This document shows positions 1-51,775 of a DNA stretch of 51,775 nt, piece by piece. The notes under the pieces were generated by a model, which did no database searches, was not told where the DNA came from, and was given only the letters and a program-made list of their open reading frames with translations. The stretch is taken from IMG/VR virus record IMGVR_UViG_3300029286_000055, positions 1-51,775 of that record; one strand, 5' to 3'. A program made the translations under genes and the position numbers. Origin of the DNA: a virus. Position 1 is the stretch's first letter; each line of letters starts with the position of its first letter.

Positions 1-26
1 AAGATACTGTAAATTAATTTTTTCAT
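1..26 (-). CDS. Start of a gene cut by the left edge of the window
   Basis: An ATG at 26..24 on the minus strand, preceded by GGGAGT, begins MKKLIYSI and runs off the window. The lysine pair followed by hydrophobic residues looks like the start of a signal peptide. It lies just downstream of the LamG fibre gene in the late direction. It may be the 5' end of the gene that is open at the other end of the window (51276-51775), but a direct abutment of the two ends is out of frame. Confidence 0.45.
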
Positions 27-35
27 AAATACTCC

Positions 36-2939
36 CTAATCTAAACGATACATGACTTGGAAAGGAACCGTCGAATAAGTGACTGTGCCATTTGTTCCAT
101 ACTGACTACCTACAAACCCTATTGTGCTTGTTGAATCTCCCCTAGCATGGCCATTGATACTATAATCAGAGTTTCTACCGTATAGACCGCCGCCACTTCC
201 TAGATGTGCCTGTGTTAATGAATTTACTGGCTTACTCATAGAGAAACTAAACTGGTAGCCCGTTCCTGTTGGGTTGATTTTCATAGTTAGCCCGCCGCTC
301 ATATACATAATTTTATTTTTTCTATGAAAAACAACATCACTAAGACTTAGGGTGTCTACATGAGTCGTAGAGCTAAACGAAGCCGAATAAGATGAACCAA
401 CATAGTCGATTGATTCAATAACCCAATCGGTCGAATTTGTCGGAGTGTCAACCAAGGCTCTACATTCTATATATCCAAGATAAAGTACCGCAATTTCATT
501 TGCGCCTGAACTTTGCACCGTTATAACATTAGTTGACCTGTTTACTATCTTAAATCTTTCACCCGCCCTGATACCTGTCGTAGGAAGCTTTACAGTAATC
601 GCCCCCGCCGGATTAATTACCTGCACTCTCTTATGATCGTCGGTCAATTGGAATGGAGTTGACCCACCTACCTCTGGGTTTGTTCCAACGTATTCAACAG
701 ATGAAATACCGCCGAGCCATTTTTTAAGACCACTAATAAGCTGCTTTGCCGCGCTTATTAACCCACGAGTCGTGCTATCTGCATCACTCACAGTGTTTGC
801 AATCGTCCTGCAAGCAACAGATATTCTAACAGGAGTAGTAGAGCTTGGCGGCGTTGTTAGTCCGTCCAAGTTTCCTTGGAGATATTTTTGACTGTCGGAA
901 GTTACCCAAACAATGTCACCTGAGATATCGAGAGGGTAAACTTTACCGCTCGAATCTTTTTGCGTCGAAACAATGGCGCGAGGCTCTTCAGGTAAGTACG
1001 TTGGAAAACTTGTTGTAGTCGGTGTTAGTTGTCCCGAAGCATTAAAAATATATTCCGCTTCAAATGAAGCTGCTTGCACTGCATTGTTAAGACCAGTGTT
1101 GAAGAGTTTAATATCAACTTTGTCTGTTGCTCCAAGTTGCGATAAATCTGCAAACATCGAGTTTGGATCAGATTGATCGATAACAACTTTACTTAGGTCT
1201 GAAATTGGATCAAGCCCCAGCGGGAGGTAGTTGAACTCCCATTTTTGCCTTGAAGCTAAAACGTTTTTGTTGTGGTCAATTCTTGTTGAGGCGAGTTTCA
1301 ATATATCGTTATCAGTAAGCAATGCGCCTTTAACAAAGAAAAGATCCTCGATAAGTCCGTCAACATAGTTCGATCCCGATTGATCCCGACCTACGTTTAA
1401 CGTAGCTCCCGATATTCCCGAAGCCTTTACAACAGACAGCTCGCCAACTCTAACACCGTCGATAAATGCGTAGAGCATGTCGAGAGTAGCATTATAAATA
1501 ACCGCGAAGTGATGCCAAGTGTTGTCGGTAAAACTTGGGTTAGCTATTGTCAAAGCCGCCGGTGTTGTTCCCCCATCGGTAGTATCGTCAAACTGAATAG
1601 TTCCGCTTGTATTGATTAAAATAGCTGGCCCATAACTTCCGCTTCGCAGGCATAACATTTTCTTTATTGCCGCTGGGGTATAGTCTGCCATCTTTGCCCA
1701 GAACCCATAGGCATAGTCATCAGTGGAAGCAAGCGAAGCATAGAAAGCATCAGAGCTTGAAAAATAATGCGCCGAGGCACTTGAAAGATTTGCCGCAGTA
1801 TTCGCTTCGCCTAAAATATTTGTTCCTGTGTAAGGTATCGAGTTTGGATTTGCAAGGTTTCTGCTACCATATTCATCGTTCGAATCTTCTCTAAGATTGT
1901 AGAAAGAAAGTTTCGCAGTATCTAAGTGTGCTGCCCTGAAAGATTTAGTCGATAAAACGTGACCTTGCTTTATCTGTCCCGATGTTCCTACGGATGAAAC
2001 GAGTTTGGAAAAATCACCATAGATAAGTGGTGCCTGTGTGACTGGAAGGTTATCATGCCTTCGATATGCGAGCGTTCTAAACGCTGCACCTGTACCGCTC
2101 CAAACGGTGCCAGTTGTTGCGGAAAGAATGATACCGACAGGTAAGTATCTTGCAAGTAAGTTTCCTTCAGGTTTTGTGGTCATTAGAACAAAGTTTGCAA
2201 GCTCAACTTTATAAAGTTTTCTTCCTGTCAAGGCTTCTGTTTGCTCGGCCCCTAAAGAGTCAAGGTCAATATAAAGGTAATATGCTGTTGCATCGGCTGG
2301 ATTGCTTCCAAGGATTGTATCGAGGTTTAATGTAAGATCGGCCCCATAAGTTGTATTGAATGTCGCAAGTTCGCGGCCATCATCAAGAATAATGAACCCA
2401 CCCTTCATAGAGAGGTTTGGATCTGTTATTGATTGGAGTTTAAAAGAGCTGTCCCCAGAGGCCCCAGGTTTCCAAGTGTCGGTAGCGGAATCATAGACCA
2501 GGGCTTGCCCGTCTTCTTTTCCCGCTGTGTTCACGTCGGTAAGTTCGTTAATCTCGATTGGATCATGAACAACTACGAGGCCGAGGTCCACTTGCGCCGC
2601 CGAGTTATTGGTGATTGTCATTTGTTTTAACGTGTCACCAACTTTAGCGATCAATGCGATCTCTGATCTCTTCGGGGTTGTACTCTCTGTTAAAAAAGTA
2701 AGCTCTCCCGTTGATTCGTTCCATGAGTAAAGATCATAACGAAGATTGTTTAGTTCTGTGTTGAAATTATGGTCACAATCAACCGAGGCCGCTGCATCGA
2801 GATTTTGAATATAGAAAAATCTGTCTGCCATGTTGTTACCAAGCTTTACATAAATCGCTTCGATAGACGTATGAAGAGCCGAGCCCCCAGGGGTTCCTAA
2901 CGCTGGGTGATCTAATTCTATTCTTGATACAATGGTCAT
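36..2939 (-). CDS. Tail fibre or receptor-binding protein with LamG-like domain
   Basis: This is a 967-residue protein of the late block, almost certainly on the virion surface. Residues about 130-165 hold INELTDVNTAGKEDG followed by QALVYDSATDTWKPG, a segment common in phage tail fibres. Residues about 400-550 resemble a concanavalin/LamG-3 domain: YAYGFWAKM, then NTWHHFAVIYN, MLYAFIDGVRVGE and a terminal DGLIEDLFFVKGAL. Such domains usually bind glycans. A beta-rich region at about residues 750-850 and a C-terminal domain follow. It is the last complete gene of the left late block, three bases after the 146-residue gene. A fibre role is well supported; the receptor is not predictable. Confidence 0.8.
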   Translation of the reverse strand: MTIVSRIELDHPALGTPGGSALHTSIEAIYVKLGNNMADRFFYIQNLDAAASVDCDHNFNTELNNLRYDLYSWNESTGELTFLTESTTPKRSEIALIAKVGDTLKQMTITNNSAAQVDLGLVVVHDPIEINELTDVNTAGKEDGQALVYDSATDTWKPGASGDSSFKLQSITDPNLSMKGGFIILDDGRELATFNTTYGADLTLNLDTILGSNPADATAYYLYIDLDSLGAEQTEALTGRKLYKVELANFVLMTTKPEGNLLARYLPVGIILSATTGTVWSGTGAAFRTLAYRRHDNLPVTQAPLIYGDFSKLVSSVGTSGQIKQGHVLSTKSFRAAHLDTAKLSFYNLREDSNDEYGSRNLANPNSIPYTGTNILGEANTAANLSSASAHYFSSSDAFYASLASTDDYAYGFWAKMADYTPAAIKKMLCLRSGSYGPAILINTSGTIQFDDTTDGGTTPAALTIANPSFTDNTWHHFAVIYNATLDMLYAFIDGVRVGELSVVKASGISGATLNVGRDQSGSNYVDGLIEDLFFVKGALLTDNDILKLASTRIDHNKNVLASRQKWEFNYLPLGLDPISDLSKVVIDQSDPNSMFADLSQLGATDKVDIKLFNTGLNNAVQAASFEAEYIFNASGQLTPTTTSFPTYLPEEPRAIVSTQKDSSGKVYPLDISGDIVWVTSDSQKYLQGNLDGLTTPPSSTTPVRISVACRTIANTVSDADSTTRGLISAAKQLISGLKKWLGGISSVEYVGTNPEVGGSTPFQLTDDHKRVQVINPAGAITVKLPTTGIRAGERFKIVNRSTNVITVQSSGANEIAVLYLGYIECRALVDTPTNSTDWVIESIDYVGSSYSASFSSTTHVDTLSLSDVVFHRKNKIMYMSGGLTMKINPTGTGYQFSFSMSKPVNSLTQAHLGSGGGLYGRNSDYSINGHARGDSTSTIGFVGSQYGTNGTVTYSTVPFQVMYRLD

Positions 2940-2941
2940 GG

Positions 2942-3382
2942 TTAAACTCCTAATTTATGCTCGTGTAGGTCGAATTTTTTCTCATTGGCTGTTAAAGGGG
3001 CTCTTTCGATTCTCCCGTCAACATAAACAGTAATCTTCTCATCTCTTGTTAGAATTGCCATGCCCCCGAAATGTCCTTTAGGGGTCACGGTTCCATGATG
3101 CCCAATAGCTCTTGGAATCTTCGCGTAAGCAACCACCTGGCATGTGGCGTAATCTTGCCCTGGGCATTCTAAAAGGGTCACTTGTTCGCTTGTGTAAATG
3201 TTTTCCCCCTCGATTGCGGCCCTAATCAGCCCATCTTTTTTAACGCTCCAAGCCGAATCTTGAGGAAGAGGGCTGGCATTATTCCAAACACCCACCCTTG
3301 CTTTTTTATCTGCGAAGTCAAAACGCCATCTAAGCCTGTAGTAAGTCTTCGGGATAGCGTTGCTTATTGAAGCTTCTGTCAT
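2942..3382 (-). CDS. Virion-associated protein of unknown function next to the fibre gene
   Basis: This 146-residue protein is not recognised. It has no membrane segment or signal peptide and looks beta-rich, with KITVYVDGRIERAPL near the C terminus and two cysteines in LECPGQDYATC. It sits between a 223-residue tail protein and the fibre, three bases before the fibre start, so translational coupling is likely. Context suggests a tail-tip or fibre-attachment role; this is inference only. Confidence 0.6.
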   Translation of the reverse strand: MTEASISNAIPKTYYRLRWRFDFADKKARVGVWNNASPLPQDSAWSVKKDGLIRAAIEGENIYTSEQVTLLECPGQDYATCQVVAYAKIPRAIGHHGTVTPKGHFGGMAILTRDEKITVYVDGRIERAPLTANEKKFDLHEHKLGV

Positions 3383-3393
3383 GGTAAGGCTCT

Positions 3394-4065
3394 TTATGCT
3401 GTGTAAGAATACTTAACTACCCAATCTGATTGGATAATTCCCCCGTCACTAGCCGCAGTTTCGAGGTACAGTCTTAGCTTTTGCAGGGCAGTATCACCTA
3501 AAACCGTGTCCCCAGCTTTCCCAATCTTCCCTGTTACGGGGGTTGTTGCATCAACGGGCGTTCCTGAATTGTTGTAGAGGCATGAATCAACATGAAGAGC
3601 AAAGGCAGTGGCGAGGCTTATTCCCTCTTGACCACTTCCGTAGTCTTTCCCATATATTTTCACCTGGGCTCTTGTTCCATTGAAAGCATTTGCCCCAAGG
3701 GTTCCCCCAATATCGGCGTCTTGTTCCACACGAAGACCGCCCGAAAGTCCATCGGCGTTGTTCGCGCTGTTTCCAGAGGCCGCGCCCTTTGATTTCATGG
3801 TTGCATAGTCGATAGCTGCGGTTTGTGCGCCTCCATATGTTTGCGAAAACTCTGCAATGAATGTTCCAACGTCCACGATTGGATCAATAGTGGCGTTGTG
3901 TTTGATATATAAATTTTGCCATCCGGTGTTAGAAGCCTTTAAAATTATTGGGCAATATTCTCCGTTCACAACTGAACCAAGATCAACGCCGCTTCCCCCA
4001 CCCGCCAATGCGTCTGCTACTCCCGAACCACCCAAAGTTTTAGATACTGTTAAATTAACGCTCAT
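3394..4065 (-). CDS. Tail-tip or baseplate structural protein
   Basis: This 223-residue glycine- and alanine-rich protein lies between the hub-like protein and the fibre genes. The sequence shows ASNTGWQNLYIKHN near residue 45 and a C-terminal beta segment ending SDWVVKYSYTA. The N terminus (MSVNLTVSKTLGGSG) and composition resemble small siphovirus tail-tip proteins. No enzyme motif is visible. The structural assignment rests on position and composition. Confidence 0.6.
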   Translation of the reverse strand: MSVNLTVSKTLGGSGVADALAGGGSGVDLGSVVNGEYCPIILKASNTGWQNLYIKHNATIDPIVDVGTFIAEFSQTYGGAQTAAIDYATMKSKGAASGNSANNADGLSGGLRVEQDADIGGTLGANAFNGTRAQVKIYGKDYGSGQEGISLATAFALHVDSCLYNNSGTPVDATTPVTGKIGKAGDTVLGDTALQKLRLYLETAASDGGIIQSDWVVKYSYTA

Positions 4066-4083
4066 TCTAATGACTCCTTAAAA

Positions 4084-5790
4084 TTATGTTTCTTCGTCAA
4101 TAGTGGCACTATAACCGCCCACCGTTCCTGAGTACCCTGGCTCGTATCCTGAAAATGGGCACATTTGCATTGACCAAACTTTCATTGGTACATTAAGCCC
4201 TTTGGGATCATATCCAATTTTTCTAATCATCATTGGTACATCTTCGTACTTTATTGAACCAAGATCAATATTGACTTTTATGAATTGGCCTAAATCTAGT
4301 TTAGCAGCCCTCGAAGTAAGAGTCATCTCTATTAGCTCAGAACTTGAAGAAGCAAGCTTTATCATCTCTTTTAGATTTAAGATAACATCGGCCTCAACAT
4401 AAAAGTTTGGAAAGATTGCGCTTTTAGATATTTCTTTTCCCATTTGCGTTACAGCAAGGGCATTTTTGTAAAACGAAGTCTGCCTAGAATTGGCGTTTAG
4501 CCTTGGGTCAAAGTTGTAATCGGCCCTTGCCCTATTCCATATGTTTTGATCGTCCAAAGAAGGGGTAAGTGTTCCCGCAGCTATGTCCCAATTTTTCGCT
4601 GTGAAGCTTGGGGATGCAACAAACTCATCAAAGTGAATAGCAAAGAGCTTAAGCTTTAGACTTCTATCAATAAACATCTCAAGCCTTGCCTGTTCTAAAA
4701 GGGAAAGAACATATTGCACAAGGTCTTGTTGCTCTTGAATCCAAACCCTGCTTTTAAACGTCGAAATCGCGCTCTCTGCGGGCGAGGCTTTATCTCGATA
4801 CGTTGTCCAGTTCGATGCGAAATCACCGCCCGCAACCCCGCCATAAGTCTCTAAAATGTCTTTTGCTTGGGATACTATATTGTCGTCGTAAGACCCCAGG
4901 GTTTTACCTTTTACTTGGACAAAGAAGGTATCGCCTTTTTCATATCTAAACGGGGTCCCATCAATAAGAGTTGTCCCACCTGACCCATCTTGCTTTATAG
5001 AAAAGGCTCTGTTTCCTGGTATTATGTTAATGTCAGCAACATCGAACAAATAAAACGTATCCCCTCGGTAAACATAAACCTTTGCAGTATCAAAAAAGAA
5101 ATTGTCATTATCAGAAATTACCATTTCCATAGCAAGAGTACCGTCGATAACATTTGGATGCGCCCCGTTTATCGAGAAAGCAGGAACCGAGGCCCCTCTT
5201 GCATCAACGTTTACTGTCCAATCTCCATAGATTATTGGTATCACAATCCCTATATTTTCTTCTTCCACGTAGGGGAAAGTGGTGCGAGTAAACACGGCGT
5301 TAGGAAATTTTTTATTGAGAGAGTCAAATTTATCTCTTGCTATAAGTGTCATCCCTTCCCTGTTTCTCTGAGCCCCACCGATATCAGTTATCTGACCTTT
5401 GAAAAGAGTTTTATAGGTACTCGAAACATCTCTAAGGCCCATTTTTATCTCGATTGATTTGCCGATCCATCCAAGATAGTTCGCACCGCCCTGTAAGATA
5501 TTGTTAAATCTTCCCGCGACGTTCGAAATAAAAAGTTGAAGGGTTGAAAACTCTAGCGTTGGGCTAAGCCAATCGCCGAGGGTTCTTTCGATAACGGGGA
5601 ATTGTGTTAGGGCTTGATAAAAAGTTGATCCAACATATTTGTTGCGGTCAGAAATACGAAGCGTAGAAACGGGGCCCTCAACATCAGCTATCATCTCAAG
5701 CTTAGAGTCAAGGTTATCATGACAATCATCCAAAAAGTTTTGGTCAAGCGTTGTCGCTGTTAAATATGGCCTTCTGTCGCTAGTTCCCAC
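4084..5790 (-). CDS. Tail hub / tail-tip protein
   Basis: This is a 568-residue protein translated from a GTG codon at 5790 with GAGG about eight bases upstream; the start overlaps the preceding 53-residue gene. The first third contains IGKSIEIKMGLRDVSSTYKTL, then FKGQITDIGGAQRNREGMTL and IARDKFDSL, which resembles the curve-and-hub domains of phage tail-tip proteins. The C terminus holds LDLGQFIKVNIDLGSIKYEDV, typical of beta-barrel hub domains. Located after tape measure and distal-tail genes, it probably closes the tube and anchors the fibres. The exact family is uncertain. Confidence 0.65.
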   Translation of the reverse strand: MGTSDRRPYLTATTLDQNFLDDCHDNLDSKLEMIADVEGPVSTLRISDRNKYVGSTFYQALTQFPVIERTLGDWLSPTLEFSTLQLFISNVAGRFNNILQGGANYLGWIGKSIEIKMGLRDVSSTYKTLFKGQITDIGGAQRNREGMTLIARDKFDSLNKKFPNAVFTRTTFPYVEEENIGIVIPIIYGDWTVNVDARGASVPAFSINGAHPNVIDGTLAMEMVISDNDNFFFDTAKVYVYRGDTFYLFDVADINIIPGNRAFSIKQDGSGGTTLIDGTPFRYEKGDTFFVQVKGKTLGSYDDNIVSQAKDILETYGGVAGGDFASNWTTYRDKASPAESAISTFKSRVWIQEQQDLVQYVLSLLEQARLEMFIDRSLKLKLFAIHFDEFVASPSFTAKNWDIAAGTLTPSLDDQNIWNRARADYNFDPRLNANSRQTSFYKNALAVTQMGKEISKSAIFPNFYVEADVILNLKEMIKLASSSSELIEMTLTSRAAKLDLGQFIKVNIDLGSIKYEDVPMMIRKIGYDPKGLNVPMKVWSMQMCPFSGYEPGYSGTVGGYSATIDEET

Positions 5791-5941
5791 TTGCTGCCCT
5801 CGCCGCTAAATTCTTTGTTATCTCTTCGAACTTCTCAGAAAGTTTTAGAAGCAAAATTATTTGCTCTTTTGTAAATGGCTGCCTTAAAAGATTCATCATT
5901 GCGTGATGAAAGTCAGCTAGGGCTTGGTCTGTTTTACTCAT
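5780..5941 (-). CDS. Small 53-residue protein between two tail genes
   Basis: This short reading frame begins MSKTDQALADFHHAMMNLLR and ends LAARAASGN. Its ATG overlaps the stop of the upstream distal-tail gene as ATGA, and its last bases overlap the GTG start of the hub gene, so it fills the gap exactly. It is helical and charged with no membrane segment. The tight coupling on both sides argues that it is real. Function is unknown; a small tail-assembly factor is possible. Confidence 0.6.
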   Translation of the reverse strand: MSKTDQALADFHHAMMNLLRQPFTKEQIILLLKLSEKFEEITKNLAARAASGN

Positions 5942-7467
5942 GCGCTTTCATCCCATTCTAAGTCAAAGTCCATATAACTTAGCCTCTCTTCGAGGTCGTT
6001 AAAGGTGATTTCTGGAAGGGCTGTGAGTTTTGCAAACACTGCGAACCTAGAAGGATATTCGGGCGTCGGTATAACAAGGCACTTAAGACTTGTTCGAGCA
6101 TAACTCATCATGTCTCTAAGCATCCCATAATTACCCATGAAGTAATTTAGCTGACCAAACTTAAGTCTCAAAAACTTTTTGAGGGCCCTATCGTTACTAT
6201 CGGTTGTAAATCCTTCGGTCTGCAATTGATCTTTAAAATGTCTCTGGCCCCATACAATAGGATTCGTAAACGACTCAGCTACGCTGAACATATTCGCCGC
6301 GCCAAATATTATTGTACCAATCGTGAGATACCCAGCGGGGTTGGTAATGTCTTGGATGACAAAACGCCAATATCTATTTTGGCCCGCTACGTTAGGAAGA
6401 CTTGGGGCGATCCAATACATGTTTTCTGTTTCTACCGTCATGTCAAAGGTAATATCGGGGGGCGTTGCGAAATTATCTTTCGACCCTTGAACTTGTACCG
6501 TAGCTGACCTTGTGAAGTTGTGATTTAGGATTGCAATAGTGTCAACCGGAACCCCCTGGGGTAAACCTGTGTCACAAGTTAGATTAACAAGGGTTGCGGT
6601 TGTGCTTTTGTACACTTGTTCGACAATATCTGTGTTGAGGTTATCGGTGCCAAAATCCCCCGAAGCTGCGATCGGGTCCGATACCCAATTGCCTGATGTA
6701 ACGCCCCGCGATGGGAAGTCACAAAGAACTCGGAGTTGCGTAGCATTATAAATAACCATTGTCATCTGTAGGCCGTATGATTCTCGTTTCATCATTGTGG
6801 CCTGAATGCCGTAAGCCCTATCGTCGTTAATGATCATTCGAGCTTGTATGCCTGTACTTGGGCTAGATCCAATAAATTGGTTCGCCTGAAGTCCAAAATC
6901 ATCTTGTACCCTTAAAGATTGAAGGGCTTGGATACCGACAAAGGCTTTCATGCAATCAATAAAGTAGGGCCCCTCAAGATATGGCCCATATAGATAAACT
7001 TCGTCGCACATAGCGTGTCTAAGAGTGTCGAAAGTGGCTTGGATACCTAGCGAGGGGCTATCCCCCACGCTCATCTCGGCTTGAATACCTACGGGAAAGT
7101 CTCTATCAACTATATTCATTTCAGCTTGGATGCCGAAAACACTCTCAGCATAAAGCATCATCTCAGCTTGAAGGCCGTAAGCTGTTTCCTCTGCTATAGA
7201 CATATTGGCTTGTATGCCTATTGGCTCTTCCACGGAAGCAAGCTGCAAATTTGCTTGAATGCCTATCGCATTCTCGGCGTCAATAATCATCTCACCTTGA
7301 AGCCCTATCGCATCCTCATCAGCAATAACCATTTCAGCTTGAAGGCCGAAAGTCTCTTGCTTCTGAATGATCATGTTTGCCTGTATGCCCGCCTCGAGAG
7401 ATATTTCACCCGATAGGTACGGGTCATCTAAATAATCTCGCTCTTGATATCCTCTTTCTGTTACCAT
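5938..7467 (-). CDS. Distal-tail-like protein with fourteen GIQAxM-type repeats
   Basis: This is a 509-residue protein placed directly after the tape measure gene, the usual place of the distal tail protein. Residues about 27-245 contain fourteen copies of G-[IL]-Q, mostly GIQAEM, GLQAEM or GIQANM, spaced 14 residues apart with occasional spacings of 15 or 12 and one longer insert that holds two cysteines. The rest is a non-repetitive domain with a galactose-binding or jelly-roll appearance (VDTIAILNHNF, ATVQVQGSKDNF, RYWRFVIQD) and a C-terminal part rich in aromatic residues. The start codon shares bases with the tape measure stop (TAATG). The repeat probably forms a regular beta structure; its function is unknown. 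Confidence 0.7.
   Translation of the reverse strand: MVTERGYQERDYLDDPYLSGEISLEAGIQANMIIQKQETFGLQAEMVIADEDAIGLQGEMIIDAENAIGIQANLQLASVEEPIGIQANMSIAEETAYGLQAEMMLYAESVFGIQAEMNIVDRDFPVGIQAEMSVGDSPSLGIQATFDTLRHAMCDEVYLYGPYLEGPYFIDCMKAFVGIQALQSLRVQDDFGLQANQFIGSSPSTGIQARMIINDDRAYGIQATMMKRESYGLQMTMVIYNATQLRVLCDFPSRGVTSGNWVSDPIAASGDFGTDNLNTDIVEQVYKSTTATLVNLTCDTGLPQGVPVDTIAILNHNFTRSATVQVQGSKDNFATPPDITFDMTVETENMYWIAPSLPNVAGQNRYWRFVIQDITNPAGYLTIGTIIFGAANMFSVAESFTNPIVWGQRHFKDQLQTEGFTTDSNDRALKKFLRLKFGQLNYFMGNYGMLRDMMSYARTSLKCLVIPTPEYPSRFAVFAKLTALPEITFNDLEERLSYMDFDLEWDESA
6733..7389 (-). repeat. 14-residue tandem repeat region inside the distal-tail-like gene
   Basis: Fourteen G-[IL]-Q repeat starts occur within about 220 codons. 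The common period is 14 residues (42 bases). The order begins GIQANM, GLQAEM, GLQGEM, GIQANL, GIQANM and ends GIQARM, GIQATM, GLQMTM. One insert of about 37 residues after copy 9 contains a PYLEG segment echoing PYLSG before copy 1, as if the array had been duplicated as a block. Confidence 0.85.
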
Positions 7468-10400
7468 TATGCTCTTACTCCCTTAAGACTAAGTACAAAG
7501 CGGCCATCTTGAGACTTACGCTTAAGCTCACGCTCTAAGGCTGGCAATACTTCTCTTCTCATCGAATCCGCATCTAAGTTTGTTTTCGCATTGATTGTTA
7601 TGTTTTCAATGTTGATGTTCCCACCGCTAAACGAAGGCGATTCGCCGTTGTTAATTCTCGTCAAGAGCCCCATATTTCTTCTGGTATCATCTCGATTCAC
7701 AACAAACTCGCCTTTATGGCCCACCATTGGAACACCTTCTCCGATTATTCCCCCGTCTGCGAATTTGTTGGCTTCAAACATTTTTAAAACAGATACCATT
7801 GCTTGCTCTCTAACCTGTTTCCATAGTTCTTCTGGGTTAAGATATCTAAGAATTTTAGACCCCTCTTCCCATGTCTTAGACCAGGCATTTCTTGCGCCTT
7901 CCTCTAAATTATTCCATGCGTCCTGTGCCATAGCTCCATTTCTGCTTATGGCTATCATAACCTGTTCACCTACAACCTCTGATATTGGCCCAAGAATCTC
8001 TTGCACCCCACCAAATAAACTGTCGAATCCACCTGTAATACCTCCCCACACATCCCCTAAAGTCCCCTCGGCAAACTTGGGTATCTCTCCATTTAGAATT
8101 TTTGCCACTAATTTAGCTACTCTTGGATTAGACATTAAACTTCTTGGTATTATCGCCTCACCTGGGGATACATATGCCAAAATCCTATCATTGGCCTCTG
8201 AGTCGCCAGGAACCATAGCTTTCCCCGCTACCAATCCCCCCTGAGCAAAACTAACCATTGGGACATCTATACCAAGAATAGTTTCCACTGCTCCTTGGCC
8301 GGACCACCCATCGGGGAGTTTAAAAATCTTTTCTAGCAGATTCGCTGGATTTAAATCGTTAAACAAATCAGTAAAAAATGTGCTTAGCCCGCTAAGCCCA
8401 CTTAATAATCCCTGCCATATATCATCTCCAATATCTGTAAAAAAGCTTGGTATTTTCTCTAGGGCTGCTTTAAACCCCTCCCAAATTCCTTTACCAAGTC
8501 CCGCAATAGTTCCTGCAAAATCTCCTAACAGATTAGCGGCTTTTTCCCAAATTTTTGATAGGCCCGAAGTAAGAGGGGTGACAATATTATCCATAACCCA
8601 CTTCCACGCCGCAGAAATCCCTGTAGTAAGTGGGGTAATAATGTTATCCATAACCCACTGCCACACTGATCTAAGCGCATTTAATATTGGGTCTATTATA
8701 TTGGTTCTTATCCACTGCCAAGCTTCCTTTAGTTTGTCCCAGAGCCCTTGGATTTTTACCGCTGCGATATTTACCGATGATATGATTGCTTCTCTTAACC
8801 TATCGGCTGTATCAATCGCCCTTCCTTCCATCGCAAGTTCTGTTACTTGGAAAACTTGGCTTGCTGATTTGGCAATGTTCTCTAAAAAGTCTGTTGCTTC
8901 CTCTGCGATCTTTTCGGGCATGTCTGTCAGACTAGATGGAAGTGAAATACCGCCGCCGAATAGATAAGATGCGAAATCTTTAACCACGTTAGCTAGACCC
9001 TCTGCTACCCCTTGGACAAATGCCATAGCAATTTTAGGCATGGCTTTGATAAGCTCGCCCGCGATCTTAAAGATCCCACCTTTTCTTATAAGCTCGTCCA
9101 CTAAGACAATAGCAATTTGTCCCGTCGCTGTTAGAAGCCCACGAACAAGGGCCAAAACAATCTCATCAGCATTGCGGGCAATTTCCGCAAAGGTCTGCGG
9201 CAAAGTGGCTACTACTTTTTGGACCAAAACCGGTAAGGCTTGGAAGAATTTGTCTATTACTTTCGGGGCGTTAGAGAGCAAGGCCGCCGTAATTTCCGGT
9301 ATCCGTTCGATCAAAGAAGAAAAAATAAACGGGGCCCGTTCAATGATCTTTCCCAGGGCTGAAAGCAGTACCCTACTCAGCTCTGGAAGTTTCGAGGCAA
9401 TCGAATCAATTATACTTGGGAGTTTTGCGAGCAATCGATCTATGGCCGATGGAAGACTTGAAAGCATCTTACCAATGATTGAATCTAGTTTCGAAAAAGC
9501 TTTTACAAGCTCGTTTGGAAGGTCTGCCAAAAACTCTGCCATATCGACAAACTGGCTAATAACTCTTGGATCAAAAAACATCGCAGCCGTTTCGAAGAAA
9601 GTTAAAACGACTGTCCATAAATCATTTAGTGATATTTTTGATATCCATTCTACCGCTTTAGCCCACAACATTTTTGCAAAATCACCGGCCAAAGAAAACA
9701 AAGATTCCCCCATTTGAGAAATAGAGATACTTGAAACAGCATCGATAACACTCCCACTTTTATCATACATGTCCGAAATAGCTTGCATCCCTTCAGTAAC
9801 ACCTATAGTTAACTCTTCCCCAGATGGTATTTCCCCAAATATTTCACCAAGAGAAATTGATCCAAATCCCAGGGCTCCTTTTTTTAGATCTGCTTGTGCG
9901 TCAATTGCTGCTATATAGTTGTCCAGTATTTCCTTTGTCGCGTCGTCTAATCTTCCAAGCCCTAACAGTTGCTCTCTTAAAACAACTGCCCCCTCTTTTG
10001 CTTTTTCTTTTTCTAAATCAATAAACGTTCGTTCTGTTACATTTTGCTTTTGTAGTTCAAGATTAATGTCTCTTGTTTTTTCTTTGTAGCGTTTTAATTC
10101 CTCGTTGAAATCGCCTAACGATTCTTTAAGCTTTTTAAGGGTTTCCGCTTGAATTGCTGCTTTTTCAGCTTTTTGTAACTCGTTTCGGTATTCCTCAATT
10201 AATTTCTTTTGGCTCTTAGTTAGATTACCTAACAAAGATAATCCACGCACATGGGCCTCAAACATCGAGGTACGTTTTTTAAATTCCCCTTGAATAGCTT
10301 CAATTGATTCCCCCGCATTTTTTAGCTCTTCGATTCTTAATGTTTGTAGCTCGTCAGATATTTCCTTAAATCTTCCAAGTTTTATTCTCTCCATATCAAT

Positions 10401-12668
10401 GGATTGAATTGTCAATTCTTTTTGGGCTTTTGCCAGTTTTTCGGCGGTATCTTTAACAGAAAGTTTATATACCCCTGTTTCAATTCTTTCTACTTCGTTT
10501 CGCATCTCTGAATATTTTAAAAAGGCTTTTTCGTACTCTGTACCAAGGGCTTTAATGCGTTCTTTATTTCTGTCAAAATCTTTGTTTAAGTCCTGGGCCC
10601 CACTTCGAACATCTTCCCAAAATCTTAAATATGCGGCCCTAGCCTCTTCGCTTGCGTCGGAAAAATCTTCTAGCATTTCCCCCGCGTAAGCTACCCCATC
10701 CGAAAATGGATTTAATCTTTTTTCAACTTCGCCCGTCATTTCTCCAAGGGCGGCCATTTCCGCCGTTACGTCATTAAGCATAAGTGACCATGCTAGCTCT
10801 TCATCACCTGTTGAAAAAATTTCTCTTAATTTAATATATGCTACTTGCAAGGAAAGAATAGCTTGAACAAGTCCCAGGACTACGTACTTTGTTAAATCAA
10901 TAAACACTTCCCAAAGTCTTCCCGCTGCCCCAGTTAGTCTATCAAACGCGCTTATTGTTTCCTCAACTTCACTTTGTACCTCGTCCATACCCCCTGGAAA
11001 TCTATTTAATACTCCCGCAAAAGCTTCGCTTTCTTTTGCTAACTGCGCCACCGCCTCATAAACTGCGTATATAACTAATGTTAGTGGTAAAATACGTGTG
11101 GCAAATATTTCAAGGGCCGAGTTAAGACTTATGGAAATTCCAAGGTAGGCTGTTGTTATTATATTCAAAGCCTTCATAGCCAGAACAACACCGACAATAA
11201 TAAATGTGTATTTTACTAATGTACCAATAAGTATGAGAGTTACACCAAGAAAATCCTTCATTCCCGCAACTATACTGATAATTGGCCCAGGCATCTCAGC
11301 CAAGAATTTTGCTAAGCGAAGTTGTATCTTTATATATTCCCTTGTAAATACTCCCGCCTCCCCTATTTTTCTATCCATCTCATCAAATGTCTTGTTGAGT
11401 GTTGTAGTAAGCCCAGCTATAGTTTTTGTCTGTTCTATTGCCGCATCGTTAAATACTTCTGACTTTTTCAAAACTTCATTTAATCGAAGTCTAGTCATAG
11501 TTTCATCATCTATTTGCTCAACAGTAAGCCCCGAAAGTTTAACAAATTCTTTAACTGCCTCATTATTTTTTACAAGGTCAATGTTGTACCCATCTAAAAC
11601 ATTCGCTGAGCCTTTAATTCCCGAAACTAAATTCTTAACAACTTCAATTAATTGTGAATCGGTAGCGGCTGCAATATCCATCGAGCTTTTTAATAGGCTC
11701 ATATTTTCTTCTATAGTCGCGCCCGTATTCTTAGATTCAGACACTAAGAATTTTATTGAGCTAGCAATTTCCGCTCTTGTAAAAACAGTTGTTTCATATA
11801 AATTCTGTAGTTCTTCTGTCCAAAGCCGCATTGTTCCAACAGATTCCTCACCAAGTGAAGAGATGAAACCTTTAAGAGTAAACGAAAAACTACTCATAGT
11901 TTTTTCAAACTCTTGAAATTTACCTTGAGCATCGGTTATAGATTTTGTCATACCTTCCCCAATGCTTGCGATAAAGTCCCCAATATAGACAAGGGCTGCC
12001 GTTATTGCCCCCGATACTGAAATTGTAAGTATCCCAGCAAACTTAATTAACTTACCGATAAAGCTGACTGTCTTACTTTCAGAATCCTCCATCACGTAAC
12101 CAAGGCCCCACAAAAGAGGCCCCAAAACTGTAACTGCCTCAATTGTGGCTGCAAATGGTACGGCTTTTAACGCTGTGCCAATATTCCCAACTATTCCCCT
12201 AAACTTTCCTAAAGCCCCCGTTGTTTTTGTTATCTCTTCCCCTGTCTTTCCTACGTTATTCATCAACTTTCCAAAAAAGGCCGCTAAACCTAACGCAGCA
12301 ATACCTTCGAGGGCTGCCTTCAAAATTTTTGTACTTTCTATTGGCTCTTGTATTTCCTCGCTTGCCTGTACATACACCTCTTTATTAACTTCACCGAAAG
12401 ATTGTGTTGTCGTTTTTAGATTGGCGATTTGCTGAGTAAGTTCTTTTATGGAGTTATTTAGTTCTGTTATGCCTGATATATCTACCTTTGGTATATTTTT
12501 CAAAAATTCCTGTTGTAGCTTTACCCCCTTTATGTCAAGGGTTGTTTTCGCATAGCGGGCCATATTCTTTGCATAATCTTCAGCATTTTTTTCCGCTTCC
12601 TTAAATCCTTTTCCCGTCGCGTCCTCAACACTTATTTTAATTCTAAACTCGCTCGCTTTAACCGCCAT
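7467..12668 (-). CDS. Tail tape measure protein
   Basis: This is the longest gene of the window, 1733 residues. Tape measure proteins span the tail lumen, set tail length and are released on infection. Evidence is the length, the place after the chaperone pair, long helical and coiled-coil stretches (residues about 680-900), several hydrophobic segments (for example IITTAYLGISISLNSALEI), and three 19-residue repeats of the type WVMDNIITPLTTGISAAWK in the last third. The C terminus has KFADGGIIGEGVPMVGHKGE, typical of tape measure ends. By the usual rule of about 0.15 nm per residue, the tail would be near 260 nm. No lytic domain is evident. Confidence 0.93.
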   Translation of the reverse strand: MAVKASEFRIKISVEDATGKGFKEAEKNAEDYAKNMARYAKTTLDIKGVKLQQEFLKNIPKVDISGITELNNSIKELTQQIANLKTTTQSFGEVNKEVYVQASEEIQEPIESTKILKAALEGIAALGLAAFFGKLMNNVGKTGEEITKTTGALGKFRGIVGNIGTALKAVPFAATIEAVTVLGPLLWGLGYVMEDSESKTVSFIGKLIKFAGILTISVSGAITAALVYIGDFIASIGEGMTKSITDAQGKFQEFEKTMSSFSFTLKGFISSLGEESVGTMRLWTEELQNLYETTVFTRAEIASSIKFLVSESKNTGATIEENMSLLKSSMDIAAATDSQLIEVVKNLVSGIKGSANVLDGYNIDLVKNNEAVKEFVKLSGLTVEQIDDETMTRLRLNEVLKKSEVFNDAAIEQTKTIAGLTTTLNKTFDEMDRKIGEAGVFTREYIKIQLRLAKFLAEMPGPIISIVAGMKDFLGVTLILIGTLVKYTFIIVGVVLAMKALNIITTAYLGISISLNSALEIFATRILPLTLVIYAVYEAVAQLAKESEAFAGVLNRFPGGMDEVQSEVEETISAFDRLTGAAGRLWEVFIDLTKYVVLGLVQAILSLQVAYIKLREIFSTGDEELAWSLMLNDVTAEMAALGEMTGEVEKRLNPFSDGVAYAGEMLEDFSDASEEARAAYLRFWEDVRSGAQDLNKDFDRNKERIKALGTEYEKAFLKYSEMRNEVERIETGVYKLSVKDTAEKLAKAQKELTIQSIDMERIKLGRFKEISDELQTLRIEELKNAGESIEAIQGEFKKRTSMFEAHVRGLSLLGNLTKSQKKLIEEYRNELQKAEKAAIQAETLKKLKESLGDFNEELKRYKEKTRDINLELQKQNVTERTFIDLEKEKAKEGAVVLREQLLGLGRLDDATKEILDNYIAAIDAQADLKKGALGFGSISLGEIFGEIPSGEELTIGVTEGMQAISDMYDKSGSVIDAVSSISISQMGESLFSLAGDFAKMLWAKAVEWISKISLNDLWTVVLTFFETAAMFFDPRVISQFVDMAEFLADLPNELVKAFSKLDSIIGKMLSSLPSAIDRLLAKLPSIIDSIASKLPELSRVLLSALGKIIERAPFIFSSLIERIPEITAALLSNAPKVIDKFFQALPVLVQKVVATLPQTFAEIARNADEIVLALVRGLLTATGQIAIVLVDELIRKGGIFKIAGELIKAMPKIAMAFVQGVAEGLANVVKDFASYLFGGGISLPSSLTDMPEKIAEEATDFLENIAKSASQVFQVTELAMEGRAIDTADRLREAIISSVNIAAVKIQGLWDKLKEAWQWIRTNIIDPILNALRSVWQWVMDNIITPLTTGISAAWKWVMDNIVTPLTSGLSKIWEKAANLLGDFAGTIAGLGKGIWEGFKAALEKIPSFFTDIGDDIWQGLLSGLSGLSTFFTDLFNDLNPANLLEKIFKLPDGWSGQGAVETILGIDVPMVSFAQGGLVAGKAMVPGDSEANDRILAYVSPGEAIIPRSLMSNPRVAKLVAKILNGEIPKFAEGTLGDVWGGITGGFDSLFGGVQEILGPISEVVGEQVMIAISRNGAMAQDAWNNLEEGARNAWSKTWEEGSKILRYLNPEELWKQVREQAMVSVLKMFEANKFADGGIIGEGVPMVGHKGEFVVNRDDTRRNMGLLTRINNGESPSFSGGNINIENITINAKTNLDADSMRREVLPALERELKRKSQDGRFVLSLKGVRA

Positions 12669-13090
12669 TATTTGGCCCCCTTTTTCGGGAATATGGATTT
12701 TAAAACCGCTTCTGTGTATGTTCGAACATCAAGCCATATCTTAGCGTAAAATCTATCTTTCCATCTTGCTACGAAATGCGGAAAAACTTCACAAAATATA
12801 TCCTCTTGATTTTCAAATGATCCCTCTTTAGGCATTATACCAGTATCACACGCAACCCTGCATTGATTAAAAAGAATTGCCATGTCTTCAAACCATGTGG
12901 CCTTTCCTGGGCAGAAAAGAAAATCAAGTCCAAAGTCGTCAACTTTTCTAGGCTTTTTAAGATTGTCAAACCCAGGCTCTTCGCATCTTCTTAGTTTTGC
13001 ATTCGCGGGATTCTTGCGACAAAGTTCGCAGTTATAGATATCCCGCGTTTTAGCCTCGGCAAAGTGAAGATCAACAAGAGCCTCTATCAG
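12668..13090 (-). CDS. Frameshift extension of the tail assembly chaperone (T part of G-T)
   Basis: This frame is open from the slippery site at 13090 to a stop at 12668, giving about 140 residues fused to the 158-residue chaperone by -1 frameshifting. It begins KLIEALVDLHFAEAKTRDIY after the slip and has a cysteine cluster (NCELC, LRRCEEP, FLFCPGK). An internal ATG at 12883 (MAILFNQCRVACDTG) is in the same frame but only gives the last 71 residues. In lambda-like phages the G-T fusion binds the tape measure and recruits the tube protein. The open frame upstream of the ATG and the heptamer make the fusion much more likely than a free-standing small gene. Confidence 0.82.
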   Translation of the reverse strand: MIEALVDLHFAEAKTRDIYNCELCRKNPANAKLRRCEEPGFDNLKKPRKVDDFGLDFLFCPGKATWFEDMAILFNQCRVACDTGIMPKEGSFENQEDIFCEVFPHFVARWKDRFYAKIWLDVRTYTEAVLKSIFPKKGAK

Positions 13091-13563
13091 TTTTTTGCTG
13101 CGGTCTTGTGAGAACCCAAAACCAAAATTGAATAAACAGCAAATATCTCACTGGTTATACCAAGTTGTTCGAGGTCTGCAATCGTGTCCTCGTGAACATA
13201 CCCGTCTTTATCTTTTTTGAATTTAATTCTATCTTCAACCGTAAGAGTTTCGGGTTGCCTAATGTCTTTAAGACAATACTTAACGACCCTATGTTGCCAT
13301 GACCCCAGGGCTACTTTGGGAGTTCCGTCCTCATCCTTGCCGCCAATCATCGAGTTTTTAATATACTCGGCTTCCCTTCCCTTTAGTGTGAAGTTACAAA
13401 GAAAAACGGTAGGCTGTGCGTCGGGAATAAACTTTAGATGGGTAATGTCTCCCGTCTTTCGATACTCTTCATAATCGCTGTTTTCAAGGTCTAATGCGTC
13501 ATCAGCTTCCACGATAATCTCAACTGCGTTAATTGACTTCTTTGGAATTGCTCTAATAGCCAT
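13087..13563 (-). CDS. Tail assembly chaperone (G-like)
   Basis: This 158-residue protein lies between tail tube and tape measure, the invariable place of the siphovirus tail chaperone. The start ATG has AAGGGGG just upstream. The protein is charged and lacks membrane segments, and ends SHKTAAKN immediately before TGA. Its last codons are GCA AAA AAC TGA, a classical -1 slippery heptamer. It should keep the tape measure soluble during tail assembly. The family is assigned by position and frameshift architecture, not by residue motif. Confidence 0.85.
   Translation of the reverse strand: MAIRAIPKKSINAVEIIVEADDALDLENSDYEEYRKTGDITHLKFIPDAQPTVFLCNFTLKGREAEYIKNSMIGGKDEDGTPKVALGSWQHRVVKYCLKDIRQPETLTVEDRIKFKKDKDGYVHEDTIADLEQLGITSEIFAVYSILVLGSHKTAAKN
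13090..13096 (-). promoter_or_regulatory. Programmed -1 ribosomal frameshift site A AAA AAC
   Basis: On the minus strand the bases 13096 to 13090 read AAAAAAC, phased as A AAA AAC in the chaperone frame and followed directly by the TGA stop. Slipping one base back reads CTG ATA GAG and continues open for 140 codons to 12668. X XXY YYZ heptamers of this type drive G-T fusion in many siphoviruses. Confidence 0.88.
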
Positions 13564-13604
13564 GTAATACCCCCTTGTGAAAAATTGTGTTACCTATTTT
13601 TATC

Positions 13605-13646
13605 ATTAAAAAACCGCTTTAGGCTAGTGCCTTAAAGCGGTTTAAA
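13605..13646 (-). terminator. Rho-independent terminator after the tail-tube gene
   Basis: Arms at 13611-13624 and 13629-13643 pair (AAACCGCTTTA and GGC on one side, with one bulge) around a four-base loop. On the minus strand the stem is followed by six T residues. It lies downstream of the tail-tube stop at 13673 and upstream of the chaperone start, so it should lower chaperone and tape measure expression relative to the tube protein. Confidence 0.85.
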
Positions 13647-13672
13647 AAGGTTTTCCCTTTAAAAAAGGGGTA

Positions 13673-15268
13673 TTATCTGAATTCTACCGAAACAGGGTCC
13701 TTTGCGCCAGGGGATGATTCATAGAAATTACCCTCAAGCGTTACAGGGGTTGTACCATTCTCAGGAACATCAATTGAAGGGACCGAAGGAATCCACTTCG
13801 GGGCTGTGATCTTAAGATAACGTCCAGAGGATGCGTTGCCTAAGATAAGCTCAGGGTCGAAGCCTTCGAACTTGGAAGTCTGAACCACTTCTGAGAAGTT
13901 CTCATTTGAAAGGTCAAAAGTGACACTCATTGACATTGTGAGCCTGTTTCCTGCCACAAAGCCCGCGTTAGCATCGCGTCCAAAGTAGCTGTCAAGATCC
14001 ACATGGTCGTTATTGAACGATATCGTTACGCTCGAAACGTCGATTTCTGAGCCGCTTGCACGAAGCTTGAACGATCCAACAAGATCGGTATAGATATTGT
14101 CTCTTGCCGTTTGTTGTACTGCCCCAGGGTGCCAAGGTGCGATGAATCCATTATCACCAACAGTGACCGCGCCGCTCAGGGTTAACGTATGTGTTAACTC
14201 GGTAATGGAGCTTACTGTTAACGTTCCATCGGCCCCGTGTAAAATGGTTCTACCGTCGGTATCCACAACCATAACGGGGGCCCCTTCGTCATAGCGATCT
14301 GTCTGGCCGTTCTCAACAACAACCGCCGCAACACCTGACACCGCGCCGTTTACTTTTGCGAGGCCCGCGATAACTCTCTTCTCTGCTTTTCCTGTCCAAC
14401 CCGCCGTAGCTGGCCCGTCACCTGGGAATTCTAGGGAACACTCACGGACATAACTGCCTGTGTAATATTCGCCGAAAATTGTTGATACACGAACCGTTGA
14501 GAAGTAGAAAGCTGGGAGCCCTTGGGTGTACTTGATGTAAGTACTTGCCAAAGTTGTCTCAGTTCCTAAAAGTTGTTCCCAAAGAAGCCTTACCGCAGTG
14601 TCGATTGAATCCCCAGCGAGGCCGCTCATGTTGACATAGGTTTGGATATCAAACTCTGCCACTTTTTTGCTCTTCACGATACCAGAATGGAAGCGTGAGC
14701 TTCTGTGCATGTTCGATTCGATTGGTTGATTGAAAGTTGGGCCGCCTGTTGTGTAGAGTAAAAAGTCTTGGTCGTTTGTTCCCACGGCTTCGATGCCCGC
14801 ATTGGCTACACCAAGTTTTAGCTCGGCTGTAACGTCAAGAGTCGATCCCGCTGTTATAACAACCGCAGAGGTTGTGCCTGTAAACTGCGAATGAATAACA
14901 TAGAGGCCGCCCGAAAACTCAACCCATACTCTTCCATCTTGGCCCGCAGCTAAAAGGGCTGCGTTAATCTTTAGTTCAAGCTCGGCTGCAATCAAAACGC
15001 CCGAAGTTTTGCCCGCGTTCGTAGTCGCAAAATTTACAACCGCGCCGCCGTCAACTGATACTTTTCCATTCACATTAGAGCTTGCGCTTATGTCTGTGGA
15101 AGGCGTCGCATCGCTAGTCGAGCTTCCTTGTGTTCCGATTCTTGGGGCTTGGAAAGTTCTGGGAGTCGCTTCTTTCCTAAGAAATATCGCCCCGTCAAGT
15201 CCCAGGTTGTACCCTTGTTTGTCACCGTTGTAAATTTGTGAGTAGTCTACTTTTGAACGATATTTCAT
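13673..15268 (-). CDS. Major tail tube protein
   Basis: This 531-residue protein lies between the connector genes and the chaperones and is followed by a strong terminator, as expected for the abundant tube subunit. It begins MKYRSKVDYSQIYNGDKQGY. Residues about 60-165 hold an inserted beta domain (KVSVDGGAVVNFATT, then AAELELKINAALLAAGQDGR) resembling hook-IN or Ig-like inserts. The rest has repeated beta strands, and the C-terminal region contains LRASGSEIDVSSVTISFNND followed by RLTMSMSVTFDLSN, typical of tube and sheath folds. At 531 residues it is long for a siphovirus tube protein, so extra surface domains are likely. A sheath is less likely because no separate tube gene is visible. Confidence 0.72.
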   Translation of the reverse strand: MKYRSKVDYSQIYNGDKQGYNLGLDGAIFLRKEATPRTFQAPRIGTQGSSTSDATPSTDISASSNVNGKVSVDGGAVVNFATTNAGKTSGVLIAAELELKINAALLAAGQDGRVWVEFSGGLYVIHSQFTGTTSAVVITAGSTLDVTAELKLGVANAGIEAVGTNDQDFLLYTTGGPTFNQPIESNMHRSSRFHSGIVKSKKVAEFDIQTYVNMSGLAGDSIDTAVRLLWEQLLGTETTLASTYIKYTQGLPAFYFSTVRVSTIFGEYYTGSYVRECSLEFPGDGPATAGWTGKAEKRVIAGLAKVNGAVSGVAAVVVENGQTDRYDEGAPVMVVDTDGRTILHGADGTLTVSSITELTHTLTLSGAVTVGDNGFIAPWHPGAVQQTARDNIYTDLVGSFKLRASGSEIDVSSVTISFNNDHVDLDSYFGRDANAGFVAGNRLTMSMSVTFDLSNENFSEVVQTSKFEGFDPELILGNASSGRYLKITAPKWIPSVPSIDVPENGTTPVTLEGNFYESSPGAKDPVSVEFR

Positions 15269-15299
15269 TTGGCTCTCTCCCTATTTTTAAAAATGATAA

Positions 15300-16022
15300 T
15301 TAGTTTCTGTATTGAATTATACCATACCCATTCGCTGCCGCTTCAGAGGATACTCTAAGTGTGTCTAAAATGCCGCGCTTGCATTCCCCACAAACAAAAC
15401 ATTCACCCTTACCAAGCCTTGTGCCTGTTGTCGTGATAACAGTTCCAAAACCTATCTGTAAATAGTTAGAGGTATTCACTGCATCATTACAAATGGTAAA
15501 CCCGCGATGATTTGCAATAATATTTGCATCAAGAATCGCATCGGCTGCACTTACTCCGTCGGTAGTTTTGCTGATTGTAAAACCTGAGTCAACATCAGCA
15601 ATATCCGTCGTGACACCGTAGCCAGAATTGGTAATAGTTAAGGTATCGGTTAAACGAGTCGTGACAAAAGGGGTCCCTGTCACCGCGTCCAAGGAAGTTT
15701 TAATATTTGTTGCAACTGTTACGGCTGTGTCACCTGTTGCAATGTCAACTTCCACAAGCGTTGCGCCTGTAATTGTTGGGGCTGTGCTTCCATTGTCAAC
15801 GTCAATCCAAATGCCATACTTTACAGCGTTAAGAGCCGAGTAAATCACGAATGACTTACCGCCCAATGCGCCCGCAACATCGGCGATTGTTTGGACCGAA
15901 CTAACTTCTTTTACTTCGATTCCGGCTGTGCCTCTTACGAAAGAGACTGTGCCAGCCCTGGAAGTTTGGGCAAAGGAATTGGTAGAAACAAATAGGAGAG
16001 CTAAGAGAATATACTTTAACAT
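15300..16022 (-). CDS. Exported late protein with CxxCxxC C-terminal module (long paralogue)
   Basis: This 240-residue protein has a clear Sec signal peptide (MLKYILLALLFVSTNSFAQ) at the N terminus. A middle beta domain (residues about 45-155, with IWIDVDNGSTAPT and DTLTITNSGYGVTTD) resembles modules found in phage tail proteins. The last 70 residues (GFTICNDAVNTSNYLQIG, then CFVCGEC, ending NGYGIIQYRN) are closely similar to the end of the 125-residue neighbour, so the two are paralogues. The CxxCxxC triplet suggests a disulfide or metal site after export. It lies between tail completion and tail tube genes, an unusual place for an exported protein. Function is unknown. Confidence 0.75.
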   Translation of the reverse strand: MLKYILLALLFVSTNSFAQTSRAGTVSFVRGTAGIEVKEVSSVQTIADVAGALGGKSFVIYSALNAVKYGIWIDVDNGSTAPTITGATLVEVDIATGDTAVTVATNIKTSLDAVTGTPFVTTRLTDTLTITNSGYGVTTDIADVDSGFTISKTTDGVSAADAILDANIIANHRGFTICNDAVNTSNYLQIGFGTVITTTGTRLGKGECFVCGECKRGILDTLRVSSEAAANGYGIIQYRN

Positions 16023-16047
16023 GGTCGTAATCCTTTCTTTTCGAAAA

Positions 16048-16425
16048 TTATGGTCTGTACTGAATCACTGAGTATCCGTTTGTCGCCGCTTGGCCTTCCA
16101 CTTTCAAAGTCTTTAGAATGCCTGACTTGCAGTTAGCACACTCTAAGCACTTTCCTTTATCAAGTCTGATACCGTCGGTTGTAACATCGGCGGCCTGTCC
16201 TATTTGAAGATATGTTGACGTGTTTACGGGGTCGTTACAGATTTTGAAACCTGTAATATTCGAATAAACGCTTGCTGTTGGGATAGCTGCGGCTGTCGTT
16301 GTTCCAACATCAGTGTGATATGTTGACACGTAGGCCGTTTTGTTCACGGATGTAAACATGTCTTGAGAAAACGCCGCTGAACAAACAAAAAGAAAACTCA
16401 CCAAAATCGCTAAAATCTTTCTCAT
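16048..16425 (-). CDS. Exported late protein with CxxCxxC module (short paralogue)
   Basis: This 125-residue protein starts with a signal peptide (MRKILAILVSFLFVCSAAFS) and a good AAGGAG ribosome site. The mature part contains GFKICNDPVNTSTYLQIG, CLECANC and NGYSVIQYRP, matching the C-terminal domain of the next gene. It lacks the middle beta domain of that gene. Gene order suggests late expression. It could be a periplasmic or outer-membrane protein acting on the infected cell, or a virion component with a signal-like N terminus. Confidence 0.75.
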   Translation of the reverse strand: MRKILAILVSFLFVCSAAFSQDMFTSVNKTAYVSTYHTDVGTTTAAAIPTASVYSNITGFKICNDPVNTSTYLQIGQAADVTTDGIRLDKGKCLECANCKSGILKTLKVEGQAATNGYSVIQYRP

Positions 16426-16437
16426 CTCTCATTCTCC

Positions 16438-16899
16438 TTACAAGTCAAAAAGTTTTGTTCGATACCTTATCGAAAAGTTTACCTCATAAATGCGGTTAGC
16501 TTCAATCATATTCAAATCAGGCACGATACTTACTGGTTTTAATTCTACCACTTTAGGGTGAATCCTAAAAGCGTCATTGATCTCGGCTGTAGGGCTATTA
16601 GCATAAATTGCCTTGAACACATCCCTAACAAATTGATTCATAATGCTATCTGCTAAGTTACCTTTATGCCAAAGCTGCAAGCTTATTTCCCAAGCCCCCT
16701 TTAAAACAGGATGCTCGGTTTCAAGGTTATCAACAGTTTCTAAGATAAAAATAGCGGGCAATTGAAAGTCGTTAAGCTCCATACCCATTGGTATTTTATC
16801 GTAATAAACCTTTTTTACCCCTGTAGTATAGGCATTTGCAGTCGTTATTGACTCTAAGCGAGTAGCCAGGGCTTGAAGGATTTGCACTTTTACTGACAT
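16438..16899 (-). CDS. Tail completion / tail terminator protein
   Basis: This 153-residue protein begins MSVKVQILQALATRLESITT and has the helix-then-strand pattern of phage tail terminator proteins, with VYYDKIPMGMELNDFQLPAI and a C-terminal YEVNFSIRYRTKLFDL. It overlaps the stop of the gp10-like gene by one base and precedes the exported pair and the tail tube. Position in the connector cluster supports a role in closing the tail and joining it to the head. Confidence 0.68.
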   Translation of the reverse strand: MSVKVQILQALATRLESITTANAYTTGVKKVYYDKIPMGMELNDFQLPAIFILETVDNLETEHPVLKGAWEISLQLWHKGNLADSIMNQFVRDVFKAIYANSPTAEINDAFRIHPKVVELKPVSIVPDLNMIEANRIYEVNFSIRYRTKLFDL

Positions 16900-17549
16900 T
16901 ACTTGCCCTCGCTTGCGAGAACTTGGGCAAAGGTAAGCGCGTACCCATCAACTGCCTTTTCCACTGCGGGGGTAAGATACGGTCTTGCAGGAATCTTCGA
17001 TCTGTTTACAAGCCAAAAGATTGGTGACCAAACCTTTCTTTCTTCTCCGTCCACTATATTATAGCCCCCTGTCCACCTAGCCGCGATCTGTGTAGCGTGC
17101 CCAAAAATATCATACCGTCTTGGGTCGCCCTTCATAAGATTCACAAATTCTCTTGGGGTCATTCTCCCTGCGATTGGGTGGTTAGGTATCCAAAGCTTTT
17201 TAGCTTTCTTTGGTCTTATCACCCCACCTGGAAGCCCCGCGCTACCATACTCGTGTATACGCGCATAGGGGATATTCCGAACCCCCACGAACCCAGCGGG
17301 GTCGCCGTTTTCCACAACGACACTTGAGTAAATTGCATTGAGAAGCCCGCCCGAAAGTCTTCGGTTGTTTCGTCCCGTGAAGTTTTCTATGGCGTTTCTC
17401 TTTGCCATGCGTTCGCCTTCCAAAACAGTTCGCACAAGAGCTTTAGCCTTTGCCCTGTCAAACATAGTTTTGGCGTTTTTAATAAACTCAACAATTTGCC
17501 CGAAGTCGTATATCATTTGTTCCTTTGTGCCATGCCTATTTGTGGGCAT
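16899..17549 (-). CDS. HK97 gp10-like / Mu virion morphogenesis protein
   Basis: This 216-residue protein contains the hallmark ARIHEYGSAGLPGG segment and a conserved ARPYLTPAVEKAV near the C terminus, both typical of HK97 gp10-like tail and neck proteins. The N-terminal half is helical (ALVRTVLEGERMAKRNAIENF). Its start overlaps the end of the gp6-like connector by 37 bases in another frame. It should take part in head-tail joining. Confidence 0.82.
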   Translation of the reverse strand: MPTNRHGTKEQMIYDFGQIVEFIKNAKTMFDRAKAKALVRTVLEGERMAKRNAIENFTGRNNRRLSGGLLNAIYSSVVVENGDPAGFVGVRNIPYARIHEYGSAGLPGGVIRPKKAKKLWIPNHPIAGRMTPREFVNLMKGDPRRYDIFGHATQIAARWTGGYNIVDGEERKVWSPIFWLVNRSKIPARPYLTPAVEKAVDGYALTFAQVLASEGK

Positions 17550-18106
17550 TCATATACTCGGTACGCTTGAAGCTTTGAGATAACGGCCTTCGGTAGCCCT
17601 GTTTTAGGGTCCCAGGCTGATGAGTAGCTTTCTGATTCACCCTCTTTAGAGCGTGAGGAAATATCCTCTGCGTTCCTTGATTTTCTTTGGTACTCAGCTT
17701 TTACCGATTGGTAAACGCATAGCTTCACGTCATCAGGTACAGAAGCGTACCCGTAGGTATAATCTAAATATACTATACCTCGATAAAATGGGGTGTTCAT
17801 TGTGGTTAAAATGATTCCCGTTGTGTCGAAGTAGTAATTTTCTGAGTCGAGCGGGGAAGCATCCGAGGCCCCGAACTTTATCGCCTGTACACTTATGATT
17901 GGGAAAAACTTAGGTACGATAACATCGGCGTCAAGCCCGTCAAGTCTTTCGTTTGTAGCCACATGAGATTGAAAATCCACTTCGCAGTAGTTTATGACTG
18001 ACTGTTCGACAGACTTTCGAAAGATTTCTATCAAAGCATCCTGCGTGGTATCCCCAGAGTCGATGCCAAGATATGCTTTGTTATCGGCTAATGTGGTTAA
18101 AGGCAT
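17513..18106 (-). CDS. Head-tail connector (gp6-like adaptor)
   Basis: This 197-residue protein begins MPLTTLADNKAYLGIDSGDT and continues DALIEIFRKSVEQSVINYCE, the usual helical start of gp6-like head-tail adaptors. The middle has VPKFFPIISVQAIKFG followed by PFYRGIVYLDYTYGYASVPD, also characteristic. The family forms a ring below the portal. Its gene follows the capsid and a small protein, as in HK97-like genomes. Confidence 0.82.
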   Translation of the reverse strand: MPLTTLADNKAYLGIDSGDTTQDALIEIFRKSVEQSVINYCEVDFQSHVATNERLDGLDADVIVPKFFPIISVQAIKFGASDASPLDSENYYFDTTGIILTTMNTPFYRGIVYLDYTYGYASVPDDVKLCVYQSVKAEYQRKSRNAEDISSRSKEGESESYSSAWDPKTGLPKAVISKLQAYRVYECPQIGMAQRNK

Positions 18107-18112
18107 TTTATT

Positions 18113-18436
18113 TTACTTCCTATGAATTCTTTTTCGTCCAACACCTTCCATTGCGCGATTAGATGAAACTACCGCTAACGGGGTCTCAACTACTTCCTTT
18201 TTTTCTTCGAGCTTTGTCACTTCAACAATGTTCCCAACAACTTGATAGCTCCCACCCCTTAGATTATCCATATCACAATGGCCGCCTCGAGCCAGCCTGT
18301 TGGGATAGTTTCTTAGAAGCGTAGGTGCCAGGGTTTCTTTAACAATAAGCTTTTGATTTGCTTGTAGCATGATCCCGCCGCATTCTACGATAGGAATTGC
18401 ACTCATTTTTTCACTTACAAAAACTACGCACTTCAT
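18113..18436 (-). CDS. Small protein between capsid and connector genes
   Basis: This 107-residue protein is not recognised. It begins MKCVVFVSEKMSAIPIVECG and has a basic C terminus (GVGRKRIHRK). It contains four cysteines and no membrane segment. It sits just after the capsid hairpin and seven bases before the adaptor gene. Many HK97-like genomes carry a small head protein here, so a head-completion or accessory role is a reasonable guess. Confidence 0.6.
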   Translation of the reverse strand: MKCVVFVSEKMSAIPIVECGGIMLQANQKLIVKETLAPTLLRNYPNRLARGGHCDMDNLRGGSYQVVGNIVEVTKLEEKKEVVETPLAVVSSNRAMEGVGRKRIHRK

Positions 18437-18455
18437 TCTAATACCCCTTAAATTT

Positions 18456-18493
18456 AATGCCCCCTACCCTTCATAGGTAGGGTAGGGGGCATT
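18456..18493 (-). terminator. Strong hairpin after the major capsid gene
   Basis: Arms at 18456-18469 and 18480-18493 are perfectly complementary over 14 bases (AATGCCCCCTACCC with GGGTAGGGGGCATT) around a ten-base loop. On the minus strand only three T residues follow, so it may be an attenuator or mRNA-stabilising stem rather than a full terminator. It lies 23 bases after the capsid stop. Confidence 0.75.
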
Positions 18494-18515
18494 TAATTAG
18501 TTATCAAAACAATTC

Positions 18516-19898
18516 TTACTTAGAAATGTTGTACCCCAATACGACGCTTGCTTCTTCGGCTGTCTGTGGGTTTCCATCCCAAGCGTGTCTCATCTTGGCT
18601 GACATTAACATCGTGTCAGAGCTTGGAAGGCTTGGAGCTGCCCAAACTTTGATGCCTTGGCGAATGAAGTTCATGAAGCGTGATTTCTTAATCAACGCCA
18701 CTGCGGTTAAAACGCCGCCGGAAACATAAACGCCCGAAGCGTTCAAGTCTTCACGCATGAATGGAGATGCCAAAGGCTCGATACCAAATATCGGAGGCAT
18801 TTTGCCTGTTACGTTCGAAGCTAGGCCGCCGAAAGCATAAGCTGTGAACAATTCAGGAATTGCGCCCGCAATAACTTGGGTTTCGATTGTTGTTGACATG
18901 ATCCAAAGAAGATCATTCTTCTCAGTGGCAAACTTGCCCATGAGTTTAAGAATGTTTTCGAACAATGTTTTAGAAGCTGTGTCGCCGTTGTGGTTGTACA
19001 TACGCGTACCCGCTCCCACGAGAGCATCGGCGTCATAAGCCTTACGACGAATGCCTTTGAAAGCTTTGGAGAACGTTGCATTGAGCGCAAGGGCCGCAAT
19101 GTCACTGTCAAAGTGAGATGCGCCGCGTGGTGTTCCTGTGGTGTCACCGTTGATAAGGCAACGCTCATAGGCTCTTGCGATACCTTGCACAACACCCTTA
19201 CGGATTTTGTCGATGATTTTTGGGGCAGAGTCACTCAAGAGGTCTTCAGTGATCTTTGTATGCACGATGTTGTTTCGTGAATACACCGTATAGTTTGCTT
19301 GGGTTGTACTTTGCTCAGTGAAAGTAGCAACGTCGGTTTCTTCTTTTCCTTCTAAGAATCCGGTGTCCCCAGGGATATCCATAGTCGCGGAATCCATTGG
19401 CTGTTGGTCGAATTTATTGGCGAGAAGGTACGGTATCTCGTACTCTTCAAAATAAAACCTTGCTTGGGCCGTTGGCACGAAATTTGCGAAATCTGTGACG
19501 CTATACGCCTTAAGAACTGCCCCTAATTGATTCTTGAAAATCGGTGTTTCCATGACCATAGCGGGGGTAATCGCTTGGCCCTTGTTCATGACTTCGGCTT
19601 GAATGCAAGCATTCGAGAAGTCTTTCTTGAGGTTGAAAAGTCTCATGCGAACTTCGTCGCCCATATACGCGGTATCAGACTTCGAACCGAAGTTGATCGT
19701 CGCATCATGGCCCTTGTAGTTATCAGGCATGTTTTTGCCAATAACTGAATGAAGGCTTTTGCCTGGGATGATATCAAGGTCTTTTTCGAAAACAGGTTTT
19801 CCCACAACTGCTGGGGCTGCCTTATCGGTAAGTATCTTGTTGATTCCATCAAGAATTTTTGTTGTCGAGCTAACGTCTGTGTTGTCATCAGGTGTCAT
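18516..19898 (-). CDS. Major capsid protein (HK97 fold)
   Basis: This 460-residue protein follows the protease/scaffold gene and precedes connectors, the standard place of the capsid gene, and has a strong hairpin behind it. The N-terminal third is helical and charged. The central part has VYSRNNIVHTKITEDLLSDS, VQGIARAYERCLINGDTTG and TPRGA, a classic HK97-fold signature in which the capsomer helix leads to a GDGTGTPxG-like turn. The C-terminal half contains LLWIMSTTIETQVIAG and IFGIEPLASPFM, matching the A-domain pattern. Confidence in the role is high. Confidence 0.92.
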   Translation of the reverse strand: MTPDDNTDVSSTTKILDGINKILTDKAAPAVVGKPVFEKDLDIIPGKSLHSVIGKNMPDNYKGHDATINFGSKSDTAYMGDEVRMRLFNLKKDFSNACIQAEVMNKGQAITPAMVMETPIFKNQLGAVLKAYSVTDFANFVPTAQARFYFEEYEIPYLLANKFDQQPMDSATMDIPGDTGFLEGKEETDVATFTEQSTTQANYTVYSRNNIVHTKITEDLLSDSAPKIIDKIRKGVVQGIARAYERCLINGDTTGTPRGASHFDSDIAALALNATFSKAFKGIRRKAYDADALVGAGTRMYNHNGDTASKTLFENILKLMGKFATEKNDLLWIMSTTIETQVIAGAIPELFTAYAFGGLASNVTGKMPPIFGIEPLASPFMREDLNASGVYVSGGVLTAVALIKKSRFMNFIRQGIKVWAAPSLPSSDTMLMSAKMRHAWDGNPQTAEEASVVLGYNISK

Positions 19899-19934
19899 GG
19901 TACTCTCTCCATTGAATAAAGTTTTCGATTAAAT

Positions 19935-20336
19935 TTACTTCATATCTTTAACAAGTAAAGCCACGGCGCACGTTAGCTCTTCGACTTGTTTAGATAACTT
20001 CTCATTTACTTTTTTAAGCTCTTCAATCTCTGTCACAAGTTTCTTTTTGTCTTCGTCATCTTTTGGCGGCTTGCATCCCTCTTCATCGGAAGGGACCGTC
20101 GTTTCTTCCTCTTCTTCCTCATCTGTAACTTTTTCTTCTGACTTTGCAACAAGCTTTTCAGTAAGCTCTAAGCTTCTCTTAAGCCCTGCATCGAGGCCCC
20201 TAAGAAGAGTAATCACGTCGCCTTTAAAAGTGTCCTCGGTGTTATCTTCCCTTGGCTTATCTTCTTTACTCACCACTGCATCATCTTTTTTAGTTGATGA
20301 ATCAGTAGTATTGTTTAACGAATTTTTAATTTTCAT
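19935..20336 (-). CDS. Possible nested scaffolding protein from an internal start
   Basis: Inside the protease gene an ATG at 20336 is preceded by GAGG with five bases of spacing and starts MKIKNSLNNTTDSSTKKDD, exactly at the junction between protease and scaffold-like region. Translation would give 133 residues of acidic, coiled-coil protein. Lambda C/Nu3 uses this arrangement. The site and domain boundary are visible; actual use of the start is inference. Confidence 0.5.
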   Translation of the reverse strand: MKIKNSLNNTTDSSTKKDDAVVSKEDKPREDNTEDTFKGDVITLLRGLDAGLKRSLELTEKLVAKSEEKVTDEEEEEETTVPSDEEGCKPPKDDEDKKKLVTEIEELKKVNEKLSKQVEELTCAVALLVKDMK

Positions 20337-20987
20337 GGGGTCCTCGTTTGTGTTACTATTAAAGTTATCACCTTCCTTAGAATTTTCCAAGCCTCTTATT
20401 GAAAACACACTATCTTGATTGCAGGGTACAGCAACAACCGATATCTCTAAAAGTTCCCATTGCTCGATTACTGGCCCTTCTTTCACGGACCCATCATCAT
20501 TGAATAAAGGGGCTTTAACCTTCTTAGGAATAAACCCAACAGACACCGTTTTAAGAATACCTTGTTTTACTAAACTTCTAATCTCTTTTTGCTTATCAGT
20601 CAACGGGGCTTTCTTAGGGTCGCCGATCCATCCCGCGAAACTAATACCGCCCTCTTCAATCTCAAGCTCTTCGACCTGTCCAACCGGATTCCTATAGTCA
20701 TGATGCGCCAATATCTGCGGGTTTTTAACAAAGTTTGCAAGCTCAATTCCCCTTGGGTCAAGCCTTTCGTCAACTCTATCCACGATATTCGCGTTCGCGA
20801 TCCCAGCGATGGAAAGAACATCTTTTTCGATATCGAATTGCGGGGCAGTAATTTCCTTAATAGATGCTTCGAAGTAACATTTATCTTTTTCAAGATCGGG
20901 GTTAAGCAGTTTATAGCTCGCCCCTTCCTTTTTCCATTTCTTCGGTGATCCATCAAAAACTTTTCTATCAAGTTTAAATTTGAACAT
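19935..20987 (-). CDS. Prohead protease with C-terminal scaffold region
   Basis: This is a 350-residue HK97-type (S78/U35) maturation protease. The protease part covers residues about 45-205. VDRVDERLDPRGIELANFVK is followed by NPQILAHHDYRNPVGQ with the catalytic histidine. LKTVSVGFIPKK holds the serine and EQWELLEISVVAVPCNQDS the third conserved strand. From about residue 215 the sequence is low-complexity and acidic (DEEEEEETTVPSDEEG) and ends in a coiled coil (IEELKKVNEKLSKQVEEL), as in scaffolding proteins. The gene lies between portal and capsid. It should cleave scaffold and capsid during head maturation. Confidence 0.9.
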   Translation of the reverse strand: MFKFKLDRKVFDGSPKKWKKEGASYKLLNPDLEKDKCYFEASIKEITAPQFDIEKDVLSIAGIANANIVDRVDERLDPRGIELANFVKNPQILAHHDYRNPVGQVEELEIEEGGISFAGWIGDPKKAPLTDKQKEIRSLVKQGILKTVSVGFIPKKVKAPLFNDDGSVKEGPVIEQWELLEISVVAVPCNQDSVFSIRGLENSKEGDNFNSNTNEDPMKIKNSLNNTTDSSTKKDDAVVSKEDKPREDNTEDTFKGDVITLLRGLDAGLKRSLELTEKLVAKSEEKVTDEEEEEETTVPSDEEGCKPPKDDEDKKKLVTEIEELKKVNEKLSKQVEELTCAVALLVKDMK

Positions 20988-20998
20988 GCTTATTGCTC

Positions 20999-23248
20999 CT
21001 AGTGCCTATTTAAAATTACCTCTGCGTTACTTGTTGCATGAGCTGGAATTACAGAGGTTAGGGAACATCTGCAATTTATTATTTGATCAGCCCCGCCGTT
21101 CGGGTCTCTTGGGTAAGATAAAACACCGCCGTACATATAATTCGATGGCATTGGCCCAAGCTTCTCAAATTGTGCATGTTGCTCTCTTGCATCGGGGTTA
21201 CTCCCAACATCGCCCACATGGAACCACTGCTTTTGCACGTCGCTAAAAACTTCCCCCAAAATGTCATTGTTCCACTTGATCCCTTGGCTAATCGCGCTAA
21301 GTATCTCGGTACGCGCTATTGTGGAAGACTGACCACTATAGTTTTCTTTGTAGTCTTGTCTTATAGCCGCCGCGATCTTATCAAGTGTCCTGCCTCTCTC
21401 AAGGCCACTTGTTACAATATTAAGTATCTCATTCGTTCTCGTTTGGTTGAAGCCAACAAAGTTCTCAATCGCACGTCTTACAAGCGTCGCTCTTCGACCC
21501 TCGGTAGTTTCTTCCTTCAAAACATCTATTGCTTGTTGGTCAACATCCGTGATCGGTTTAGCCTTAAGCACCACAAGCATTTTTTCGGGAATCCCTTTTG
21601 CTTGCGAGTTCGCAAAACTAAATCCTCGATCCATCGCCTTAACAAGCTCTACCCCAACACTCTTTATATATGTTTCAAGCAGAGGCTTTTCGGCTGCTAC
21701 TAGGGAAGTTCTTACATCTCGATTATTTTTCAGGGCATGTTCGGTGATCAGGATAATTTGCTCGATATATTTATCATACCCGATCAAATAATTTTCTGTA
21801 AACTTGGTTTCAATTCTTTCTTGACTTTCAACAGTTTGAGCTTTGAGTGAAAGAACTTCTTTCTTGAATTTTTCCTCTGGGGTCTCAACATTTGACACGC
21901 TTTGATTGTCGTTTTGTTTTGGCGGGGGAAGTGAAAGCATATCACTTATTGTCTGTGTAGGGGTTGCCCTAATCTCTGCAATAAGCTTGCTTCCTCTTTC
22001 ATCTCCGATTGGGGGCATTGCGTAAATCTTTTCTCTTATCTCGTCAATTGTCCACGCGGTTTCAACTGCTTTAGCTTTCTCGCCTTTCTTTATGAGACTT
22101 CCTTGAAGGGCTTCAATCTCTCCAAAATCAGGCTCTACAATTACCTTGCCGCCGTATATCTTTCGCACTAGATAGCTGTTGTTCCATCCCGCAGCAATAA
22201 ACTTGGAGAAAGGGACAATAGTATTTTCCCAGAAAGTTAGATTTTGCTCTTCTGAAGTCGCCCTATTTACATCCTGAACAATCCCCACCTTAGACGGGGG
22301 AATCCCCAGGGCTGCCAACATGGTTAGCCTGTTCTCTTTTAGGCCCTCTAAATGTTGCATTTCGTTCATGGTGAGGCCCGTGTTTACCCACTTTGCCCCC
22401 TTGGGTAAAAAGGCCGTTCGCCACCAATTACGCTTACCGGAATATGCTTGCTCCCATGTTCTCATGAGCCTTTCAAGCCTTGTCTTTCCTAAGTCTTCGG
22501 TTGTCTCAACAACTCCGTAGTTTGTTGCCCCTCGAAGATAGAACCCCATTTCATATTCGTTTTTGAAACGATCCAAAAGAATCGGCCTAGCCGCTGCAAT
22601 ATAAAGAGAGATTCCGAAATATGGGTTGAATGGATTTGGGAATTTAAAATGTACAAATTGCTCATAAGACACTTCACTTCGGCGCATGGTCATAGGATTC
22701 ATAATCGTAACAGTTTTAACCTCAAGCCCATCGGTAGGGGGGTTAATCTGTATTGATTCAATCGGTACGTGCATCGCGTTCTTATATTTTTCATCGAACA
22801 CTAAAAGGTAGTTCCCACCTAAAACAAGATCAAGGTATCCACACCAATTCATAGACATGTTGTCTTGAATAATGTTCGCTGCTTTAAGCTGGGCATTGAG
22901 GGGATGATTTGGTACTAATTCATTTGTGGCTTTGCTCTTAACAACAAAAGGAATACTCGAAAGCGTTCTCGCAATAAGCTGGGCCGTTGTCCACATCCAA
23001 GGCTCTTTTGCAAAAGCTGTTTTGATTCTTGTTGCGCTGGCTTGGATATCAAACTCTACTCCGAAATAATTACCTTGGTCGTTTGTTTTGTCGTAATACC
23101 CGAAGTAATCAACGGCCTTAACGGATTGCTCTATTGCCGCGTTTATCGTAGTTGATAGCCCGTTCATGCGGGATAGACTAGCCAATTCATCATCAAGGGG
23201 GTGCAAAGGTACAGAAACTTGTTTCTTGAATACGTCAAATAGCCCCAT
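20999..23248 (-). CDS. Portal protein fused to a Mu gpF-like head morphogenesis domain
   Basis: This is a 749-residue fusion. Residues about 1-450 are an HK97-type portal: MGLFDVFKKQVSVPLHPLDD at the start, then PWMWTTAQLIARTLSSIPFV, HPLNAQLKAAN, WCGYLDLVLGGNYLLVFD and LTMLAALGIPPSKVGIVQD. Residues about 580-740 are a MuF domain with SSTIARTEILSAISQGIKW, QWFHVGDVGSNPDAREQHAQ and the end motif ADQIINCRCSLT. The portal forms the DNA-entry ring; MuF domains are linked to head assembly and sometimes carry injected toxins, though none is visible here. It lies between terminase and protease. Confidence 0.92.
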   Translation of the reverse strand: MGLFDVFKKQVSVPLHPLDDELASLSRMNGLSTTINAAIEQSVKAVDYFGYYDKTNDQGNYFGVEFDIQASATRIKTAFAKEPWMWTTAQLIARTLSSIPFVVKSKATNELVPNHPLNAQLKAANIIQDNMSMNWCGYLDLVLGGNYLLVFDEKYKNAMHVPIESIQINPPTDGLEVKTVTIMNPMTMRRSEVSYEQFVHFKFPNPFNPYFGISLYIAAARPILLDRFKNEYEMGFYLRGATNYGVVETTEDLGKTRLERLMRTWEQAYSGKRNWWRTAFLPKGAKWVNTGLTMNEMQHLEGLKENRLTMLAALGIPPSKVGIVQDVNRATSEEQNLTFWENTIVPFSKFIAAGWNNSYLVRKIYGGKVIVEPDFGEIEALQGSLIKKGEKAKAVETAWTIDEIREKIYAMPPIGDERGSKLIAEIRATPTQTISDMLSLPPPKQNDNQSVSNVETPEEKFKKEVLSLKAQTVESQERIETKFTENYLIGYDKYIEQIILITEHALKNNRDVRTSLVAAEKPLLETYIKSVGVELVKAMDRGFSFANSQAKGIPEKMLVVLKAKPITDVDQQAIDVLKEETTEGRRATLVRRAIENFVGFNQTRTNEILNIVTSGLERGRTLDKIAAAIRQDYKENYSGQSSTIARTEILSAISQGIKWNNDILGEVFSDVQKQWFHVGDVGSNPDAREQHAQFEKLGPMPSNYMYGGVLSYPRDPNGGADQIINCRCSLTSVIPAHATSNAEVILNRH

Positions 23249-23284
23249 TGTTTACCCCTTAAATTATTTTCTTAAAAAAGTATC

Positions 23285-24703
23285 TCACGAGGGAAAAGCA
23301 AAGTCATCAATTTCCTTACTGTACTCGTCCGAGTCGTCATCAAAGAACCCATCATCGCCCGCAAAAACCGCCGCAGTTTCTTCAATTAAATCATTCTCTT
23401 CAATGTCGTCGTCTAATTCATCTGCGAGCTTGTCCAAGTCACCCTCTGTGGTATCAACTTTCATATTATGATATGCGTCCGATATTGCCATGATCCCCGC
23501 GCTCACGCAATCATCATTTTCCCCATCGGGGGCCGAATAAGAAAATAGCCCTGACTTTGTTACGTTCACTTCATAGCTTCCAAATTCATGTTGAACCTGT
23601 TCGATATGGGGGGCCTTGTGCCAACCCTTTTCGATTGCCATAATGGTTCGGTTAATCATCTCTTGTTTTGATTTATTAGTGAAAGTAAGTGCCGTAATAC
23701 TTGCATCAATATCCTTGTCCACTAGCATCTCACCTACTGCATCCCCAACACCTGTACTGTCATACCTAAGAAATCTTTCGCCCCTAAAATAATTATGCAA
23801 ATAATACTTAAGCCTATCCACTTGCATCTCGTAGGGTACTTGTCTGAACCTCGCATAACCTACAAGCTCGCCCACTGCATTGACCGTATAGAATACCGAA
23901 TAATCGCGCCGCTTCGCTATGTCCCAGCCTGTGAATGTGTCGAGGGCTCTTGCTTCGGGATCGGGATGAATCCAAAACTTTGTGCGATCGGGGATTGTGT
24001 AGCTCATGGTAAACATCTTGGTAAGATCCCCGAACACAGTTGACACGGAAACAAAGAGGGCTTCGTAATATTGATCGTACAAATATTTTGGGAGTAATCT
24101 TTTTGCCTGGGCTAATGCCTTCTCTTTAACAAAAGGAGAATCTGAAGTCCTAAAATTTGCCCATGTATAGAATGGATCGCCAAGTTTTGCTTTTCTAAAT
24201 TCATCGTAATACCACCCAAAGCCCCTTGGTGTTCCTGTCACAATTCCCTTCCCCATTGTCTGCGTGACGGTGGTAAAAAGAGAATGCCACAACTGCCTCT
24301 TTTGCTTTCCTGCCTCATCGATTATGAATCTATCAACCGCCTCTCCCTCAACAGTTACCTCTGCATCACGTCCATGAAGAAACTTTATAAATGACCCATT
24401 CTTTAACCTTATTTCAAGTTTTCCATCAACACATTCGGCCTCGCCTGGTATGTCTAGCATACATTTCATGTAGCGGTAGCCAATCCTGCATTTCAAATAT
24501 GTGGGCGCAATCCATATACAATAATACCCTGGATTTTCCCACGCATGTCTAGCCAGCCAAAGAGCGCAGCCATAACTTTTACCAAATTTTACACCGGATG
24601 GGGCAATCAAAACTTGGGCCTCTGGGGCAATGTAATGATCCCAATGGACAAACATAGCTTGGTGTTCGTGGGGATCAGGTAATTTTAAAATTGTTCGGGG
24701 CAA
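23285..24703 (-). CDS. Large terminase subunit
   Basis: This 472-residue packaging motor has an ATPase domain with a Walker A-like APSGVKFGKSYG near residue 34, a Walker B in VDRFIIDEAGK and a coupling motif VTGTPRG. The nuclease domain has GWDIAKRRDYSVF with the first acidic residue, RYDSTGVGDAVGEML and ENDDCVSAGIMA. An unusually acidic C-terminal tail of about 55 residues (DELDDDIEENDLIEE) follows the nuclease domain. The gene follows the small subunit by 13 bases and precedes the portal. Packaging type (cos or headful) cannot be decided. Confidence 0.95.
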   Translation of the reverse strand: MPRTILKLPDPHEHQAMFVHWDHYIAPEAQVLIAPSGVKFGKSYGCALWLARHAWENPGYYCIWIAPTYLKCRIGYRYMKCMLDIPGEAECVDGKLEIRLKNGSFIKFLHGRDAEVTVEGEAVDRFIIDEAGKQKRQLWHSLFTTVTQTMGKGIVTGTPRGFGWYYDEFRKAKLGDPFYTWANFRTSDSPFVKEKALAQAKRLLPKYLYDQYYEALFVSVSTVFGDLTKMFTMSYTIPDRTKFWIHPDPEARALDTFTGWDIAKRRDYSVFYTVNAVGELVGYARFRQVPYEMQVDRLKYYLHNYFRGERFLRYDSTGVGDAVGEMLVDKDIDASITALTFTNKSKQEMINRTIMAIEKGWHKAPHIEQVQHEFGSYEVNVTKSGLFSYSAPDGENDDCVSAGIMAISDAYHNMKVDTTEGDLDKLADELDDDIEENDLIEETAAVFAGDDGFFDDDSDEYSKEIDDFAFPS

Positions 24704-24716
24704 TGAAAATTACCCC

Positions 24717-25178
24717 CTAGTGCTTTTTGTCTTTGTCTTCTGAATCCGTTGATATAAGCCTAGGGCGAGGATATCTAAACTTTCCAGCTTCGCTCATCAT
24801 CACTTCATATATTACCGCTTGGCTGTCTTTCTCTGCGGCTATCTGTTCGGGGCTCTTCTCTACAATCTGAGTCATAGGCATCTCAATCATAATCGGGGAA
24901 GCCTCTTTTACCTTGCCCATAATCCTATCAAGCATGAAGTCAGCACACCGAACATCTGCCTCGTCATATCCTTTCAAAACTATTTTGCAAAGAAGTCTGT
25001 TAAGCATAGGAGAATAGCTATCCTTGCCCATCCTTCTTACTTCCATTAAAGTCATTGCAATAATTTTTCTAAATACCTCTTCAACGTGAAGTTTAGTATA
25101 TTTCCTTGCTTCAAGGATTTCAGGGGTCGATATCTTACGACCATGAGGATTTGATATTTCACCTTTTTTAAACACCAT
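24717..25178 (-). CDS. Small terminase subunit
   Basis: This 153-residue protein begins MVFKKGEISNPHGRKISTPE, a KKGxxxNPxGR N terminus common in small terminases and their DUF5681-like relatives. The helical body (EVFRKIIAMTLMEVRRMGKD, DRIMGKVKEA) is followed by a charged C terminus rich in lysine and aspartate. It lies directly before the large subunit. It should recognise the packaging site on phage DNA. Confidence 0.8.
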   Translation of the reverse strand: MVFKKGEISNPHGRKISTPEILEARKYTKLHVEEVFRKIIAMTLMEVRRMGKDSYSPMLNRLLCKIVLKGYDEADVRCADFMLDRIMGKVKEASPIMIEMPMTQIVEKSPEQIAAEKDSQAVIYEVMMSEAGKFRYPRPRLISTDSEDKDKKH

Positions 25179-25187
25179 TATTACTAA

Positions 25188-25367
25188 TTACATCTCATGC
25201 TTATTATTGTTACTTTTTACTATCGAATTTAATAAAATGCTAAATATCAATTGTAATACTATATATAATATATACCAAGCCCAGCTTCTGTTTAAAACGA
25301 ATACAACATACCCAACACCATATAAACTTAATATAGAATATAAAAACATTAAAATAGAATTTAACAT
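25188..25367 (-). CDS. Small two-helix membrane protein before terminase
   Basis: This frame of 59 residues begins MLNSILMFLYSILSLYGVGY and ends KSNNNKHEM. Two hydrophobic segments (LMFLYSILSLYGVGYVVFVL and WYILYIVLQLIFSILL) are separated by NRSWA. Its ATG shares bases with the stop of the upstream regulator gene (TAATG), which supports translation. The bases are very AT-rich compared with the flanking genes. Function is unknown; small inner-membrane proteins here could be holin-like or act in exclusion. Confidence 0.6.
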   Translation of the reverse strand: MLNSILMFLYSILSLYGVGYVVFVLNRSWAWYILYIVLQLIFSILLNSIVKSNNNKHEM

Positions 25368-25582
25368 TATTTTTCTAATGCCTCAATTACTATAGCTCTA
25401 ATAAACTTTGAATAAGTAAGGCCGTATTTTAAAGCCTTTTTATGCAAAGCATCCTTTAAACCTTTAGTCCCACGAAAACCAATTATAACGCTAGGACCCC
25501 AATCGGGATCAAGCGTGGGTCGTCGCTTTAACTTCAGGCTTTTTTGATTTAACAACATTTCTCTTAACTTCTCTGGTATCAT
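25367..25582 (-). CDS. Small ribbon-helix-helix-like protein
   Basis: This 71-residue basic protein has a strand and two helices at the C terminus: SVIIGFRGTKGLKDALHKKA followed by LKYGLTYSKFIRAIVIEALE, the pattern of a ribbon-helix-helix DNA-binding fold. It overlaps the upstream gene by 74 bases in another frame if the first ATG is used; an ATG nine codons in reduces this to 50. It stands at the head of the late block next to a TTGTTWAACAA motif and could regulate late transcription. That role is inferred. Confidence 0.6.
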   Translation of the reverse strand: MIPEKLREMLLNQKSLKLKRRPTLDPDWGPSVIIGFRGTKGLKDALHKKALKYGLTYSKFIRAIVIEALEK

Positions 25583-25871
25583 TTTTCATTAACCTATCAT
25601 TAACAAGATCGCACAAAAAATTATATATAAGCTCATGCAACACTGTGATATCTTTCTGCTTTACTTTTCTTATGTACCGATTATGCTGGGAAGCCCACCA
25701 AACCTCGAAACTACCAGGGATGTAAATACGAACTTCGTCAAAGCAATCCGCAGCTATCTCCAAAACTTCCTTTGGTAAGCTTTTAAAAAGTTTAGAGTAT
25801 TGGGTGTTTCTAGAACCCCATTCTCTAAAGGCTGCTTTAACTATCCCAGGCATTTCTTTTACTTCTTTCAT
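25509..25871 (-). CDS. Protein of unknown function at the head of the late block
   Basis: This 120-residue protein begins MKEVKEMPGIVKAAFREWGS and contains ADCFDEVRIYIPGSFEVWWA followed by ITVLHELIYNFLCDLVNDRL. The C terminus is basic (KRNVVKSKKPEVKATTHA). It is the first gene of the leftward late transcript. The motif TTGTTWAACAA lies 19 bases upstream of its ATG. No family is recognised; a metal-dependent or DNA-related function cannot be excluded. Confidence 0.6.
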   Translation of the reverse strand: MKEVKEMPGIVKAAFREWGSRNTQYSKLFKSLPKEVLEIAADCFDEVRIYIPGSFEVWWASQHNRYIRKVKQKDITVLHELIYNFLCDLVNDRLMKNDTREVKRNVVKSKKPEVKATTHA

Positions 25872-25889
25872 ATTTAATCTTACCCCATA

Positions 25890-25900
25890 TTGTTAAACAA
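25890..25900. promoter_or_regulatory. TTGTTAAACAA motif, possible late-block operator
   Basis: The quasi-palindrome TTGTTAAACAA (five-base arms around one base) occurs here 19 bases before the first late gene. On the minus strand it falls between TTGATT (25906-25901) and TAAGAT (25882-25877), spaced 18 bases, a weak promoter. The same motif occurs at 29022, 32660 and 41940, with a one-base variant at 36204. Confidence 0.55.
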
Positions 25901-26052
25901 AATCAATCTAACCCATGCAACTTTTAGAGTCAACAGGTTTTGTTTATCGCTGATGTATCGCTGTTAATTAGTTTTAGTATGCAACATTTATTCCAATTAG
26001 TTGGCCGCTTGGATAAATCACAGTTTGCTTAAATATTGTGCATCAATCCGCG

Positions 26053-26170
26053 ATACCAATTGGTATATACCCATTATACCGATACAATAGATAGAGCACA
26101 TACGAATACAATGATCACACCTATTAGGTAGACACCATTGGTATACCACCAAGGATAAGCACCAATGGTG
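26053..26170. repeat. Palindrome and inverted repeats upstream of the GTTAAC cluster
   Basis: ATACCAATTGGTAT at 26053-26066 is a perfect 14-base palindrome. TGGTATACCA at 26139-26148 is a 10-base palindrome. CACCATTGGT at 26133-26142 and ACCAATGGTG at 26161-26170 form a perfect inverted repeat with 18 bases between. All share the CCAWTGG core, so they may be sites for one protein. Confidence 0.7.
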
Positions 26171-26196
26171 TGCCCTTATTGAGATTGGAATAACCA

Positions 26197-26500
26197 GTTA
26201 ACCCATTGATTTCTCGGTTAACTTACGAAAATTTCGGTTAACCGCACAAGCTTTTGATAAAACTGATAAATCCTGGTTTGGTTAACTGGTTTACTGAAAA
26301 ACTGGTTTCTCTCTATAGAGGCTTTGTAAAAAATAGAATGTGTGGGGGGGGCTTTAAAAATAGTATAGAATTACTTTTCTATATACGCTCAGTTAACCAG
26401 TTAACCTGGTATTATAAACCCCCGAAATGATTAATAAATAGGCGTTAACCCAAAAGGTAACTGGAAGGTAACTGGACGAAAACAAAATAAATGGGTTAAC
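26197..26500. repeat. Cluster of eight GTTAAC sites with 11-base direct repeats
   Basis: GTTAAC occurs at 26197, 26217, 26237, 26281, 26392, 26400, 26444 and 26495, most often within GGTTAACC or AGTTAACC contexts. CGGTTAACCG at 26235-26244 is a perfect palindrome. The sequence AAGGTAACTGG is repeated in tandem at 26454-26464 and 26465-26475. The site copies around 26392-26405 are eight bases apart. The arrangement resembles iterons or multiple operator sites. Confidence 0.75.
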
Positions 26501-26517
26501 CTCTATCCCCAGGGGGG

Positions 26518-28932
26518 CTAGTTTATTATTTTTATTTGCTTGTTTAGCGAAGAATCCTCATTTAAATTAATGCCTTCCCCGTACTTTACCCCTCGAAGAC
26601 ACTTCTTTATTTTTGGTTCGTCGTTATCTGTAAGCCCTTTAAACTTCTTTGCAAAGATTCTTTCCTGGTACCCAGGAACAAGGCCCGATATCTTTTTGAA
26701 AAACTTTGATTTAGTAATCGCCTTCTCTCCCCCATCAGTTGTATTTGACTTATACGAATCGTATAAATCCCCCATTGGGATATATTCCCCATTCATTTTC
26801 TCTGTTGGAATAATATGTAGATAGTCACAAATAAATGATTTTACTGTATCATTCTCCAAAATGTAATTTGATAAGTTTTCTTCGCATTGTTTCGCTTCGG
26901 TAAACCCCCGCTGGGATACCAGCCGCTTGTACCCCCTCATCGCTCTGTTGAAAATCCCAGCTCTCTCATTTAAAAGTTTGTCTTCGATATATGGATCATA
27001 GTCGGGGTCTGCCTTAGAAAAAGTCACACTGAAATGAATAAGAGTAAGTCTTCTAAAAAACCCATGCGTTGTATCCAGGGCTTTTGGAAGCTCATTGCAA
27101 GAAAACAGGAATTTTGCCCTGTTTCGAAAGATGTAAGGCTCTTTATATGGGGCCCTAGCATGAATATCCCCCCCAGTGATTAGCATCTTAAACAGCGAAT
27201 TTTCGATCAATGCGTGGGTCGGGGTTTCCTCTGCTATGTTAAAAAGTTTTCCATCAAGCATCTGCCTACTGTATTCATTTTTAAGACAGTTGATTGTGAG
27301 GGCCGAGTAATTGTCTGAATGCACCAATGATTTCAACACATTTAGGAAAGTTGACTTACCATTAGCCCCCGCGCCTATTAAGACAGGGGCTTTTTGAACC
27401 CAACAATTATCATTTGAAAGGGCATAGCCTAAAACCTCTTCTAAAAGATTTTCAAGGGCGGGGTCATTGTCTGCAAGTTTTTTAAGCATCTTATCAAAAA
27501 CGGGAGAGACTGCCCCTGGGTCATAGTTGTATGGGAAGGTATGGCGAAACCCTGTTTCGGAATCATGGGGGTCCAAGGTAAGCTTGTCGATATCAAGGAT
27601 TCCATTTTTCATATTCAGTTTTCTTGGATCGCCTTTGAACCATTCGGGATCTTTTATCTCTGTCCTTAAGACAAGATTTTTAAACTCTGAAACCATGTTG
27701 TTATTTGCATAGGGGTCAAACTTTGTTTGTGCGTAGTGTTCAATCTCGGCGTTCGAAATCATTTTATAGTGCGTCCCCGTCCAAATATACGTCATCCGAG
27801 AGCCGCCCATGTTTTTATATTTGTAATCCCGCTCGAAAGCACGTCGTAAATCTGAGTAATTTGGAATTAGCTTTGCATCTCCATTCGCTTTATATGCAAG
27901 AGTATGAAACCCCGTGAACTCGGTTTTAATATGGTCAGGCCCTACGATTAAAATCGGAGATGTTACCTTTTCAAAATGGGCACAATTCCCGCAGCCGTTC
28001 CAAAAATTAGAAATATTTTTGCACGTCCTGGGACCCGATGCTTCCAGGGATTGCTCTAGTTTTAGCTTTGTTTCATCGAAAGAATAATTATGGTGCCCCT
28101 CTGAATATTCATGGGCAAGTTTATCTCCGTTCTCGCACCGTCCTATTATGGACAAAAGAGCATACCATTGTGGCTCATTAACTGAGCCTGGGTTTTCTTT
28201 GCACCATTTGATAAATTCGCAGCTTTTTAAAATTTCATTCGTATCAACTTTTGTATACTTCTTCATGAGCCCTTTTGAAATTTCATCCTCTTCCTTCACG
28301 ATAGGAAGCCCTGAAATAAGGGTGATATCGAATTTTATTTTCTCTATGTTTGGTTGAAGTATTGTGCAAACTACTTCAGGTTTTTTTGGTTTCCTGTTTA
28401 CTGTGAGGGGAAGCCTAAGCATGCGCCTGTGGTCAAATACCGCTGGGTCCGCGCATCCTTTAAGCCCTTCTTTTATAAGGCGGGAGTTAAGGCGGGATAA
28501 AATTGCTTTATAATGATGACGATTCTTTTTGAAGAAATCTTTATCGGTGATTTGTTTTTCAAGCCCTACTAAAAAGTGTAGACCGTTCCCAGAAAAAACA
28601 ATTCCAGTTTCCCACTTTTTTATCTTCAATTCATCAATAACAACTGCAATATATTTTTCTCTGATTGACGTATCGATTCCATCAATATCGAATGGGATAA
28701 CATCTTGTGATAAGAACTCACGCGCCCCTGCCCCATTGTTTGCGATGCAATAGTGTATATTCCATCTATCTTCTGGGGGGATTCGTTCAACATATTTCAT
28801 AGGGTTTTGTAAGATATCGAAAACGCTATCTGCAAGCCATCCTTTTTCGAAAAATGCGTGATACTTTAGCTCTTGTCCTTTTTTGTCACCTTCTTTTGGG
28901 ATGAAAGCTCTAATACCTAGAATTTGGTTCAT
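26518..28932 (-). CDS. Primase-helicase (AEP-like primase, D5 and SF3 helicase)
   Basis: This 804-residue replication protein starts at an ATG with AGGAG five bases upstream; an upstream in-frame start at 28995 would cover the promoter region and is less likely. The N-terminal third resembles an archaeo-eukaryotic primase: IPFDIDGID (residues 79-87) gives the two metal-binding aspartates, FSGNGLHFLVGL the SxGxH element and DHRRMLRLP the third motif. The C-terminal half is a D5/SF3 helicase with GAGANGKST (Walker A), FNIAEE (Walker B), LFSCNELPKALD (motif C) and FFRRLTLIHF. It should unwind and prime at the phage origin. It lies next to the candidate origin and is transcribed leftwards, away from the other early genes. 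Confidence 0.92.
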   Translation of the reverse strand: MNQILGIRAFIPKEGDKKGQELKYHAFFEKGWLADSVFDILQNPMKYVERIPPEDRWNIHYCIANNGAGAREFLSQDVIPFDIDGIDTSIREKYIAVVIDELKIKKWETGIVFSGNGLHFLVGLEKQITDKDFFKKNRHHYKAILSRLNSRLIKEGLKGCADPAVFDHRRMLRLPLTVNRKPKKPEVVCTILQPNIEKIKFDITLISGLPIVKEEDEISKGLMKKYTKVDTNEILKSCEFIKWCKENPGSVNEPQWYALLSIIGRCENGDKLAHEYSEGHHNYSFDETKLKLEQSLEASGPRTCKNISNFWNGCGNCAHFEKVTSPILIVGPDHIKTEFTGFHTLAYKANGDAKLIPNYSDLRRAFERDYKYKNMGGSRMTYIWTGTHYKMISNAEIEHYAQTKFDPYANNNMVSEFKNLVLRTEIKDPEWFKGDPRKLNMKNGILDIDKLTLDPHDSETGFRHTFPYNYDPGAVSPVFDKMLKKLADNDPALENLLEEVLGYALSNDNCWVQKAPVLIGAGANGKSTFLNVLKSLVHSDNYSALTINCLKNEYSRQMLDGKLFNIAEETPTHALIENSLFKMLITGGDIHARAPYKEPYIFRNRAKFLFSCNELPKALDTTHGFFRRLTLIHFSVTFSKADPDYDPYIEDKLLNERAGIFNRAMRGYKRLVSQRGFTEAKQCEENLSNYILENDTVKSFICDYLHIIPTEKMNGEYIPMGDLYDSYKSNTTDGGEKAITKSKFFKKISGLVPGYQERIFAKKFKGLTDNDEPKIKKCLRGVKYGEGINLNEDSSLNKQIKIIN

Positions 28933-29021
28933 ATGTACTCCTGAGATTTTTTGGGAAAATAAAAGTCGTAAGGAAGAGGATGCAATTTTTTCCATTAAGG
29001 TGTCAATATCAAAAATGAATA

Positions 29022-29068
29022 TTGTTTAACAAAATTTGCTTGACAGTTTGAACCGATTGAATTAAAAA
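29022..29068 (+). promoter_or_regulatory. Early rightward promoter with TTGTTTAACAA motif
   Basis: TTGTTTAACAA at 29022-29032 is followed after seven bases by TTGACA at 29040-29045 and, 17 bases on, TAAAAA at 29063-29068. A stretch of 25 bases starting at 29022 is identical to one at 32660. It should drive the rightward early genes from 29181. The motif lies between divergent genes and may also serve the leftward primase; a TTGACA on the minus strand at 29006-29001 lacks a clear -10 box. Confidence 0.78.
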
Positions 29069-29078
29069 TAAAATTCAC

Positions 29079-29159
29079 ATGGGGGCAGTCTTAGAAAATG
29101 CCAGCTACATTTTTCGAGATGAAGTACGCTTATTAAAATACTTCTTAACCCCCAAGTAA
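29079..29159 (+). CDS. Possible 26-residue leader peptide
   Basis: An ATG four or so bases after the predicted transcription start opens a frame MGAVLENASYIFRDEVRLLK ending YFLTPK. There is no ribosome site, so it would be leaderless. The same bases form a potential stem: TGGGGG at 29080-29085 can pair with CCCCCA at 29149-29154, enclosing GAAGTA/TACTTC. It may be a coding leader or only a structured 5' UTR. Confidence 0.3.
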   Translation: MGAVLENASYIFRDEVRLLKYFLTPK

Positions 29160-29180
29160 CTTTTAATGAAAGGATTACAA

Positions 29181-29888
29181 ATGAAAAGATACACTGAGTA
29201 CACTATTAATGAGTTAGCTAATCTTAATGAAAAAGAAACAGAAGATTTAATATCTTTAGAATGTTTGCATGAGGGTGTTAAAATCCCGATCAAACCAATC
29301 GAACCAATTAAACCTATCTTGGAACCCCGCGACGAATGCTATTCAATTCGAGAATGCACCATTCTTATGAAAGACAAAGAAGCGATTGAAGAAATATCAA
29401 GTGTGCTTCAAAAGCACCAAGATAAATTCTTATTGTCTGATTATCGTTGGCGAGGTGGGTGGGGGAGTGATCATAGATATTTAAAAAATAAAGAAGCAAA
29501 TGATTTTTCAGTAAGTAAAACCAAATTTTTTGTTGAGGGCGATATTGATAAAAACGGGAGTGTATTGGATGAGTACAACAGACTTAAAACAGAGTATGAC
29601 AAATTTAAAAAAGAATATGATATAGAGCTTACTGCGTATAGTGAGATATCTAGCAAAGTTAAAGCAAAAATTGAAGAGGCTTGCCGCCATGTGTATCTAG
29701 TTGATTCTTATGCAAAGCAATTTAAAAACTACATGCGCCTTTCTGATCATGATTTGGATACAGCTAAAAAGTTTTTCCTTCAGGCAAATGGGCACACGAA
29801 AGACATGATAGAAGAGATTATTGAGAAATCAACGCAAGAGTTTAAAACTGAAATAAAAGTGTGTGGTGATGAGGATAACAATGATTGA
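29181..29888 (+). CDS. First rightward early protein, unknown function
   Basis: This 235-residue protein starts at 29181 (MKRYTEYTINELANLNEKE), where AAAGGA lies six bases upstream; an ATG five codons earlier is less likely because it contains that site. It is charged, with a proline segment (IPIKPIEPIKPILEPRDE) and a coiled-coil region (YNRLKTEYDKFKKEYDIELT). It resembles phage early proteins without known role. Its position first behind the strongest early promoter suggests high early expression, as with host-takeover proteins. Confidence 0.7.
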   Translation: MKRYTEYTINELANLNEKETEDLISLECLHEGVKIPIKPIEPIKPILEPRDECYSIRECTILMKDKEAIEEISSVLQKHQDKFLLSDYRWRGGWGSDHRYLKNKEANDFSVSKTKFFVEGDIDKNGSVLDEYNRLKTEYDKFKKEYDIELTAYSEISSKVKAKIEEACRHVYLVDSYAKQFKNYMRLSDHDLDTAKKFFLQANGHTKDMIEEIIEKSTQEFKTEIKVCGDEDNND

Positions 29889-30087
29889 ACTAGCCAAAAA
29901 ACCTGGGACCCTAGTAGCGATTGAATCAGTTTCTAATGGGTTTATTGTGAAGATTGAAAGAGAGCTTAACCTTAATTCTACTAGAGACGGGCGAACTTAT
30001 ATCTGCAAAAATTTTATGGAAGCTGTTTCAATAGCGGGGCAAATATTTGGATGCGTGAAAGAAGGGGAAGCGATAATTTTTAGTTAG
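29881..30087 (+). CDS. Small early protein of unknown function
   Basis: This 68-residue protein starts at the ATG at 29881 (MIELAKKPGTLVAIESVSNG), which overlaps the preceding stop and has GAGG upstream; a GTG at 29863 is less likely. It reads as a small alpha/beta protein with no motif I recognise. It belongs to the first early transcript. Confidence 0.6.
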   Translation: MIELAKKPGTLVAIESVSNGFIVKIERELNLNSTRDGRTYICKNFMEAVSIAGQIFGCVKEGEAIIFS

Positions 30088-30099
30088 GGGGAAATATTT

Positions 30100-30426
30100 A
30101 TGATGCAGTGTTTATGCAATTCATGTGGGAAAGTAATTACTGACCTGGAATTCAGCGAAAGAACTGTTGAAATACTTACGACAGGAAAACTTCACGAACG
30201 AGGCGAAAACGAGAGGCTAGATTTTTGCGTATCATGCCAAACGAAGATAAAGAATTTTTCGGACAATGGGCTGTTACTTAACGGGATATGCAAAACTATT
30301 AGAACATGGCACAAGCTTGCACATGAAGATGAGATGGATTGCGATCAATTAACCGTTTTGGAAAACTCAACACTAGAAAAAGTTAAGGAACAAGTAAATG
30401 CCAGAACAAAAACTAACGTTGATTGA
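30100..30426 (+). CDS. Small protein with paired CxxC motifs
   Basis: This 108-residue protein has a treble of zinc-binding pattern: CNSCGK at residues 6-11 and FCVSCQTK at about 43-50, typical of a four-cysteine zinc ribbon. The rest is helical and charged. GGGGGA lies before the start. The last 29 bases overlap the next gene. A DNA- or protein-binding role is likely but unspecified. Confidence 0.65.
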   Translation: MMQCLCNSCGKVITDLEFSERTVEILTTGKLHERGENERLDFCVSCQTKIKNFSDNGLLLNGICKTIRTWHKLAHEDEMDCDQLTVLENSTLEKVKEQVNARTKTNVD

Positions 30427-30748
30427 TCTTACCGACAAAGAAGTAAACTTACTTAAAGTTACTTTATCAACTGCGCTTGAAAGGTTTTACAATAGTAAAA
30501 CTGCTAGCGAGCCAGCGGGGATAATAGAGGGTATTGTGAGTAGGCTTACAGGAAAGCCCTCTAAGAAGACTTCGAAAGTAGAGGCTAAGTCTAGCAATGA
30601 TGTTCTAAAATTTTTGGAAGTAGAAAACACCCGCCTTCGCACTCTTTTGAACACCCTGCCCGATAGTGCCCACGTTGTTAAACAAGTTGTGGGTGGGTCA
30701 TTTGATGCCTACAGTAGGGTTAAAAAATTTATCAATGGGGAATTATGA
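30398..30748 (+). CDS. Early protein of unknown function with coiled-coil region
   Basis: This 116-residue protein begins MPEQKLTLIDLTDKEVNLLK and has a central helix, a basic linker (GKPSKKTSKVEAKSS) and a heptad-like segment (VLKFLEVENTRLRTLLNTLP). It overlaps both neighbours, consistent with a coupled early operon. No family is recognised. Confidence 0.65.
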   Translation: MPEQKLTLIDLTDKEVNLLKVTLSTALERFYNSKTASEPAGIIEGIVSRLTGKPSKKTSKVEAKSSNDVLKFLEVENTRLRTLLNTLPDSAHVVKQVVGGSFDAYSRVKKFINGEL

Positions 30749-30960
30749 AAATCCTTTTTCTAATTTTTATTTTGTTCTCGATCGACTCCCCCGCTGGGGT
30801 TTTGCCCGCGAAGTTTCCAGTGGGGATTGATCTTAAATGCTCATCAGTAGAGTATATAAAGCCACGTGGGAGAGTTTTGCGGTGTATAGATGATAAATCA
30901 GTTTGCTACGTTGACACTCTTATGAATGAATTTTTATGCCATCCAAAGGGGGATTTATGA
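30745..30960 (+). CDS. Small exported cysteine-containing protein
   Basis: This 71-residue protein has a likely Sec signal peptide (MKILFLIFILFSIDSPAGVL) and a mature part with four cysteines (KCSSVEY, LRCIDD, SVCYVD, FLCHP), which could form two disulfides in the periplasm. It overlaps the upstream stop by four bases. Early export suggests an effect on the envelope, such as superinfection exclusion; this is inference. Confidence 0.65.
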   Translation: MKILFLIFILFSIDSPAGVLPAKFPVGIDLKCSSVEYIKPRGRVLRCIDDKSVCYVDTLMNEFLCHPKGDL

Positions 30961-31069
30961 ATAGTGATACTGGACAAATAAAAGATTTCAAAGACATTAC
31001 AAAATTGGATTAACTTAGGCGAGCAAATAGCGGCATATAATGAGTATGAACAAGAGAAGGGGGCATAAT
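30957..31069 (+). pseudogene. Tiny reading frame apparently split by a frameshift
   Basis: An ATG overlapping the previous stop (ATGA) reads MNSDTGQIKDFKDITKLD and stops at 31013. The +1 frame is then open from the middle of this stretch, giving NWINLGEQIAAYNEYEQEKG, and stops with TAATG at the start of the methyltransferase. The two halves together fill the gap and show coupling at both ends. A small gene broken by a one-base change, or a real frameshift site, would explain this. Confidence 0.35.
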
Positions 31070-31937
31070 GCTATATGGCTTGGATATATTTAGCGGAATC
31101 GGTGGAATTACACTCGCACTTAAAGATTGGGTTAGACCAATCGCCTATTGTGAAAATGATCCCTATTGCCAAGGGGTCTTACTCTCAAGAATGCAAAGCC
31201 ATGAGCTTCCAATTGCCCCCATATGGGATGACATTAAAACACTCTCAGGAAAGTATTTACCCAAAGTTGACATTATTTATGGGGGATTCCCATGCCAGGA
31301 CATTAGCGTTGCTGGAAATGGAAAAGGCTTGGAAGGAAAGCGAAGCTGTTTATTTTTTGAAATTATGCGCCTGGCCGAAGAAATCAAGTCGAAGTTCGTA
31401 TTCCTTGAGAATGTGCCAGCAATCAGAACAAGAGGTTTGGGAGTTATTCTCAAAGAATTTACCAAAGCAGGGTATGATTGTAGATATGGTTTTTTATCCG
31501 CTTATGACGTGGGAGCTCCGCATAAAAGAGAAAGATGGTTTTTGTTGGCCTACACCCGTAGCAAGCGACGACAACAAGAGTCCAGAAGCACACATGAGAA
31601 TGAAAGCACGAATGAAGGGCGGGGCGAGAAAAAAGCCAACATCCCTACAAGTTGTTGTAAAAGGAATAGAGAGGGGAATGTGGCCCACCCCAACAAGCTC
31701 ACTTTACACTTGGCAGGATTTGATTCAAAGTTCCGGAAACTCAGAAACACGCCAAAAGTACAGCAAAATTTCCCCCCGTGGGGCCTTGAACCCGAGGTGG
31801 GTAGAGTGGCTGATGGGGTACCCCTTAGAGTGGGCCAGCTTAAACACCTTGGGAATGCTGTGGTACCGCAACAAGCAAAAGAAGCATTTAGAAGGTTAGT
31901 GGGATTAACTAGTGAGGTAACCAATGGAAAAAAATGA
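31068..31937 (+). CDS. DNA (cytosine-5) methyltransferase
   Basis: This 289-residue enzyme carries the C5-methyltransferase motifs in order: motif I DIFSGIGG near the N terminus, motif IV GGFPCQDIS with the catalytic cysteine, motif VI ENVP, motif VIII KRERWF and motif X HLGNAVVPQ. The region between motif VIII and motif X is short and basic (TRSKRRQQESRSTHENESTN), so the target recognition domain is poorly defined. It would methylate phage DNA, probably against host restriction. No cognate restriction gene is visible. An alternative frame is open over almost the whole gene (see the next entry). Confidence 0.92.
   Translation: MLYGLDIFSGIGGITLALKDWVRPIAYCENDPYCQGVLLSRMQSHELPIAPIWDDIKTLSGKYLPKVDIIYGGFPCQDISVAGNGKGLEGKRSCLFFEIMRLAEEIKSKFVFLENVPAIRTRGLGVILKEFTKAGYDCRYGFLSAYDVGAPHKRERWFLLAYTRSKRRQQESRSTHENESTNEGRGEKKANIPTSCCKRNREGNVAHPNKLTLHLAGFDSKFRKLRNTPKVQQNFPPWGLEPEVGRVADGVPLRVGQLKHLGNAVVPQQAKEAFRRLVGLTSEVTNGKK
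31075..31899 (+). CDS. Overlapping +1 frame with phage methyltransferase-associated motifs
   Basis: This 274-codon frame starts seven bases after the methyltransferase ATG and lies almost wholly inside it. Its C-terminal half reads LPKQGMIVDMVFYPL, DGFCWPTPVASDDN, GMWPTPTSSLYTWQDL and GALNPRWVEWLMGYPLEW. From memory, WPTP(T)xSD repeats and LNPxWVEWLMGxP are recurrent in phage-encoded methyltransferase-associated proteins. The same bases encode EPEVGRVADGVPLRV and HLGNAVVPQ of the canonical frame. It may be a true overlapping gene, a frameshift product or a relic. Translation is not shown. Confidence 0.4.
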   Translation: MAWIYLAESVELHSHLKIGLDQSPIVKMIPIAKGSYSQECKAMSFQLPPYGMTLKHSQESIYPKLTLFMGDSHARTLALLEMEKAWKESEAVYFLKLCAWPKKSSRSSYSLRMCQQSEQEVWELFSKNLPKQGMIVDMVFYPLMTWELRIKEKDGFCWPTPVASDDNKSPEAHMRMKARMKGGARKKPTSLQVVVKGIERGMWPTPTSSLYTWQDLIQSSGNSETRQKYSKISPRGALNPRWVEWLMGYPLEWASLNTLGMLWYRNKQKKHLEG

Positions 31938-32259
31938 AGTTCTACGGATAAGGCAAGAGATAAAAGATAGGTTTAGTAAAGCAAAGGAAGACTACAAAAA
32001 GGCCCTAGCTGAAAATGACTATCAGCTCTCTATATTTAACGACGCCGAGAATATTGCAGAGGGTGAGATAATAGAAAGAGAAGAGCTAGAGCGAGAAATT
32101 GAAGGCGAGGAAATTATATACGAACAAAGAACACATGGCGAATATATCAGAGAAGAGGAAGAGATTGAAGACGAGGAAAACGAGCCTGAAGAGCTAGACC
32201 TTGAAGGAAGCGAAGACATTGAAGAGGATGACTGCGATGAAGAAGACTACTTTAAATAG
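31924..32259 (+). CDS. Very acidic early protein
   Basis: This 111-residue protein is dominated by glutamate and aspartate, especially from residue 45 on (EELEREIEGEEI, REEEEIEDEENEPEELDLEG, EEDDCDEEDYFK). The first 40 residues form a charged helix. Its start overlaps the end of the methyltransferase. Phage proteins this acidic can mimic DNA and block nucleases or repressors; that idea is inferred from composition and from its place beside a modification enzyme. Confidence 0.65.
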   Translation: MEKNEVLRIRQEIKDRFSKAKEDYKKALAENDYQLSIFNDAENIAEGEIIEREELEREIEGEEIIYEQRTHGEYIREEEEIEDEENEPEELDLEGSEDIEEDDCDEEDYFK

Positions 32260-32434
32260 CGATTACACAACCCTTCCTATCCCGATCCCAAGATCATGGA
32301 AAAGAACCGTTAAAGAGTTTTTCCAAGCCTTTGGACTACTCTTTTTATTCCTGGGGTTTTTCCTTGGGGGGATAATTTTGATAAAAATAGGGGTATGTTA
32401 CCTCGATAAAACAAAGGTTTGTAAACTATGGTAA
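32237..32434 (+). CDS. Small single-pass membrane protein
   Basis: The preferred start at 32237 (MKKTTLNSDYTTLPIPIPRS) has GAGG eight bases upstream; an earlier ATG at 32201 is possible. The 65-residue product has one strong membrane segment (FFQAFGLLFLFLGFFLGGII) and a short tail with two cysteines. It overlaps both neighbours. Function is unknown. Confidence 0.6.
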   Translation: MKKTTLNSDYTTLPIPIPRSWKRTVKEFFQAFGLLFLFLGFFLGGIILIKIGVCYLDKTKVCKLW

Positions 32435-32637
32435 AGCTTTTAACAATTCAATGTCAGGATGAATCAAAGGAAGTTGACCGCATCTTAAACCGCTTCAAAG
32501 AGATTAACGCTTGCCCCCAATGCCAGCGGTATATTTTACTTAGGGCTCTTCGAGAGACTTTGAAAGATGTACCAGAGATGAAAGTGTTTGTAAGTATTTT
32601 GCATGATTTAGAACAAGCCCTCGTTAACCTAGCGTAA
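32428..32637 (+). CDS. Small protein with a CPQC motif
   Basis: This 69-residue helical protein begins MVKLLTIQCQDESKEVDRIL and contains NACPQCQRYILLRALRETLK. A single CxxC pair could bind metal as a dimer or be redox active. It is the last gene before the second copy of the early promoter. No family is recognised. Confidence 0.6.
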   Translation: MVKLLTIQCQDESKEVDRILNRFKEINACPQCQRYILLRALRETLKDVPEMKVFVSILHDLEQALVNLA

Positions 32638-32659
32638 CCACTAAATAATAAAATTAATT

Positions 32660-32706
32660 TTGTTTAACAAAATTTGCTTGACAGGGCGAATGCAGTTTGT
32701 TATACC
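32660..32706 (+). promoter_or_regulatory. Second copy of the early promoter with TTGTTTAACAA motif
   Basis: TTGTTTAACAA at 32660-32670, seven identical bases, TTGACA at 32678-32683, a 17-base spacer and TATACC at 32701-32706 make a near-consensus sigma-70 promoter. The first 25 bases are identical to those at 29022, which points to a shared regulator. It drives a single small gene that ends in a terminator. Confidence 0.85.
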
Positions 32707-32758
32707 TAGTTTCAGTCGATTGACGACTAAGAAACAAGAATCAAGGAAAGGCAATCAA

Positions 32759-32962
32759 ATGAAACAAGACCTCTGCAAAAAGTACCTCGAAGCCCACAAC
32801 AATCTAGTTATAAAATCAACAGAAGTTAAAAAAGAAGTTACACTTTTTACAATTAGTTGCTCTTCGTTTGTGTGGAGAAAATTAAGGGCAGATGGAATTT
32901 ACTTTGTTAGTCATGGTGATGGATTTAACCCATATGTATATACTGTGCAATGTGCTAACTAA
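32759..32962 (+). CDS. 67-residue protein in its own promoter-terminator cassette
   Basis: The start at 32759 has AAGGAAAGG upstream; an ATG at 32660 falls within the promoter and is rejected. The product begins MKQDLCKKYLEAHNNLVIKS and ends GDGFNPYVYTVQCAN. It contains a mix of helix and strands, three cysteines and no membrane segment. It is the only gene between a strong promoter and a strong terminator, so it is probably made in large amounts early. Function is unknown; host-takeover or anti-defence proteins are often encoded this way. Confidence 0.7.
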   Translation: MKQDLCKKYLEAHNNLVIKSTEVKKEVTLFTISCSSFVWRKLRADGIYFVSHGDGFNPYVYTVQCAN

Positions 32963-32971
32963 TAACACCCT

Positions 32972-32992
32972 GGGGCCCCAGGCCCCTTTTTT
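32972..32992 (+). terminator. Rho-independent terminator of the 67-residue gene
   Basis: GGGGCC at 32972-32977 and GGCCCC at 32981-32986 form a stem around CCA and are followed by six T residues (32987-32992). This is a textbook terminator on the plus strand, ten bases after the stop codon. Confidence 0.9.
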
Positions 32993-33004
32993 GGAGATAC
33001 TTAC

Positions 33005-33229
33005 ATGAGATACGCAATGGGATATAAAGTGAAAGTCGAAGTAAAAGGAACCAATGAACCAGTATTCAAAAAATATTTTGAGTGTTACTTTCCTGATGAC
33101 AATACGATAGGAATACCTTGCAGCAAGTTTCAATCATTTTTGAAAGCAGCTAGAAAACTTGTTGAGAATGGGTGTGAGTTTAAATGCGAAATTATCGGGG
33201 CGCATCCAATGAGCGGCGTTAAGTTATGA
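33005..33229 (+). CDS. Small early protein of unknown function
   Basis: This 74-residue alpha/beta protein begins MRYAMGYKVKVEVKGTNEPV and has FECYFPDDNTIGIPCSKFQS. The ribosome site GGAGA lies ahead of the ATG. It starts a run of coupled genes leading to the SNF2 helicase. No family is recognised. Confidence 0.6.
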   Translation: MRYAMGYKVKVEVKGTNEPVFKKYFECYFPDDNTIGIPCSKFQSFLKAARKLVENGCEFKCEIIGAHPMSGVKL

Positions 33230-33339
33230 GAACCAGCGAGCAAATACTAAGATGCGTTAGTATCTTATTGGCTTCAAAAGAAAATGACCTTTTGTTATCA
33301 GAGAAATTAAAGTTTATCGAGGGCGGGTCCAATAAATGA
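33226..33339 (+). CDS. 37-residue protein coupled to both neighbours
   Basis: This short frame reads MRTSEQILRCVSILLASKEN followed by DLLLSEKLKFIEGGSNK. Both ends use ATGA overlaps, with the preceding stop and with the next start. The double coupling and the fact that it fills the gap exactly support it as a real gene. It is helical. Function is unknown. Confidence 0.6.
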   Translation: MRTSEQILRCVSILLASKENDLLLSEKLKFIEGGSNK

Positions 33340-33602
33340 AGCAAATATTTGTAGCTAATGGGTGTAAATTTGGAAAAGAAACAATCCGAAATAAATATAT
33401 TCTTGATTGGATTACAAAGCTCATTTTCGCTGAATACTTCGGAGAAACAAAAGAAGATAGAGCCTTCCTAAGAACCATGCAAGAAAGGCTAGAGATTGTA
33501 GGGAACAAGATAAAACTAACCGATGCGGAAAAGGTAAAGCTTGCACGTTGCATAGCGACGTACAGCGATTTTAACGATACAAAAATAGCGAGGACATTTT
33601 AA
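33336..33602 (+). CDS. Small early protein before the SNF2 helicase
   Basis: This 88-residue protein begins MKQIFVANGCKFGKETIRNK and contains AEKVKLARCIATYSDFNDTK. It is mainly helical and basic at the ends. It overlaps the 37-residue gene by four bases and ends one base before the helicase start. Context links it to DNA metabolism but no family is recognised. Confidence 0.62.
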   Translation: MKQIFVANGCKFGKETIRNKYILDWITKLIFAEYFGETKEDRAFLRTMQERLEIVGNKIKLTDAEKVKLARCIATYSDFNDTKIARTF

Positions 33603-33603
33603 A

Positions 33604-35130
33604 ATGACAACCGAAGGTATCTTTGATTTCAAAACCCCTGTTAAAAAGAAGGAAGACCCCCAGGCTTTTCTTAAGCCAGTCGAACAAGCCCCTGTTCAAA
33701 ATGTTTTACCTGATAAATTCTTTATTATAAAGCCCTGGAAGCATCAACTTGATGCGATCAATAGGGCAATCAAGATGTATAATTATGCTTTCTTTTTCGA
33801 AGTGGGGGCAGGTAAAACGCTCGCCACAATCAACACTCTTCGCTTTAGATACTTCCAAGAAAACCGCGTAATGAAAACACTTATCCTCTGCCCTGTTGTT
33901 GTATGCGAAAATTGGCGGCGTGAGTTTCTGAAAAATTCTAAAGTAGATAAGTCGAAGCTGATTATTTTGAAAGGCTCAGGAAAGAAAAGAGTCGAAACAA
34001 TCTTAGACAGTACAAAGGAAGACACGGGGAAAATATTTATCACAAATTATGAAGCCCTTCAAATGGACCCCCTATTCGAAGCTATTAGAGCCTGGGGGCC
34101 TGAAGTTATTGTCGCTGATGAGGTACAACGTCTTAAATCCCCAAAGGCCGTAAGAACCAAGAAAGCGATAAAGCTTGGAGACATGGCAAAACATAGGTAC
34201 ATCTTGAGCGGTACTCCGATTCTAAACAATCCTATGGATATATGGAGTCAATACCGTTTCTTAGATAAGGGCGCATCATTTGATAAAAACTTTGTTGCCT
34301 TCCGCGCAAAATATTTTATTGATAAAAATGCGGGGATGCCAAAGCAAAAATATTTCCCCGATTGGAAGCCGCGCCCTGGGATCGCAGAGGAATTCAGCCA
34401 GAAAATATATGCCCTAGCTTCCAGGGCTTTGAAAAAGGATTGTCTCGATTTACCGCCGCTTGTTAAAACCCAAGTTTTTGCGGAGATGAGTGAAGACCAA
34501 ATGAGAATGTATGCCACGATGAAAAAAGCTTTTGTTGCCTACTTAGAAGACAGGGCCTGTGTAGCTCAGATCGCCCTCACAAAGTCCTTAAGGCTTCAAC
34601 AAATTGTTTCTGGGTACTTTATGGATGACGAGGGGAAAGAACATATTTATAATGATAACCCCCGCGTTGAAGTTCTTAGAGAGCTTTTGAAAGATATAAC
34701 CCCAGCAAACAAGGTTATAGTGTGGGCTTGTTTTCGAGAAAACTACAAGATGATAGAGAAAGTTTTGGAAGAAGAAAAAATACCCTACCGCGTTTTGGTA
34801 GGTGGGATGAAAGATAAGGATAGACAAACCGCCATAGATGACTTTGAAAAACAAGAGGATGTTAGGGTAATCGTAGGCAACCAAGGGGCTGGGGGCGTCG
34901 GTATCAATTTGATCGCAGCCAACACAATGATCTATTATAGCCGTGACTACTCGCTAGAAAAGGACATGCAGAGCGAGGCTAGGAATTATCGGGGGGGCTC
35001 AGAGATACACGACAAAGTTACCAGGATTGACATTGTAACCCCTGGGACTATTGACGACGCTATTCTTGATGCGCTATACAGCAAGAAAAATATGGCAGAG
35101 GAAATATTAACTTGGAAGAACAAGATATAA
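33604..35130 (+). CDS. SNF2-family DNA helicase / translocase
   Basis: This 508-residue SF2 ATPase has PWKHQLDAI (Q-like motif), VGAGKT at about residues 67-72 (motif I), VIVADEVQRLKSP with a DEVQ box in place of DEAH (motif II), ILSGTPILNN (motif III), and in the second RecA domain VIVGNQGAGGVGINLIAAN (motif V) and DMQSEARNYRGG (motif VI, QxxxRxxR-like). Phage SNF2 proteins are linked to replication or recombination. The gene starts the core replication cluster. The N-terminal 40 residues are proline-rich. Confidence 0.93.
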   Translation: MTTEGIFDFKTPVKKKEDPQAFLKPVEQAPVQNVLPDKFFIIKPWKHQLDAINRAIKMYNYAFFFEVGAGKTLATINTLRFRYFQENRVMKTLILCPVVVCENWRREFLKNSKVDKSKLIILKGSGKKRVETILDSTKEDTGKIFITNYEALQMDPLFEAIRAWGPEVIVADEVQRLKSPKAVRTKKAIKLGDMAKHRYILSGTPILNNPMDIWSQYRFLDKGASFDKNFVAFRAKYFIDKNAGMPKQKYFPDWKPRPGIAEEFSQKIYALASRALKKDCLDLPPLVKTQVFAEMSEDQMRMYATMKKAFVAYLEDRACVAQIALTKSLRLQQIVSGYFMDDEGKEHIYNDNPRVEVLRELLKDITPANKVIVWACFRENYKMIEKVLEEEKIPYRVLVGGMKDKDRQTAIDDFEKQEDVRVIVGNQGAGGVGINLIAANTMIYYSRDYSLEKDMQSEARNYRGGSEIHDKVTRIDIVTPGTIDDAILDALYSKKNMAEEILTWKNKI

Positions 35131-35759
35131 GTAGCCTTGTTTATGGGAATATATTGCTTGCCAAATCTAAAAAGAAAAGGCGGCTTATGTTTAAACCGTG
35201 GGGGATTGATGCCTGTTTTATTCAGGATGTTAGAGACCTGGGGGATAGCTATTCTGTGACTGCTAGAAGTAATAAAATATCGTATGATACCCGTTCTTTA
35301 AGCGATCTTATCGCACCACCAGTGGAGAAAATTGAAGTACATGCCCATGAGCGCAAGCTTCAAGAGGCTGCCAGAAAGCTTGCCTGGCTTTCTCCACTAA
35401 ATAAAAAAGAGGAAACGATAGATAAGAAAGAAGAGGAACAAAAAATTTCAGAGCCACATATTCAGAAACCAATTACCCCTGTTATAAGTGTGATTAAGGA
35501 TGGTAAATATTATAAAGAGGAACGCCCCCATTACATCCAAAAAAAGAAAGTTAATGGCGAGGAAGTTATCTATAAATGGTGTAGGCATAAGTTGAAAGAA
35601 CTTCGAAAGGACGTAGAGCAAGACAAGGAACAAAAGAATATTTCTTTTAATTCTGGTAGGTATGAAGTTCTTAACGATCTCTATGAGTTTTTATCCGAAA
35701 ATTTTAAAGAAAGCATTATGGTGAGTAATCTTGAACGAATGATAAATGGGGAGAAATAA
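35112..35759 (+). CDS. Early protein of unknown function with charged middle
   Basis: This 215-residue protein probably starts at TTG 35112, overlapping the helicase; an ATG at 35188 (MFKPWGIDACF) with AAGG upstream is a good alternative. It has a lysine-glutamate linker (KKEETIDKKEEEQKISEPHI) and a helical C terminus (YEVLNDLYEFLSENFKESIM). No motif is recognised. It may act with the helicase, given the overlap. Confidence 0.6.
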   Translation: MEEQDISSLVYGNILLAKSKKKRRLMFKPWGIDACFIQDVRDLGDSYSVTARSNKISYDTRSLSDLIAPPVEKIEVHAHERKLQEAARKLAWLSPLNKKEETIDKKEEEQKISEPHIQKPITPVISVIKDGKYYKEERPHYIQKKKVNGEEVIYKWCRHKLKELRKDVEQDKEQKNISFNSGRYEVLNDLYEFLSENFKESIMVSNLERMINGEK

Positions 35760-35762
35760 AGT

Positions 35763-36176
35763 ATGAAACCAGAAATGAAAATGTTAGTTGAGCAATTAAA
35801 ACGCCCAGAGCTTTGGGAGTTTGATGGATACAATCTTATCTTTAAAGAAACAAGAAAAAAGTTTTGGGTAGCGAATGGGTGGTTTTTCTTAGGGGATGGA
35901 ACCCCTGATAATTTTTCCCTATCTTTATTGGATAGGTGGCGTTTGTGGCCCCATGCGAAAGCGATGATAATAAGACTTAGTTTTTTCAGTAAGGGCTCCA
36001 ATTACTCTGAGATTACATTTGATCCGTCAAAGGATATGAAAAGGCCGATGCACAAACTTATTGATGAATACGCGGAAAAGTTTTGCGAAAAAGCAAATAA
36101 AGAAAATCAAGAGCATGAAAGAAAGTGTGAAGAGGCTGAAAAAATTGGCATTAATAAATTTAGTGGGGTAAGTTAA
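35763..36176 (+). CDS. Early protein of unknown function
   Basis: This 137-residue protein begins MKPEMKMLVEQLKRPELWEF and contains many tryptophans (FWVANGWFFLGDGTPDNF, RWRLWPHAK). The C terminus is a charged helix (EKANKENQEHERKCEEAEK). No family is recognised. It lies between the helicase cluster and a variant promoter. Confidence 0.6.
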   Translation: MKPEMKMLVEQLKRPELWEFDGYNLIFKETRKKFWVANGWFFLGDGTPDNFSLSLLDRWRLWPHAKAMIIRLSFFSKGSNYSEITFDPSKDMKRPMHKLIDEYAEKFCEKANKENQEHERKCEEAEKIGINKFSGVS

Positions 36177-36183
36177 TTTTTAC

Positions 36184-36214
36184 TTGCAAAAGGTAAATTA
36201 AATTTGTAAAACAA
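36184..36214 (+). promoter_or_regulatory. Possible promoter with variant TTGTAAAACAA motif
   Basis: TTGCAA at 36184-36189 and TAAAAC at 36207-36212 are 17 bases apart. The motif TTGTAAAACAA at 36204-36214 differs by one base from TTGTTAAACAA and covers the -10 region. It stands 27 bases before the next start. The promoter is weak by sequence and the motif match imperfect. Confidence 0.4.
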
Positions 36215-36240
36215 TATTCTAATTACAAGAAAGGATTATC

Positions 36241-36480
36241 ATGAAAGCGATTGTTGTTATCGAAACAAAGGACGGAAAAGACTTCAATATCGGGTTTAAC
36301 TATGACGCCGAGGGAAGCAATCGAGGAATTAAATGCGCTGTCATGCAGCACATTATTAACGTAACGAGAGCCGCTGCCCTGCAAGCGATCGAGTACATCA
36401 ATAAGGGAAAGATTGTTCTTTGTCCCCCCGCATCTGTCCAAGATGAAATGATCAAAAAAGAAATGGAGCAAAAGCAATGA
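36241..36480 (+). CDS. Small early protein, possibly virus-specific
   Basis: This 79-residue protein has AAAGGA before its ATG. It begins MKAIVVIETKDGKDFNIGFN and ends in a charged helix (ASVQDEMIKKEMEQKQ). The stop overlaps the next start. The strand-rich start and helical end give no clear family. Confidence 0.62.
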   Translation: MKAIVVIETKDGKDFNIGFNYDAEGSNRGIKCAVMQHIINVTRAAALQAIEYINKGKIVLCPPASVQDEMIKKEMEQKQ

Positions 36481-36947
36481 GTACACAATTAACCGAAGCC
36501 GTAAGTAATTGCGTAGCAGAACAACTAGACACGATAAAAGAGTTTGACGAGATTTGCCGTTGTTCAGCCGCATTGAGGGCAAAAAAAGATGAGTTAGACA
36601 AAGAAGTAAAGGACGTTTCTGAGCAGCTTGAAGAGTATAAGGCAAAAATTTTATCATATCTCGAACACTATGAAAAAACAAAGTACATTGCAGCAGGATA
36701 TACTTTCTACATTCAAGAAAGATTCCCCGTCAAGATGCCCCAAGACCTTGAGAAGAAAGAAACCTTTTTTAGTTTTCTTAAAGATCGAGGTATCTATAAT
36801 GAGCTTATCACCGTCAACTCTCAGACACTCAATTCGTTTTATTCTAAAGAAATGGAGAAAGCTATTGAAGAGGGAAACGTTGATTTTAAAGTCCCTGGGA
36901 TTGATGAACCAAAGGTAATTAAAAATGTAATGATGAGAAAAGCATAG
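36477..36947 (+). CDS. Phage recombination-module protein, helical, unknown function
   Basis: This 156-residue protein has an N-terminal coiled coil (SAALRAKKDELDKEVKDVSE) and a C-terminal segment ETFFSFLKDRGIYNELITVN followed by SQTLNSFYSKEM. That segment resembles a group of phage proteins found next to recombination or single-strand-binding genes. It is followed by a hairpin. A Gam-like or ssDNA-protein partner role is possible but unproven. Confidence 0.62.
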   Translation: MSTQLTEAVSNCVAEQLDTIKEFDEICRCSAALRAKKDELDKEVKDVSEQLEEYKAKILSYLEHYEKTKYIAAGYTFYIQERFPVKMPQDLEKKETFFSFLKDRGIYNELITVNSQTLNSFYSKEMEKAIEEGNVDFKVPGIDEPKVIKNVMMRKA

Positions 36948-36988
36948 CCGATGGGTTTTAGAGGGTCTAAACCCCAGCCGCTATTTTT
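36944..36988 (+). terminator. Imperfect hairpin with T-tract after the 156-residue gene
   Basis: A long imperfect stem pairs ATAGC, GGG and TTTAGA on the left with TCTAAA, CCC and GCTAT on the right, followed by five T residues (36984-36988). It overlaps the stop codon. It probably reduces read-through into the gene at 37007, which lacks an obvious promoter. Confidence 0.6.
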
Positions 36989-37006
36989 GATTAGAGGATA
37001 GTTAAA

Positions 37007-37798
37007 ATGAGTAAAGAGAAAAAAGAAAAGGTTGAAGAAAAAAAGGAAGTAGCCCTTGAGGTAAAAAAAGATGCCCAGGTTGCGCTCTATCAAGAGCTAA
37101 TGGACAAAACGCCGCTTGATTCCCGCGATTTCATTGTACCAAAGATTCTTTTGATGCAGGGAATGTCAGACGCTGTAACAAGTGAAAGAGCTGTCCCAGG
37201 TGAAATGAGGGATTCTATCGACAACAAGAAACTTGGAGACAAGACTAATCCGGTTGAGATTATCCCCTTCAAGATGTTCAAGTCATGGGTTATCTATAAA
37301 GAGGTAAACGGTAAAGATGAGTATGTTGAGCAAGTACCGTTTTCACCTGAAAACTCCGATTGGAAGTGGGAAGCTGTTGTTAATGGGGAAAAACTTAGAC
37401 GTGACCAGGCGATTAATTATTTCTGCCTTATCCCCTCTGAGATTAAAGAAGGAGTTTACTTTCCTTATCTCATGTCATTTAGGCGTACATCTTATTTTGC
37501 GGGAAGAAAACTTGAAACAGCTAGGGCAAAACTTCAGAAGTTTGGTAAGCCTGTTTCATCGAAAACGTTTCTTATCTCGGCCAATAAGACAGAAAACGAC
37601 AAAGGGGTATTCTATACATTTGATGTAACGATGGGTAGAAACTCTGAAGATATTGAACTCGCCGCCGTTAAGGTTTGGATGGAAGAAATGAAGCACCAAG
37701 CTATCAAGGTTGATGACAGCGATCTCAAAAAAGACACTGCCCCAGGACCCTCGGCCCCCGTATCGAATGAACCAATCAAGGGTGAGATTAATTTTTAA
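37007..37798 (+). CDS. Putative ssDNA-binding protein
   Basis: This 263-residue protein has a lysine-glutamate-rich start (MSKEKKEKVEEKKEVALEVK), a core beginning DFIVPKILLMQGMSDAVTSE, then PGEMRDSIDNKKLGDKTNPV, and EIIPFKMFKSWVIY, and a disordered end (PGPSAPVSNEPIKGEINF). Phage proteins with this VPKIxLMQ layout are often next to polymerase and nuclease genes and have been taken as single-strand-binding or annealing proteins. The family call is from memory of similar proteins and is tentative. Confidence 0.6.
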   Translation: MSKEKKEKVEEKKEVALEVKKDAQVALYQELMDKTPLDSRDFIVPKILLMQGMSDAVTSERAVPGEMRDSIDNKKLGDKTNPVEIIPFKMFKSWVIYKEVNGKDEYVEQVPFSPENSDWKWEAVVNGEKLRRDQAINYFCLIPSEIKEGVYFPYLMSFRRTSYFAGRKLETARAKLQKFGKPVSSKTFLISANKTENDKGVFYTFDVTMGRNSEDIELAAVKVWMEEMKHQAIKVDDSDLKKDTAPGPSAPVSNEPIKGEINF

Positions 37799-38007
37799 TG
37801 TCTGAAGAAACCAAACGATCCCTAGTGCTAGGCACTAGGGTTAAGATCAAAAAAGAAAACTCCTGCTGGGACGGGCAAGAGGGCGTTATTGACGCGGTTT
37901 TCGAACCGCTTGGGAGTCGCCACTATTTTGGTGTCCATTTCAAAAAACAAAATCGGGTGATTTGCTTTTCACCCAAACATCTTGAGGTTATTTATAATGT
38001 TACCTAA
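37798..38007 (+). CDS. Small KOW/SH3-like protein
   Basis: This 69-residue protein reads LGTRVKIKKENSCWDGQEGV followed by IDAVFEPLGSRHYFGVHF, the strand pattern of a KOW or SH3-like barrel. Such small domains bind nucleic acids or protein partners. Its start overlaps the stop before it and its end overlaps the next start. Confidence 0.6.
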   Translation: MSEETKRSLVLGTRVKIKKENSCWDGQEGVIDAVFEPLGSRHYFGVHFKKQNRVICFSPKHLEVIYNVT

Positions 38008-38167
38008 AGACGCTGTGCAGTATACTTGCCCATTCATAAAGCAGCACTGCATAAATATTAAATGTATGCTTTGGGTTAATCATTCAAACGGGCGGGGGTG
38101 CTGCATATTTTACGAACTAACAGAGCTTTCTCATGCAATTTTAACTGGAGTAAAAAATAATGACTGA
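37997..38167 (+). CDS. Cysteine-rich small protein, possibly metal binding
   Basis: This 56-residue protein begins at ATG 37997 with GAGG upstream; a TTG at 37982 is less likely. Cysteines are placed as YTCPFIKQHC, IKCMLW and GRGCCIFYEL, five in 26 residues, with one histidine between. This fits a zinc or iron-sulfur site. It overlaps the exonuclease start. Function is unknown. Confidence 0.62.
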   Translation: MLPKDAVQYTCPFIKQHCINIKCMLWVNHSNGRGCCIFYELTELSHAILTGVKNND

Positions 38168-38939
38168 TACCGAGTACCTATCAAACTGCCAGCAAGAAAA
38201 TATCCCCGATATTGGCCCCACGTATCTTTTAGGCATTGACTTCGAAACTACGGGAACAGACTTAGAGAACGACAATATAATTGAAGTTGGCCTAGTTCTA
38301 TTTGATTGGGATAAGAAAAAACCAATTGTCGTGAAAGATTTTTTTATTGATTGGTCTGCCTATCCGTTCAAAATTTCAAAAGAGATAAGCGATCTCACTG
38401 GAATTTATGACGTGTACCTTTCAACATTCGGAGTAATCCCAGAGGAAGCCCTTAGAGAAATCAAAACCATGATGACTTTTGCAAAGTACATTGTGGCGTA
38501 TAACGGTAATGAATTTGATAAACCCATGCTTATTAATAACGGCAAACGTTTTGCCTTCGATTTTAGTGGAAGACACTGGCTTGACGTGATGACAGATATC
38601 GACTACCCCGAAAGCATCGACACAAGAAAGCTAGAGTTTTTAGCGGCAAAGCATGGCTTCCTGAATCCCTTTGCTCATCGCGCTGTGTTCGATGTTTTGA
38701 CCATGTTCAAAATAATGTCTCAGTATGACCTTGATAAAATAGTAGAGCTTGCAAAAACCCCAATGATAGAGATAAGAGCTAATGTGAACTATGATGATAG
38801 AGAAAAAGCAAAAAAACTAAAATATCAATGGGATGGGACGAGGAAGCTATGGACAAAAAAGGTAAAAGAAATATTCATAAAAATAGAAGAGGAAAAAGCA
38901 AGCGTGTTGGGCGTCCGAGTGTCGCGCTTGGGCGTGTAG
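38160..38939 (+). CDS. DnaQ-like 3'-5' exonuclease with DUF5710-like tail
   Basis: This 259-residue protein has DEDDh exonuclease motifs: GIDFETTGTDLENDNIIEVG (Exo I), YIVAYNGNEFDKPML (Exo II) and FAHRAVFDVLTMF (Exo III with the HxxxxD pair). The last 55 residues (NVNYDDREKAKKLKYQWDG, RKLWTKK) resemble the DUF5710 domain, which is often joined to nucleic-acid enzymes. The enzyme could proofread for the family A polymerase just downstream or degrade host nucleic acid. The 3' end overlaps another frame. Confidence 0.88.
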   Translation: MTDTEYLSNCQQENIPDIGPTYLLGIDFETTGTDLENDNIIEVGLVLFDWDKKKPIVVKDFFIDWSAYPFKISKEISDLTGIYDVYLSTFGVIPEEALREIKTMMTFAKYIVAYNGNEFDKPMLINNGKRFAFDFSGRHWLDVMTDIDYPESIDTRKLEFLAAKHGFLNPFAHRAVFDVLTMFKIMSQYDLDKIVELAKTPMIEIRANVNYDDREKAKKLKYQWDGTRKLWTKKVKEIFIKIEEEKASVLGVRVSRLGV

Positions 38940-39136
38940 GAAATTGGTATAAGCCAGCGGGGAAAGTTATGTTATCCATTCGGATTGATAAAGAGGTAAA
39001 GAAAAATATTTCCCTACTTGCGAAAAGTACGGGGACAACCGTTTCAACCATTGTTATAAAGCTTTTAAGCATGTGTTTTTCAAACAAGAGTAACGTAGAA
39101 AGGTCAATAAAAAAGTATGTTAGTAACCCGCGATAA
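38849..39136 (+). CDS. Ribbon-helix-helix DNA-binding protein with basic arm
   Basis: Starting at 38849 with GAGG five bases upstream the protein has 95 residues: a basic N terminus with KRVGRPSVALGRVG and a ribbon-helix-helix core MLSIRIDKEVKKNISLLAKS followed by TGTTVSTIVIKLLSM. A later start at 38969 with GGGGAAA upstream would leave just the core. The first 91 bases overlap the exonuclease gene in another frame. It is a good candidate for the regulator that binds the repeated TTGTTWAACAA motif or the GTTAAC cluster. Confidence 0.68.
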   Translation: MDKKGKRNIHKNRRGKSKRVGRPSVALGRVGNWYKPAGKVMLSIRIDKEVKKNISLLAKSTGTTVSTIVIKLLSMCFSNKSNVERSIKKYVSNPR

Positions 39137-40919
39137 TTATGATCAGGTTTTAAAAGAGCTTTCTTTATGTCAAATGTTTGCTCTTGATACTGAGACAACG
39201 GGCCTCGATATCCATAGGGGCGACAAGCTCTTTGCTATCATAATTAGAACATACAATAATGTTTATTATTTCAACTTCAAACAATATGAACTTTCCCTTT
39301 CTTCCGACGAAGTACTTGGCGATTTTCACCTAGTAATGCTTCAACAAATCTTCGACAACGAAAACGCCACGTGGTTTATCCACAACGCTAAATTTGATAT
39401 GGCAGCCCTTGGAAACGAGAGCCTTGAAATAAAAGGGCGCGTTCATTGCACCGCTGCAATCCATAGGGTCATTAGAAATGATCTTATGAATTATGAACTA
39501 GAAACACTTGCCAAAGTTGTTGGGATGAAAAAATCAAAAGAGGTTGACCAATACATAAAAGACTATGGCCTCGTTACTGTCGAATGGATAGAAGGAAAAA
39601 AACTAGAGCGTAAGCACTTTGATAAAGTACCGTTCGAAATCATGCATCAATATGCGTGTATGGACGTTAGCATCTGTTGGACGCTTGGCCTCTATCAACT
39701 AAAAGAACTTGAAAGGTTAGATCAGGAAAAACCCCAGGGGCTTCCTTCTATACTTGGCGTGTACTATAACGAATGCGAAGTCACAAAGGTTTGCTACCAA
39801 ATGGAGAGGCTTGGGGCCCTTGTTGATATACCCTACTCCAAAAAAGCCCTGGAAGCCGAGCGTATAAATGCAAGTAATACAGAGAAAGAATTCTATAGAC
39901 TAACTGACATAACTTTTTGTGACTCTGCAAAAGTGTTTGTTGAAGCGTTCACAAAGCTTGGGTTAAAATATGGAACCACAGAAAAGGGGAACCCCTCTTT
40001 TAAAGAAGACATACTAGAAAAAATTGATCATCCGATAGCCCAGGTTATTTTAGATTACCGCGCTGCGAATAAGAAGGCTTCGACCCACTATGCAAATTTT
40101 ATTTATTACGCCGATAAGTGGGGGCGCATTCATGCGAATCTAAAACAGTTTGGAACAAACACTGGTCGAATAAGTTGCGCCGCGCCAAATTTCCAAAACC
40201 TCAATAAAGAAGAGGACGTTGAAGAAGAGCTTTTAGTTCGTAGGGCGTTTGTTCCAACCCCAGGGTTTTTGTACGCCATGATTGACTATGATCAAATGGA
40301 GTACCGTCTTTTACTTGAGAGCTGCAAGGAAATGAATGTCATAGATAAAATATTATATGACAAGCTTGACGTGCATGAAGCCACGGCCCGCATGATGGGG
40401 GTTACAAGAGACAGAGCAAAGACGTTAAACTTCATGCTTTTATATGGGGGCGGGATTATAAAGCTTGCGAAGATGTTAAAAATATCTTCAGACGAAGCGG
40501 CTAGGGTAAAAAGAAAATACTTTGACAGCCTTCCAAATGTTTGCAGCTACACTCGAAGAATTATCGAAAAGGCTGGGCTGCAAGGAAAAGTTCGAAATTG
40601 GTTTGGAAGAGTTTGTCATTGCCGCGATAAGAATTTTGCTTACACTCTTGTTGATCATTTAATCCAAGGGGGATGTGCTGACGTTGTTAAGATCGCAATG
40701 GTTAGGCTTTTTAAATTCTTGGAACCCTACAAATCAAGAATGGTTTTACAAGTACATGATGAGATTCTTTTTGAAATACACGAAAGTGAGATTTCAATTA
40801 TTCCAAAACTTCAAGAAATAATGTCGAGCGTTTTTCCATATTCAAAACTGCCGTTAACATGCTCAGTATCTCATTCTCGAAAAAGCTGGGCAGATAAAGT
40901 GAAGGGGCTACCTACATGA
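39117..40919 (+). CDS. DNA polymerase, family A
   Basis: This 600-residue polymerase has an N-terminal 3'-5' exonuclease domain (LDTETTGLDIHRG near residue 23, WFIHNAKFDMAALG, YACMDVSICW) and a C-terminal polymerase domain with motif A AMIDYDQMEYRLLLESC, motif B RDRAKTLNFMLLYGGG and motif C LQVHDEILFEI. No 5'-nuclease domain is present, as is usual for phage enzymes. It should replicate the phage genome together with the primase-helicase. The start overlaps the ribbon-helix-helix gene by 20 bases. Confidence 0.95.
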   Translation: MLVTRDNYDQVLKELSLCQMFALDTETTGLDIHRGDKLFAIIIRTYNNVYYFNFKQYELSLSSDEVLGDFHLVMLQQIFDNENATWFIHNAKFDMAALGNESLEIKGRVHCTAAIHRVIRNDLMNYELETLAKVVGMKKSKEVDQYIKDYGLVTVEWIEGKKLERKHFDKVPFEIMHQYACMDVSICWTLGLYQLKELERLDQEKPQGLPSILGVYYNECEVTKVCYQMERLGALVDIPYSKKALEAERINASNTEKEFYRLTDITFCDSAKVFVEAFTKLGLKYGTTEKGNPSFKEDILEKIDHPIAQVILDYRAANKKASTHYANFIYYADKWGRIHANLKQFGTNTGRISCAAPNFQNLNKEEDVEEELLVRRAFVPTPGFLYAMIDYDQMEYRLLLESCKEMNVIDKILYDKLDVHEATARMMGVTRDRAKTLNFMLLYGGGIIKLAKMLKISSDEAARVKRKYFDSLPNVCSYTRRIIEKAGLQGKVRNWFGRVCHCRDKNFAYTLVDHLIQGGCADVVKIAMVRLFKFLEPYKSRMVLQVHDEILFEIHESEISIIPKLQEIMSSVFPYSKLPLTCSVSHSRKSWADKVKGLPT

Positions 40920-41125
40920 AGTATTTTTTTAAAGTACCAATTTTTTGTTACGCTATTGGCTATGTTGAGGCCGCAAATGCTAATGAGGCTTTTGAGAAAG
41001 CAAAAGAAGAGACACTTTTAGGACCACATATATGCACATGTTGCTCTGCGGATATTGAATTTTCCTCTGTAAACAAAGAGGGTGAGGTAATATTAAGACC
41101 AATTACAATAGGGGAGGATACCTGA
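40916..41125 (+). CDS. Small protein with CTCC motif
   Basis: This 69-residue protein starts in an ATGA overlap with the polymerase stop. It begins MKYFFKVPIFCYAIGYVEAA and has PHICTCCSADIEFSSVNKEG. A small alpha/beta fold with a cysteine cluster is likely. Function is unknown. Confidence 0.6.
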   Translation: MKYFFKVPIFCYAIGYVEAANANEAFEKAKEETLLGPHICTCCSADIEFSSVNKEGEVILRPITIGEDT

Positions 41126-41418
41126 TGACAAAATCAAGTAACGAGAGGGTACATAATAGGGCGCGGAAACTGAAGATTAAGAATAAAGAATTTATTCGGA
41201 AAGTCGAAGCTAAGATATTAGAGCAACGTGATGAGAGAATCAACAAAATTGTTTTCGGACAATTCGAAGATACCCCTGCTCTGATAAGAACACCCAAAGA
41301 AAATACGGGGGTTAGCTCTCTTATACCCAGCGATGAAAAAGAAGAGTCAAAGGATAATGTAACTTTTATAGGCAAATTCAAAAAGACGGTTAAGGAGAAA
41401 CTTGGCAAAGCAAGCTGA
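41125..41418 (+). CDS. Basic early protein of unknown function
   Basis: This 97-residue protein has a very basic helical N-terminal half (VHNRARKLKIKNKEFIRKVE) and a more acidic C terminus (IPSDEKEESKDNVTF, KFKKTVKEKLGKAS). Its start shares bases with the previous stop. It overlaps the nuclease start by 17 bases. Nucleic-acid binding is suggested by charge alone. Confidence 0.6.
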   Translation: MTKSSNERVHNRARKLKIKNKEFIRKVEAKILEQRDERINKIVFGQFEDTPALIRTPKENTGVSSLIPSDEKEESKDNVTFIGKFKKTVKEKLGKAS

Positions 41419-41716
41419 AACAAAATTTAAAGAGCGGGTTATCGCCGATCTAAGGACGCTCCAAGGTACTTGGTTTTTCAAAACCCAAGAGGTATCGCTT
41501 CATGGAATCCCCGATCTTATAATCTGTATTTGGGGGCTTTTTATTGCAATCGAGCTAAAGAGAGGCAAAAAAGAAAGACCCGACAATATTCAGAGTTACA
41601 CTCTTGGGCAGATAAGAAAAAAAGCACATGGAGTTACTTATGTTGCCTTCCCAGAGAATTGGGACGAGATTTTCGAAGAGCTTAAAAATATGGCAGATTT
41701 TACAGAGGTAGCGTAA
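41402..41716 (+). CDS. VRR-NUC-type nuclease
   Basis: This 104-residue protein starts at TTG 41402 with AAGGAG close ahead. It has the VRR-NUC layout: LHGIPDLIICIWGLFIAIEL followed by KRGKKER gives the GxPD and ExK catalytic elements of the PD-(D/E)XK fold. Stand-alone VRR-NUC proteins of about this size are common in phages and are linked to recombination or Holliday-junction processing. It is the last gene of the rightward replication cluster. Confidence 0.85.
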   Translation: MAKQAETKFKERVIADLRTLQGTWFFKTQEVSLHGIPDLIICIWGLFIAIELKRGKKERPDNIQSYTLGQIRKKAHGVTYVAFPENWDEIFEELKNMADFTEVA

Positions 41717-41721
41717 TCTTT

Positions 41722-41925
41722 CTAAGTTTTTTTGATTTTAATTCTTTGTTGCACTTCAATTGATTCTAGTTCCCCGAAAATTATTTCTTGATCTTTACCC
41801 TTACCCATGAGGGTTAGGTATTTTTCAATATCAATCCTACTTTCAAACTGTTGCACGTTAGAGGCTATAAAATACTTTCTTTTTATTTTGTAAATTCTTT
41901 TCTTTTTTTCGTTCATTTCTTTCAT
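41722..41925 (-). CDS. Small basic protein opposite to the early operon
   Basis: This 67-residue protein begins MKEMNEKKKRIYKIKRKYFI and then reads ASNVQQFESRIDIEKYLTLM. It is transcribed towards the nuclease gene, against its neighbours, and shares a divergent control region with the gene at 42029. A regulator is an obvious guess from the arrangement, but no DNA-binding motif is clear. Confidence 0.55.
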   Translation of the reverse strand: MKEMNEKKKRIYKIKRKYFIASNVQQFESRIDIEKYLTLMGKGKDQEIIFGELESIEVQQRIKIKKT

Positions 41926-41931
41926 TCTTTT

Positions 41932-41975
41932 CTTGTATATTGTTAAACAAAATGCTAGCTTAAAAAGTATACAAG
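41932..41975. promoter_or_regulatory. Divergent control region with TTGTTAAACAA motif
   Basis: CTTGTATA at 41932-41939 and TATACAAG at 41968-41975 form a perfect 8-base inverted repeat; each arm contains TATACA, a good -10 box for its direction. TTGTTAAACAA lies at 41940-41950 directly beside the left arm. This is an attractive two-way operator-promoter between the genes at 41925 (minus) and 42029 (plus). A -35 box TAAACA (41944-41949) is 18 bases from the rightward -10. Confidence 0.6.
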
Positions 41976-42028
41976 AAAGGTACGAAGTAAAAAAGGGGCA
42001 TTAATTTTTTCTTAGAAAGGGCGAGTCG

Positions 42029-42241
42029 ATGGAATCCCAGGGTCATTTTAAAATGCTTTGTCTTTGCATCTCAGCCTTGATAATTATTTCAGGTGGTTAT
42101 ATTATCAATCTTAGAAAATCACCTACAAAAAATAGCAAGGGATTGAGGGGAAGCCTTTTACAGGAAAGTCCTAAAGGGGTCAATAAACCCCTCTACCTAA
42201 ATCCAATAAAAATTATTGCATCTCTTCGAAAGCTAAAGTAA
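42029..42241 (+). CDS. Small membrane-anchored protein
   Basis: This 70-residue protein begins MESQGHFKMLCLCISALIII followed by SGGYII, one membrane segment, and has a basic tail (NLRKSPTKNSKGLRGSLL). It is the last rightward gene. It converges on the lysis genes and is followed by a GC-rich hairpin. Function is unknown. Confidence 0.5.
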   Translation: MESQGHFKMLCLCISALIIISGGYIINLRKSPTKNSKGLRGSLLQESPKGVNKPLYLNPIKIIASLRKLK

Positions 42242-42281
42242 TATTTTGCTTACCGCAAGATTTTGGTGAGAGAATGATAAA

Positions 42282-42317
42282 CCCAGGGGGGCTTGGGACT
42301 AAGCCGAGAACCCTGGG
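42282..42317. terminator. GC-rich hairpin between convergent genes
   Basis: CCCAGGG (42282-42288) pairs with CCCTGGG (42311-42317), and inside it GGCTT (42290-42294) pairs with AAGCC (42301-42305) around a six-base loop. It lies between the end of the rightward early genes and the end of the leftward lysis genes, so it may block convergent transcription on both strands. There is no T-tract on either strand. Confidence 0.5.
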
Positions 42318-42331
42318 CAGTTGGCTGGCCG

Positions 42332-42685
42332 TTATTGATTGTTGTGACCTACCATATAGCCTAACATACTTCCGACCATAAGAGAAAAAATCACGCCCCC
42401 AATGATAATCGAGGGCTCTTGATAAAAGGAAGTTTCCTCTTTCTTTTCAAAGTTTTCCTCTGCGAACTCTTTATAAAGCTCTAATTCAACTTGGCAATCT
42501 TCCCCATCCCTTATCTCTTCGCTCATCACTGATAGCTCTTCATCCGAGAAGCAATGAAGATCATCAAGGATAACGTCGTATCTTTTTCCTGAAAAGTAAT
42601 CTTCGAGGGGTTTAGGGCTTTGGGCCTCTAAGTTTTTTGGTAAGAAGGCGGCCAATAACAGTAAGGTGAGAATCCTTTTTTTCAT
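42332..42685 (-). CDS. Exported membrane protein of the lysis cluster, spanin-like partner
   Basis: This 117-residue protein has a signal peptide (MKKRILTLLLLAAFLPKNLE), an acidic middle with two cysteines (DDLHCFSDEELSV, GEDCQVELELYKE) and a C-terminal membrane segment (SIIIGGVIFSLMVGSMLGYM). It overlaps the preceding gene by 74 bases in another frame, like Rz/Rz1 pairs, but there is no lipobox, so it is not a canonical outer spanin. It is the last gene of the late operon. Confidence 0.6.
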   Translation of the reverse strand: MKKRILTLLLLAAFLPKNLEAQSPKPLEDYFSGKRYDVILDDLHCFSDEELSVMSEEIRDGEDCQVELELYKEFAEENFEKKEETSFYQEPSIIIGGVIFSLMVGSMLGYMVGHNNQ

Positions 42686-42887
42686 TTAGAGCCCTTTCTA
42701 AAGTCTTATTTTGTATTTTCGAAAGCTCTAATTTGCCTTTTAGTGCGTTGTTTTTGTTTCTTAGATAGTTTCCCCACGCCACTAGAAAGGCTGGCAGTAG
42801 CATCTCTAAGACGCTTAGAAACTTAATAGCGGCCTGAAGTACCGTAAGGCTACCTTTGGCCGCTTCTTTGATTGGTTCGTCGCTCAT
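42612..42887 (-). CDS. Membrane-anchored coiled-coil protein, inner-spanin-like
   Basis: Starting at 42887 in a TAATG overlap with the holin-like gene, this 91-residue protein has one membrane segment (FLSVLEMLLPAFLVAWGNYL) followed by a basic coiled coil (GKLELSKIQNKTLERALNEK). This layout suits an inner-membrane spanin. The overlap with the exported protein downstream supports the pairing. The assignment is by topology and context. Confidence 0.55.
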   Translation of the reverse strand: MSDEPIKEAAKGSLTVLQAAIKFLSVLEMLLPAFLVAWGNYLRNKNNALKGKLELSKIQNKTLERALNEKKDSHLTVIGRLLTKKLRGPKP

Positions 42888-43264
42888 TAAACCCCTGGTT
42901 TCATCCACGTTGGAACCGAGAAGCCAAAATATCCGAAAGCTTTAGCCACGGTTGCAAGAATGGCGTACATGACTTTGGCAAAGCCCCCCATGTTTTCCTT
43001 TTTGAATATCTTAGCAAGCCAGTATAGCACGTCGCTTAGTCCTCGAAGAATGAAGCTAATACCAATAAAAAGGCCAACAATGGCCCCAACCAAGGTTTTG
43101 TAATCCGTAGGAATGGGCAGGGCCCCGATTGCCCCAGAGATATCGCTGGGAAGCGTGGGGGCTACTTCCTGCGATAAAACGATATCCGAGCAAATAACGG
43201 TAAGACCCGCGACAACCATAAGCACGAACATGATCGACCAATTTTCTCTAAAAAACTTTGTCAT
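42887..43264 (-). CDS. Holin-like membrane protein
   Basis: This 125-residue protein has three hydrophobic segments: WSIMFVLMVVAGLTVICSDI near the N terminus, LVGAIVGLFIGISFILRGLS in the middle and a weaker one near VMYAILATVAKAFGYFGF. It lies immediately after the endolysin gene. Size, topology and position fit a holin that lets the endolysin reach the cell wall. No family motif proves it. Confidence 0.65.
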   Translation of the reverse strand: MTKFFRENWSIMFVLMVVAGLTVICSDIVLSQEVAPTLPSDISGAIGALPIPTDYKTLVGAIVGLFIGISFILRGLSDVLYWLAKIFKKENMGGFAKVMYAILATVAKAFGYFGFSVPTWMKPGV

Positions 43265-43279
43265 AAATCCATCCTTTCG

Positions 43280-43762
43280 TTAATGAGGTACTGTACTAAG
43301 TATTCTACGGTAATCGAATGTTATGGGCAAATTCTTTGGAATCTCGTATCCACAAAATAACCCATAGTAATCACTAGCTTTTGTCCCTAAAGCGTCCTCG
43401 CCATCAACCCCCCGCTGGAATTTCGCGAAGCCCCCAGGCCCTAAAAGGTGCATGACTGCGATCGCCCCACTCACCTTTTCAGTGTCGAGAAGTGGGTAAT
43501 GGGCCTCTACAATTTTCATGAGCCTTCCCACATGGCAATCAAAAAGAACATCTTGAAGAGTTGGGTGGGTGAGAAAAACGCTTTCCGTTATTCCTGGGAA
43601 CCAATAAAACTTGGGCCCATCTTTTCTCATGAGGCCAAAATCACAAAGCCTTGCTTTACCAAACTGCCACATTCCAAGATATCCGAACTTATTAACGCAT
43701 GTGTAACAGCTTCCGCTTTCTCTTTTTCCGAGGTCCTTTTTAAAATCATCGTATGATTTCAT
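43280..43762 (-). CDS. Endolysin, lytic-transglycosylase or lysozyme-like
   Basis: The preferred start at 43762 (MKSYDDFKKDLGKRESGSCY) gives 160 residues and a 17-base overlap; an ATG at 43816 would overlap the neighbour by 71 bases. GKRESGS supplies the likely catalytic glutamate, followed by NKFGYLGMWQFGKARLCDFG as in the SLT/lysozyme core, and the C-terminal half has VMHLLGPGGFAKFQRG then GTKASDYYGLF, the typical ending of phage transglycosylase-like endolysins. It should cleave peptidoglycan at lysis. No signal peptide is present, so a holin is needed. Confidence 0.82.
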   Translation of the reverse strand: MKSYDDFKKDLGKRESGSCYTCVNKFGYLGMWQFGKARLCDFGLMRKDGPKFYWFPGITESVFLTHPTLQDVLFDCHVGRLMKIVEAHYPLLDTEKVSGAIAVMHLLGPGGFAKFQRGVDGEDALGTKASDYYGLFCGYEIPKNLPITFDYRRILSTVPH

Positions 43763-44057
43763 TTGTCTGGGGCTCCCGTAAGCCTTGCTTTCCTTCCATG
43801 ATTCGGAAGGCTGCATCGGCCTTAGAGTTTGCTTTGGTGATATCTTCTCTTAATAATTTATCTCGTTCGTCGATTCTTTTTAACTCTAGTGAGAAAGATT
43901 TCTGTAAGACAGCAATATCAATGATACATTTATTTAGCTTGGCTGCCTTAAAGCGAAGTCCTTTGAAAGCATGGGAAAGGATTACCCCCGCAATTGTTCC
44001 GATTATGGCAAATAAACCATTGATTATTGAGGGGGGAAGGGTTGCGAAGTCGAACAT
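43746..44057 (-). CDS. Membrane-anchored coiled-coil protein of the lysis cluster
   Basis: The start at 44057 has GAGG five bases upstream (a GTG at 44063 is the alternative). The 103-residue protein has one membrane segment (IINGLFAIIGTIAGVILSHA) and a long charged helix (FSLELKRIDERDKLLREDIT). This resembles holin-associated or inner-spanin proteins. It precedes and overlaps the endolysin. Confidence 0.6.
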   Translation of the reverse strand: MFDFATLPPSIINGLFAIIGTIAGVILSHAFKGLRFKAAKLNKCIIDIAVLQKSFSLELKRIDERDKLLREDITKANSKADAAFRIMEGKQGLREPQTNEIIR

Positions 44058-44105
44058 AAACACCTCATTTTTGGATCCAAATGTCTACTAAATTAGGGTG
44101 TATAT

Positions 44106-44145
44106 TTTAGGGTAAGCCTATAGTGTAGCCCTCACTTACCCTAAA
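44106..44145 (-). terminator. Hairpin after the lipoprotein gene
   Basis: TTTAGGGTAAG at 44106-44116 pairs perfectly with CTTACCCTAAA at 44135-44145 around an 18-base loop. It lies just downstream of the lipoprotein stop at 44152. No T-tract follows on the minus strand, so it may be a partial terminator or a stability element between the lipoprotein and lysis genes. Confidence 0.6.
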
Positions 44146-44151
44146 TAAAGG

Positions 44152-45036
44152 TTACTCTCCGTAGTCTTCCAAAAGTCTGTCAATAACGAAAAGACGTTCT
44201 GCCACTTCCCAGGCTTCCCCTCTTTCATCTGCGGGCTGATAATCCGAAGCTGGGGCCTGATGAGTCAAAAGAAGTTCGATAGTATTGGTTTGATCCCCCG
44301 TGTACTTTCCAAGTACGTATTGATAAAGAATGGTATCAGGAACCCTAGCAACATGTTCCTTTAGCCTTTCAAGCATTTCATCTCGGATAGCAAGGGAAAA
44401 TTTTCCTTCTTCCACAATTCCCCTCAAAAGAATCTGCATAACTTGAAGGTGGGCTTCATAATCATCGAGACCACTTGGGTAAGCATCCGGCCAATAACGA
44501 TGCCCTGTATCTTGGCCCCCAAGATAGTAAACAATGTTTGCCAGTAACCCCACGACGTTCGGGGTGTAAACCGTTCGAAGCTCGTCATAAGGGGAACCTG
44601 TAACCCAATTATGTTCAAGGGCGTAATCAAAATGACTCTTGCAAGTGTCTAAGTCTTTTTTGAAAACGCAGTAGGGGAACATCCCAGCAACCGCCATGTC
44701 TCTTGACCATTCCGTTTTTGACCCTTGGGCCCCCGTTTCCAGGGTCCAACACCAAGGGGGTGGGTGTCGTCCAAATTTTCCCTTCTCAGGATACTCAGCC
44801 GCGTGAATGTCGAACTTTTCGAATCCTCGAACCGCCCCTACTTTCGCGCTTGGTATCATCCCATCGCAATCATTTGGGGCTATCCATCCATAGGGGTTGT
44901 CTGAAAGCTCCAAAGCCTTCCCTAGCAATGAAGCCTTCTCAGCCCTAAGAGCTGCCATTTTATCGGTAGGCTCTGGGGCCTTTTCCTCATTTTTTCCACA
45001 AGATATCAACAGGGCTAAAAGCAAAAGATACTTCAT
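44152..45036 (-). CDS. Phage lipoprotein of unknown function
   Basis: The start at 45036, with GGGGGT upstream, gives MKYLLLLALLISCGKNEEKA: a lipoprotein signal with lipobox LLIS-C. The 294-residue protein has a mature helical domain with TEWSRDMAVAGMFPYCVFKK, RTVYTPNVVGLLANIVYYLG and LLTHQAPASDYQPADERGEA. The helical-pair pattern resembles alpha/alpha barrels seen in glycosidases or lyases, but no catalytic motif is certain. It lies beside the lysis genes. Outer-membrane anchoring suggests a role in lysis, exclusion or surface modification. Confidence 0.68.
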   Translation of the reverse strand: MKYLLLLALLISCGKNEEKAPEPTDKMAALRAEKASLLGKALELSDNPYGWIAPNDCDGMIPSAKVGAVRGFEKFDIHAAEYPEKGKFGRHPPPWCWTLETGAQGSKTEWSRDMAVAGMFPYCVFKKDLDTCKSHFDYALEHNWVTGSPYDELRTVYTPNVVGLLANIVYYLGGQDTGHRYWPDAYPSGLDDYEAHLQVMQILLRGIVEEGKFSLAIRDEMLERLKEHVARVPDTILYQYVLGKYTGDQTNTIELLLTHQAPASDYQPADERGEAWEVAERLFVIDRLLEDYGE

Positions 45037-45105
45037 AAATACCCCCACATAAAAGCATGGGGGTAAGTGAAACCCCCCACGACAAAAAGGAAAATTATTG
45101 AACAA

Positions 45106-45690
45106 CTAATATTGTATCAAAGAAGTGAATTTTTTACTTGCTTTTATGAAATCATCCCCAATTATCGTGGGCTCTCCAAGGCGTTCTCGAAGCTGCCAGG
45201 GGCAGTTTTTCATAGTATTTATATAGGCGTAAGAAACAAGTTCGAAGCAATAGAACTCATTATTCGAAGACGAAAACGAAAAATCATACTTTTTACCTAG
45301 CTGACCTACGGCCCAATCAGCCGCGTTTCTTCTATCTTGTTCAAAACAAAAAATTGGTCTAAGCAAAATAAGCTCGTCTTTTGTCATAACAAAATCATAA
45401 ATATCCGTTCTTCTTACCCCATCTAAAGCGGCCTCGATGACCCCCAAATCTTTGCTTATAAATAAGGCCCCGTGGGTCCATTTTCCTGGGATGAAAAGAT
45501 TAGATAGCTCGCCTCTTGTTCTGGTTAAAAAGATATCCCCAGGTTGTGCCCAGGTTAAAAGACTTCTAGCATGATTAGCATGTAAAAGTTTTCTTGAGTA
45601 TGGGGAATGAATTTTTGATATCAAAAGAGAAAGGGGCCTTGATACTTTTAAAAGAAGCCCTCTAAGTTTCTGTTGTAGCTGTAAGCTCAT
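45106..45690 (-). CDS. YiiX/C92-like permuted papain hydrolase
   Basis: This 194-residue protein has the circularly permuted papain-like pattern: PGDIFLTRTRGELSNLFIPG, then KWTHGALFI with the catalytic histidine, and FYCFELVSYAYINTMK with the cysteine. The N-terminal 40 residues are basic and partly hydrophobic. Members of the YiiX/YebB group cleave amide or peptidoglycan-like bonds. Position next to the lipoprotein and lysis genes suggests an envelope-targeted amidase. Substrate is unknown. Confidence 0.72.
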   Translation of the reverse strand: MSLQLQQKLRGLLLKVSRPLSLLISKIHSPYSRKLLHANHARSLLTWAQPGDIFLTRTRGELSNLFIPGKWTHGALFISKDLGVIEAALDGVRRTDIYDFVMTKDELILLRPIFCFEQDRRNAADWAVGQLGKKYDFSFSSSNNEFYCFELVSYAYINTMKNCPWQLRERLGEPTIIGDDFIKASKKFTSLIQY

Positions 45691-45814
45691 CTATTAATTT
45701 TTTAACCCCTACTTCCGTTGTGACTTCTAGTTTTGTTTTGAACCCGCTTGGGTATCTTAACCACCAATGATCTTTTTTATCTTGCCAGTATCTAAAACCT
45801 TTATACTCAGTCAT
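45662..45814 (-). CDS. Small 50-residue protein
   Basis: This frame begins MTEYKGFRYWQDKKDHWWLR and ends LIDELTATTET. AGAGGG lies just ahead of its ATG within the end of the preceding gene, and it overlaps the next gene start by 29 bases. It looks like a small beta-hairpin protein rich in aromatic residues. The good ribosome site and tight fit support it. Function is unknown. Confidence 0.6.
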   Translation of the reverse strand: MTEYKGFRYWQDKKDHWWLRYPSGFKTKLEVTTEVGVKKLIDELTATTET

Positions 45815-45823
45815 GAGAACCCT

Positions 45824-46633
45824 CTAAGCTTTATAATGTTCGAAAAGAATCATCAAGGCTATTTTAGCCCCAACAGTATGGACAATTGCAAGCCTTACTT
45901 TATTTGTATTGTAAACGGGATCGTAGTTCATTCGTTTAGAGCACCGCCCGTCAATCTTAACGCAACACCTTTCGGCTGCGAAAGAAAGATCAATCCCCCC
46001 TTGAATGAATGGAACCGAACCACCATACGCCTCTGGGATATCGGGAGCAATGATACACCAAGCATAAGCCTTTTCACCAACACCTAAAACGCTTTTGACG
46101 TTGAACATCGCAGAGATTAACTCTGCGTCATAATGAGGCTGCCAATCAATAATTGTTTTTGAACAATTTGCTGTAAGTCTTACCTGAAAATCTTCGGGAG
46201 TTTCTTGCTCACCTTTTATAAGCTCTTCATTACTTTCGTTATAGAATCTTTGTACTGCGTCCCCAATATCTGTAAGAGTTGATATCTCGGCCCCGCTACA
46301 TTTTTTATTGAAAAGACTTTTATATGTGCTTGTCGAAAAACTAACTGCTCTTGGTTCGAAGTGCCAGCCAAGCGTATTATACTTTGGTCTGTAAAGTATT
46401 GACCCCTCGTAGTCTGTCGGTGATATTTTTTTGTTGCAGTCATCTTTGAAATTCTCCTCAAAGTCTTCCTGCTCGCTTGACCTTGGATCTTCTTTTTTCA
46501 TTCTCGAAATCACATGAAAAGAACTATCAAATGCAGCAAGCTCGTATCCTTCATCTGTTTCAAAAAAATGAAGAGGCACTTGCCTTGTCGAAATAAAACT
46601 TTTAATCTCTGCCCATGAAATGTTGTAAATCAT
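45824..46633 (-). CDS. Late protein of unknown function
   Basis: This 269-residue protein begins MIYNISWAEIKSFISTRQVP and contains seven cysteines, among them SGAEIS-adjacent KKC, TANCSKT, YAWCIIAP, RCC and GRCSKR. It has no membrane segment. It follows the large 545-residue structural protein by two bases and precedes the hydrolase cluster. A virion or tail-attachment role is possible. No family is recognised. Confidence 0.6.
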   Translation of the reverse strand: MIYNISWAEIKSFISTRQVPLHFFETDEGYELAAFDSSFHVISRMKKEDPRSSEQEDFEENFKDDCNKKISPTDYEGSILYRPKYNTLGWHFEPRAVSFSTSTYKSLFNKKCSGAEISTLTDIGDAVQRFYNESNEELIKGEQETPEDFQVRLTANCSKTIIDWQPHYDAELISAMFNVKSVLGVGEKAYAWCIIAPDIPEAYGGSVPFIQGGIDLSFAAERCCVKIDGRCSKRMNYDPVYNTNKVRLAIVHTVGAKIALMILFEHYKA

Positions 46634-46635
46634 TT

Positions 46636-48273
46636 TTACCTCAAAACAAAATCAAGTGTTGCGTACCAATCTGATGAAGTTGAACCCTTTGGAGTAACAG
46701 CAATCTTAACAACATCACCCGCGAAACCAATTCTGATTGGGTTTGCTCCAAAATTTTCACACTCTCTTGAAGTGGATGAAACACCCCAATCCGCTGTTTT
46801 AAACATCCTAAAAATATTGTCGTCCAAAACCCCAGGGCTTGCAGGCGGGGTTGTTATCGTGTTCTTTCCCACTTTAACAGTCCCACCAATGTTCGATGTG
46901 CTTACTGAGTACCCAACTAGGAAAAGAGTTTTGTTTGCTGGTACTGTGTAGCTGCAAATTATTTGATCCGCGCCCGTTGTTGTGGCCGTTATTTTTCCAG
47001 TTAAATAGTGAACATCCTCTTGAACGATTTGATAAACAGGGGAAGCGGTGAAAGTGTTTTGAACTTCGACCTGATTTATATTAACCGTAGATATGTAGTC
47101 GCAAGTAATGTTTGTGCTGCTAGCCGCTGTCCCTGTGTTTTCGTTTCCTAAGAATAAAGTAAGTGCTGTGTAAGGCCCTGGCAAATGCCTTTTATGAATT
47201 GCTACCTGTACGCCGTTAACGTAGAAAGCCACTTGGTCAAGCTGTACGTCAATCCAATAATCTATGTATGAAGCTGTTGTCAGAGCGTTTGGAAGCGTGA
47301 TCGTAGTTTCTTCAAGATCGGTAGAATCAGCACTTGACCTAGTTCTACACTTAGCCTGTGTCGCTGTCGTTCCATCAAATTGAAAATGGGCGCATTGCGC
47401 GTGAAGATCGGGATCGGCAGAGTCAGCGTATCCATAGGTGATACTTTGGTTTGCAATTCTCTGTGAGATTTTTAGTCTTGAAAGAGCCCTCATTGGACCA
47501 TAGTCTATAAGTCGTTCAATTCTTACTTCGCTTCCGTTTGTCGTACCTGTCGCCAAAACTATTTCAGAACTCGCGACAGCTATAGAGGCCCCCGTCCCCG
47601 CCGTTGGCTTGAAGCTCGAAACACTTGCTGTACCAGAGCCATTGGCACCTTGATACGGTTCTGCGAGAATTACTCTTGTGGCTGAAATAACAGAGTACAC
47701 TTTCGCGTAAACTGAATCTGCGTGTGATGAAAGCTTTATGTATCCATCGGCGTTAACGCCATCGGCCATAAAGTCTGTCCCGCTTCCTTCAACTATGTAA
47801 GAACCATTTATAAAAGTGGCTGTACCAGTTGGCGCAAACGATAAAGAAGACCCACTAAAATCGTTTCTAAAAGAGCCCTCGTCTGTTAGAACAGCCGAAC
47901 GACTCATCAGGTTGCCATCTGAGTCGATCCTATTGTGGTCAAACTCTCCTGCTTCACTTTCTGTCATGATAACATCAGGACAAGGGTAAAAATTGTTAGC
48001 GTTCTGTGATAAAACAATCCCGTCAAACATTGCTGATTCACTTGCAATGGCCTCGTTCATAAGCCAGTCAAGTTGTTCATTGATAGTTCCAAAGTATATA
48101 TCGCCATTTCCTATAAGCGCATCGCCCGAACCAATGGCAGTTAATAGCGGGTCGCATCCTGCGTACATCTCGCGCTCGGCTGTTGTCTGAAGCTGATACT
48201 CTTCATTGTCTGTAAACTCTTTTATCCAAGTCTGAGAAGTACCAGAAACGTTTTTGACATATATTATTCTCAT
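46636..48273 (-). CDS. Large late structural protein, fibre-like
   Basis: This 545-residue protein begins MRIIYVKNVSGTSQTWIKEF and has many beta segments: TGTATFINGSYIVEGSGTDF, YIDYWIDVQLDQVAFYVNGV with YVNGVQVAIHKRHLPG (a LamG-like element), and a C-terminal barrel-like domain (CSYTVPANKTLFLVGYSVST). Such chains are typical of phage fibre or spike proteins. The stop of the signal-peptide gene upstream overlaps its start. The carbohydrate-binding role is inferred. Confidence 0.7.
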   Translation of the reverse strand: MRIIYVKNVSGTSQTWIKEFTDNEEYQLQTTAEREMYAGCDPLLTAIGSGDALIGNGDIYFGTINEQLDWLMNEAIASESAMFDGIVLSQNANNFYPCPDVIMTESEAGEFDHNRIDSDGNLMSRSAVLTDEGSFRNDFSGSSLSFAPTGTATFINGSYIVEGSGTDFMADGVNADGYIKLSSHADSVYAKVYSVISATRVILAEPYQGANGSGTASVSSFKPTAGTGASIAVASSEIVLATGTTNGSEVRIERLIDYGPMRALSRLKISQRIANQSITYGYADSADPDLHAQCAHFQFDGTTATQAKCRTRSSADSTDLEETTITLPNALTTASYIDYWIDVQLDQVAFYVNGVQVAIHKRHLPGPYTALTLFLGNENTGTAASSTNITCDYISTVNINQVEVQNTFTASPVYQIVQEDVHYLTGKITATTTGADQIICSYTVPANKTLFLVGYSVSTSNIGGTVKVGKNTITTPPASPGVLDDNIFRMFKTADWGVSSTSRECENFGANPIRIGFAGDVVKIAVTPKGSTSSDWYATLDFVLR

Positions 48274-48809
48274 TCAGGAACCCTCGATATCCAAAGTATT
48301 AGGTCCATATCACTAGCGTTCGTTCCGTCGTCTTGATATTGGGCATAAATCACTGAGCCTGGGTCAAACGTATAGGTAAGCCCCGAAACATATCCGTAAC
48401 CTGGGTTTGTTGAAGTGACTGTGAGCGTATAAAAAATAGTGCCTGTTTTGCTCACGCTTCTAAACTCAATATGAAACTGAGTGTTAACAGTGGCATTCGC
48501 CCAAGTGATTTCATTTATTTTTGTCTTAACTGGAAACACGGCAAGAGGGGTGTTTGGTAAAAGCTCGTTTGGCCCAAGCCACGAACCCCCCGAAACTGTC
48601 CCGTTATATGAGCCCCTGATCCCAGCGCGGGGGAAGCCCTCGGCGTTTTGTTTTGCCTCTATTATGGCAGAACAAACATCTGTAGCTGTGAAATTTGTAT
48701 CACTGAAGGGAATTGCCCCACATGCGGGCGAGAAATATGCTGGCCCAAAAGTAGAGCCAGCCGATAAGGAAGACCAACAAAGCAGAAGGCTAAAAAGTAA
48801 TTTTCTCAT
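48270..48809 (-). CDS. Exported late protein
   Basis: This 179-residue protein has a signal peptide (MRKLLFSLLLCWSSLSAGST) followed by a beta-rich mature part (TVNTQFHIEFRSVSKTGTIF, YTLTVTSTNPGYGYVSGLTY). It overlaps the stop of the 125-residue exported protein by one base and the next start by four. It belongs to the run of exported proteins in the fibre block. Function is unknown. Confidence 0.68.
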   Translation of the reverse strand: MRKLLFSLLLCWSSLSAGSTFGPAYFSPACGAIPFSDTNFTATDVCSAIIEAKQNAEGFPRAGIRGSYNGTVSGGSWLGPNELLPNTPLAVFPVKTKINEITWANATVNTQFHIEFRSVSKTGTIFYTLTVTSTNPGYGYVSGLTYTFDPGSVIYAQYQDDGTNASDMDLILWISRVPE

Positions 48810-49186
48810 TATCCTGCCTCTAACACAATAACATCATTCCCAGCCCCCGCAGCAATAGCATAGAGGGCCATATCCCCAATCGGTACAGTAGCCATTTGAC
48901 TTTTTAGTATTGGTATCCCCATCGTTGCACCCGAAGTAGTTACAGAAGCCCCGCCAATATAGACGGTTGCGTTACTATTATTGTAAATTATTACAAATTT
49001 TCGGTATGGATCGCGGGAAGCCCCGCCCTTTAGTTCTACCGCCGATGTACCGACGGTAACAACTGAATGCTGCAGCACTTTCTCGCTTACAGGGATTCTA
49101 TCGGCGTTTATTAAGCCGCCGAGAGCAAGCGAGGACAAGCACAAAAAATAGACACTTACAAGTAATCTAAGCATTTTCTTTTTCAT
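48809..49186 (-). CDS. Exported late protein with YIGGASVTTSG module
   Basis: This 125-residue protein has a signal peptide (MKKKMLRLLVSVYFLCLSSL) and a C-terminal module FVIIYNNSNATVYIGGASVT followed by TSGATMGIPI and MALYAIAAGAGNDVIVLEA. This module matches the ends of the 287-residue protein at 49575-50438 and more weakly the paralogue pair at 15300-16425. The module is common in small phage virion proteins; a signal peptide in front is unusual. Confidence 0.7.
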   Translation of the reverse strand: MKKKMLRLLVSVYFLCLSSLALGGLINADRIPVSEKVLQHSVVTVGTSAVELKGGASRDPYRKFVIIYNNSNATVYIGGASVTTSGATMGIPILKSQMATVPIGDMALYAIAAGAGNDVIVLEAG

Positions 49187-49508
49187 CCAAAAGTTTTAGG
49201 GCGTACTCTCTTCTTTCCTTTTCCCATTTTCCAATCTCTTCTAGTTTTGTAGCCATTCTTTTTTCGAACTCTGGAAGCCAAAACATAACCTGGCTAGCTG
49301 CCATGATCTCAGTGGCCCCATCAAGTTTGATTTCAACTCTGGTAAGAATTTTCTGAACCTCTTGCACCATTGCAAAGTCTTTTCTTGAAAATGCTAGTTC
49401 AAGTTTTGGGGTGATCTTTTTCACCTGGGGCTCGGATATTTCGAGAATTTTGGCGGAAGTATCTACTTTTACAGGTATATTTTCCGTACGCTTTTTTGCT
49501 TTTTTCAT
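49167..49508 (-). CDS. Helical late protein of unknown function
   Basis: This 113-residue protein has a basic N terminus (MKKAKKRTENIPVKVDTSAK) and a helical C-terminal half (LPEFEKRMATKLEEIGKWEK). It has no signal peptide, in contrast to its neighbour. It overlaps the next start by 20 bases and follows a terminator. A chaperone for fibre assembly is one possibility. Confidence 0.6.
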   Translation of the reverse strand: MKKAKKRTENIPVKVDTSAKILEISEPQVKKITPKLELAFSRKDFAMVQEVQKILTRVEIKLDGATEIMAASQVMFWLPEFEKRMATKLEEIGKWEKERREYALKLLDEKENA

Positions 49509-49521
49509 GGCGTAATCTCCT

Positions 49522-49553
49522 AAAAAGAATGGGGGCAGTTATACCCCCATTCT
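49522..49553 (-). terminator. Rho-independent terminator after the 287-residue gene
   Basis: AGAATGGGGG (49526-49535) pairs with CCCCCATTCT (49544-49553) around an eight-base loop. On the minus strand it is followed by five T residues at 49526-49522. It lies 22 bases after the stop at 49575, marking that gene as strongly expressed. Confidence 0.88.
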
Positions 49554-49574
49554 AACCTTTCTAGGAGATCATGG

Positions 49575-50438
49575 CTATCCTATTTGGAAGAGCATTGCGC
49601 TCGGCGTTCCACTTTCCGCTATCGCATATACTGGCACATATTGGCCCCAAGGAATTGGGCCAAGTTCGCCTTGGGCTGGGATCTTGATACCTTGGGTTGC
49701 TCCCGTGTTTGTAACAGAAGAGTTACCAATGTAAATCGCTTTGGTTCCTAAGTTTTGGATTATGATTTCTTTACGGCCCGCTTGCACTGTTGCGTCGAGC
49801 TGGGTTGCCGTTGTTGCATTTGTTGCAACAACGTCTTGTCGGCAAGCTACGTTTGGAGAATCGTTAACGAGTACCCTTCGGTACAGATCGCTAACCATAT
49901 CAGCTCTATCGTTAGCGGCTGAAATTGCTGATAAGGCAGCCCCAAGAGCCCTCGAACCTACCTTTATCGGATTACCCGAATCCGCTGCGTCATCTGCGAC
50001 GTTTCCAGCCACTTCCAAGGCAATCTCTGTGGAAGCTATGTTGATATCAAGAGCCCCTGCGGTCGCTGTTACGCGGTCCCAATTTGTCCCGTCAAAGCCC
50101 ATAAGGAATGAGTTAACATCGAGAGCTTGGATTGTTGCGGGGGCAACGTTATCAGAGCCTGGGGCCCCGCCTGATATTCTAAGGGTTTGGTGCGTTACGC
50201 CGATTGAAGCGTTACGAACGTGAAAGATTGCGCCAACAGTATCTGGGGTTAGATTGTCTGGGTCGTCATAAATACCGTCCATATCCACTGCAATGTCGTT
50301 TGCCACGTTCACGTCAAGGGAAAGTTTTCCCCCAACATCGGTACTTGTGAGGGCATGGGCAGAGGTACGAAGATACGCTGCTACTGAGTCGCCATCATCG
50401 GGGGTCGCGGAATAGTATACAAGTTTTGGTTTACTCAT
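49575..50438 (-). CDS. Virion decoration or fibre protein with YIGNSSVTNTG module
   Basis: This 287-residue protein begins MSKPKLVYYSATPDDGDSVA and ends in a module EIIIQNLGTKAIYIGNSSVT, NTGATQGIKIPAQGELGPIP and YAIAESGTPSAMLFQIG. A middle segment (NVADDAADSGNPIKVGSRAL) contains a proline-glycine pattern common in phage head-decoration proteins. A strong terminator follows, suggesting an abundant product. No signal peptide is present. A decoration or whisker role is likely but not proven. Confidence 0.7.
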   Translation of the reverse strand: MSKPKLVYYSATPDDGDSVAAYLRTSAHALTSTDVGGKLSLDVNVANDIAVDMDGIYDDPDNLTPDTVGAIFHVRNASIGVTHQTLRISGGAPGSDNVAPATIQALDVNSFLMGFDGTNWDRVTATAGALDINIASTEIALEVAGNVADDAADSGNPIKVGSRALGAALSAISAANDRADMVSDLYRRVLVNDSPNVACRQDVVATNATTATQLDATVQAGRKEIIIQNLGTKAIYIGNSSVTNTGATQGIKIPAQGELGPIPWGQYVPVYAIAESGTPSAMLFQIG

Positions 50439-50533
50439 TGGTTTTAACTCCTAATTTATGTGAATGAGGGACTATCCCCCAGAGGTCAGCCAAAGAGTTT
50501 TTCGGATTGTCTTAGAAAGACTTTAGAACTTTT

Positions 50534-50896
50534 TTAGGTCCAATAAGTTAGTTGAAGAATATCAGAGGCTTTGGAAGAGGAAAAATAGATTTTATGAGTC
50601 ACGCTTGGGTCAAGCGCGTTCTCGTCATGAAGTGAGCCAGGGGGTAAGAGCCTGTATTTTGTAGCGATCGATAAATCAATCCCAAGTTTCACAATTCCAT
50701 CATTCTTAGAGTATATAGAGAAGCGTTTAACCCCAGCGGGGAGGTCGAAATATTGCTCGGTATTAGCTATTGGTACGGGGATATCTTCAATAGAATGATT
50801 TTGCACAAGCATGTCACCAAAGGTCGCGTTAACGTCCAAGGGTGCCCCTGGGATTGATTGCACAAAACTTGGCGGTAAGTCTGTTACTCTACCCAT
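50534..50896 (-). CDS. Small virion-type protein with beta module
   Basis: This 120-residue protein has a proline-rich start (MGRVTDLPPSFVQSIPGAPL) and a beta module (VKRFSIYSKNDGIVKLGIDL, with an end ASDILQLTYWT) similar in layout to the YIG modules nearby. It overlaps the upstream gene by eight bases. A structural role is inferred. Confidence 0.6.
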   Translation of the reverse strand: MGRVTDLPPSFVQSIPGAPLDVNATFGDMLVQNHSIEDIPVPIANTEQYFDLPAGVKRFSIYSKNDGIVKLGIDLSIATKYRLLPPGSLHDENALDPSVTHKIYFSSSKASDILQLTYWT

Positions 50897-51272
50897 TCTT
50901 TTTTCCTAACGCTACAATAGAAATGGTCCCAGCCGTGTTGGTCCCGTGAGAGAATTTTACCCTTGAGTACCGATATCCAATTACTCCGAGGTTGAACATT
51001 TTCGTTTTCTTTTTTCCCCTCGTCCCATCATCGCTCATGACGTACTCGTTATTTATTTCACAAATTTGGATTTCATCAAACCAATCATCTATTGGCACGT
51101 CGGATGCTTCAACAATTATTTTTCCATCGAGTGCGTTGTTCGCGTCCCATTTTGCATGAATAGAACCGATTGGCATTTCCTTCCAGTCGATAATATCTGA
51201 AATGAAATCAGTCGCCATAGATACCTCTTTGGCGACGTAAGAACGATTGCAGTTTCGAGCGTCAATGATCAT
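50889..51272 (-). CDS. Small virion-type protein, beta sandwich-like
   Basis: This 127-residue protein may start at ATG 51272 (AAGG upstream) or at ATG 51218 (AGAGG upstream; MATDFISDIIDWKEMPIGSI). The second start gives a protein with WKEMPIGSIHAKWDANNALD then GKIIVEASDVPIDDWFDEIQ and GYRYSRVKFSHGTNTAGTIS, a pattern seen in phage decoration proteins that bind at the capsid or tail surface. Both starts are reported because the sequence does not decide. Confidence 0.62.
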   Translation of the reverse strand: MIIDARNCNRSYVAKEVSMATDFISDIIDWKEMPIGSIHAKWDANNALDGKIIVEASDVPIDDWFDEIQICEINNEYVMSDDGTRGKKKTKMFNLGVIGYRYSRVKFSHGTNTAGTISIVALGKKNG

Positions 51273-51275
51273 TAA

Positions 51276-51775
51276 TTACCTTATATGGCAGTAGTTAATT
51301 CCGTACCATCCCGCACCTCCAGAGGCTCCAAAATTTCCCTCAGAAACATTTGCATACACAGTAATGTTTCCATTGGTAGCTACTGTATAGGTCATATCAT
51401 TGGTATATCCACCTGAGTTCCCTCTTGTCTGACCCCTAAACTCTGTGGAAGGTCTGAACCTATCTGGAATAGCCGAGGATATCGCAAACACTGTTGCAAC
51501 TGTAGAGGTACATATTGATTGTTTAATGTACATGCAACTGTGATACCCGATTCTTGTTAAGAAAACATCGACAGAAGACAAAGTACATGGGCCTGTAAAA
51601 TTAACAGTGTGTGTATATGTTTCATTTCTTTCGTTCCATGACCAATGTGTGTTAGTTGTTGGTGCGTCCTGTAGGGCCACAAATTTTATAAAACCAAGAT
51701 TTATTATATCTATAGTTGTATCATCTGAACTTCTGATAGTTACTTCGTAAGAGGATCTATTTCTTACTTCCCAAG
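51276..51775 (-). CDS. Late protein cut by the right edge of the window
   Basis: The frame ending at 51276 is open all the way to 51775 with no stop, so the gene continues beyond the window; the GTG at 51680 (start of VALQDAPTTNTHW) is only an internal codon. The visible 166 codons include WEVRNRSSYEVTIRSSDDTT, NETYTHTVNFTGPCTLSSVD and GNITVYANVSEGNFGASGGA, a beta-rich fibre-type sequence. If the phage genome is circular, its 5' end would lie at position 26..1. Confidence 0.7.
   Translation of the reverse strand, partial: WEVRNRSSYEVTIRSSDDTTIDIINLGFIKFVALQDAPTTNTHWSWNERNETYTHTVNFTGPCTLSSVDVFLTRIGYHSCMYIKQSICTSTVATVFAISSAIPDRFRPSTEFRGQTRGNSGGYTNDMTYTVATNGNITVYANVSEGNFGASGGAGWYGINYCHIR

Follow-up and report, generated by a model that had tools for sequence, protein, structure and literature searches.

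A nested +1-frame reading frame in a phage cytosine methyltransferase gene probably encodes the recognition half of a two-chain enzyme

Results

Layout of the locus

The window, i.e., the whole stretch of DNA analysed here, is a 51,775-base virus record with matches to portal, terminase, tape-measure, primase, helicase, and DNA polymerase proteins. It contains an 870-base phage gene (alpha) that holds a nested open reading frame in the +1 frame (beta) in full (Table 1). Both frames, including the 274 codons of beta, exist as described in the initial annotation, and the set of C5-cytosine DNA methyltransferase motifs (PF00145) that it had assigned to frame 0, i.e., motifs I, IV (PCQ), VI (ENV), VIII, and X, was located completely in alpha. 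The alpha protein matches the Pfam model DNA_methylase (PF00145; E=4.8e-40) over residues 5–179 only, the coverage of the NCBIfam model TIGR00675 likewise ends at about residue 179–180, and the stretch resembling M.HhaI comprises residues 5–164; alpha also matches phrog_363 (E=7.6e-62). Motif IX was searched for in the alpha chain and is absent there, and a segment resembling it is present in the +1 frame instead. Alpha thus departs from the monomeric form of the enzyme, in which motif IX and the target-recognition domain (TRD) lie within the same chain.

Table 1 Features of the alpha/beta methyltransferase locus, in positions of the window
Feature	Position	Strand	Evidence
AAGGGGG, candidate ribosome-binding site common to both starts	31057..31063	+	sequence; tandem starts behind a single Shine-Dalgarno site in relatives
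TAA stop in the +1 frame, just 5' of beta	31066..31068	+	sequence
alpha, C5-cytosine methyltransferase catalytic chain, 289 aa, frame 0	31068..31937	+	profile matches
beta, nested +1-frame ORF, 274 aa, predicted recognition chain	31075..31899	+	phrog_1008, stop depletion, held-out profile
alpha motif I (DIFSGIGG)	31083..31106	+	sequence
alpha motif IV with catalytic Cys (GGFPCQDIS)	31281..31307	+	sequence
alpha motif VI (FVFLENVPA)	31395..31421	+	sequence
beta conserved N-part (FSKNLPKQGMIVDMVFYPL; family S-x-TWPxxGMxxxGxxYxLP)	31447..31503	+	sequence, relatives
alpha motif VIII (PHKRERWFLLA)	31518..31550	+	sequence
recognition (TRD) segment with two WPTP repeats, +1 frame under selection	31546..31785	+	profile and substitution rates
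beta motif IX-like segment LNPRWVEWLMGYPLEW	31786..31833	+	position, spacing, codon conservation
alpha pre-X segment EPEVGRVADGVPLRV, frame 0	31788-31832	+	sequence; overlaps beta IX-like segment
alpha motif X (LGNAVVPQQAKEAFRRL)	31848..31898	+	sequence; motif X profile in frame 0 of relatives

The phage methyltransferase-associated family that the initial annotation had pointed to is real: the beta protein matches PHROG_1008 ("DNA methyltransferase", E=2.2e-19). It has no significant match to a Pfam or NCBIfam model, and a Pfam scan of 68 beta members gave no match either. The two WPTP repeats are found as WPTPVASDD (31546-31572) and WPTPTSS (31681-31701), in a segment of beta that occupies the expected place of the TRD, and across the same recognition segment frame 0 encodes a weakly conserved linker without stops. 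All of the overlapping peptides previously quoted from the two frames are present. The claim that two motifs share the same bases holds for LNPRWVEWLMGYPLEW and EPEVGRVADGVPLRV, but the span given for them (31779-31835) was a few bases too wide.

The segment LNPxWVEWLMGYPxGW of beta has the spacing of the canonical motif IX of the monomeric enzymes compared, L-x-P-x7-G-[FY]-P-x2-[FW]. When beta was compared with monomeric methyltransferases using hhalign, only this segment aligned, in the correct place but without significance (probability 0.2%, E=0.29), and the assignment to motif IX is by position and spacing. Searches of PDB sequences with beta and with a beta profile returned no relevant match. 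AlphaFold models of beta alone, made for the window protein (73-row alignment) and the compact relative L148 (68 rows), had a pLDDT of 59-60 and a pTM of 0.24-0.27 with no PDB fold match; they were uninformative and were counted neither for nor against any reading. Our guess is that beta may fold only together with alpha.

A strongly acidic ORF of 111 aa (window 31924-32259) without a Pfam match shares 14 nt with the end of alpha. The neighbouring proteins that were scanned, which represent part of the ORFs, included no recognisable restriction enzyme, and a scan for promoters and terminators gave nothing above chance.

Paired start codons

The ATG of beta lies 7 nt after that of alpha, and the candidate site AAGGGGG is spaced 4 nt from the alpha ATG and 11 nt from the beta ATG. 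Because of the TAA stop in the +1 frame that precedes it, the ATG at 31075 is the earliest possible beta ATG. In gammaproteobacterial relatives, a GGAG or GGAGG is typically followed after a few bases by ATGAATG or GTGAATG (the layout GGAGG-N4-ATGAATG), with a TGA directly before the beta ATG. The two starts are therefore probably served by one ribosome-binding site, as judged from these sequence layouts.

The position of the beta start differs among clades. Over motifs I-III, 6 stops were seen in the +1 frame in the clade of the window where 69 were expected and 3 in the gammaproteobacterial clade where 16 were expected, whereas the remaining members showed no depletion (226 seen, 207 expected). 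These counts indicate that the beta start adjoins the alpha start in two clades and lies later in the others, such as in Paenibacillus phage Bloom, where it is at alpha codon 68.

Constraint on the two frames

The longest open run in the +1 frame is 276 codons, compared with a mean of 75, a 99.9th percentile of 155, and a maximum of 192 in 20,000 recodings, i.e., synonymous shuffles of the alpha codons that keep the alpha protein and its codon usage; the other alternative frame of the gene has 31 stops. Depletion of +1 stops beyond that of frame-0 recoding (p<=0.01) was found at 97 of 103 loci, many of which had been retrieved with beta, compared with 2/103 for the other frame. Among the loci retrieved with alpha alone (L005-L017), all 13 were at the p floor of 0.002.

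A profile of beta that was derived from distant relatives and excluded the window's own clade gave the window a score of 149.0 bits, while the recoded alphas that served as the null had a mean of 47.7 and a maximum of 90.5 bits. By part, the scores (and null maxima) were 45.1 (15.8) for the recognition segment, 44.1 (27.8) for motif IX, and 52.4 (49.1) for the part of beta over motifs IV-VIII. Four other members of the clade gave a similar result overall with a weaker excess over IV-VIII, and selection on the part of beta overlapping IV-VIII is weaker (z 1.7-3.3).

Between close pairs, substitutions fall mostly at frame-0 third positions in the regions of motifs I-III, IV-VIII, and X, and mostly at frame-0 first positions, which are the third positions of the +1 frame, in the recognition segment and IX. 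The rates at frame-0 codon positions 1/2/3 are.055/.013/.118 over IV-VIII,.177/.047/.043 over the recognition segment,.111/.017/.014 over IX, and.066/.016/.156 after IX. This flip between regions indicates that the constraint on I-VIII and X acts through alpha and that on the recognition segment and IX through beta. Codon conservation at identical alpha residues in distant relatives agrees with expectation before residue 60 and after residue 265 (ratio 0.98-1.07) and is 2.84-fold the expectation at residues 241-252, the site of the beta motif IX; over 31786..31833 the same codon is used in 86% of pairs versus 32% expected. The reverse test, of frame 0 given beta, gave a weak result when confined to the recognition segment (mean z 1.5, versus 6.3 for +1 given alpha). 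Both frames are thus open and under purifying selection, and the constraint passes from frame 0 to the +1 frame exactly over the recognition segment and motif IX.

Could the +1 frame be open only through the composition and conservation of alpha, with no translation? Recoded alphas do keep a weak +1 similarity in the conserved region IV-VIII (null mean 24 bits), and in high-GC members such as L056 and L106 the depletion of +1 stops is individually not significant. Such a by-product does not account for held-out beta scores far above the recoded nulls, for the 7 +1 stops seen over IV-VIII in 159 genes where 383 were expected, or for a codon-position pattern that, in the recognition segment and IX, turns to the +1 frame; it is refuted statistically, and we hold it to be extremely improbable. 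The initial annotation had proposed to dismiss the +1 frame if its conservation did not go beyond that imposed by frame 0 or if close relatives with an intact frame 0 often had +1 stops. The conservation in +1 exceeds the demand of frame 0, and close relatives keep the +1 frame open. Its suggestion that both products are made is strongly supported by the held-out profile scores, the codon-position substitution rates, and the stop depletion, and beta is almost certainly translated and functional.

Distribution and relatives

Searches with beta recovered at least 558 confirmed loci in viruses, of which the best 80 were examined, and 276 loci in bacterial and archaeal genomes, of which 80 were examined. 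In nearly all of the latter 80, the N-part of alpha and motif X are in frame 0 and the N-part of beta and motif IX in +1; the exceptions are L169, which is tandem, L170 and L174, which are without some of the parts, and L139, L186, L193, and L194, in which the alpha frame is interrupted. Of the ~160 related loci examined in viruses, bacteria, and archaea, nearly all have the nested arrangement, the family being present in tailed phages, plasmids, many bacterial phyla, and archaea, and beta always co-occurs with alpha in the loci found. Because the genome loci had been found with beta, 274 genomes of one class were also searched with an alpha profile. The N-part of beta was present in the +1 frame in 12 of the 13 best matches examined, six of which also had a significant IX, and in none of the 17 weaker matches examined (L217-L233).

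In four tandem relatives (L018, L020, L023, and L169), alpha stops after motif VIII, and beta comprises the WPTP segment, the IX-like segment, and X. Mycobacterium phage ICleared (L235:1474-2569) also has a tandem layout; its gp77 has an annotated start (1985) at the end of the conserved N-part of beta, and the +1 ORF opens at 1823.

Several loci have an altered alpha frame. An in-frame insertion 5' of motif IV is found in the alpha of L016 (2326-3726), L017 (2326-3642), L028 (373-1548), and L029 (3001-4179), containing a helix-turn-helix (HTH)-like region according to Pfam and, as judged by eye, an HNH-like stretch (HHDDYN..CQRCHHEWH). The same four loci have an in-frame alpha stop that falls precisely after FP and before CQ in the catalytic motif, and the +1 frame is open across this stop. 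In L194 (3379-4344), an in-frame TAG interrupts alpha after motif VIII and beta (3383-4336) is intact. A frameshift splits alpha into gp75 and gp76 in Mycobacterium phage Seabastian (L113:2492-3251), where IX and a WPTP-like region of beta are in the third frame.

Two chains or one

A double programmed frameshift would yield the observed switch of selection from frame 0 to +1 and back, with a single polypeptide that takes I-VIII from frame 0, the recognition segment and IX from +1, and X again from frame 0. This would leave unexplained why an open and conserved +1 frame already exists upstream, over IV-VIII, and why frame 0 is stop-free through the recognition segment: given beta, 533 frame-0 stops were expected over this segment and IX and 0 were seen, a count that is conditional on alpha ORFs already reaching X. 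Moreover, the second ORF of the tandem relatives itself has X, and relatives place a beta start codon behind a Shine-Dalgarno site. Taken together, the stop counts in both directions (7 vs 383 and 0 vs 533) favour two full chains over a double frameshift, which we consider very unlikely.

If two chains are made, beta might still be a separate regulator or inhibitor expressed from the same gene and no structural part of the methyltransferase, as its lack of a significant sequence or fold match to the methyltransferase domain of a solved structure could suggest. This is similarly unlikely, however, as the very parts that are missing from alpha, motif IX and a conserved recognition domain, have their counterparts in beta, where the IX-like segment has the correct spacing, as the tandem relatives join the WPTP segment, IX, and X in beta, and as beta is invariably found with alpha. 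Of the two products envisaged earlier, the making of both is therefore supported, but not a protein of separate function, since beta is probably the missing recognition part (TRD segment and IX). Very probably, a single stretch of DNA thus codes here for both chains of a C5-cytosine DNA methyltransferase, with beta as the recognition half.

Discussion

For the two-chain enzyme proposed here, one Shine-Dalgarno site would direct ribosomes to both ATGs. Alpha would provide AdoMet binding and catalysis (motifs I-VIII) together with the closing helix (motif X), and beta the WPTP-rich target-recognition segment and motif IX that alpha does not have. The chains would then assemble into one active C5-cytosine methyltransferase, as in M.EcoHK31I, presumably for the modification of phage or host DNA. 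The translation of beta, the assembly of the heterodimer, and the enzyme activity are what we infer from the genomic patterns.

The small chain of M.EcoHK31I is encoded in an alternative frame within the large-chain gene and starts well inside it. The window is similar in that the gene for the large chain encloses that for the small chain in a different frame, and it differs in that the beta start is only 7 nt from the alpha start. The likeness in layout to M.EcoHK31I (and M.EaeI) extends to a large chain with I-VIII and X and a small chain with IX. In M.EcoHK31I, motifs I-VIII and X are in one polypeptide and IX in another, and the predicted TRD is in the larger chain (PMC3404938), whereas the recognition segment is here under selection in the +1 frame, i.e., in beta, which counts against the analogy. 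The present family further differs by its presence in phages and many bacterial phyla and by having no restriction enzyme among the scanned neighbours. A search of plasmids for relatives of M.EcoHK31I returned none, with no enterobacterial plasmid match.

M.AquI also consists of two chains, with I-VIII in one and IX and X in the other, small chain (PMC3404938). The four tandem relatives match this layout, while in the window X belongs to alpha, whose gene contains beta in full. The ShiLan domain is a hidden HNH endonuclease in an out-of-frame ORF of a phage methylase gene that represents a homing insertion (PMC11855218); the resemblance is limited to the out-of-frame ORF in such a gene, as beta is part of the gene's own conserved body, and family scans found no HNH family in beta.

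For the paired starts, the known parallel is rnpA-rpmH of Thermus, in which two out-of-frame starts a few bases apart are served by one Shine-Dalgarno site; the authors of that study knew of no other such shared start in bacteria (PMC9841429). The sequence of the window, and more strongly that of its gammaproteobacterial relatives, shows two out-of-frame starts behind one candidate site, but the genes are unrelated, and the two products are here proposed to be parts of one enzyme.

Retention of both motif sets in one gene had been described as unexplained by ordinary annotation. M.EcoHK31I, with motif IX in a second polypeptide, sets a precedent (PMC3404938), and a few records of phages already list the two nested ORFs. 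In Paenibacillus phage Bloom (gp56/gp57) and Escherichia phage K1G (gp34/gp35), the nested +1 ORF is annotated and both products are named methyltransferase; no explanation was found in the P. larvae phage genome paper. The PHROG library, in which beta and alpha match PHROG_1008 and PHROG_363, respectively, is silent on the nucleotides that they have in common. A literature search of partial coverage returned no account of nested alpha/beta methyltransferases as a family. While the principle thus has precedent, three features appear to be new: how widely the family occurs, a recognition segment coded by the second frame, and the pairing of the two starts.

Family annotation mostly records alpha alone, beta is usually unannotated, and the beta family is without a Pfam or NCBIfam model. 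An enzyme expressed from the annotated product would consequently be without its recognition half. The locus is a clean study system for dual coding, with one enzyme in two frames and a constraint visibly handed between them, and likely a natural example of two start codons on one ribosome-binding site, for which, according to PMC9841429, a single bacterial case had been described. It seems fairly likely that overprinting of the catalytic and recognition chains in two frames behind one ribosome-binding site characterises a class of methyltransferases that is widespread in phages and prokaryotes. If so, annotation as a single cytosine methyltransferase would in many genes cover just half the enzyme, and the family would be the broadest case known to us in which two parts of one enzyme are overprinted on each other.
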